Of a DNA stretch of 26,881 nucleotides, positions 1 through 26,881 are shown in pieces (the first letter of the stretch is position 1; each line of letters starts with the position of its first letter). A program made the translations under genes and the position numbers. The stretch is taken from the IMG/VR virus record IMGVR_UViG_3300020470_000175, positions 1 to 26,881 of that record. One strand, given 5' to 3'. This DNA is from a virus. Below the pieces are notes generated by a model, which made no database searches, was not told where the DNA came from, and saw only the letters and a list, made by a program, of their open reading frames with translations.

Positions 1-1262
1 TTGATAATAGAAATCAAACTACCCCAATCTAACTTAGTGAAGTCAACTTCAAAGATTTTAGAAACAGTAGACCCGATTGCTCTTGCCATACCAGCTATCG
101 CTCTTGCTGTAGAGACTGCTGCAATAATATCACCCGCAACACCCTTGATTCTTTCCATTGCTGCAGTGATACCATTTAATATACGACATGTAACTGCCTT
201 AACTGCATCAGCGATTGCTTTATTAACAGCATTAATCACCTTATTAATGGCAAGCGATGCCATCTGGTTTGCGAAATTCGTGACGTCATTCAGTGCTGCC
301 CTCACCAGTCCTAACCACATTGGTGTCTTAGCACAAAATATACTGAATATCTCTTCAACTAAACTAAGAATAGCATTGATAACACCGAGAGGAATGAATT
401 TAGATACAATCTTAACTAAAGCATTGATAACCTCTGCAATAATCTTTGCTAGTAATTCTTTTAATGGTGCAAGGATTCCTGCAATACCTGAGGATAAGAA
501 GTTAGTAATTCTTCCGAGATGCTCTCTAATTTTATCTCCTGCAATCTTATGACCTGTTGCAAGTGAAATCATACCATTCTTAGTCCATGCTGAAGCGGAT
601 GACATTTCACCCAACTCTTGCAACATACGTTTCAAATCTATTTCAAATCCTGACCCACCAGGTCCGCCAACACCATCTGCAATAGAGTTTGCTTCTACAG
701 AGGGTTTGATTGGATTAGTGATTACATTACCTGGCAGTGCTTCCTCTCCTTGAGATATAGCACCACGTGATTCTTCTGTGTTACCACTATCATCTGAAGG
801 TGTCTCTGATTGCACTTTAACGAAAGGATTACCTTCATTCCTTTCTGCACCAGTTAAATCTTTCTGTAAACTATTTGCCTTTACACCTTCTGTGCCATCA
901 GCAATAGTCGTTTTCTTATCGCTTTCTTTCTGCTGAAATCCTCTGAATGCTCCTAATACACAAGGTAACTGTGCTTCATCTCCATCAAGGAAAAATCCTA
1001 ATACCCATGCACCTGGCTGTAGTTGACAGGTTGTACCTGTATTTTTAGTCTGTGCATGGTCAGTTGGTAACAATACACTTGCCCAAGGTAACGATGCTGT
1101 TGGGACTTCTTTTGTATATGCTTCTTTATCGTAACTTCCTGTATACCAACCAAGAATACGCACCTTGACACGACCAAGCTCCGAGGGGTCTTTATTAGAC
1201 TCAACCTCGCCAACCCACCATGTGTATCCGTCTCTTCCTAGAAAGTCCGACCTTGTTTTCAT
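1..1262 (-). CDS. 5: gp5-like baseplate central spike/hub protein (3' end beyond the window)
   Basis: The reading frame starts at ATG 1262 (MKTRSDFLGRDGYTWWVGEV) and stays open for 420 codons to the left edge, so the C-terminus is missing. Residues about 10-110 look like the gp5/VgrG-type OB fold: an early WWVGEV strand, GRVKVRILGWYTG, then a PGAWVLGFFLDGDEAQLPCVLG segment. In T4 this domain sits on the gp27 trimer and carries the membrane-piercing needle. After a Gly/Ser/Glu-rich linker (about 120-215) the protein becomes long Ala/Ile/Leu-rich amphipathic helices. I see no T4-lysozyme-like domain in the visible part. It is the last gene of the hub operon and lies 12 nt after cpeT, with a TATAAATA box (1280-1287) just upstream. 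The gp5 assignment rests on the OB fold and on the nearby gp27; it is firm for the family and less so for enzymatic function. Confidence 0.8.
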   Translation of the reverse strand, partial: MKTRSDFLGRDGYTWWVGEVESNKDPSELGRVKVRILGWYTGSYDKEAYTKEVPTASLPWASVLLPTDHAQTKNTGTTCQLQPGAWVLGFFLDGDEAQLPCVLGAFRGFQQKESDKKTTIADGTEGVKANSLQKDLTGAERNEGNPFVKVQSETPSDDSGNTEESRGAISQGEEALPGNVITNPIKPSVEANSIADGVGGPGGSGFEIDLKRMLQELGEMSSASAWTKNGMISLATGHKIAGDKIREHLGRITNFLSSGIAGILAPLKELLAKIIAEVINALVKIVSKFIPLGVINAILSLVEEIFSIFCAKTPMWLGLVRAALNDVTNFANQMASLAINKVINAVNKAIADAVKAVTCRILNGITAAMERIKGVAGDIIAAVSTARAIAGMARAIGSTVSKIFEVDFTKLDWGSLISII

Positions 1263-1274
1263 TTTATTAACGTT

Positions 1275-1745
1275 TTAGTTATTTATAGCAACAAATTGAA
1301 ACTCACCTTCTTCTTTTGGCTTGCCCCATGCCTGCTCATTTGTCTCTAGATTATATCCAAAGTCCTGTGACCTATAGTCAAATCCATTGAATCTAACTGT
1401 GGATACCATCTTATGTCCTCTAACAATACAGTCATCTAACGTAGTGCCAGACCACCATCCAGTTTGTTTATCCCATTTCCAGTAGAAGGGGCATGAATCT
1501 GTATTGTGCATTAAATTGAAGATATCTGTTTTCACAAAATCCTCTGCCATACCAGTTACCCTATAACGTAACCAGTTGTAAGGATTATCTTCTCCCTTAT
1601 ACTTATACCACGACTTTGACTCAAAGATGCCACTACCAGTCTTCCAAATCTTAATGTCAACCTGAGGCCACTTGGCAGGGTTAGACATTGCTTGACGTTG
1701 GTTTCGATAATGTCCTTGAATCAAATCTTCCCAGTTATTCATCAT
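1275..1745 (-). CDS. cpeT: CpeT/CpcT-family phycobiliprotein lyase-like protein
   Basis: A protein of about 156 aa. The N-terminal pattern (WEDLIQGHYRNQRQAMSNP) matches the CpeT/CpcT opening, in which L..G.Y.N..QA is followed by P and W. The C-terminal half has the family's conserved Cys (DDCIVRG), the Y-R-S-x-D-x-G block, the TNEQAWG motif and the closing GEFQF. CpeT/CpcT proteins form a lipocalin-like barrel that binds bilins and attaches them to a beta-subunit Cys of phycoerythrin or phycocyanin. Phage copies are thought to act on host phycobiliproteins or to carry chromophore, but activity cannot be read from sequence. The start is ATG 1745 or ATG 1742; both overlap the end of the preceding 70-aa ORF by 8-11 nt, implying translational coupling. 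It lies inside the late hub operon between the CP12-like gene and gp5. Confidence 0.75.
   Translation of the reverse strand: MMNNWEDLIQGHYRNQRQAMSNPAKWPQVDIKIWKTGSGIFESKSWYKYKGEDNPYNWLRYRVTGMAEDFVKTDIFNLMHNTDSCPFYWKWDKQTGWWSGTTLDDCIVRGHKMVSTVRFNGFDYRSQDFGYNLETNEQAWGKPKEEGEFQFVAINN
1279..1287 (-). promoter_or_regulatory. T4-type late promoter box TATAAATA before gp5
   Basis: On the minus strand the sequence GCTATAAATAAC lies at the end of cpeT, 17 nt upstream of the gp5 ATG. It contains the exact T4 late -10 consensus TATAAATA. The 12-nt context GCTATAAATAAC recurs at the promoter of the secreted barrel-like gene (21982-21989). I infer use by a gp55-type sigma with gp33 and the sliding clamp. 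Confidence 0.6.
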
Positions 1746-1947
1746 AGTCAAATATACCGTAAGGTGTTAAGTCATACTTCACTTTTTCAATACCTTTTCC
1801 TTCCCTAGGTTTCGGGTGTCCTATTTTATCTAGGACGAGAACTGGTATCTTCTTCTTAGTTATATCATAAGGAATAGGTGCATTTGCTACACATACTCTT
1901 ATGCATTCCAACTCTTCATCCGTGAAGGAGAAGTAGTTATTAGTCAT
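1735..1947 (-). CDS. Hypothetical protein, 70 aa
   Basis: I do not recognise this 70-aa protein. It begins MTNNYFSFTDEELECIRVCV, has two Cys in a CIRVC arrangement, a Lys/Pro-rich middle (KPREGKGIEK) and an acidic, aromatic C-terminus (GIFDYDE). There is no signal peptide and no membrane span. The start codon overlaps the stop of the CP12-like gene by 8 nt (ATGACTAA), and its own end overlaps the start of cpeT, so it is a linked member of the operon and probably a genuine gene. The position between CP12-like and CpeT-like proteins suggests an infection-metabolism accessory, but nothing in the sequence shows this. Confidence 0.6.
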   Translation of the reverse strand: MTNNYFSFTDEELECIRVCVANAPIPYDITKKKIPVLVLDKIGHPKPREGKGIEKVKYDLTPYGIFDYDE

Positions 1948-2167
1948 CGTAAATCAAACACTCTGGTTCGTCAGGATTTTGGTCGCAGAATAACTCAAGA
2001 GCGTTAGGGTCATGGTGGTCTCCTGCAGCAATCTCATCTTTGTGATGCTCTGCGTATTCTTCCAACTCATGTAATTCTACCTTTGCATGCCTGCGTGCTG
2101 CAGGAGACGCCAAGGGATTTTCAATGATATCTTTATCTTTTTGAATGTGTTGTTCTATAGATTCCAT
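1940..2167 (-). CDS. cp12: CP12-like Calvin-cycle regulator
   Basis: A 75-aa acidic protein. The last 16 residues (FCDQNPDEPECLIYDD) match the C-terminal hallmark of CP12: two Cys about 9 apart around N-P-x-x-x-E-C and then x-x-Y-D-D. In cyanobacteria this redox-switched Cys pair lets CP12 bind GAPDH and phosphoribulokinase and shut down the Calvin cycle. Cyanophage CP12 is known to favour the pentose phosphate route during infection. Here the pair is C61/C70. There is no N-terminal Cys pair; the middle (AARRHAKVELHELEEYAEHH) is a charged helix in place of the usual CP12 core. The gene lies 12 nt after gp27 with AAGGT before the ATG. The call depends on the C-terminus; the rest is too divergent to be certain. 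Confidence 0.7.
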   Translation of the reverse strand: MESIEQHIQKDKDIIENPLASPAARRHAKVELHELEEYAEHHKDEIAAGDHHDPNALELFCDQNPDEPECLIYDD

Positions 2168-2179
2168 ATTAGTTTACCT

Positions 2180-3559
2180 TTAGTAAATGTCCTTCATAAC
2201 AGAGTCTCTAGTCAAAACAAGTTTGCTAGTCAAACCTTCTTTCGTGAAAGTGTGTGTCACTGCGGAAATTAGATACTTTCCACTATATCTTAGGTCTTCT
2301 TTAAGAGACCTTTGCTTTTCTTGGGAGGCTGGTATCCTCACCTTGATAAGCATTCCTGCCGTTAGAGCAGAATTACCAGGTACAACTATTGATAGTTGTA
2401 TTGCCTGTAGTAGATTATAGCGTGAAGCAGCATATTCTGCAACTGCCATTGTATCATCGTCAGGATTTGTTCCGTTTTCAGGATCATCAAGATTTGCTTG
2501 GTTTTTTAAACCAGGCAATGCTCTGTATTTAATCCTTGTCGCACCATCAAATTCTTCAAGGTCAGAAGGCAAATCATAAGGTTTTCTTTTATGTATTGTA
2601 TCTGCCTTAGTAAACACTTGTGCGTATGATAAAACCTTAGGACTATGAATAGTCCCTGCAGGGGCAGTATCTTCAGTTGAGCCAGTATCAGTAGCATTAG
2701 AGTTTGTAGGACGTGGCATAGATATGCTGATAGCAGCAGTCTTAAATGTCCCCATTCTCATGTTTCTAAGATGGTTGGCTCTGTCAGGGTAGGATATCTT
2801 CTCAATGGTATGATAACCATTGTTAGGAGGGTCATTACCCTGTTGTATATAAGTATACTCAAATATTTCTGTGCCTTCGGGTACTCCACTACCTAAACAT
2901 AATGCGTCTAGTGATTTAAAATTAAACCCATATCTATTCTCGTAAAATAAAAATCCAGATTGTTTTCGTGATGTCTTTCCACTGCCACTACCCTCAATAC
3001 GTGTCACTTTATCAGACATATATGAGATTGCTTCTACTGGTCTCCAATTTGTAGATATAAATGATATCTTAGAATGTGGCTCAAAGTTAACATCCTTAGT
3101 CTTTTCTTTAGGTGCTGAAAGATATTCCTTACATATATGCTTGGGGATGTGGTCAACATCTTTTCCTGCAGGTCCGAATGGTTTGAATACTTTATTCATT
3201 TCATTTGGATATGCTTCTGGTGATGTGCAATGTAAGATATACAACTGCCCTCTCTCACTCTTGATTGTGCTACCAATTTTAAATACTCTAACTTTAAATT
3301 CTAATGACTTCTTATCTCCATCTAAAGTGCTACTTTCAGTAGTTAGTTTGACAGTAATAATCTCACCACCTATCAACAATTTGTTGAAGTCGATAGCATC
3401 AATCATAGTAAAGTCACACCTAATAAAAGGTGAGTCAATAGATTCAGTGTAATTAAAATCAATTACAAGGTCTCGTATATCATACGTTGGAGGGTCACCA
3501 CTAGGTATGGCAATCTCCATTTTATCTAATGTAAATAACCGTGATTTTCTATCTGCCAT
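2180..3559 (-). CDS. 27: gp27-like baseplate hub subunit
   Basis: A 459-aa protein. In T4, gp27 forms a trimeric ring in the baseplate hub that holds gp5 and lets the tail tube dock. This protein opens with a gp27-like first domain (residues about 10-130: IRDLVIDFNYTESID, an FDMIDA-type strand, and EFKVRVFKI). A PNEMNKVFKPFG loop follows, then FISTNWRPVEAISYMSDKV and a Gly/Ser-rich FLFYENRYGFNFKSL segment. A long acidic Asn/Thr/Pro-rich insertion lies at about 280-330. The C-terminal half ends with a strand-rich KYLISAVTHTFTKEGLTSKLVLTRDSV, which is typical of gp27/gpD-type hubs. It is longer than T4 gp27 (391 aa). Its ATG overlaps the stop of the preceding 850-aa gene in a TAATG. The gene order (tape measure, hub 27, spike 5) supports the call. 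Confidence 0.8.
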   Translation of the reverse strand: MADRKSRLFTLDKMEIAIPSGDPPTYDIRDLVIDFNYTESIDSPFIRCDFTMIDAIDFNKLLIGGEIITVKLTTESSTLDGDKKSLEFKVRVFKIGSTIKSERGQLYILHCTSPEAYPNEMNKVFKPFGPAGKDVDHIPKHICKEYLSAPKEKTKDVNFEPHSKISFISTNWRPVEAISYMSDKVTRIEGSGSGKTSRKQSGFLFYENRYGFNFKSLDALCLGSGVPEGTEIFEYTYIQQGNDPPNNGYHTIEKISYPDRANHLRNMRMGTFKTAAISISMPRPTNSNATDTGSTEDTAPAGTIHSPKVLSYAQVFTKADTIHKRKPYDLPSDLEEFDGATRIKYRALPGLKNQANLDDPENGTNPDDDTMAVAEYAASRYNLLQAIQLSIVVPGNSALTAGMLIKVRIPASQEKQRSLKEDLRYSGKYLISAVTHTFTKEGLTSKLVLTRDSVMKDIY

Positions 3560-6111
3560 TACATTAACTCCGCTACATCGCCATTAAATTCAGATACCAA
3601 ACCAAATCTGGTTATGAGATAAGGGTCGGCAGCACCAACAGAATCTATAGGGATTGGTATTTCATACTGACCACCAGGCGTTGACATTTGCACTGGAGGA
3701 GCAGTTTGTGTTGGTGCTTCTATGACCTGATTCTTCTTACCTAATAACTCATTTTTCTTATCTATAAGTGCTAACTTAGCTTGCTGAATTAAGTTACTAG
3801 CATCACTCTTTAAGTTTTTTGCACCTTCCAATATTGTCTGGTCACCACGACCATCAAAGTCGTATTGGTTACCTGTGTATGCATCTGCTAATCCTAAGTA
3901 AATTCTCTTCCATCCTGTAGCTTCACCTTCTTCATTTCTTTCTGCTGTTATGAAGTTGGTAAAATTCTTCTTCAACTTCTTAACTGTCTCTTGTCGTTGA
4001 CGCATATGCGTCTCTTTTTGTGCATCACTGGTGCGTAAGATATTAATTAATCTATCTTGATTCATCTGCACTTGACCCGCAATCACATCATCAATAGAAG
4101 TGCCCTCAGGTAATTGCTTTAATATTTGTTTTTGATGTCTTCTAAGACTCTCTATATCAATAGCATATCCTTGACCCATGATTTGATTCTCAATATTCAC
4201 ATTACCTATAATCTGCTCTACTTCACCACCCTCTGACTTCTGAGGTAATGCATATCCACCCTGCATTGCTTCACGAAATCTTCGTGATGTCAGTCCGCTA
4301 TCTTTTTTAGTTGCAGGAGTATTGTATGGCACAACAAATGCACCACCACTCGCCATCTTAGACCCAACCCACTCTAAACCATGACCAATAAATGCTGTGC
4401 TTTTACCACCGTCTAGTGATACAGGGTATCCAGACATAGGACCGTTTATCCATCCACCTTTTGCAAATTTGGGTGGAGCAACTTCACCACCCTCTGATAA
4501 GTTGTCTTCTAAGATTTTAAGTTTCTTCTTAGCAAAAGCTAACTTATATCCATCTTTATCAGGTATTTCACCTGATTTCAATTTTGCAATTCTATCCTGA
4601 GTTAATTCAATTTGTAATTTTATGTCTGGTTGTTTTTTAGTTTCCTCCACACCATCCGCAGTTGGTTGAGTCTCACCAGAACTTTGTGATGATGATGACA
4701 GTTTTTCACCAGTTTTTGAAGAAGATGTTTCTTCTTCATCTTCTTTATCTGCTTTAGGTGCAAAGAATTTCAATACTGCCGTTAATGCTTTTAACCCCAT
4801 GAATAAGGGTCCAAACATTACATCAATACCTATTCCTAGAATCTTCTCAATCAATGGCATATGTGGCTCAATAAAATCTAAGACTCCATTCATAACACCA
4901 CCAAATGCTTCAAAGAATCCATTTAAACTATCTTTAATAGGCTCCATTATCTTATTAAATGTGTCACCTACCATTTTAAAGAATCTACCTAGTGGCTCCA
5001 TTATAGGTTTCAACATCTTACCGATGCCTGCTCCTGCTTTTCCACCAAGTGCTCCTCCTGCTGCACCCAATATCATTCCCATGCCAGGAATACCAGTTGC
5101 CTCTCCCAACTTAGCACCCAACATACTACCGCCTGCAGCACCTATTCCACCACCAACAACCTCTTCTACATCCCCACCAGCTGCTTGGATTGAGAAAGCT
5201 GTGCCTAATCCCGCACCTACACCTAATCCAATTCTTGCAAATTTATTACGTTGGAATGCACGCAAGGCTTTCATACCCTTGCCTGCCTTAAACATTCCTG
5301 CTATAGATTTACCTAATGTGCCGATTACCCATGAGAATGCACGGACTGTGCCAATAGGATTTCTAAGGAATGCCATTGTCGCAAACAATGGTGCTGCAGC
5401 AATGACAAATTGAAGAGCACCAAACAATCCTTTAAGACTGATAGGATTCTCTAAGAAACTTATAAGACCATTGAATGCATTTCCTGCTAGGAAAGACGAT
5501 ACACTCAATACAAACTTACCCACTGATGCTAAAGTTTTAGCAAGTCTTTGTATTGCTTCTGGATTCTTTGCTATCCAGTTTAATGCAGCAAATCCTACTA
5601 CTATCTTAAGGAAGTAAGTAGATAGTCTTACTAATCCAGAAAATAATCCACCAAACGTTTTCTTAGACTGCTCTTTGAATGACTTACCTATTCTCTTGAA
5701 TAGAGATGGTTTACCTACCTCTGAATCTTTTTCTGCTTCATCTCTTTGTTGTATCTTACGTCTTCTTGCTTCATCTTTTACTTTTATCTTTTCTCTTTCT
5801 TTATCTTCTTTTAATGCATCTTCTTGGACTTTCTCTATCTTATTTGCCTGCTTAATCTGTTTAGCAACTGCTAACTTCATAGAAGAAGTCATGCTCTGCA
5901 TACCTAGTGCAATACTATTAATAGATGCACCTAAAGAGTTTATACCACCTATTACTGCTTGGAAACCTTTTCCCATATCACCCTGCATCTTACCCATCTC
6001 ATCTGCAGATTGTAAGGGTGTATATTTCTTGCCACCAGTAGACCCCTTATAAGATACCATCTTATAAAGAGCTGCCTTAGGGACTTTTATACTAGCGGGA
6101 TTAGTTGCCAT
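3559..6111 (-). CDS. Tape-measure-like tail protein, paralogue B (no peptidase)
   Basis: An 850-aa protein that looks like a tail tape measure or internal tail protein. Residues 40-140 are helical and charged (coiled-coil-like, rich in Lys and Glu). About 150-260 are hydrophobic segments (LVRLSTYFLKIVVGFAALNW, then KNPEAIQRLAKTLASVGKF). About 290-370 are Gly/Ala-rich (GIGAAGGSMLGAKLGEATGI), and MEPLGRFFKM and further amphipathic helices follow. The C-terminal third holds a Gly-rich block (FAKGGWINGPMSGYPVSLDG) and a helical region. It aligns by eye with the adjacent 955-aa protein over two long blocks, so the two look like tandem duplicates. It overlaps the 955-aa gene by 11 nt and gp27 by one. 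A T4 gp29 role is inferred from position, not from detectable identity. Confidence 0.65.
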   Translation of the reverse strand: MATNPASIKVPKAALYKMVSYKGSTGGKKYTPLQSADEMGKMQGDMGKGFQAVIGGINSLGASINSIALGMQSMTSSMKLAVAKQIKQANKIEKVQEDALKEDKEREKIKVKDEARRRKIQQRDEAEKDSEVGKPSLFKRIGKSFKEQSKKTFGGLFSGLVRLSTYFLKIVVGFAALNWIAKNPEAIQRLAKTLASVGKFVLSVSSFLAGNAFNGLISFLENPISLKGLFGALQFVIAAAPLFATMAFLRNPIGTVRAFSWVIGTLGKSIAGMFKAGKGMKALRAFQRNKFARIGLGVGAGLGTAFSIQAAGGDVEEVVGGGIGAAGGSMLGAKLGEATGIPGMGMILGAAGGALGGKAGAGIGKMLKPIMEPLGRFFKMVGDTFNKIMEPIKDSLNGFFEAFGGVMNGVLDFIEPHMPLIEKILGIGIDVMFGPLFMGLKALTAVLKFFAPKADKEDEEETSSSKTGEKLSSSSQSSGETQPTADGVEETKKQPDIKLQIELTQDRIAKLKSGEIPDKDGYKLAFAKKKLKILEDNLSEGGEVAPPKFAKGGWINGPMSGYPVSLDGGKSTAFIGHGLEWVGSKMASGGAFVVPYNTPATKKDSGLTSRRFREAMQGGYALPQKSEGGEVEQIIGNVNIENQIMGQGYAIDIESLRRHQKQILKQLPEGTSIDDVIAGQVQMNQDRLINILRTSDAQKETHMRQRQETVKKLKKNFTNFITAERNEEGEATGWKRIYLGLADAYTGNQYDFDGRGDQTILEGAKNLKSDASNLIQQAKLALIDKKNELLGKKNQVIEAPTQTAPPVQMSTPGGQYEIPIPIDSVGAADPYLITRFGLVSEFNGDVAELM

Positions 6112-8968
6112 TCGTTAGCATTCCGTTATTGTTAGAGACATAAGAAATTACAGGTTGGTCTCCTCCAACTGTATTTATTATGGGTTTCTCAATAGTTTGA
6201 GTTACGAAAACAACATTAGACTCTAATTCTTCATCAGCATCCCTCTGTGCTTTAGATAATAGAGCGTTATCGTTGAATGTAAATGTCTGTTGAGTATCAT
6301 CTGAAGTGTTAATCATTTCTGACATCTTCTTCAAGTCACCCTCAAGACTGCCTAATAGTTTCTCTAGAGGAGTGCCTCCTTCCTTCTCATCGTCGTCTCC
6401 TGTTTTAGTTTTAACTGTTTTAATCTTCTTATCTTTACCAGTAAACACACCCAATGGGTCCCACCATGCTTTTTTCTTTGCCTCTTCCTTCTCTGCTTCT
6501 TCTGTCTTAGGTTTTGTAATCTCTTTTAGACCTCTAGGTGCTCTCCACATCCAAATATCATTCTCAGGTGACTGGTCTTGGAATATATCTCGCTTCATAA
6601 GATAAGACTTACCTACACCATCAGTCTTACTGTCTTGTGAGTTTTTCTTGAGCCAAGTGCCACCCATACCTAATTGACCAAAGGGGTCATGCACAATCCA
6701 ACCTAACGGTGAATAACCTGTTAGCATAGCCCAGTGACCAGTGCCTGTATACTTCATCCCAAGAGGGACTGGGTATCCATCATCTATCTCTTTTCTTAAG
6801 TTATCATACCCCTGCACACCAGTCTCTAACTTACTATCAATGCCATAATCTTTCAATGCTTTCTGTTGTGCTGCAGCATCAGTTGACGTGCCATACTTAT
6901 GTCTTGTCTTATTGTATTCTTTTGTAGTTACAGTATTACCTGTCAAATAACTCGTCCACATTGCCATGACAGTTGAATAGCATTGTGTATCTCCTTTACG
7001 ACCTTCGGGGTCATCATCATTTGCTCTCTGATTATAGTAGGGCACAGTCAATACCTTACCACCCGACTCAAACTCCTGTAACCTCTGAGATGGATTATGT
7101 CCTGCAATCCTCATCAGTGTGTCGAAACAACTGACTAAACCACCTTCTGCAAACTGTTGCTGTTTAAATGCTGTTGCTAACTCATCAAACTGAGCACCGA
7201 CATGTCCACCCCATGCCTTGCTGTCGCCAGAAAACAATCCAGCTGGGTCCCACCATGCCTTATTTTTCTTATCTTTTTTTGCGTTGTCACCAGTAAAGAC
7301 ACCACCTACGTCCCACCATGCCTTATCACCTGATGCAGTCCTCTCTCCATCAAAGTCAAACAGGTTTAATGTCAATGCATCTGCAAACCCTGCTACCACA
7401 CTTTTTGGATTCAACAATCGTTTAGCATTTCTGACAATAAACCCTACCGTCTTACCTATTACTTTAAATCCTGTGGCAAAAACAAACCCATAGAAATCTC
7501 TTAATGGTTTTGTGTAGTCCCACAGCATCTTACCAAGAGTGCCTAAAACCTCAAATAAGTCACCAAGTAAAGGTCCTAGTTTGTCAGCGAAAGGTTTATA
7601 TAATGCCTTTGCCAACTCCATATACATTTTAAATGCTCTACCTAAAGGCTCAAATATAGGTTGTGCCATCTTACCAAATGACTTTCCTACCCACTCTCCT
7701 AAGAAACCACCAATAGCACTACCAATCATAGGTGCGAAAGGTCCTAAGAATGGTGCAACTGCTGTTAATGCTGCTGCTCCTGCAATACCACCGACTGCTT
7801 GACCTACACCCGCACCGACTGCCTCACCCGCTTGCTCTCCTTGTGCTAGTCCTCCTGCAATACGTGTGACACCACCAATAATACTAAGACCGCCTGCTAT
7901 CTTCCCTGCACCAACTTTCTTGGCAAACTTACCAAGACCTTTACCCATCTTATTACGACCAATCCTACCTCTCTGCTGTAGTTTTGCTAGAGGACCCTTC
8001 TTCTTACCTTTAAACTGTGTTTGAAATCTATCCTTAAATTGTTTTGAATATAGGTCAGACTTCATTCCTCTGCCTGCTTTCGCAGCACGTTTGGAATCAG
8101 CTCTCTGAGCTGACTTTTGCATTGCCTGATATTCTTTCTCTGAGTATATGACTCCTGTTTTCTTATCTCTATACCCTTTTATTCTAGCTTTACTAGATGC
8201 TCTCAATTCTTCTGTGGTTTCTGCAGTCTTATCAAATATGCTATTGATACCTTTGACATCCTGTATCAATTTCCATGGCATTATAAGATACTGAGCTGTC
8301 CTTAATGCTGCAATACCACCAATTATCTGGAATACTCCGACAAAACGACGCATTCCTCTTTCTACTATATTCTTATCACTAAGGTCTCCAAATGTATTAC
8401 TGAGACCACCTAATACACCACCAACACCAAATGATGCTATTTTAAATGCGAATTTACCTAGAGTAAAGAAGAATTTAACTAATTTCGTTACTTGCTCTGG
8501 GTTTTTCTGTATAAAATCTAATGCACCATATATCACAAACCATTTGACCATAGTGCCTAAAGTCTTACCGAGCATCCCGATAAAACTTTCTATAGGTTTA
8601 CGAATTGTCTTAAACCTCTTATCTGCCTCCTTTGCTCCTGCCTTTACACCAGATTCTGCAGCATCTTCTGCTTTCTGTCGCTTCTTCTTCCCAAACATCC
8701 TTTTAAGACGTTTGTTAAAATCCTTAAAAAATGTATTCTTCTGTCTCTGTCCTTTTTTGACAATTTTTACCTGTCTTACCCCTTGGTCAGTGAGATATTC
8801 TGCTTGAAACTTTAATATAGTCGACTGTTGATAAACGTTTTGACCAATATTGTCAACAACACCCCCTGCACGGTTGATACCTTTTCTGAGCTCGTTAAAA
8901 GCGTCTCCCACCTCAGTCTTGGAGGAAAACTTATTGATAGTAACAAATTTTCTTAGTTTTGCTGCCAT
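6101..8968 (-). CDS. Tape-measure-like tail protein, paralogue A, with C39-like cysteine peptidase domain
   Basis: A 955-aa protein. The N-terminus is charged and helical. Hydrophobic segments lie near 130-240 (TMVKWFVIYGALDFIQKNPE). Then come a Lys/Arg-rich region, a Gly/Ala-rich membrane-like region at about 355-430, and QPIFEPLGRAFKMYMEL. Residues about 635-800 read as a C39-like papain-fold peptidase (peptidase_C39_2 type): VPYYNQ, Cys663 in DTQCYSTVMAMW, His745 in GHWAMLTGY, and Asp761 in VHDPFGQ. The motif KAWWDxxGxFTGD occurs three times (about 565-595 twice and about 840). As the gene right after the gp26/61-aa chaperone pair, it sits where tape measures normally lie. The peptidase could cut cell-wall peptides during DNA entry or mature tail proteins. 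The domain call is good; its role is inference. Confidence 0.7.
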   Translation of the reverse strand: MAAKLRKFVTINKFSSKTEVGDAFNELRKGINRAGGVVDNIGQNVYQQSTILKFQAEYLTDQGVRQVKIVKKGQRQKNTFFKDFNKRLKRMFGKKKRQKAEDAAESGVKAGAKEADKRFKTIRKPIESFIGMLGKTLGTMVKWFVIYGALDFIQKNPEQVTKLVKFFFTLGKFAFKIASFGVGGVLGGLSNTFGDLSDKNIVERGMRRFVGVFQIIGGIAALRTAQYLIMPWKLIQDVKGINSIFDKTAETTEELRASSKARIKGYRDKKTGVIYSEKEYQAMQKSAQRADSKRAAKAGRGMKSDLYSKQFKDRFQTQFKGKKKGPLAKLQQRGRIGRNKMGKGLGKFAKKVGAGKIAGGLSIIGGVTRIAGGLAQGEQAGEAVGAGVGQAVGGIAGAAALTAVAPFLGPFAPMIGSAIGGFLGEWVGKSFGKMAQPIFEPLGRAFKMYMELAKALYKPFADKLGPLLGDLFEVLGTLGKMLWDYTKPLRDFYGFVFATGFKVIGKTVGFIVRNAKRLLNPKSVVAGFADALTLNLFDFDGERTASGDKAWWDVGGVFTGDNAKKDKKNKAWWDPAGLFSGDSKAWGGHVGAQFDELATAFKQQQFAEGGLVSCFDTLMRIAGHNPSQRLQEFESGGKVLTVPYYNQRANDDDPEGRKGDTQCYSTVMAMWTSYLTGNTVTTKEYNKTRHKYGTSTDAAAQQKALKDYGIDSKLETGVQGYDNLRKEIDDGYPVPLGMKYTGTGHWAMLTGYSPLGWIVHDPFGQLGMGGTWLKKNSQDSKTDGVGKSYLMKRDIFQDQSPENDIWMWRAPRGLKEITKPKTEEAEKEEAKKKAWWDPLGVFTGKDKKIKTVKTKTGDDDEKEGGTPLEKLLGSLEGDLKKMSEMINTSDDTQQTFTFNDNALLSKAQRDADEELESNVVFVTQTIEKPIINTVGGDQPVISYVSNNNGMLTNGN

Positions 8969-9153
8969 CAGAGAGACATACGATTATTTTCTGCTTTTTG
9001 TCTTCGCTCTTCCTCTTGGATGAATGCCAAAAGCAAATTAACGTAAACATCACGCTCCCATGGCATCATATTCTCTAGCTCAGTTAAACTATACTTATGA
9101 TGCTGCATTAATGCGAAGTTAGTCTTGTAGTAATTCTCAAGACTGTCATGCAT
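8968..9153 (-). CDS. Small ORF after gp26 (gp51 position; probable -1 frameshift extension of gp26)
   Basis: A 61-aa protein read from ATG 9153 (MHDSLENYYKTNFALMQHHK). The middle contains YSLTELENMMPWERDVYVNL, a hydrophobic/aromatic pattern like the small second half of tail-assembly chaperone pairs (lambda T-type). The C-terminus is charged. It occupies the place of T4 gene 51 (order 26-51-27). The ORF is open upstream of its ATG back to the gp26 slippery site, so a -1 shift would give gp26 residues 1-233 followed by RVAL and this ORF, about 298 aa in total. The stop overlaps the ATG of the 955-aa gene (TGATG). It could be made alone, as a fusion, or both. The gp51 name is by position only, so I leave the symbol empty. 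Confidence 0.65.
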   Translation of the reverse strand: MHDSLENYYKTNFALMQHHKYSLTELENMMPWERDVYVNLLLAFIQEEERRQKAENNRMSL

Positions 9154-9158
9154 CAATG

Positions 9159-9863
9159 CTACTCGAAAAAAGACGCTAACCCTTCTAAAACTACTTCACT
9201 TTTAACTTTGGTCTTGGGGTTATATACCTCAATAGTGTGTGATAGTTTGGGCATAGTTTCAAAGAAATTCTGTATCAATGCGAATTGCTCAGAATTTAGA
9301 TTCTCTAGAAACTCTAGTGCTTCTTTATGGGAGAAGGAATCATAAACTTCTTCTTCATCATATACTTGGTCAATACACTTAGCTGCCATCTCAAAGATGT
9401 CATCTACAGTGGGATTCTCACTCATATTCTGTTGAATAAACGCATCCAATGAAGGATACTTCATTACAATACCAATCTTGTCATCAAGTTGAATCTTCTT
9501 GTCATGACCATCGGGGACTTGCACATCTACTTCCTGCAAAGGTACTTTGACAGCAACAGATGTCTCGTCATCATCAGGTGCGGTAATCTTAAATTCACTA
9601 ATCTCACCAACTGCAACCGCTCTAATGCGGAGGAAGATGTATTCAATCTCAAAAGTAGCGAGGTTGTCTACATTGCCTTTTAGATTTGTGCAGTTTTTGA
9701 TAATAGTCTTAACCGCTTTTACCATCTGCTTGTTGTCTTGCGACTCCATAGCAAGGTAAAGTAATTTCTCTTCTTTTACAAGAAAAGGTCTATACGTAAC
9801 TTTTGTACCTGTAAGAGGTAACTCCAACTCATACTCAGGTATGGCTAATTTAGGTAATGGCAT
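9159..9863 (-). CDS. 26: gp26-like baseplate hub assembly protein / tail assembly chaperone
   Basis: A 234-aa protein. It opens MPLPKLAIPEYELELPLTGT, followed by KVTYRPFLVKEEKLLYLAMES, the signature opening of the T4 baseplate gp26 family. Helical repeats ending SEQFALIQNFFETMPKLSH, a short strand and ASFFE close it. T4 gp26 (208 aa) is needed to build the central hub. The protein is acidic, with a strand-rich centre (residues 70-130) and a helical end. It starts at ATG 9863, with a TAAATAA element (9884-9891) just upstream at the end of the previous gene. The last codons, TCT TTT TTC GAG TAG, place a -1 slippery heptamer six nucleotides before the stop, described separately. The family call is firm. 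Confidence 0.82.
   Translation of the reverse strand: MPLPKLAIPEYELELPLTGTKVTYRPFLVKEEKLLYLAMESQDNKQMVKAVKTIIKNCTNLKGNVDNLATFEIEYIFLRIRAVAVGEISEFKITAPDDDETSVAVKVPLQEVDVQVPDGHDKKIQLDDKIGIVMKYPSLDAFIQQNMSENPTVDDIFEMAAKCIDQVYDEEEVYDSFSHKEALEFLENLNSEQFALIQNFFETMPKLSHTIEVYNPKTKVKSEVVLEGLASFFE
9165..9171 (-). other. Candidate -1 programmed ribosomal frameshift site (T TTT TTC)
   Basis: On the minus strand, gp26 ends GCG TCT TTT TTC GAG TAG. The heptamer T TTT TTC is phased as X XXY YYZ, the canonical -1 slippery form. After a one-base backward slip the next codons read CGA GTA GCA TTG ATG CAT GAC, which is exactly the frame of the following 61-aa ORF. No strong downstream stem-loop is obvious by eye. 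Confidence 0.6.
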
Positions 9864-9883
9864 AATGAAACATTATTATAATT

Positions 9884-9891
9884 TTATTTAG
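9884..9891 (-). promoter_or_regulatory. CTAAATAA late-promoter-like element before gp26
   Basis: The 24-nt gap between the tube-fold gene and gp26 contains CTAAATAA followed by AAATTATAATAATG on the minus strand. It differs from the T4 late box at one position and recurs near several other gene starts here. It overlaps the upstream stop codon, so the TAA is partly explained by that. Confidence is limited. Confidence 0.35.
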
Positions 9892-10628
9892 ACACCCACA
9901 GAGGCAACATCTTTCTGCTCTAATACAAATCCAAGTTGAGTTGCAACGTTTTCAAAATTAGTCACTTTGATGTCTCCTTGTCCTACTTTTCCAAATGCTA
10001 CACTACGATTGCCTATCTTGTCAAATCTATATCTCTCAAAGAAAAAGTTTACATTGAGCATCATTAAGTCAGTAGGTCCGTTAGTAAGTGTCTGCTCTGA
10101 CATGTCATATGGGAATGCACCATACATTTGCCATACAGCAGATGAGCGATTTAATCTTGTGCCTTTATACTTGCCACTTGGGTCTTCATAGACTATATTT
10201 GACCCATTTTCCCATTTAAGGACTGATATTGTAGATGTATACTCTTCATATAATCCTACTCTATTTTCTGAATCTGATGCTGTGCTCTGCATCCAAGTCT
10301 CAAAGAAATCACGATGATATTGGTCTCTGGTTACTATAAATTCTACCTGTAAATCTCCAAATGCTGTGTTAGTGGCAAATTTACGAGATACACCAATATC
10401 TCTTACTTCACTTGTTGTTACTCTTCTGCCAGGCACAGTTACACTACCCGCAAGGTAATTCATAGCATCAGCATGCTCCACAGTGCTTCTAGCAGTGCCA
10501 AAGGTTTCTTCTTTTAGCAATACAGACGGTGGTATAGGAATTCTAACTTCAAAAAGATTAGACTTAGCTGGGGTTTTATATCCAGACCCGACTATATCCT
10601 TAAAACGAGCAAATGAATTAGCTGACAT
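9888..10628 (-). CDS. Tail-tube-fold protein (gp54 tube initiator or gp19-like)
   Basis: A 246-aa protein. It has the features of T4-type tail-tube relatives: an N-terminal helix (FARFKDIVGSGY), a first strand (SNLFEVRIPIPPSV), a central loop and strand (YLAGSVTVPGRRVTTSEVRD), then FGDLQVEFIVTRDQYHRDFF, where the acceptor helix of tube proteins begins. It ends in VNFFFERYRFDKIGNR strands. Proteins of this family form the tube (gp19), its initiator (gp54) or its cap (gp48). It lies next to gp26 and downstream of gp4, and gp48 is nearby on the other strand. This favours the initiator gp54, but a tube monomer or another paralogue is possible. The ATG overlaps the stop of the 156-aa gene (TAATG). 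Confidence 0.6.
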   Translation of the reverse strand: MSANSFARFKDIVGSGYKTPAKSNLFEVRIPIPPSVLLKEETFGTARSTVEHADAMNYLAGSVTVPGRRVTTSEVRDIGVSRKFATNTAFGDLQVEFIVTRDQYHRDFFETWMQSTASDSENRVGLYEEYTSTISVLKWENGSNIVYEDPSGKYKGTRLNRSSAVWQMYGAFPYDMSEQTLTNGPTDLMMLNVNFFFERYRFDKIGNRSVAFGKVGQGDIKVTNFENVATQLGFVLEQKDVASVGV

Positions 10629-11098
10629 TAGAGTCTACTCCATATAAAACTACTGGGAATCTCGACATATCTACCCATGACATCCCTAACAAACTGCTCA
10701 ACTGGTAATGGTGTAAAGTTTTTTAGCTCTTCTTTAGGGACTATGTACATATTCGTAGCACTTGACATGAAGTATTTATGGTAACATCGCTTAGGAAATG
10801 CTTGTGTGCCTGATGACCACGAAGATGCTACTCCCTGTCTGACTGATGGACGTAAATAATGTAAATTTCCACCAGAAAACTGCCTTTTATTGAAATCTAC
10901 ATCACTAACGAGTGTCATAGGATATGTATCAAAGAAAGGTAGTAATTCTGTCTGTGCTGCATACTGATAAAATATAATATCACCTACCCCAAGTATTCCA
11001 CTAAACGGTTGAAGTCTATCTACCAGTTGTGCACGATACCACTCTTTAGTCTTATACTGCCCTTTTGTGGCATCTTTTATTTCTGAGAAAATACTCAT
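10628..11098 (-). CDS. Conserved phage structural protein, 156 aa
   Basis: I cannot name this with certainty. Its core is GVGDIIFYQYAAQTELLPFF, DTYPMTLVSDVDFN, then SGGNLHYLRPSVRQG, KRCYHKYFMSS and a final ELKNFTPLPVEQF. A similar order of an F-Y-x-Y strand, a Y-P-M/L strand, an N-L-H-Y-L motif and a K-H-Y/F segment is familiar from small virion proteins of many large tailed phages, some of which are annotated as DNA end protector (gp2). In T4, gene 2 lies beside gene 4, as here, which gives weak support to that reading. The start overlaps the gp4 stop (ATGA) and the end overlaps the next gene (TAATG), so it is translated with the head/tail completion set. Confidence 0.5.
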   Translation of the reverse strand: MSIFSEIKDATKGQYKTKEWYRAQLVDRLQPFSGILGVGDIIFYQYAAQTELLPFFDTYPMTLVSDVDFNKRQFSGGNLHYLRPSVRQGVASSWSSGTQAFPKRCYHKYFMSSATNMYIVPKEELKNFTPLPVEQFVRDVMGRYVEIPSSFIWSRL

Positions 11099-11529
11099 AC
11101 TTTTAACTCGTGCTCTGTAAGTATCTTGAATTGCATACGACGGTCTTTACAATACTCAATCGCTGCTTTCCATTTTGCCTCGTTTACACAGTATGTCTTA
11201 ACTTCTGTTAGATATTTCTTTGTAACTCTGCGTTGTTTTTTGGGAGGTGACGTCTGCTTATGAGGCTTGACCTCAATAACAAACTTCTCTGTCCTCCCAG
11301 TTTTAGTCCTTGCTCTGACATAAAAGTCTGGGAAATAGCGATGAACCCGCCTATCGACAGGACTGATATAAGGTATAACGATTTCTTCACTTCCCCACTC
11401 TATTACGTTTTCGTTCTTGTCGCACCAGACCATAAACTTTCTTTCCCATAAACTCCTATAAATAATGTTAGTCGGGTCTCCTTTGTATTTGAATCTATTG
11501 GTTGGTTTGTATTTTCCCGAATAAGACAT
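11095..11529 (-). CDS. 4: gp4-like head completion protein with PD-(D/E)XK/TnsA-type motifs
   Basis: A 144-aa protein starting at MSYSGKYKPTNRFKYKGDPT. It closely matches the T4 gp4 pattern: YRSLWERKFMVWCD, NVIEWGSEEIVIPY, RRVHRYFPDFYVRA, then FVIEVKPHKQTSPPKKQR and a Trp/Lys-rich end. T4 gp4 acts with gp50 and gp65 to complete filled heads before tail joining. The E in WERKF, the D in YFPDF and the E-x-K in VIEVKP have the spacing of a TnsA-like PD-(D/E)XK nuclease, consistent with a possible end-processing activity that I infer. ATG 11529 is chosen over an upstream start because gp4 proteins begin with this M-x-YSGK. It is divergent from gp48 with only 10 nt between the two start codons. 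Confidence 0.82.
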   Translation of the reverse strand: MSYSGKYKPTNRFKYKGDPTNIIYRSLWERKFMVWCDKNENVIEWGSEEIVIPYISPVDRRVHRYFPDFYVRARTKTGRTEKFVIEVKPHKQTSPPKKQRRVTKKYLTEVKTYCVNEAKWKAAIEYCKDRRMQFKILTEHELKV

Positions 11530-11535
11530 AAATAA
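11527..11535 (+). promoter_or_regulatory. CATAAATAA late-promoter-like element between gp4 and gp48
   Basis: The 10-nt divergent gap plus the gp4 start codon read ACATAAATAACAAAATGG on the plus strand. CATAAATA differs from the T4 late box by one base. If used for gp48, transcription would start about 6 nt later, at or next to the gp48 ATG, giving a leaderless or nearly leaderless mRNA. No Shine-Dalgarno sequence is visible for either gene. Alternatively the promoter lies inside gp4. Confidence 0.3.
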
Positions 11536-11539
11536 CAAA

Positions 11540-12565
11540 ATGGCATTAGGTACTTGGGCAAATCCGTATGGAGCAAAGATGGGAGGAGGAGGAGAAACCC
11601 TCGTGTTCCCTCGTAGTAAGCCCTATGGTGCTAACTCATCATCAGCACAAGATGCAATATCAAGAGATAAGGCAAATGGGACTGAGGTAGTCGACTACCT
11701 TAAGATAACTATTTATGACCCCAAAGAGGGTAATAATAGTAGTTATAATAACTCTAAAAAGAATTTAGCAAACAACGATAAGGTAAAGAAGAGTGTATAT
11801 CTATATCTTCCAAATAAACTCAGAGAAGGATATCAAGCAAAATATAACGGTGTAAAGTTAGGACCTTTGGGTGTAGGTGCAGTCGGAGCAGCATCAGAAG
11901 CTATAGCATCAGGTGGTATTGGAGACTCTTTTGGTGATACTGTCAAGAAAATGGCAGAGTCTGGAAAATCTGTAGCAGGGTTTGGAATAGGTGCTGATGT
12001 TATCAACAAAGTGCTGAAATTTGGTGGTGGCGGTCAATTAAACTCAAATGACTTAGCAGCGTTAACTACAGGAAAGGTATTTAACCCATATGAAGAGACT
12101 ATATTTCAAGGTGTAGAGTTTAGAGACCATAAGTTTGATTTCTTGTTTGCACCTAAGAATTCATCTGATGTAGAGACTGTCCTTAATATAATAGAGACAT
12201 TTCGTGTTGCTATGTTACCAGGTAAGGATGACAGTATGTGGTTGACTATACCCGATTACTTCAAAATTGAAATAGTAAGACTTGTGTCTAGTGAGGAGAA
12301 TGAAACCTTATATCCTGCTACTGGTGGGTCAACAAATAAAGGTGTCTTACAGAAATTGATGCAATTCCCATCCAAAATGGTATTGTCTAACATGGAAGTG
12401 GATTTATCACCATACGGACCGTATGCGTCCCTTAAAACAAATGACCCCTTGAATAGCACATATGACTTCGGTCCTGTAGCATATAATATGAGTTTATCAT
12501 TCAAAGAAACATCTCTACTTACTCGTCAGAGTTATGGATACAATACTAGAGGAGAAAAATCATGA
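11540..12565 (+). CDS. 48: gp48-like baseplate tail-tube cap/junction protein
   Basis: A 341-aa plus-strand gene. In T4, gp48 sits on the hub and, with gp54, starts tube polymerisation. The N-terminus is Gly-rich with LKITIYDPKEG, then a KSVYLYLPNKLREGYQAKY segment. A Gly/Ala-rich hydrophobic stretch lies at about 110-150. The C-terminal half holds the tube-like fold: NPYEETIFQGVEFRDHKFDF followed by LFAPKNSSDVETVLNIIETF, a LTIPDYFKIEIV strand, the SNMEVDLSPYGPYAS motif and a final strand (YNMSLSFKETSLLTR). The length is close to T4 gp48 (364 aa). It overlaps gp53 by ATGA. Gp48 and gp54 are related, so a swap of names is possible, but the internal YLPNKL/Gly-Ala region favours gp48. Confidence 0.7.
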   Translation: MALGTWANPYGAKMGGGGETLVFPRSKPYGANSSSAQDAISRDKANGTEVVDYLKITIYDPKEGNNSSYNNSKKNLANNDKVKKSVYLYLPNKLREGYQAKYNGVKLGPLGVGAVGAASEAIASGGIGDSFGDTVKKMAESGKSVAGFGIGADVINKVLKFGGGGQLNSNDLAALTTGKVFNPYEETIFQGVEFRDHKFDFLFAPKNSSDVETVLNIIETFRVAMLPGKDDSMWLTIPDYFKIEIVRLVSSEENETLYPATGGSTNKGVLQKLMQFPSKMVLSNMEVDLSPYGPYASLKTNDPLNSTYDFGPVAYNMSLSFKETSLLTRQSYGYNTRGEKS

Positions 12566-13539
12566 GTAATTATTTTTCATATTTACCCAATGTATATGTA
12601 AGGACATCAACTTATCGTCAGAATAATGTTGACCCATATGTATTGGTAAAAAATCTATTCCGTAGAGTTAAGATAAGAGACGATGTTGAAGGTTTTATTA
12701 CTGGTTTTACTCAATATACTATAGGAAACAACGAAAGACCTGATTCCGTAAGTCAGAAATTTTATGGTGACCCAGAATATGATTGGGTTATCATGATGAC
12801 AAACAATATTATCAACTTATATGATGAGTGGCCTATGACTGAGGATGAATTATATAATTATTGCGTTAGTAAGTATCCCTCAGCAGAAGGAATACATCAC
12901 CATGAATCTATGGAAGTAAAAGATGGACATGGTAATGTTATATTGAGAGAAGGTCTAACAGTGCCACATAATTTCACATATAGACGTCCCGATGGCACAG
13001 TAGTCCCTCCATCAGAGTTGATTCAACCAATTACAAATTATGAGTATGAGGCAAAGCAAAATGACTACAAACGCAATATTTACATATTACGCAGACCATT
13101 CTTAACTACATTCTTAGAAGAATTCCAGACACTTGTGCAATATGAGGATTCTAGAGAAGTTGACGATAATACAGGTTTCAAGAAAACTACAGATGCTATC
13201 AAAGAAAACTTTATACCTGTCAAACCTACATATTCCACAAATATCGGTCAAACCCCATCTGTCGACTTTGCAGTCCAACAAGACTTTGGAAATATTACGG
13301 TTGATACCTCAGGTGCAACTATTGAGGAAGGACAGCAACTTGCAGATGGTAGCACAACAGTAACAACTACTGAAACTCAGGTATCATCAACAGGAAACGC
13401 TGCTTCCAGTAATACAGCGATTACAGAAACAGCGTCAGAGTCGTCTTCTTCTTCATCTTCCAGTAGCAGTAGCAGTGGCAGTGGAAGTAGCGGAAGTAGT
13501 GGGTCTAGTGGTGGTTATGGAGGTTATGGCGGTTATTAA
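12562..13539 (+). CDS. 53: gp53-like baseplate wedge protein with Ser/Gly/Tyr tail
   Basis: A 325-aa protein. Gp53 is the LysM-like wedge clamp that joins neighbouring wedges to the hub in T4 (196 aa). The N-terminal half matches: YFSYLPNVYVRTSTYRQNN, LVKNLFRRVKIRDDVEGFIT, YTIGNNERPDSVSQKFYGD, and PEYDWVIMMTNNIINLYDEW. A second conserved block (NYEYEAKQNDYKRNIYILRR) follows. Residues about 235-325 are a Thr/Ser/Gln-rich linker ending in a run of about 14 serines, then SG repeats and GGYGGYGGY. That tail is absent from T4 gp53 and accounts for most of the length difference. It shares an ATGA with gp48. Its final 35 nt overlap, tail to tail, the end of a minus-strand membrane-protein gene. Confidence 0.85.
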   Translation: MSNYFSYLPNVYVRTSTYRQNNVDPYVLVKNLFRRVKIRDDVEGFITGFTQYTIGNNERPDSVSQKFYGDPEYDWVIMMTNNIINLYDEWPMTEDELYNYCVSKYPSAEGIHHHESMEVKDGHGNVILREGLTVPHNFTYRRPDGTVVPPSELIQPITNYEYEAKQNDYKRNIYILRRPFLTTFLEEFQTLVQYEDSREVDDNTGFKKTTDAIKENFIPVKPTYSTNIGQTPSVDFAVQQDFGNITVDTSGATIEEGQQLADGSTTVTTTETQVSSTGNAASSNTAITETASESSSSSSSSSSSSGSGSSGSSGSSGGYGGYGGY

Positions 13540-13810
13540 GTTTCCTTGGTAAGTAAAAAATACAATAAGACAACACCCAGAATGCAATCACAAAAAGCAA
13601 GTGCATTAATCTGTAGGAGTTTATTATTAATCCTAGTGTTACGAGAGCTATCCAAGTGTAATCTAGAGTGCCATGAAGACGATACCACCGATTCTCGCCC
13701 AAATTCTTAATTACCTTCTTTCTTAGGTTATCAAAGAAAGGAGATACATGCCTCATCATAACAAAACCCTCATTTAAGACCATGAGGGTAAATCCAATCC
13801 AGAAAATCAT
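13505..13810 (-). CDS. Hypothetical membrane protein, 101 aa
   Basis: A 101-aa protein starting at ATG 13810, whose ATGA overlaps the stop of the preceding 95-aa gene. Two or three hydrophobic segments are visible: MIFWIGFTLMVLNEGFVMM near the start, WIALVTLGLIINSYRLMHLL in the middle and FVIAFWVLSYCIFYLPRKL near the end. Basic loops separate them. The last residues (RHNLHNHH) are the antisense reading of the GGYGGYGGY repeat of gp53, so the C-terminus is probably constrained by the overlap rather than by function. It is the last gene of the small-gene operon. Function is unknown; it is likely an inner-membrane protein. Confidence 0.6.
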   Translation of the reverse strand: MIFWIGFTLMVLNEGFVMMRHVSPFFDNLRKKVIKNLGENRWYRLHGTLDYTWIALVTLGLIINSYRLMHLLFVIAFWVLSYCIFYLPRKLNNRHNLHNHH

Positions 13811-14094
13811 ATTCCGTTCCAAAAATTATCTGTCGGTGTTGCCATATTCCTTGATATAACATATAAACCTACATTACACAAAAACCAGTAAATGTTGGTT
13901 ATCCATGCTTGTCGCCAACAATACTTTCTATTACTCTGCACAATAAACATGTTTCTCTCATTCATTGTCGTGTCAGGAGATAAAGGTCTGACTTTAAGAT
14001 ACTGCTCCAACAGTAATGAGATTACAAAACCGATTGCAAAGATGTAAAACAACAGGTTAAGAAATCCTGCTGCTGTGAATAGAAATGCTAACAT
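13807..14094 (-). CDS. Hypothetical membrane protein, 95 aa
   Basis: A 95-aa protein with an N-terminal hydrophobic helix (LNLLFYIFAIGFVISLLLEQ) and a second one nearer the C-terminus (WITNIYWFLCNVGLYVI). The loop between them is polar, with several Asn, Arg and Met residues. The start forms TAATG with the previous stop and the end forms ATGA with the next gene, so both neighbours are coupled to it. With the following 101-aa gene it forms a pair of small membrane proteins that may act together. I do not recognise the family. Confidence 0.6.
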   Translation of the reverse strand: MLAFLFTAAGFLNLLFYIFAIGFVISLLLEQYLKVRPLSPDTTMNERNMFIVQSNRKYCWRQAWITNIYWFLCNVGLYVISRNMATPTDNFWNGI

Positions 14095-14339
14095 TAATAT
14101 CTTTCGGGAATATTTGGTCTATGGTCTTTAAACTTATCATGATTTCCATCGCCAGGCATCTTACCATAAGCAACATATTCTATTGCTTGCATTGACCCTT
14201 CTAAACGTTTTAGGTCATTTTCGTTTTTAACATATTCATCATATGCTGCTTTCAACTCTGAATTTCTTGCTGAGAGTTGCATTGTGCGTTTAGTAAAACG
14301 CTGAATTAGTTGCTCGTAGTTTTCTACAGTTTTAGTCAC
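14094..14339 (-). CDS. Hypothetical protein, 81 aa, GTG start
   Basis: I choose GTG 14339 as the start because GGAG lies about 5 nt before it and it overlaps the stop of the preceding gene by 8 nt; the frame is open further upstream but without a ribosome-binding site. The protein (VTKTVENYEQLIQRFTKRTM onward) is a Lys/Glu-rich helical protein with heptad-like spacing over residues 5-55. A Gly/Asp-rich tail follows (KMPGDGNHDKFKDHRP). It is likely a coiled coil. No family is recognised. Confidence 0.5.
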   Translation of the reverse strand: MTKTVENYEQLIQRFTKRTMQLSARNSELKAAYDEYVKNENDLKRLEGSMQAIEYVAYGKMPGDGNHDKFKDHRPNIPERY

Positions 14340-14649
14340 GTTGTCTCCAATCGTCAGGTTTTTTGCGATTAAACCAGTCACCAATATCATCGGCACTGTC
14401 GAACCCTGTCCTCTGGTCAGATGGGTCGGGTTCGCCTAATCCCATCTTATTCAGAAAATCATCTGTGCTACCATCCCTTATATCAGGATTTGCTGCTCGC
14501 TGACGTGCTTGTCGCATCCATGTCGCAGCAGTAGTATGTTTCTGTGCTAATTTTTGTGCCCATATCATCTCTGTCAAATCTACTTCTTTTCCTTGAGCAA
14601 TAAGTTTGCAGACTTTTTCAAGTCGCAAGCGATATTGGGTTGATAGCAT
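14332..14649 (-). CDS. Conserved cyanophage-type hypothetical protein, 105 aa
   Basis: A 105-aa protein. The first 50 residues are helical (LRLEKVCKLIAQGKEVDLTE, then MIWAQKLAQKHTTAATWMRQ). The second half is acidic and flexible, with GLGEPDPSDQRTGFDSADDI and a basic end (RKKPDDWRQRD). The LEKVCKLI-x-GKEVDL and MIWAQKLA blocks are familiar from uncharacterised T4-like cyanophage proteins, as far as I can recall. It has no membrane span, signal or catalytic motif. It is located between the 64-aa and 81-aa ORFs, 7 nt after the former and overlapping the latter. Confidence 0.6.
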   Translation of the reverse strand: MLSTQYRLRLEKVCKLIAQGKEVDLTEMIWAQKLAQKHTTAATWMRQARQRAANPDIRDGSTDDFLNKMGLGEPDPSDQRTGFDSADDIGDWFNRKKPDDWRQRD

Positions 14650-14656
14650 TTTAGGT

Positions 14657-14851
14657 CTATTTTAGTTTTGCATTCAATTCACTAACTTTCTCGAATTCTG
14701 CTTTTGCAGCATCTGAGCGAGTTTGTAGAATATCATGTATATCAGCAAGAATGACTTCATTCTCGACATACTCGTCAAAGTATTTATCGAGCGATTCTTT
14801 GAGATAGCGGTATCTATGCCATTCTGGTGAATACGGTTTGTAGTGTGTCAT
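14657..14851 (-). CDS. Small conserved hypothetical protein, 64 aa
   Basis: Taken from ATG 14851, where the protein reads MTHYKPYSPEWHRYRYLKES followed by a helical, acidic stretch (LDKYFDEYVENEVILADIHD). The aromatic/basic N-terminus (HYKPYSPEWHRYRYL) looks like the opening of a small protein I have seen in T4-like cyanophages, always unnamed. An upstream in-frame start at 14881 would add ten residues of doubtful quality through the hairpin region, so I reject it. It starts about 90 nt after the stop of the His-rich gene, across a T-rich gap. Confidence 0.55.
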   Translation of the reverse strand: MTHYKPYSPEWHRYRYLKESLDKYFDEYVENEVILADIHDILQTRSDAAKAEFEKVSELNAKLK

Positions 14852-14940
14852 GATAATTTTATGAAAAACCCTACAGGGCAATTTTTACCCCGAGTTTTTT
14901 TTCGACCTTTTTTTAAACTAAAAGTCAAATAATATATGGG
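14852..14940 (-). terminator. T-rich intergenic gap with a weak hairpin (possible attenuator)
   Basis: After the His-rich gene the minus strand has two T/A-rich runs, and then AAAAATTGCCCTGTAGGGTTTTT. This can pair as an A/T arm plus a short CCC-GGG stem followed by five T. The stem is only 3-4 GC pairs, much weaker than the terminators after psbA and the barrel-like gene. Partial termination is possible; I cannot be sure. Confidence 0.3.
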
Positions 14941-15219
14941 TCAATGGTGGTCGTGCCAACCACATGGTTGTGTTACTATGCGTCCACGATACTCATAGTA
15001 ACCTTCCATGTAATGTGTAGGTGATAACCACCTACCAGGCACGTATATCTTTTCTCTAACAATAGTCTCTTCCATACATCGTGGAGAGTGATAGTGATGA
15101 GTATGATGATGATAATGGTTGCCATACTCGACAAATGGCTCCCAGAATTCCTTCCAAGTAAGAGCCTCTGCTGCGGGTGCAACAGTTAAAGATGCGAGTA
15201 AAGCAACCAGTATTTTCAT
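14941..15219 (-). CDS. Secreted His-rich small protein
   Basis: A 92-aa protein with a clear signal peptide: MKILVALLASLTVAPAAEAL, with probable cleavage after AEA at residue 19. The mature part begins TWKEFWEPFVEYGNHY and then has a dense His cluster (HYHHHTHHYH, residues 35-44), two Cys, and a Tyr/Gly/Trp segment (YVPGRWLSP, YMEGYYEYRGR) ending in HDHH. The composition suggests metal binding (nickel, zinc or copper) in the periplasm or outer envelope. That is inference from composition only. The ATG follows the gp32 stop with no gap (TAAATG), so it is translated from the same message. I do not know a named homologue. Confidence 0.65.
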   Translation of the reverse strand: MKILVALLASLTVAPAAEALTWKEFWEPFVEYGNHYHHHTHHYHSPRCMEETIVREKIYVPGRWLSPTHYMEGYYEYRGRIVTQPCGWHDHH

Positions 15220-16128
15220 TTAATCGTTTTCAGCTAGTGATGCGAAGTAGTCAAGGTCAGGACTGCTAGAAGTTTGACTTAACTCTTTAACTTTATCACC
15301 AAATCCACTCGGTGTGGGTGGTTGTGTGACAGTTTCTTCAGCGTACACAGCTTCATTCTCTTCCCCATCAAATGAGCGGACAGTAGCACGAGCAGACTTA
15401 TTCAACACAGTGTTGAGTCTCTCTTCTAGTTGCTCATATGATTTGAAGTTGGCAGGGTCAGTAAACTCTTTAAGAGAGTGTTGTGACTTCCAAATCTCCT
15501 CCAACTTAGCATCATCATATCCTCCAAGTGTGGAAGCGGGTGCAAAATCAGACTTATCATAATTCCAATACCCACCGATTGTTTGTATCTTGATACGGAA
15601 GTCCGCACCTTTCCACATATCAAATGGGTTGATAGGCTCTTCATCCTCGAATTGAGGTTGCATAGCACTCACAATCTTATCATGAATCTTCTTGCCATAC
15701 TTGTAGAGAAAGACCTTTCCTTCATTGTCGGGGTTGAGTTGGTCTTTAACGACATAGATGTTGCTGTAGTAGGAGAGTTTTCTCTTCTGTTTACGAGCAG
15801 TTTCTTTGTCTTGGTCTAGACCAGAATTCCAAAGAGTGCGATTCAATTCACCAACAGGGTCTTTTTGTCCCAATGTAGTGAGTGAATTCTCAATATACCA
15901 ACCGCCTGCACCTTGGAATGCGTGACTCCAAACTTGTGCCCATGGTAGGTCTTCACCTTCTGGCTCAGGAAGGAATCGGACTACTGCGTAACCGTTTCCA
16001 GACTTATCAACTCCAGGTTTCCAGAGTCTTTCATCAGGTCCTGCGCCCTGTGGTTTAGACATCTTCTCAATCTGTTTGGTAAGCTTATCAAAGCTACCAG
16101 ACTTCTTCTTAAGTGATGCGAATGACAT
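15220..16128 (-). CDS. 32: gp32-like single-stranded DNA-binding protein
   Basis: A 302-aa protein. Gp32 coats single-stranded DNA at replication forks and recruits replisome and recombination proteins. The start MSFASLKKKSGSFDKLTKQI is the usual cyanophage gp32 N-terminus, and GGAGAAA sits about 8 nt upstream, which decides ATG 16128 over the open GTG at 16170. The core has an OB-fold pattern: KSGNGYAVVRFLPEPEGED, AQVWSHAFQGAGGWYIENSL, SYYSNIYVVKD, and EGKVFLYKYGKKIHDKI. The C-terminus is acidic (SSSPDLDYFASLAEND), as in the gp32 protein-interaction tail. T4 gp32 binds zinc through one His and three Cys; this protein has no Cys at all, so that site is missing. The gene follows the 51-aa ORF with a 63-nt leader. 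Confidence 0.85.
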   Translation of the reverse strand: MSFASLKKKSGSFDKLTKQIEKMSKPQGAGPDERLWKPGVDKSGNGYAVVRFLPEPEGEDLPWAQVWSHAFQGAGGWYIENSLTTLGQKDPVGELNRTLWNSGLDQDKETARKQKRKLSYYSNIYVVKDQLNPDNEGKVFLYKYGKKIHDKIVSAMQPQFEDEEPINPFDMWKGADFRIKIQTIGGYWNYDKSDFAPASTLGGYDDAKLEEIWKSQHSLKEFTDPANFKSYEQLEERLNTVLNKSARATVRSFDGEENEAVYAEETVTQPPTPSGFGDKVKELSQTSSSPDLDYFASLAEND

Positions 16129-16187
16129 TTGTATTTCTCCGTTGTGGTTTTGTTTTTTTGTATTTGCCACCGTATTATGATGACATA

Positions 16188-16210
16188 TTATTTAGGACTT
16201 GTCAAGTCCT
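16188..16210 (-). promoter_or_regulatory. 32: Candidate gp32 promoter region with 15-bp palindrome
   Basis: The minus strand reads AGGACTTGACAAGTCCTAAATAA just after the end of the 51-aa ORF. It contains TTGACA within a perfect palindrome (GGACTTG-A-CAAGTCC, 16195-16209) and an overlapping CTAAATAA box (16188-16195). The 12-nt AGGACTTGACAA is identical to the -35 region of the barrel-like gene promoter at 22006-22017. A matching -10 for TTGACA is poor (CATAAT at 20-nt spacing). The palindrome could be an operator. It also encodes the end of the 51-aa ORF. Confidence 0.4.
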
Positions 16211-16347
16211 CTTTTTGAAATGTTATGTATGATTACCTTCTCTCCGTCATGAGTAAACAACAATTCATCGTCAGCATCCCATAACAACTCCTCGAATAAG
16301 TCATTAAGTTTTTCAGCGTCTTCGTATAGTTGATTAGGATTCGGCAT
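16192..16347 (-). CDS. Small hypothetical acidic protein, 51 aa
   Basis: A short frame from ATG 16347 to TAA 16192, encoding MPNPNQLYEDAEKLNDLFEE and continuing LLWDADDELLFTHDGEKVII. It is acidic and probably folds as a helix plus a beta hairpin. It overlaps the end of the DUF1825-like gene by 14 nt, which is common between coupled genes here, and it fills what would otherwise be a gap before gp32. No homologue is recognised. Codon pattern and position make it more likely real than not. Confidence 0.55.
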   Translation of the reverse strand: MPNPNQLYEDAEKLNDLFEELLWDADDELLFTHDGEKVIIHNISKRGLDKS

Positions 16348-16702
16348 CTTTTAATTCTTTTCTCCAAGCTCTGAGTTTGTCTTCCATCTGCTGTAGTATA
16401 AGCATGAGGTTTAGTCCTCCCGAATACTGTGCAGATAAAGTATCTATCCTTTCTTTAACGAAGGTTGCCTCCTCATCGTTATCATCTCCTGATATATTAT
16501 GTGAAGCAAGTGCAAGACGAGAGTAAAATACTTTCTGTTTAGCAATCAACTCGAGTGTCTTCTCGATGTGCTCTAGTCTCTCCTTAGGAGAAAACTCAGC
16601 AAGTCCTGCTGAGATTTTTAATAGTTGTGTGTATGTCTCCTGTATGTCTGTTAACTCTCGTTGCACAACATCGGATTCAAAAAAACTTTCGTCGGAAGTC
16701 AT
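16334..16702 (-). CDS. DUF1825-like protein
   Basis: A 122-aa protein. The N-terminus (FFESDVVQRELTDIQETYTQ followed by LLKISAGLAEFSPKERLEHI) resembles DUF1825, a small helical family found in cyanobacteria and their phages, which opens FFDS-x-x-V-x-x-E with x-x-Y-x-x-L following. The KQKVFYSRLALAS segment and the C-terminal helix (MLILQQMEDKLRAWRKEL) also fit. An acidic insert (SGDDNDEEATF) is extra. The function of the family is unknown. It starts in an ATGA with the gp33 stop, inside the phoH-exonuclease-gp33 operon. Confidence 0.6.
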   Translation of the reverse strand: MTSDESFFESDVVQRELTDIQETYTQLLKISAGLAEFSPKERLEHIEKTLELIAKQKVFYSRLALASHNISGDDNDEEATFVKERIDTLSAQYSGGLNLMLILQQMEDKLRAWRKELKDAES

Positions 16703-16944
16703 AGGTTTAAAACTGCTTTACTTGTACGTTTAATATAATTTAATCGTGCTGCATCCCATTGCAATTTATCCTTTAGAGGTTTAGAAATCAATTTCTTGAC
16801 TGTTGTAACGTCTATCTCTAACTCTTCACAGATAGATGTGACTGCTTCAATGTAATTGATGAGACCACTGCTATCTTTAACACGATTCTCAACAAGGGAT
16901 GTAAACTTACCCTGAGTCATAAACTTTTCTTCAATTTCTTTCAT
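16699..16944 (-). CDS. 33: gp33-like late-transcription co-activator
   Basis: An 81-aa protein. In T4, gp33 bridges the sliding clamp gp45 and the RNA polymerase beta flap to activate late promoters together with the sigma factor gp55. The pattern here matches cyanophage gp33: a helix with INYIEAVTSICEELEIDVTT, then VKKLISKPLKDKLQWDAARL and a hydrophobic C-terminal tail (SKAVLNL). T4 gp33 likewise ends in a short hydrophobic clamp-binding tail (DFLL). It is shorter than T4 gp33 (112 aa). The start overlaps the exonuclease stop by ATGA. The presence of TATAAATA-type boxes in the window agrees with a gp33/gp55 late system. Confidence 0.7.
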   Translation of the reverse strand: MKEIEEKFMTQGKFTSLVENRVKDSSGLINYIEAVTSICEELEIDVTTVKKLISKPLKDKLQWDAARLNYIKRTSKAVLNL

Positions 16945-17615
16945 GAATTTAATCCCTCAGTGTAATATCTGTAGTCTTTTATCCAATCAATGAGGGTATT
17001 GATGTAAGGGACTTTATCATATTTCTCAACCACCTGTGTCTGTCCATCTTCTGCAACAGATATAGTGACAAGTTTATCAACCTCTATACCAGTTAACTCC
17101 CAATACATGTAAGCATATGCTGCTTCTTGCACGAAGTATTTCTCTAGGTATTTCTCTTTCTTTAACGTGCCAGTGGTCTTGAAGTCTATGATAGCAAGCT
17201 CATTATCAAACTCAGCAATGCAATCAACACGCCCAGCCAGATATAAATTACGAGAAAAAAGAGGGGTTTCAAGAGCGTGAATATTAGATATCCGATTAAG
17301 AGTCTCACGACTAGCCCCAAAAAGGTACTTGGCAAGACCCTTGCTCTCCTTAATTTTCTCAGATTCATTTCTTAGATAATATTCTACGATAGAATGATAT
17401 TTAGTGCCTCGCCATGCAGCAGCACGTCGTATCCTCTCCGCTTCAGTATAACCGATTCGATTCTCCCAGTCAAGTATACCTTGCTTAGACTGGTGACCTA
17501 CTACAGTCGTCACACTGGGTACCCAAACGTCATCTAGTTTGTAGAAACGTCCATGATTTAGAGTCTTACTTTCTAAGTCCTCTAACTCAAGAGGAGTGCC
17601 CACATAATTAAACAT
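16941..17615 (-). CDS. PD-(D/E)XK (RecB/Cas4/MGME1-like) exonuclease
   Basis: A 224-aa protein with the RecB-type nuclease motifs in order: WRGTKYHSIVEYYL (His74 and Glu78), LAGRVDCIAEFDN (Asp131), AIIDFKTTG (Asp144-x-Lys146) and FVQEAAYAYMY (Gln163). The V-P-S-V-T-T-V near residue 33 is also common in this family, which includes mitochondrial MGME1 and phage single-strand exonucleases. It would process single-stranded DNA ends or flaps during replication or recombination. It starts in a TAATG with the phoH stop and ends in an ATGA with gp33. All catalytic residues are present. Confidence 0.8.
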   Translation of the reverse strand: MFNYVGTPLELEDLESKTLNHGRFYKLDDVWVPSVTTVVGHQSKQGILDWENRIGYTEAERIRRAAAWRGTKYHSIVEYYLRNESEKIKESKGLAKYLFGASRETLNRISNIHALETPLFSRNLYLAGRVDCIAEFDNELAIIDFKTTGTLKKEKYLEKYFVQEAAYAYMYWELTGIEVDKLVTISVAEDGQTQVVEKYDKVPYINTLIDWIKDYRYYTEGLNS

Positions 17616-18376
17616 TAATTAAATCCCATATTAATTTTACTGACAAGATACTCACGGACAAGACCAGACCTAACGATATCTTCGATACCAAACTCAACAC
17701 ATGAGAATGATGGCATTGTTTGTAAGATTTTCATGAAGTCTAACACTCCTGTCCTCTCGTTAGTTTTAATAAGGTCTGACTGTGTGTAGTCGCCAGAGAA
17801 TATAATTCTAGTGTCTTCACCTACACGAGTAATGACTGAGTCTAACTCATGGAAGTTAAGATTACTAAACTCATCCACTATCATAATACATTTGTCAAGA
17901 GTAACACCTCTAACAAATGATGTTGACCAGAATGACACTGTGTCCTGTGCTCTAAGGTTTGCATAGAGTGATTCAAATGCATTATCATCAGGCATTTCAA
18001 ACATATACTTCACCATATTTTTGTATGGTATCTGATATAGGTTTGACTTATCCTCATGGTCACCTGGTAGGAAACCAATCTCTCTTGTGGGGACAAGAGA
18101 CCTCACCATGTAAACCTTTTCATAAGGTGTCTCAGGGTCTAGCACTTGTTGTAGTGCAAGATAAAGTGAGATGAAAGTCTTACCTGTGCCTGCACAACCA
18201 TGCAACACAAGGTTTTGTCCTTCTTCATATGCTTTGAAGACTGCCTCCTGATTTGGAGTCAGTGGCTCAATCACTTTAAGGTGGTCTAGATTGATGGGCT
18301 TACGTCTCTTCATCTGCTTAACAGAGTAGTGGTCGTAACGTCCGTTTCCGTTTCCGTTTTTCTTTTTAGCGGGCAT
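17615..18376 (-). CDS. phoH: PhoH-like P-loop ATPase
   Basis: A 253-aa protein. After a Lys-rich N-terminus comes IEPLTPNQEAVFKAYEEGQN, the Walker A motif GCAGTGKT (residues 60-67), VYMVRSLVPTREIGFLPGD (the PhoH-typical R-x-x-V-x-x-x-x-x-G-F-L-P-G block), and Walker B CIMIVDEFSNL with DE at 168-169. A sensor-like IIFSGDYTQSDL follows. PhoH proteins are common in marine phages and are linked in bacteria to the phosphate-starvation regulon. Their activity in phage is uncertain; RNA helicase or RNase-type roles have been proposed for relatives. Located 3 nt after the FmdB-like gene. No PHO box was looked for beyond eye inspection, and none is apparent. Confidence 0.85.
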   Translation of the reverse strand: MPAKKKNGNGNGRYDHYSVKQMKRRKPINLDHLKVIEPLTPNQEAVFKAYEEGQNLVLHGCAGTGKTFISLYLALQQVLDPETPYEKVYMVRSLVPTREIGFLPGDHEDKSNLYQIPYKNMVKYMFEMPDDNAFESLYANLRAQDTVSFWSTSFVRGVTLDKCIMIVDEFSNLNFHELDSVITRVGEDTRIIFSGDYTQSDLIKTNERTGVLDFMKILQTMPSFSCVEFGIEDIVRSGLVREYLVSKINMGFN

Positions 18377-18379
18377 AAT

Positions 18380-18610
18380 TTAGGTATAGCGACTCAAGTT
18401 CGCTCGTGGATGGTCTGATTGAATCTTCTGCATTACTTCCTTGAATCCATCAGATTGTTTAGGGTCACCGTATGTAGTGCCAGCGATGCCTGCACTCCAG
18501 TCCCTATCCCAATCTGGATTCTCTTTCCTCCACTCGTCATACTTTTTCATAGACATGGAGAGTTCTTGTTTCTCCCCAGTCTTAGTATTTATTACGGGAT
18601 ATGTAGGCAT
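18380..18610 (-). CDS. FmdB-like small protein without the zinc ribbon
   Basis: A 76-aa protein. It starts MPTYPVINTKTGEKQELSMS, like the FmdB/CxxC zinc-ribbon family (MPTY-x-x-x followed by a G-E-x-x-E stretch). It then has MKKYDEWRKENPDWDRDWSA, a GIAGTTYGDP linker and a C-terminal helical segment (DGFKEVMQKIQSDHPRANLS). There is no Cys, so the zinc site of classical FmdB is absent; phage copies often look like this as far as I recall. Function is unknown, and the regulatory label sometimes used for the family is not supported by the sequence. It overlaps the preceding membrane-protein gene by 29 nt. Confidence 0.55.
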   Translation of the reverse strand: MPTYPVINTKTGEKQELSMSMKKYDEWRKENPDWDRDWSAGIAGTTYGDPKQSDGFKEVMQKIQSDHPRANLSRYT

Positions 18611-18770
18611 TTCTAAAGTCCTCTACTGTGTTTGCCATATGTCGGTAACCTGTACCAACATAGATTTGTCCTGCTACAACGGATACTGTAGCGATGCCCC
18701 AAAAAATATAATAAAACCTAGATTTAATCTGGTATCTTTTCTTGAGCATTTTAGTTCCTAATTCAGTCAT
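18582..18770 (-). CDS. Hypothetical single-span membrane protein, 62 aa
   Basis: Read from ATG 18770, overlapping the stop of the preceding 48-aa ORF by 8 nt. A short basic N-terminus ([20 protein letters not shown]) leads into one hydrophobic helix (YIFWGIATVSVVAGQIYVG), and a polar tail follows (RHMANTVEDFRNAYISRNKY). The orientation is likely N-in by the positive-inside rule. ATG 18779 is an alternative start three codons earlier. No family is recognised. Confidence 0.55.
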   Translation of the reverse strand: MTELGTKMLKKRYQIKSRFYYIFWGIATVSVVAGQIYVGTGYRHMANTVEDFRNAYISRNKY

Positions 18771-18909
18771 CGTGGTCATCAAATGGGTCAGTTAACCCTT
18801 CATTAGCAAAGAAACCTCTATAGATTCCATAGAATATAAAGAGCACTGTGATTACTGCAATAGAAATCGGCACTGTATACTCTGGTGAGAAGTTAGCGTG
18901 AGGTATCAT
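18763..18909 (-). CDS. Small membrane protein, 48 aa
   Basis: A frame of 48 codons that starts in an ATGA overlap with the thyX stop and ends inside the next gene's start. It encodes [20 protein letters not shown], then [20 protein letters not shown] and an acidic end (DPFDDHDD). There is one clear membrane helix (about residues 13-32). The tight coupling on both sides and the good hydrophobic profile support a real gene. Function is unknown. Confidence 0.6.
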
Positions 18910-19607
18910 AGTATTTTTAAACAGGGTTGTAAGTCGTCCCAACCATCAGGGCATCCACATTCTTTGTCCTCAGCACACCAACCCATTGCTTTAGCAACGA
19001 TTGGAAACTGACAGATAAGATGCTCTTTGCATAGGTTAGCAATGTCCATGTGTTCTTTCTGCGTGCCATTTGCTGACCGCAATTCGATGTAGTGTAACCA
19101 ACTACGGACACTACCACTCATGTAAATTCTGGTTGGGGTTGCTAAGGGCAAGACCATTCTAGCACACTCTTTAGCAATTCCTTCCTCTAACATTTCGTTG
19201 TAGATATGTTGTGCTTGGAAGAAGTGCTCTTCTATTTTAGCATCAAATTTTGCTTTGACAATCGGGTCGATGTCATCAATACTATTCTGTCTATTCTTAG
19301 TATCTTGTCGACGTAAGTCAGGAGTAGGAATGTCACCTAGCATCCCTGCATCAGCGTAGCGTTGAGAAAACTCTTGGAATGTAAAACTTCTATGTCTCAA
19401 TACCTGTGCTGCGATAGCACGTGTGGTATTAATCTCAAGTGTCATGAATGCCTGCTCAAATACAGACCAGTGGTTGTGTTTGATACAGTAACTCAATAGA
19501 CCCTCGACAGAGGGGTTGTCTTGATTCTTTGGGTTGCTCACACGAGCAACGTATCCCATAGTCTTTTCTGCGTCAGGTGTGACGCTCACTAAACATACTC
19601 TAGTCAT
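18906..19607 (-). CDS. thyX: Flavin-dependent thymidylate synthase ThyX
   Basis: A 233-aa protein. ThyX makes dTMP from dUMP using FAD, NADPH and methylene-tetrahydrofolate, supplying thymidine for phage DNA. The signature RHR-x7-S is present (R71-H72-R73 to S81, in [14 protein letters not shown]). The N-terminal [36 protein letters not shown] and the later [20 protein letters not shown] all fit. I take ATG 19607, which begins [14 protein letters not shown]; the frame extends upstream but that part encodes the end of the neighbouring membrane protein in another frame. It overlaps that gene by 8 nt and the 48-aa ORF by ATGA. Length and motifs are normal, so it should be active. Confidence 0.93.
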
Positions 19608-19872
19608 GCTTAAATAAAATCCTAGCAATAATATAAAGTCCGACTGCACCAAAGTATCCAATGGTTGCTATACCAAGGGTAGGCACTGTCATATTCCACA
19701 CTAGCATTAAAACGAATGGTTTGACAGTGAAGTCAGCAATCCATTTAACTGCTTTCTCTCCCATCTCTTGATTGCGTAGTCTTTCTTCTTCTAATTCAGT
19801 AAGTTTCTTTTTGTCTTCTTCCTGTTGTTGTGCCTTCTTACGAGGGTCAAAGAATACGTAATCGTTTGCCAT
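19600..19872 (-). CDS. Hypothetical membrane protein, 90 aa
   Basis: Read from ATG 19872, which forms TAATG with the preceding stop ([20 protein letters not shown]). A charged, coiled-coil-like N-terminal half ([20 protein letters not shown]) is followed by two hydrophobic segments ([20 protein letters not shown], then [14 protein letters not shown]). The frame extends upstream to 19917 but overlaps the previous gene without a better start. It has the look of a membrane-anchored coiled coil. No family is recognised. Confidence 0.6.
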
Positions 19873-20132
19873 TACTTTTTGCCTTTCTTCGCTTTCTTTT
19901 CTTTTGGGTCTTGCCATAGTTTTGGATTAATCTTACCCGACGCTTGGGTAAATCTTATCAAGCCTTTCTTATATTTGTCATAGTAATGGTCAAATATTTC
20001 AGACTGCTTGTTGCTCATCACAATGTCATACTTAGTATAACCTTCTGATTTATATTCAACAAGGTATGCTGTGTAAGGAAGAGAAGTATCATTTGCTGCT
20101 TCAATATTGCAGTCAGTTGCAATAATCTTCAT
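19872..20132 (-). CDS. Conserved hypothetical protein, 86 aa
   Basis: An 86-aa protein, MKIIATDCNIEAANDTSLPY onward. It has a strand-rich centre (TAYLVEYKSEGYTKYDIVMS), a Tyr/Lys-rich helix (QSEIFDHYYDKYKKGL) and a very basic C-terminus (DPKEKKAKKGKK) that could bind nucleic acid. No catalytic motif is seen. Both ends are coupled (TAATG at the start and at the end). I do not recognise a named family. Confidence 0.6.
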   Translation of the reverse strand: MKIIATDCNIEAANDTSLPYTAYLVEYKSEGYTKYDIVMSNKQSEIFDHYYDKYKKGLIRFTQASGKINPKLWQDPKEKKAKKGKK

Positions 20133-20572
20133 TACTTTCTGCCTCTATTACCCCATTTGATTGAAGGAAATGCTTCTTCTACAACCGCTTTGGTAATACG
20201 AAACTTCTTGTGAAGATTTTTATTGATAGCTGCAATGACAACCTGTGCCTCATCAGCATGTAATCCTTCAAGAAGAGCGATAAACATAGACTCAATCTTT
20301 AGGGCAGGCAGATTGTCTGCTCCACCTTTAAAGTAGTAGTAAAGTTTACTGCCTTCTTTTTCTAGAAGAGTATGCTCTGTGCCCTTAGGTGCTTCGTTAG
20401 GAGTGTAAGGGACATCACCTGGTGGAATTCTAGACACCAAACTATCATCATAATTCATAATGAATAATGACCTTAGGGTCTGTGTGTTATTATCCTGCAG
20501 GATTTTTATCTTCTGCGCTTTTGTTTTAGCATTGTGTGCTTTACGAAGCACCTCAGAAATCATCAATTTCAT
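20132..20572 (-). CDS. DUF6433-like conserved cyanophage protein
   Basis: A 146-aa protein. It begins MKLMISEVLRKAHNAKTKAQ, followed by KIKILQDNNTQTLRSLFIMN, DDSLVSRIPPGDVPYTPNEA and LYYYFKGGADNLPALKIESM, and it ends with AVVEEAFPSIKW. The KAQKIKILQDN-x-T-x-x-LR block, the P-x-GD/E-x-P-Y-x-P-N-E block and the ESMF-x-x-LLE helix are what I recall for DUF6433 of marine phages, a family of unknown function. The KGGAD and FPSIKW segments are also typical. It is linked to the 86-aa gene by TAATG and lies 13 nt after the 80-aa membrane protein. Confidence 0.55.
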   Translation of the reverse strand: MKLMISEVLRKAHNAKTKAQKIKILQDNNTQTLRSLFIMNYDDSLVSRIPPGDVPYTPNEAPKGTEHTLLEKEGSKLYYYFKGGADNLPALKIESMFIALLEGLHADEAQVVIAAINKNLHKKFRITKAVVEEAFPSIKWGNRGRK

Positions 20573-20585
20573 AGTGAAAATCTAA

Positions 20586-20828
20586 TTAAGATTCTTCATC
20601 GTCATCTATTGTAGCATCTTCTTCCGTAAAACGCAAGTATAATAACTCAGATGGGTCTGCGTATCCATCTTCGCCTTGCATCTCAGGGTGTATAGTAACA
20701 GCAGCGTAATCTGCTTTCTCTACCCACTCATCAAAAATCCCCTTGAGATTCCACGATATTATGGCTCCCAAGAGGAATGCTCCGACGGTTAGGAAGAATG
20801 CCATGTAAATGAATTCTAATTCTTGCAT
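20586..20828 (-). CDS. Small membrane-anchored acidic protein, 80 aa
   Basis: One N-terminal membrane helix (LEFIYMAFFLTVGAFLLGAI followed by ISWNLKG) is followed by an acidic cytoplasmic part that ends DATIDDDEES. It has the best Shine-Dalgarno seen in the window: GGAGGT five nt before ATG 20828. A CTAAATAA element (20851-20858) lies a little further upstream in the 22-nt gap. This suggests an independent start of high expression. The function is unknown. Confidence 0.65.
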   Translation of the reverse strand: MQELEFIYMAFFLTVGAFLLGAIISWNLKGIFDEWVEKADYAAVTIHPEMQGEDGYADPSELLYLRFTEEDATIDDDEES

Positions 20829-20832
20829 GGGC

Positions 20833-20858
20833 TACCTCCGACTATGTACTTTATTTAG
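20833..20858 (-). promoter_or_regulatory. CTAAATAA element and strong ribosome-binding site (80-aa gene)
   Basis: On the minus strand ACTAAATAAAGTACATAGTC precedes GGAGGTAGCCC and ATG. GGAGGT at about 20833-20838 is a full consensus ribosome-binding site with 5-nt spacing. CTAAATAA at 20851-20858 matches the recurring element discussed for gp26 and gp32 and may be a promoter -10. Confidence 0.45.
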
Positions 20859-21198
20859 TAACTTTTTTTCTGCCAGGTTTTCGCTCGGCATGATACTTCC
20901 AAGCGTCCTCTAGAATGGAGTAAAGATAATCCTTTATCTTTCTTGCTTTTGGTTTAGGGATGTGTCCATAAGACTCCCTAAGTTGTGCATCACCACCCTT
21001 GATATAACCTTCCAACTCTAGCACAGCGTTACTAAGTTCTGCTGCTACAGAGGACTCAATGAAGTCATTAACTTCTCTTCGTGTCCATTTTTGTGCTTTT
21101 AAATACGGATACATCTTGAATAGAAATCTCTGATTGACCATCGCTTCGTCTAGTGCTCTGTCTACGAGAGTATACAATTCTTCAGTATTCTTTTGCAT
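20851..21198 (-). CDS. Conserved hypothetical protein, 115 aa
   Basis: I take ATG 21198, which overlaps the glutaredoxin stop as TAATG; the frame extends further but through the 3' end of that gene. The protein (MQKNTEELYTLVDRALDEAM onward) is almost all helical. It contains FLFKMYPYLKAQKWTRREVN, the ELSNAVLELEGYIKGGDAQL segment, and a basic end (KPKARKIKDYLYSIL, then AERKPGRKKVTK). No catalytic motif or membrane helix is present. The basic tail could contact DNA or RNA. I do not recognise the family. Confidence 0.6.
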   Translation of the reverse strand: MQKNTEELYTLVDRALDEAMVNQRFLFKMYPYLKAQKWTRREVNDFIESSVAAELSNAVLELEGYIKGGDAQLRESYGHIPKPKARKIKDYLYSILEDAWKYHAERKPGRKKVTK

Positions 21199-21446
21199 TA
21201 CAGGTAGGTGTTTTCTCTTAAGTATTTTACAGTTTCGGTGCAACCACCCATTTTATGTCCAGAGATTATTACTTGGGGGAAGGTTGCTCCTCTGCCAAAC
21301 TCACTATAGAATTGCTCTCTGGTGAAGTTTGAGTTGAGCTTATACTCAGCATACACCCAACCCTTTGATTTGTAAACCTCTTTAATTTTTGTGCAGTAAG
21401 GGCAACCGTCTCTGGTATAGATTGCTGTATTTCCTGGTGTCTTCAT
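21198..21446 (-). CDS. Glutaredoxin (NrdC-like)
   Basis: An 82-aa protein. It has the CPYC active site (C15-P-Y-C18), the cis-proline TFPQV (P57) and the GG-C-T-E motif (MGGCTETVKYL) of glutaredoxins, in the normal spacing and length. It would reduce disulfides such as that of ribonucleotide reductase using glutathione, in support of dNTP supply, in keeping with the nearby thyX. It begins just downstream of the terminator of the barrel-like gene, so it must either receive read-through or have its own promoter; I see no clear promoter in the 9 nt between the T-run and the start. Confidence 0.9.
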   Translation of the reverse strand: MKTPGNTAIYTRDGCPYCTKIKEVYKSKGWVYAEYKLNSNFTREQFYSEFGRGATFPQVIISGHKMGGCTETVKYLRENTYL

Positions 21447-21455
21447 TGAAAAATT

Positions 21456-21485
21456 GAAAAAGAAAAGGAGGGTGTAATACCCTCC
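21456..21485 (-). terminator. Rho-independent terminator after the barrel-like gene
   Basis: On the minus strand GGAGGG-TATTACA-CCCTCC forms a 6-bp GC-rich stem with a 7-nt loop, followed by TTTTCTTTTTC. It lies 22 nt after the stop codon of the barrel-like gene. Form and position are convincing. Confidence 0.85.
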
Positions 21486-21507
21486 ATGTTATTACATTCT
21501 TATATAG

Positions 21508-21864
21508 TTAGAATGTGTATTTTGTTCCTAACTTAACACCGTATGCGTTATCAGCAGCGTCTGCTGTCTGTAGAGAAAACTCTCCGTATACTCCAACTGC
21601 TTCGGTTACGTCAACAGAACCACCAAGATATCCAATGAAGTCTGTTGAAGACTCTCCACCGTCAGGTGCAGTTGTGATAGGACCACCAGAAACATACCAG
21701 TTGTCTCCTTCGTATCCAACCTGTAATTCTGTGGTTGTTCCTGTGTAGTTGCTACCAGTTAAAGATGAGTTTACTTCTACGTTGACATAAGGACCTGCAA
21801 AAGCAGCACCAGATGCAAGAAGTGGAGTGGCAGCTAGAGCTGCTAAAGTAGATTTAATAGTCAT
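21508..21864 (-). CDS. Secreted outer-membrane beta-barrel-like (porin-like) protein
   Basis: A 118-aa protein from ATG 21864; an upstream TTG (21885) would only add seven residues. Residues 1-23 are a signal peptide (MTIKSTLAALAATPLLASGA then AFA), with a GPYVNVEVN start of the mature chain. The mature part alternates polar and hydrophobic residues in short strands (YVNVEVNSSLT, TELQVGYEGDNWYVSGGP, DFIGYLGGSVDVTEAVGVYG, EFSLQT, NAYGVKLGTKYTF). It ends in Phe, as outer-membrane barrel proteins do for BAM recognition. At about 95 mature residues it would form only 6-8 strands, so it may be a small barrel, an oligomer or a fragment. It has its own promoter, structured leader and terminator. It probably changes the host envelope during infection; that is inference. 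Confidence 0.7.
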   Translation of the reverse strand: MTIKSTLAALAATPLLASGAAFAGPYVNVEVNSSLTGSNYTGTTTELQVGYEGDNWYVSGGPITTAPDGGESSTDFIGYLGGSVDVTEAVGVYGEFSLQTADAADNAYGVKLGTKYTF

Positions 21865-21892
21865 AATAGATTTAATTTCTCGCAAGAAAAAT

Positions 21893-21947
21893 CCTGCGGA
21901 TGTTCTCTGACTCTCTCGACATGAGAGTCTTTTACATGCGACGCAGG
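21893..21947 (-). promoter_or_regulatory. Structured 5' leader of the barrel-like gene
   Basis: The leader between the promoter and ATG 21864 is about 110 nt. On the minus strand CCTGCG (21942-21947) pairs with CGCAGG (21893-21898), and inside them GACTCTC pairs with GAGAGTC (21909-21915 and 21923-21929) around a 7-nt loop. ATGT and ACAT can extend the outer stem with an internal loop. This could protect the mRNA, control ribosome access or be a small regulatory RNA element. The Shine-Dalgarno is weak. I do not recognise a riboswitch class. Confidence 0.55.
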
Positions 21948-21981
21948 GGCACGATAGTTTCGATTCCTTTGTAACAATGGT

Positions 21982-22012
21982 TATTTATAGCAGAAAAAAG
22001 TCTAGTTGTCAA
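21982..22012 (-). promoter_or_regulatory. Strong promoter: TTGACA-17-TATAAA(TA)
   Basis: On the minus strand TTGACA (22007-22012) is followed after exactly 17 nt by TATAAA (21984-21989), which extends to TATAAATA (21982-21989). So a perfect sigma70-type -35 with a good -10 coincides with a T4 late box. It overlaps the last codons of the 64-aa ORF and drives the barrel-like gene. Confidence 0.8.
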
Positions 22013-22203
22013 GTCCTTTGAGGAGTATGCTCTAAGTCGATGTCAAAAGACCACCCAATAGAGCGTATGTAATCAAAGGTATCCCCGATGTCTTTGTCAC
22101 AATCTATCTCATATTTTCTATCGCAAAGAAATTTGCGTAAATCATACACAGAATTGTAACGACCTTGTTCTTTATGGTCTTCGGTATAGAGGATGTATCT
22201 CAT
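22009..22203 (-). CDS. Hypothetical protein, 64 aa
   Basis: A 64-aa protein, MRYILYTEDHKEQGRYNSVY onward, rich in Tyr, Asp and Lys, with DLRKFLCDRKYEIDCDKDIG and a C-terminal RSIGWSFDIDLEHTPQ. It probably forms a small alpha/beta fold. It begins just after the stop of the 117-aa gene with only one nt between, and its last codons hold the -35 of the next promoter. No family is recognised. Confidence 0.55.
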   Translation of the reverse strand: MRYILYTEDHKEQGRYNSVYDLRKFLCDRKYEIDCDKDIGDTFDYIRSIGWSFDIDLEHTPQRT

Positions 22204-22204
22204 A

Positions 22205-22558
22205 CTAGGATTTTTTACTGTCCTTACTAATTATATCACGAATCGCTGACATATCGTGGTCGGTTAGTACGCTTTCATCATTGTCACCCTCTTCACCACG
22301 TGGGTCTTCGACAGGTGTGAGTTGCTTACTTACCCTTCCCAAGTCCTCTTGGAGGTCTGCCATGTAGTCGGTAGGTTTAGCATCCATACTATGCACTACT
22401 GAAAGATTACTCCTCCAATACTTCTGCATCTTCTTCATCATCTTTTTCTTACCCTTAGGGTCGTCTTTATATTTCTCGATGATTTTACGGAGTTGTCTTA
22501 ACTCTCGAGATGATTTTTCGAGTGACCTTTCGGCTGCACTCTTTCCAAATCCTGCCAT
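22205..22558 (-). CDS. Hypothetical charged helical protein, 117 aa
   Basis: A 117-aa protein, MAGFGKSAAERSLEKSSREL onward. The first 55 residues are strongly Lys/Arg/Glu-rich with heptad-like spacing (RQLRKIIEKYKDDPKGKKKM) and look like a coiled coil. A hinge and acidic tail follow (DPRGEEGDNDESVLTDHDMS). The start forms TAATG with the stop of the 1274-aa structural protein, so it may be a chaperone or partner of that protein. This is inference from coupling only. Confidence 0.6.
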   Translation of the reverse strand: MAGFGKSAAERSLEKSSRELRQLRKIIEKYKDDPKGKKKMMKKMQKYWRSNLSVVHSMDAKPTDYMADLQEDLGRVSKQLTPVEDPRGEEGDNDESVLTDHDMSAIRDIISKDSKKS

Positions 22559-25500
22559 TAATCTACGTCGTTGATAATTAGTTTGAATCTGACACGATAA
22601 TTCTTTCGGTCAGTAGTATAATACCATATCGGAGAGTCAATATTATGTGACTCCTGATATATGGCTTCCTTAGAGTATCTATCAACACTCTTCTTCTCCT
22701 CGTAATATGCGAGGAGGTTTGACTCAGGGTGTTGGAAACCAGTCCTGTAGTCAGGGAAGTATGGTGACCTGTTAGTCTTCTCTCCTTCTCTGCTTCTAAC
22801 AGGAGGCCAGAAGAGGTCAAACTCCATACCACTATTGTAACCAGTGCCCCTATCAATAACATCCATAACTCGGATGAGACAATTCCAATAGTAATTGCTA
22901 GATGATACACCTCTGTCAGCTGATGTTGCCATCAGTGAATAGAATGTAAAACTTACTCTAACCTTAGCAGGAGTCGCAGTTAACTGTGAGTCTTCTTCTA
23001 TGCCACCAGTAAGTAGGTAGTCATGGACAAATGTAATAGGACTCTGCCAAGGATTATTATGCCATGATTGTGCAATAATATTCTTATAGTTTATATCAAC
23101 TCCTTGAAATTGTCCACCCACCTTTTCTAGTCCTGCATTCACCATGTGCCATGGCAGTGCACCACGTGCTGCTGTGAATGGTTTCTTCTCTCCTAATATA
23201 TCTTGAGTTGCCTGTGCTATCTGGTCGTATGCATATTGTGGGTGAAAGTTTAGTGTGGTGACTAGATGCTCTTCTAATAAGTGGTTGTAGTTGCCTGTGA
23301 ATGCAGCAAGAATATCCTCTGGTCTCTGCACATCACTTGATTGATACCCATCAACACCTTCGGGTAGCATACCAGTATCAATATATCCATCAAAGTTATT
23401 TGGCATCCATATCATATCAACGTTAGTGCCTCTGGCATCAGAGTTATTCTTATTGCCAGGATGATTTGCAACTGTCTGTGATAACACAGATGGCATTGGC
23501 ACTGCTGCATTGTTAGACCATACCTGTGTGGCACTGTAACCATTAGGTGAGTCTGATGCTGTGATGTGATAGGAGTCAGTCTTATATGACCCTGCCATCC
23601 ACTCAAACAAACCTTTGTTGCTTGGAGCATACTGCATTGCCAAACCTTTTACTCTACCGTCAGTAGAATTACCTGTCCTATTAAGCATTGGAGCACCAGT
23701 TGTCTCCCCTGCTTTATCATCTTGGTTGATAGTGACTAGGTTAATTGTAAACTGGCCATCATAATTACCTTCTGTCGAATTAAATAGTGAGATAGCGGGA
23801 GCGATAGACGAATTAGGTCCTCCAGATATCAACTCTGGCACTTCAAAAGTCAAGGTGTCACCGTTGGTTACAGTGAATTCAGGTACTACAACGTCACCTA
23901 TGGGTGGCCAATACTGTGCTTCCCATATCTGCTCGTAAAATGTTACAGAATTCTTCTTGACTCGTATCTTAAATTTTGTACACTCTCCTGTTAGTCCACC
24001 AAGGATACCACCACCAGATACAAATGCTAGTGTCGATGAGGAAAGCATCTCGATAGTCTGTGACTGATGCAATACGTTGGTGTATGACCCTAAACATGTG
24101 CCACACTCATAGTCATTACCATTGCCATCTACAGTAACAACCATAGACCCACAGTCATTTCTCTGCACGATTACATCTTGGAAACCTTTTTTGGATGACC
24201 TACTATCACATGGCACATTCTCTCGCACAGTCTTCATAATCTTAGGAGGTGCTGCATTCTCATACACATATCCCATGACACCATCAAACGTAGGCTCTCC
24301 TTCCCACCACTCTACCTTGTGGTAAAACTTTAGGTCATCATAATCATCGTCACCATTCAATAAGTCTTCCCAGAATTGATGTCCACTACCTGACCACTTG
24401 GTCATGTCTTTGTCACCAGGATTCCATCTATTATCTGAGAAGAATATGTAGTTACTCTGTGAGGATGATATACCTGTGCCACGATACCCATCATTCAATG
24501 CTTCAAAGTCTATCTGTTGCCCTCTACTTAACGACTGGACTCCTGCACCATTAGGTATCATAAAGAAACCCATCGTGCCACCCTTATACTGCTCTAAGTA
24601 TTGAGTGCTGATAGTAATAGACTCTTCATTCTTATCTGACTTTGACTCTGGGACAACAACATACCCTCTGACAGGTTGATTTTCATTTGCCATATAAAAA
24701 CCAAGACTATTATTATATCCTGCAGACCCATGCTCACAGTCAATAATAATCCTTAGATTCTGTCTAGGGTTTCTTGGTATTCTATATGAGTTTCTCTTCT
24801 CGAATCTTTGTGGAGGTTGCTCTGGTAATTCAGCATCAATAGATGCCATGTGGTCAAACTCAGTAGATTTAAACTGACGCACAAGTGCTTGGACTTTATC
24901 ATTCTTTCTTCTCTTATATCCTATAGACATATCTTGTCTAAGGAATGCATGTCCTATCACCATCTGGAATACGTATCCATTGTCATTAAGATACTGTCTC
25001 TCTCCATTACCAGGTCCGTCAGGTGCACCTGGATTTGTTGTTAGCATACTATCTGTATTGCTAGAAGAATAGAAACTATAAATCGGGACTGTCTTACCTT
25101 GTATCGGCTCTTTCAATGTATAGAAAACTGGTTGACTCTGAGCAAGTGAGTATCCATTAGGAGAGGTAGACTCATTTGTGTAGAGGTGGTCTCCATCTGT
25201 CTGTCCTATGACCTCGAAGTCTAAGTATGCTGTATTGTTTCCTACGTTAAAATTATATGTCCATGTCGTGCCAATAGGTGCGTTGCCTGTCCAACTACTA
25301 ATCCACCACTCACTATCCCAGTCGTTACCATCATCAATAGGAGTAACACTTACGTTTACTGTGATACCACTGTTGCTAGTTGTAAATGATTGTGTTGTGC
25401 TATTGGAAAATATCTGTGCTCCACCCTCGTTGAATACTTTTCTGTTTGTCCACTGACCATACTGGTCTGTAGTCTGGACTGTCCCTGCCCACATGCCATT

Positions 25501-26382
25501 CTGATTCCTATGATTCATCCTGACATTGATTGCACCTGTGTCGATACGATGCTCATAGACAGGCAGTCTATCAGGGAAGCAATTCTTAACACACACCTGA
25601 CCCTTATTGGATGACCAACCATCCATTGTATGTGCCTCACAGTCCTGTTTAGGGGGTGTCCAGTTGCCTCCCATGTATGGACGCATCATACACTCTGTTG
25701 CTTCTCTCACACACCTTTCCCATTTCAAATCGACAGGCATGTCAGCATCACTACAGTAATATAATACTCCAGTCTTAACGTGTTGATATACTCCCTTCTC
25801 TATCTGATTAAGTAAACCTCTAGCATCTAAGTCTGCTACTTCTAAACAATCATTCTTTGGTTTACCTATCGTTACCCATGTCTTTCCTGTTGGAGGACTT
25901 GGTGGTAAAACTGTGATGTCACCTGTGAAATCAAATTGATTACCAATGAGAGGATTAATGAAATCAATTATCTCTCTCATGTCTACATTCAATGCACCAC
26001 TATTAACTACCTCAGGTTTAAACTCTGTGAAAGGTGTTAGGTCTAAGTCAGGATAACATCTATTAACAAGTTGTTGAATGACTTGGTTAGGTGATGGCTC
26101 TGGTGTGACAGGTGGAGGTGGTATCCTCTGAGCAACATTTGCTTGGTCAAGGACGTTAGGTTGATTAGGTATGGCAGTGTCTGAATAACAACGACCAACT
26201 AACTCTCTTATAACAGTAGCACCACTAGGAGGCACAACGCTTTGACCCACTGGTGCTTGTGGGGATAACGGTCCTGAAGACGCTGCTGACCTTACATTTT
26301 CTTGGTCTAAGTTAGACCTTTGATTGACAATGAGACCACCATAACATCTAGCGACTATATCTCTTATACGTTGCGAGGACAT
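22558..26382 (-). CDS. Large virion structural/adhesin-like protein with DUF4114-type domain
   Basis: A 1274-aa protein. Three N-terminal repeats of I-R/Q-x-L/I-V-x-R-C-Y occur at about residues 6-14, 58-66 and 101-109, separated by Pro-rich linkers. A Cys-rich segment (about 178-275) follows, then a strand-rich region. A short segment at about 430-480 (VPIYSFYSSSNTDSMLTTNP to GYVFQMVIGHAF) is like the FY-x-x-x-T-x-D-x-x-x-T-T repeats of DUF5648-like lectins. Residues about 540-690 read as DUF4114: AGYNNSLGFYM, GTMGFFMIPNGAG, YIFFSDNRWNPGD, and the acidic WEDLLNGDDDYDDLKFYHKV calcium-loop-like motif. The rest is rich in Asn, Gly, Ser and aromatics. It is probably a tail fibre, whisker or capsid-decoration protein for host contact. 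Large proteins of this type in cyanophages are annotated as virion structural or VrlC-like; I cannot verify that name. Confidence 0.7.
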   Translation of the reverse strand: MSSQRIRDIVARCYGGLIVNQRSNLDQENVRSAASSGPLSPQAPVGQSVVPPSGATVIRELVGRCYSDTAIPNQPNVLDQANVAQRIPPPPVTPEPSPNQVIQQLVNRCYPDLDLTPFTEFKPEVVNSGALNVDMREIIDFINPLIGNQFDFTGDITVLPPSPPTGKTWVTIGKPKNDCLEVADLDARGLLNQIEKGVYQHVKTGVLYYCSDADMPVDLKWERCVREATECMMRPYMGGNWTPPKQDCEAHTMDGWSSNKGQVCVKNCFPDRLPVYEHRIDTGAINVRMNHRNQNGMWAGTVQTTDQYGQWTNRKVFNEGGAQIFSNSTTQSFTTSNSGITVNVSVTPIDDGNDWDSEWWISSWTGNAPIGTTWTYNFNVGNNTAYLDFEVIGQTDGDHLYTNESTSPNGYSLAQSQPVFYTLKEPIQGKTVPIYSFYSSSNTDSMLTTNPGAPDGPGNGERQYLNDNGYVFQMVIGHAFLRQDMSIGYKRRKNDKVQALVRQFKSTEFDHMASIDAELPEQPPQRFEKRNSYRIPRNPRQNLRIIIDCEHGSAGYNNSLGFYMANENQPVRGYVVVPESKSDKNEESITISTQYLEQYKGGTMGFFMIPNGAGVQSLSRGQQIDFEALNDGYRGTGISSSQSNYIFFSDNRWNPGDKDMTKWSGSGHQFWEDLLNGDDDYDDLKFYHKVEWWEGEPTFDGVMGYVYENAAPPKIMKTVRENVPCDSRSSKKGFQDVIVQRNDCGSMVVTVDGNGNDYECGTCLGSYTNVLHQSQTIEMLSSSTLAFVSGGGILGGLTGECTKFKIRVKKNSVTFYEQIWEAQYWPPIGDVVVPEFTVTNGDTLTFEVPELISGGPNSSIAPAISLFNSTEGNYDGQFTINLVTINQDDKAGETTGAPMLNRTGNSTDGRVKGLAMQYAPSNKGLFEWMAGSYKTDSYHITASDSPNGYSATQVWSNNAAVPMPSVLSQTVANHPGNKNNSDARGTNVDMIWMPNNFDGYIDTGMLPEGVDGYQSSDVQRPEDILAAFTGNYNHLLEEHLVTTLNFHPQYAYDQIAQATQDILGEKKPFTAARGALPWHMVNAGLEKVGGQFQGVDINYKNIIAQSWHNNPWQSPITFVHDYLLTGGIEEDSQLTATPAKVRVSFTFYSLMATSADRGVSSSNYYWNCLIRVMDVIDRGTGYNSGMEFDLFWPPVRSREGEKTNRSPYFPDYRTGFQHPESNLLAYYEEKKSVDRYSKEAIYQESHNIDSPIWYYTTDRKNYRVRFKLIINDVD

Positions 26383-26385
26383 TAA

Positions 26386-26586
26386 TTATCCAAACCCTTG
26401 CTTCTTATTTATGTCTACTACTTCAACGACTGCATTCCTTTTATTACCCCACGATGCTACGTTACTAAACCAAAAGTATTGCATTGATTCATAGTCAGGA
26501 AATGTAATTGCTTTTCCATTATCAAACTTAATTTTATATTCGTGTCTATCGTATGGTATATCCGACGTTTGCTTAAAAGTTTTCAT
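26386..26586 (-). CDS. Hypothetical protein, 66 aa
   Basis: I choose ATG 26586 (MKTFKQTSDIPYDRHEYKIK), which immediately follows the T-run of the psbA terminator. A TTG at 26640 overlapping the psbA stop is the only upstream alternative, but that extension would translate the terminator hairpin. The 66-aa protein is strand-rich (EYKIKFDNGKAITFPDYESM), has an aromatic centre (QYFWFSNVASW) and ends VVEVVDINKKQGFG. No ribosome-binding site is visible. No family is recognised. Confidence 0.5.
   Translation of the reverse strand: MKTFKQTSDIPYDRHEYKIKFDNGKAITFPDYESMQYFWFSNVASWGNKRNAVVEVVDINKKQGFG
26405..26413 (-). promoter_or_regulatory. CATAAATAA late-promoter-like element before the 1274-aa gene
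   Basis: On the minus strand GACATAAATAAGAAGCAAGGG lies within the last codons of the 66-aa ORF, about 24 nt before the ATG of the structural gene. CATAAATA is one base from the T4 late box, and AAGG in the short leader could serve as a weak ribosome-binding site. Confidence 0.4.
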
Positions 26587-26611
26587 AAAAAAAGAGGGTC
26601 GTGAGACCCTC
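26587..26611 (-). terminator. Rho-independent terminator after psbA
   Basis: On the minus strand GAGGGTC-TCAC-GACCCTC forms a perfect 7-bp stem with a 4-nt loop, followed by TTTTTTT. It lies 25 nt after the psbA stop. It separates psbA expression from the downstream structural gene. Confidence 0.9.
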
Positions 26612-26636
26612 AGTATATCATAACCGTTTGAATATA

Positions 26637-26881
26637 TCAACCGATTGAAGGAGCTGTTAAAGCAACCTCTGTTGTGCTTGCAGATGCAAGGTCTAGAGGG
26701 AAGTTGTGTGCATTTCTCTCATGCATAACTTCCATACCTAGGTTTGCTCTGTTAAGTACGTCACCCCATGTAGGAATGATTTTACCGTTAACATCAACTA
26801 CAGACTGGTTAAAGTTGAAACCATTCAAGTTGAATGCCATTGTGCAGATACCCATAGAGGTTAACCATACACATACAACAG
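26637..26881 (-). CDS. psbA: Photosystem II reaction-centre protein D1, C-terminus (5' end beyond the window)
   Basis: The frame enters from the right edge ([20 protein letters not shown]) and ends at TGA 26637, about 80 codons. It matches the D1 C-terminus: [35 protein letters not shown]. Ligands of the manganese cluster are all present in order: His332, Glu333, His337, Asp342 and Ala344 (canonical D1 numbers) in [14 protein letters not shown] cleavable extension ([15 protein letters not shown]) follows Ala344, to be removed by host CtpA. The phage copy keeps photosystem II repaired while host synthesis fails. The terminator just downstream suggests a separate transcript. Confidence 0.95.

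Follow-up and report, generated by a model that had tools for sequence, protein, structure and literature searches.

All features discussed here lie on the minus strand of the window, by which we mean the whole 26,881-nucleotide stretch of DNA, from a T4-like marine phage, that was analysed. A tail tube gene (9888..10628; phrog_45, E=2e-38) is directly followed by the gp26 ORF (9159..9863), whose 234-aa product resembles short, TAC-N-like tail-assembly chaperones (PF12322, E=1.5e-68; phrog_150, E=1.1e-76). Its PF12322 score is 231 bits against a curated cut-off of 24.5, and it is the only PF12322 gene in the window, the record of which is a 26.9-kb fragment. Further along, where a tape-measure gene would be expected, a long gene (6101..8968) encodes 955 aa with a C39-peptidase-like domain (PF13529, E=3.2e-9); its similarity to a tape-measure family is weak (phrog_973, E=9.5e-7), and its counterparts by position in other genomes either have no known function or look only weakly like tape measures.

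The gp26 ORF ends with GCG TCT TTT TTC GAG TAG, in which the heptamer T TTT TTC (9165..9171) is phased as X XXY YYZ; the 0-frame stop TAG (9159..9161) follows one codon past the heptamer, a distance that is the same in 68/85 representatives. After a slip of one base backwards the sequence reads CGA GTA GCA TTG ATG CAT and remains open for 65 codons, up to a TGA ending at 8968 that overlaps the ATG of the 955-aa gene. This -1 frame extension (8968..9165; phrog_634, E=9.2e-28) would supply the C-terminal, gp51-like domain of a long chaperone, and its fusion with gp26 amounts to 298 aa. The preliminary description of the locus had read the end of gp26, the heptamer with its phase, the open -1 frame into the small ORF and a fusion of about this length in the same way, and all of these hold. 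In the usual annotation the extension appears as a separate 61-aa ORF that starts from its own ATG (8968..9153); in the program-made ORF list it begins at TTG and has 62 aa. A weak match of the small ORF to a HaeIII endonuclease family (PF09556, E=0.0016) fell below the family's cut-off and was taken as chance. Among the tryptic peptides predicted from the window sequence, SEVVLEGLASFFR would mark the shifted product and SEVVLEGLASFFE the unshifted C-terminus, and the first three residues of VALMHDSLENYYK precede the ATG of the small ORF. The junction peptide named in the preliminary description, S-F-F-R-V-A-L, contains a trypsin site.

Conservation of the slip site

In one sequence alone the gp26 heptamer would be unremarkable, since 5 of the window's 38 genes have a phased heptamer no more than 10 codons from the stop; 29 phased X XXY YYZ heptamers occur in the 8,366 codons of these genes. 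Its distribution among relatives is another matter. Each of the 80 nearest IMG/VR relatives (51-79% identity) has T TTT TTC in identical phase with the stop one codon on, and in each the -1 frame leads into a homologous ORF, to the extent covered by its contig. T TTT TTT takes its place in the distant Methylophilales phage Melnitz-2 and in Sinorhizobium phage phiM12, and the slip site was also found in Stenotrophomonas phage Ps15, Acidovorax phage ACP17, Aeromonas phage avDM12, a KVP40-type Vibrio phage and Synechococcus phage MA10. After removal of redundancy, 87 representatives (<80% identity) spanned cyanophages and phages of Sinorhizobium, Stenotrophomonas, Aeromonas and the KVP40-type Vibrio group; of these, 86 have T TTT TTY, or in one case TTA at the end (TTTTTTC in 79, TTTTTTT in six, TTTTTTA in one). 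The site is absent from Vibrio phage K361, where both ORFs keep the -1 phase but no canonical heptamer is present. Among the representatives of less than 40% identity the site is present in 18/19. As a caveat, the Vibrio, Aeromonas and Stenotrophomonas groups are thinly sampled, because the scans with distant queries yielded only 2-3 loci each. Conservation in 86/87 representatives rules out a chance heptamer at the end of gp26. Another of the five stop-proximal heptamers in the window, the phased T TTA AAC at the gp33/gp59 junction (at the end of gp33), used as a control, was absent from 4/4 relatives read.

The conservation also concerns bases that are free to vary at the protein level. When the 227 gp26 codon columns of the 87 representatives are ranked by the constraint on their third base, the three columns of the heptamer take the top three places. 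The first T of the heptamer is retained in 86/87, although the codon to which it belongs encodes Ser, Asp, Asn, Ala or Gly; the two following codons are TTT in 87/87 and TTC in 80/87, whereas phenylalanine elsewhere in these genes is encoded by 539 TTT and 394 TTC codons, and only 38% of third bases elsewhere are T. In view of these constrained third positions and of codon use elsewhere, protein-level selection does not account for the constraint on the heptamer. The preliminary description had proposed aligning this junction across related phages; both the heptamer and the -1 phase turn out to be conserved, very distant phages included, and the broken heptamers or altered phases that would have spoken against frameshifting do not characterize these relatives.

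The start of the second reading frame

The locus could also be read as two separate genes, with translation of the small ORF either beginning at an ATG of its own or coupled to termination of gp26, and the T run being incidental; the preliminary description had itself suggested that an independent product might be made from this ATG. The ATG is indeed there, five codons into the -1 frame at the head of the 61-aa ORF; gp51 is annotated separately in databases, and in this genome stop and start codons of neighbouring genes often overlap, some of these overlaps likewise giving a -1 phase. A start at this position is, however, not conserved: only 34/85 relatives have an ATG at the codon concerned, in 31/85 the first ATG lies at codon 17 or later, and in 26/85 the -1 frame has no ATG, GTG or TTG among its first ten codons from the slip site, ahead of the conserved core. 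No Shine-Dalgarno sequence was seen at a usable distance before the small-ORF ATG of the window. The consensus FFr.al.H..Le extends from the slip site through the would-be start, and the residues 5' of any ATG are conserved. Since about 30% of the relatives are without a start before the conserved core, the conserved route to the product of the second ORF is not through its ATG. Separate genes would, moreover, leave the synonymous constraint on the heptamer unexplained, and this explanation is very unlikely.

Much the more probable reading is that gp26 and the small ORF form a single gene, from which programmed -1 ribosomal frameshifting yields a short and a long chaperone; the confidence placed in it is high. 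Most ribosomes would end at the TAG and release the 234-aa short chaperone; a fraction would move back by one base at U UUU UUC, continue with CGA GUA GCA UUG and produce the 298-aa long chaperone. That ribosomes slip here, and how often, is inferred.

Two further elements flank the heptamer and would help the slip. Across the relatives, a Shine-Dalgarno-like sequence, usually GAGGG, lies 8-14 nt 5' of the heptamer, with a mean anti-Shine-Dalgarno pairing energy of -6.8 kcal/mol compared with about -1 in most of its surroundings. The glutamate codon within this element is GAG rather than GAA in a ratio of 51:19, against 708:1274 elsewhere (p=7e-10, an optimistic value because related sequences are counted separately). 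The window's copy, GAAGGG (9180..9185, 9-14 nt 5' of the heptamer; -5.1 kcal/mol), coincides with the minimum of the pairing energy and is among the weaker ones. On the 3' side, the RNA of the relatives folds more stably than shuffled sequence in the segment 12-75 positions downstream (mean z -2.45), compared with -0.03 upstream and -0.56 further down. In the window this segment is predicted to form a hairpin (9105..9159; -23.1 kcal/mol, z -3.26), with an outer helix that pairs 9159-9150 with 9114-9105 and an inner helix that pairs 9144-9138 with 9127-9121. Among 15 members of the window's clade, 83.5% of cells in this hairpin pair, versus 25-43% in slid controls, and six of its pairs vary on both sides, as expected of covariation; the predicted downstream folds are not alike between clades. 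By analogy with known sites such as E. coli dnaX, where a Shine-Dalgarno-like sequence, A AAA AAG and a downstream hairpin together form the frameshift site, both elements would be expected to stimulate slipping.

The same flanking elements bear on the possibility that the shift takes place in transcription, RNA polymerase adding a U on the T run so that normal translation would yield the fusion. Six or seven consecutive T are present, and an extra U would lead into the same frame; yet six T, the usual length here, is short for efficient polymerase slippage, the run ends in a conserved C and keeps one codon phase throughout, and a Shine-Dalgarno-like element on the 5' side and a hairpin on the 3' side suit a slipping ribosome, which leaves transcriptional slippage with hardly any credibility. 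Homopolymers are error-prone, and one Stenotrophomonas phage record (L216) has five T where a near-identical one (L215) has six, but a sequencing or assembly error that conceals one continuous in-frame ORF is refuted by the same two-frame arrangement in more than 140 distinct records from isolates and metagenomes.

Relation to T4 gp26 and gp51 and to other tail chaperones

A chaperone role of the gp26 products is suggested by their gene position, between the tail tube gene and the long gene presumed to encode the tape measure, and by analogy with T4 gp51 and lambda gpG/gpGT. T4 gp51 is needed for assembly and does not occur in the particle (PMC3004832). Both products of the frameshifting gene may accordingly be supposed, on the model of lambda gpG/gpGT and T4 gp26/gp51, to act in tail assembly and to leave no copy in the virion; the domain common to both would hold the tape-measure protein, and the C-terminal domain would recruit the tube or hub protein. 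Structural comparison adds little: an AlphaFold2 model of gp26 (pLDDT 87.9, with alignment rows from IMG/VR only) placed the HK97 tail chaperone 2ob9 top among PDB chains in Foldseek, which was not significant (E=0.52); a search of the PDB with the sequence profile and a fold search with a model of a T4-type gp51 returned nothing relevant.

T4 gp26 (208 aa) and gp51 (249 aa) are divergent genes that both belong to PF12322, and by their sequences they are paralogues, gp26 matching the short product of the frameshifting gene and gp51 the long one. In an hmmsearch with a profile of the fusion, T4 gp51 gave one alignment across the junction (fusion 71-281 to gp51 60-245), C-terminal domain included, whereas the match to T4 gp26 ended at the end of the short product; in addition, phrog_634 is matched by both the window's -1 extension and T4 gp51. 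The T4-type genomes lack a T-run heptamer and have two PF12322 genes (with a split or truncated piece counted as a third in two T4-type records); each of the frameshift genomes searched has a single PF12322 copy, and the T4 arrangement, with the short and the long form as separate genes, was not seen in the window or in these genomes. Records of 244,834 and 233,234 bases, which we take to be KVP40 and Aeh1, are of the one-gene kind. With one copy and a slip site on one side and two copies without it on the other, recoding and gene duplication thus appear as alternative routes to the same protein pair. Recoding is likely to be the older of the two, judging by its breadth among relatives. We lean towards the view that U UUU UUY frameshifting was ancestral throughout the T4 superfamily, with the KVP40- and Aeh1-type Straboviridae counted in, and that the T4-type lineage may have dropped it through gene duplication, with one copy (gp26) keeping the stop and the other (gp51) becoming a fixed in-frame fusion.

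The preliminary description had linked the T4 hub-assembly proteins to lambda-type tail chaperones. At the sequence level the link is borne out by the paralogy of gp26 and gp51 and the alignment of gp51 across the junction; it is not new, since tail chaperones of T4-like phages were identified in 2022 (Vladimirov, Gautam and Davidson, 2022, Virology 566:9-15, via PMC10885494 and PMC12846349). As cited in the PRFect paper, that study describes T4-like phages that, in place of frameshifting, have one short gene and another, longer one that encodes the fusion (PMC10885494); elsewhere it is credited with poly-T frameshift signals in the TAC-N genes of T4-like phages (PMC12846349). As far as these citing papers convey its content, the general idea is already published, and the window locus is a real, unannotated instance of it; detail on the Shine-Dalgarno-like element, the hairpin and the absent starts is added here. 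With the principle in print, what is gained is breadth, a description of the cis-signals and a better annotation. In hundreds of marine phage genomes, the genes now labelled "baseplate hub subunit" and "hub assembly catalyst" would receive a function, and the two annotated genes would become one recoded gene, whose second half is frequently given an arbitrary start or missed. The result also matters directly for the claim of a tail-chaperone frameshift conserved "except T4", made in a 2016 review and in the sources on long-tailed phages (Xu, Hendrix and Duda, 2004; reviewed in PMC5009743); if recoding is ancestral, T4 would no longer be a true exception to this rule. Recoding and gene duplication form a natural pair of solutions to one stoichiometry problem, and the pair is testable because T4 genetics are available.

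Compared with known systems, the locus resembles lambda gpG/gpGT in its two overlapping ORFs, situated between the tail tube gene and the (here presumed) tape-measure gene, and in its -1 shift at a canonical heptamer near the stop of the first ORF; it differs in its U UUU UUY heptamer and its larger first domain (234 aa), and no sequence similarity was shown. In the lambda G/GT kind, the fusion is made at a few percent, is absent from virions and binds both the tape measure and the tube protein. The E. coli dnaX site has the same three-part signal (Shine-Dalgarno-like sequence 5', heptamer, hairpin 3') in an unrelated gene and with a different heptamer. In the Pakpunavirus/Vandenendeviridae locus, a T-rich slip motif, GTTTTT, likewise ends the short chaperone gene, and the open -1 frame is usually annotated as a separate hypothetical gene; these are different phage families, likened to the present locus by the slip motif and the open -1 frame (PMC12846349). 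T4 gp26 and gp51 share PF12322, the short/long pairing and the small C-terminal domain of the long form with the window's gene; T4 has two divergent genes and no slip site, whereas the window has one gene and very probably a -1 shift. The T4 solution has a parallel in gp143 and gp144 of phage 0305phi8-36, a member of an unrelated phage lineage, where two paralogous genes likewise stand in place of a frameshift (PMC2147016).

Slip heptamer and stop at the gp26 end

Among the representatives of the gp26-type relatives (a non-redundant set, <80% identity), the stop codon lies near the probable -1 slip heptamer, but its spacing is variable; it stands one codon past the heptamer in 68 representatives, immediately after it (zero codons) in 13, and at a distance of 2, 3 or 8 codons in four. 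In Vibrio phage K361 (L091, about 3060-3120; CTT TTC AAG TAA TGG) the heptamer has been lost, yet the two ORFs are still present in the preserved -1 phase, and the stop of the first ORF overlaps an ATG; this lineage may use coupled initiation in place of frameshifting, or else a non-canonical slip site. The slip run is one T shorter in the Stenotrophomonas phage record L216 (about 2745-2760; T5) than in its near-identical counterpart L215 (T6), and the end of gp26 changes with it; the difference reflects either a sequencing error or a real loss.

A phased heptamer at the gp33 junction

Within the window, a phased T TTA AAC occurs at the end of gp33 (16944-16699, minus strand), one codon ahead of the gp33 stop, and the next gene (16702-16334, minus strand) overlaps gp33 in the -1 phase. 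Since this heptamer was absent at the gp33 end in all four relatives read, its occurrence is put down to chance.

Neighboring gene and database annotation

In the 955-aa gene at the tape-measure position (8968-6101, minus strand), a C39-peptidase-like domain falls around residues 640-762. Another long gene, of 850 aa, comes next, and either of the two may be the one that sets tail length. In many cyanophage GenBank records (e.g., KJ019083, NC_021072, HQ634175, NC_062735) the second ORF, downstream of gp26, has no annotated feature, and others, such as P-TIM40, give it an arbitrary start; missing or arbitrary annotation is what one would expect of an ORF without a start of its own.

Follow-up and report, generated by a model that had tools for sequence, protein, structure and literature searches.

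The locus described here raises two questions: why a T4-like cyanophage should surround one small gene with expression signals of its own, and what the product of that gene might do in the infected cell. The gene lies on the minus strand of a contig of 26,881 bases (the window, by which we mean the whole stretch analysed), and the preliminary description had proposed a self-contained cassette of promoter, leader, gene and terminator for it. All of these features could be located on the sequence (Table 1) and are backed by the statistics of relatives. The reading that we favour, at slightly better than even probability, is a half-length outer-membrane beta-barrel from a conserved cyanophage cassette, placed behind a dedicated structured RNA leader; the leader is the new part of the finding, and the Phage_OMP protein is a known family.

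Table 1. Elements of the cassette and the gene following it, in window coordinates.
Feature	Position	Strand	Basis
-35 box TTGACA	22007..22012	-	Sequence
TATAAATA, serving both as -10 box (TATAAA) and as T4-like late-promoter motif	21982..21989	-	Sequence
5' leader, about 112 nt, from the predicted start at 21976 to the base before the ATG	21865..21976	-	Promoter geometry; kept in relatives
5' portion of the leader, class A (AGGAAUCGAAACUAUCGUGCCCCUGCGU), including segment 1 CCUGCG at 21947-21942	21941..21968	-	Alignment A1
Hairpin 1, GACUCUC-[AUGUCGA]-GAGAGUC	21909..21929	-	Sequence, covariation
CAUC (21902-21899) and hairpin 2, CGCAGG (21898-21893)-AUUUUU-CUUGCG (21886-21881)	21881..21902	-	Covariation
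Phage_OMP gene, 118 aa (PF24653, phrog_417)	21508..21864	-	ORF, profile match, AlphaFold2 model
Intrinsic terminator, GGAGGGTATTACACCCTCC then TTTTCTTTTT	21467..21485	-	Sequence
Next gene, glutaredoxin (NrdC-like), PF00462, outside the cassette	21198..21446	-	Pfam

Promoter, terminator and gene neighbourhood

The consensus promoter with 17-nt spacing that had been claimed for this gene is present as TTGACA-17-TATAAATA (22012-22007 and 21989-21982). The upstream gene ends at 22009, so that its stop codon (22011-22009) falls inside the -35 box, and the site was overlooked by a consensus scanner because the scanner requires T as the last base of the -10 box. The T4-like late promoter motif has been described before (PMC2984593); from its geometry, in which TATAAATA occupies about -13 to -6 and here lies at 21989-21982, transcription is predicted to start at about 21976. 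The window promoter can be read as an early sigma-70 site fused with this late motif. Among 138 distinct leader-bearing relatives a sigma-70-like site (TTGAC-type -35 box, 15-19 nt spacing) was found in 89, against 1.8% in shuffles, and the exact NATAAATA in 81, against 3.8%, these being single-motif rates from our own shuffles, which are single-base shuffles; both motifs occur in 42 relatives and at least one in 128.

In S-PM2 the middle mode of expression has been ascribed to early and late promoters that overlap (PMC2984593). The middle cluster of P-HM2 contains the auxiliary genes, of which cp12 and talC rank among those most highly expressed (PMC5082946), and in its sister phage P-HM1 talC stands directly upstream of the Phage_OMP gene. 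The mixture of early and late elements suggests expression from middle through late infection, and the separate timing put forward in the preliminary description is plausible in view of the two fused motifs.

A strong terminator had likewise been claimed, and it is found at 21485-21467; in 131 of the 138 relatives a terminator follows within 80 nt of the stop codon, as against 1% in shuffles. Comparison with these relatives shows promoter, leader, gene and terminator kept together as a single conserved unit. The order of genes in the window (OMP, nrdC, ..., thymidylate synthase, phoH) is that of Prochlorococcus phage P-HM1, and the glutaredoxin gene is a conserved neighbour, nrdC being downstream of the Phage_OMP gene in P-HM1 and S-TIM4. 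In several phages (L044, L082, L105, L119) the cassette follows closely on the ends of tRNA genes, which suggests an insertion hot spot. Elsewhere in the window, positions 22558-26382 (minus strand) encode a 1274-aa protein with a weak DUF4114 match, assigned to PHROG 26996 (function unassigned) and probably a large structural protein.

Structure, distribution and subtypes of the leader RNA

The folding energy of the window leader alone is not significant (z -1.41; 19 of 200 shuffles fold as well), and the structure is established by covariation. Since the initial scan for leaders used a sequence pattern, which biases hairpin conservation, 240 further loci were gathered by protein similarity. 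A hairpin made of ATC, six bases and, after a gap of 1-17 nt, their perfect complement, lying 8-40 nt from the ATG, was present in 152 of the 205 distinct upstream regions anchored in this way, against 1.75 expected in shuffles. In the typical layout a hairpin with a GUCGA loop is followed, after CAUC, by a second one that shows strong compensatory change and whose arms occur as CGCAGG/UCUGCG, UGCGGG/UCCGCA, UGUGGG/UCCACA, CGUAGG/UCUACG, UGCUGG/UCAGCA and other covarying versions.

Covariation was scored on 85 leaders picked only by the primary-sequence anchor CATC[CT]G. In these, 98.6% of the cells of hairpin 2 are paired, with two-sided changes at four of its six pairs and at 10 of the 12 pairs of both helices together. 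The covariation score over both hairpins is 0.480, compared with 0.236 +/- 0.010 when shuffled and at most 0.234 when slid; the score of alignment A4, which was chosen for pairing, is biased upward. Hairpin 1 aligns less well than hairpin 2 (81% of cells), partly because its loop differs in length between subtypes; its stem varies and the loop GUCG(A/G) is conserved. The preliminary description was close on the length of the leader (about 112 nt) and correct on the presence of two stems, which it took to be nested (21947-21942 with 21898-21893), whereas covariation backs a fold in which two hairpins (21929-21909 and 21898-21881) stand in tandem. The nested helix competes with this fold and differs little from it in energy (-26.0 kcal/mol, against -25.3 kcal/mol with hairpin 2).

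A covariance model (R1) built from 19 class-B leaders, a subtype set out below, matches the window copy at 21931-21878 (19.2 bits, E 0.001) and also the leaders of P-HM1, P-SSM2 gene 246 and S-TIM4 ORF224. The element was found in 14 of 16 phage records, with one copy per genome in nearly all 14, and in the pattern-scan set the downstream ORF was Phage_OMP in 117 of 117 readable cases (nine more had no readable ORF). A general regulon was considered and rejected, the element being present once per genome and beside the OMP gene at every site where the adjacent gene was inspected. Among 251 host-family genomes it occurred only in one phage contig, under strict filters that can lose weak matches. 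Rfam 15, which includes wcaG, manA and PhotoRC-II, gave no match above the gathering threshold for the element in the window or in related loci, and no relevant family even at E <= 10 or E <= 1; a wcaG RNA was detected elsewhere on one contig that also has the leader element. The cyanophage RNAs in the literature searched, which took in few subscription papers, are wcaG, manA, PhotoRC-II, CfrI and the glutamine riboswitch, and the present element is not described there. Comparison shows the leader to be a conserved RNA family tied to Phage_OMP genes.

The leaders fall into two classes. Those of class A (the window, P-HM1, P-SSM2) begin with a conserved CGAAA...AUCGU hairpin followed by CCCUGCG, a segment that can pair with CGCAGGG of hairpin 2, so that two mutually exclusive folds are possible, within about 4-5 kcal/mol of each other in most leaders. 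Complementarity to the leader's own partner exceeds that to permuted partners (p = 0.009 over 31 distinct pairs, uncorrected for relatedness, which inflates statistics of this kind). In some leaders all three segments covary (CCCUACG/CGUAGGG/CUUACG), and in some the alternative helix is broken. In class B (e.g. S-TIM4) the 5' hairpin is a different one (CCUCAAYUACUCG) and the competing segment is absent, which confines a possible switch to class A and means that it is not general. In the window's own type of leader the second, mutually exclusive and near-isoenergetic pairing could let the leader act as a switch, a role that is possible but unproven. Two other readings of the class-A leader were set aside: a leader peptide (GUG CCC CUG CGU CGC AUG UAA) was rejected by eye, as neither start codon nor frame is conserved, and a terminator/anti-terminator arrangement (CGCAGG, then a U-run) is not general, the U-run being absent from class B and from some class-A leaders.

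Hairpin 2 lies just upstream of the ribosome-binding region, from which we infer that it sets translation and/or mRNA stability; the leader may in this way control the amount of Phage_OMP protein made. A serious alternative, which we rate somewhat short of even, is that the leader acts only passively, stabilising the 5' end and enhancing translation, its fixed hairpins shielding the mRNA from host RNase and keeping the start region open with no sensing involved, the barrel remaining as proposed. Such a role would fit the covariation of hairpin 2 around a loop that is not conserved, the many class-B leaders that leave the downstream GAGG ribosome-binding sequence single-stranded and the absence of the competing helix from class B, and the restriction to one gene per genome suggests expression strength rather than a regulon. 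On the other hand, the GUCG loop, the CAUC spacer and the class-A CGAAA...AUCGU are conserved in sequence beyond what a stabiliser needs, and the class-A competing helix fits its own partner better than permuted ones. At the other extreme stands a riboswitch-like class, in which a leader of two folds would sense a nutrient, a metal or a host factor and meter a channel of two identical half-barrels, the host barrel being one duplicated chain; the leader does show the conservation and covarying structure, ahead of a single gene class, that are looked for in a riboswitch, and we nevertheless regard this fuller proposal as doubtful.

Predicted half-length barrel and its host homologues

The window protein matches Pfam PF24653 Phage_OMP with 139.2 bits (cut-off 27), residues 3-118 aligning to positions 2-122 of the 122-position profile. 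The family, also listed as PHROG 417 (phrog_417), DUF680, PhCOG173 and T4-GC 241, has relatives in 469 phage records, all of cyanophages or marine phages, and distant homologues in hosts; one phage relative carries the annotation oligogalacturonate-specific porin. The description of a signal-peptide protein ending in Phe proved accurate: residues 1-23 form a signal peptide with an Ala-X-Ala-type cleavage site (MTIKSTLAALAATPLLASGAAFA|GPY, i.e. ...AFA|GPY), judged by eye and conserved in the family, and the chain ends in KLGTKYTF. This terminus follows the pattern polar-x-Gly-x-x-aromatic-x-aromatic (K111-L-G113-T-K-Y116-T-F118), a textbook BAM signal, with K111 and G113 near-invariant and F118 invariant in the family.

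An AlphaFold2 model based on 45 family members has six strands (24-36, 39-52, 56-67, 73-85, 90-99 and 107-116) whose residues alternate between polar and hydrophobic, with a mean pLDDT of 83.8, 83-95 in the strand blocks and about 90-95 over most strands. By known precedent a single chain needs eight or more strands to close into a membrane barrel, eight being the number in the smallest barrels known, and the six of the monomer model are too few. Outer-membrane barrels headed the fold search, with the N-terminal barrel of OprF at Z 8.9 (rmsd 4.5) and a designed barrel at Z 8.0, although Z values of 8-9 are only middling and avidin and MS2/RNA-phage coat folds also reach 6-7. The tightest superpositions were on parts of 12-stranded barrels, namely BrkA (91 residues, 2.6 A), NalP (101 residues, 2.6 A) and NanC (87 residues, 2.5 A). 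Sequence searches of solved structures returned weak matches only, the best two being autotransporter barrels (E 0.19-0.32). An envelope protein with a barrel-like fold, as first described, agrees with the six strands, the leading matches and the BAM-type terminus, with the qualification that the chain is half the size of the best-fitting known barrels.

The same evidence bears on an improbable alternative, a soluble, solute-binding beta protein of the periplasm whose sheet, closed or open, would be avidin-like and which would form no membrane channel. Avidin chains do align over 77-88 residues (Z 6.4-7.2), and PstS, itself a periplasmic binder, neighbours the paralogues; against it stand the alternating strands, the C-terminal Phe and the signal containing it, and both Pfam and viral-structure entries annotate an outer-membrane barrel.

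The host homologues suggest how the half-barrel may be closed. Across 251 host-family genomes PF24653 matches full-length ORFs (about 260-360 aa), several of them twice in tandem. In four proteins of about 260 aa, repeat 1 matches repeat 2 with prob 98.8, E 5e-17 and 34% identity, and the phage family matches each host repeat with prob about 94 and E about 1e-7. By these alignments the two-repeat host protein is two copies of the phage unit. At six strands per unit, the economical reading is a barrel of 12 strands in the host and a homodimer in the phage. In the mechanism that we favour, the secreted six-strand protein with its predicted BAM-type signal would be inserted in the host outer membrane, where two half-barrels probably dimerise into a channel of about 12 strands, the halves that the host homologues hold in one chain.

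The picocyanobacterial host proteins (L493, L495, L479-L485; 260-360 aa, one or two Phage_OMP units) include some that are His-rich. At one host locus (G256) the homologues adjoin genes for ZnuA, an ABC-3 permease and an ABC ATPase, and at another (G046) genes of the FUR family, MerR and CobW; of the three loci inspected these two show such zinc-uptake or FUR/CobW neighbours, and G029 does not. The host proteins look like outer-membrane metal channels. A broken phage OMP gene with in-frame stops on a 2.4-Mb host contig (L486, G137:C1:132523-132861) is apparently a relic of phage DNA.

Functional context and comparison with known systems

P-SSM2 carries both gene 246, which has the leader, and a leaderless paralogue, gene 247 (PSSM2_247), 10 bp before pstS. 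Leaderless paralogues lie 2-11 bp upstream of pstS in five phages (P-SSM2, P-SSM7, S-SSM7, S-SSM5 and Bellamy), and in P-SSM2, P-SSM7 and S-SSM5 a Pho box CTTA-N7-CTTA, called by the published cyanobacterial consensus, precedes the paralogue; Bellamy has a leader-type copy just upstream of its paralogue-pstS pair. The five paralogue-pstS loci are L465:3549-4957, L488, L489, L490 and L492. A separate subfamily (L026-L078; MKSII/MKKII/MKILA) has no leader and sits in tight gene runs, often with an hli-like gene directly after, and podovirus P-SSP3 (L491:1501-1860) has a Phage_OMP gene between hli and psbA.

The pstS-adjacent paralogues and the zinc/FUR-adjacent host homologues together favour an outer-membrane nutrient channel, which would raise permeability to a scarce nutrient during infection. 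The altered nutrient uptake suggested in the preliminary description is supported by context, that is, by the neighbours of paralogues and homologues (pstS; znuABC and FUR-family genes), the window copy's own conserved neighbour being glutaredoxin. In S-TIM4 the leader-bearing ORF224 is lost only during evolution in rich medium with Synechococcus WH8102 as host (13 mutations, in about 100% of phages; PMC6224464). The gene is therefore dispensable under those conditions and can carry a cost, which would be expected if it encodes a channel or permeability factor.

Blocking of superinfection and masking of receptors, both suggested earlier for this protein, found no support in our analysis. We consider it improbable that the protein is such an exclusion or masking factor at the cell surface, although it is a small predicted surface barrel and such roles are known from other phages. 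The loss on a single host (S-TIM4 on WH8102, PMC6224464) could fit a host-specific interaction, but no similarity to known exclusion proteins was found in Pfam or PHROGs, and the paralogues beside pstS, three of them with Pho boxes, and the host homologues beside zinc uptake genes point elsewhere. Least probable of all is an association with the virion in place of the infected cell's membrane, for which evidence is contradictory: the DUF680 protein S-SZBM1_90 was among virion proteins by LC-MS (PMC9146016), which carry-over of host membrane would explain, whereas the S-TIM4 protein was not particle-associated (PMC6224464), and the signal peptide and BAM-type C-terminus argue against it.

Cyanophages of Prochlorococcus and Synechococcus shape the flow of carbon and phosphorus in the ocean, and if many of them install a leader-controlled outer-membrane channel, uptake by infected cells would be partly set by the phage. 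The leader RNA is an unannotated marker, easily scored at one per genome, and as a regulator it is open to direct test; the phage half-barrel and the two-repeat host protein offer a test of barrel evolution by duplication.

With the PF24653/PHROG 417/DUF680/PhCOG173/T4-GC 241 family as described, the window protein shares family membership, cyanophage origin, signal peptide and barrel-like domain, and the family adjoins nrdC in P-HM1, S-TIM4 and S-SZBM1. The family description lacks the structured leader, the autonomous cassette and the link between the half-barrel and host proteins with two repeats, none of which was found for Phage_OMP in the literature searched. The wcaG (RF01761), manA (RF01745) and PhotoRC-II (RF01717) RNAs are likewise structured RNAs of T4-like cyanophages, manA and wcaG probably lying in the 5' UTRs of genes for metabolism (PMC2864571), but they differ from the leader in structure and target gene and have no covariance-model match with it. 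The KdgM/NanC-type outer-membrane channels resemble the six-strand model in the part of NanC that superposes on it, although they are single 12-strand chains with no sequence relation shown to Phage_OMP. PSSM2_247 and its relatives, DUF680 proteins encoded upstream of pstS, belong to the same family, are also phage-encoded and probably have the same membrane role; they differ in standing directly before pstS and in having no RNA leader, with a Pho box in its place in P-SSM2, P-SSM7 and S-SSM5.
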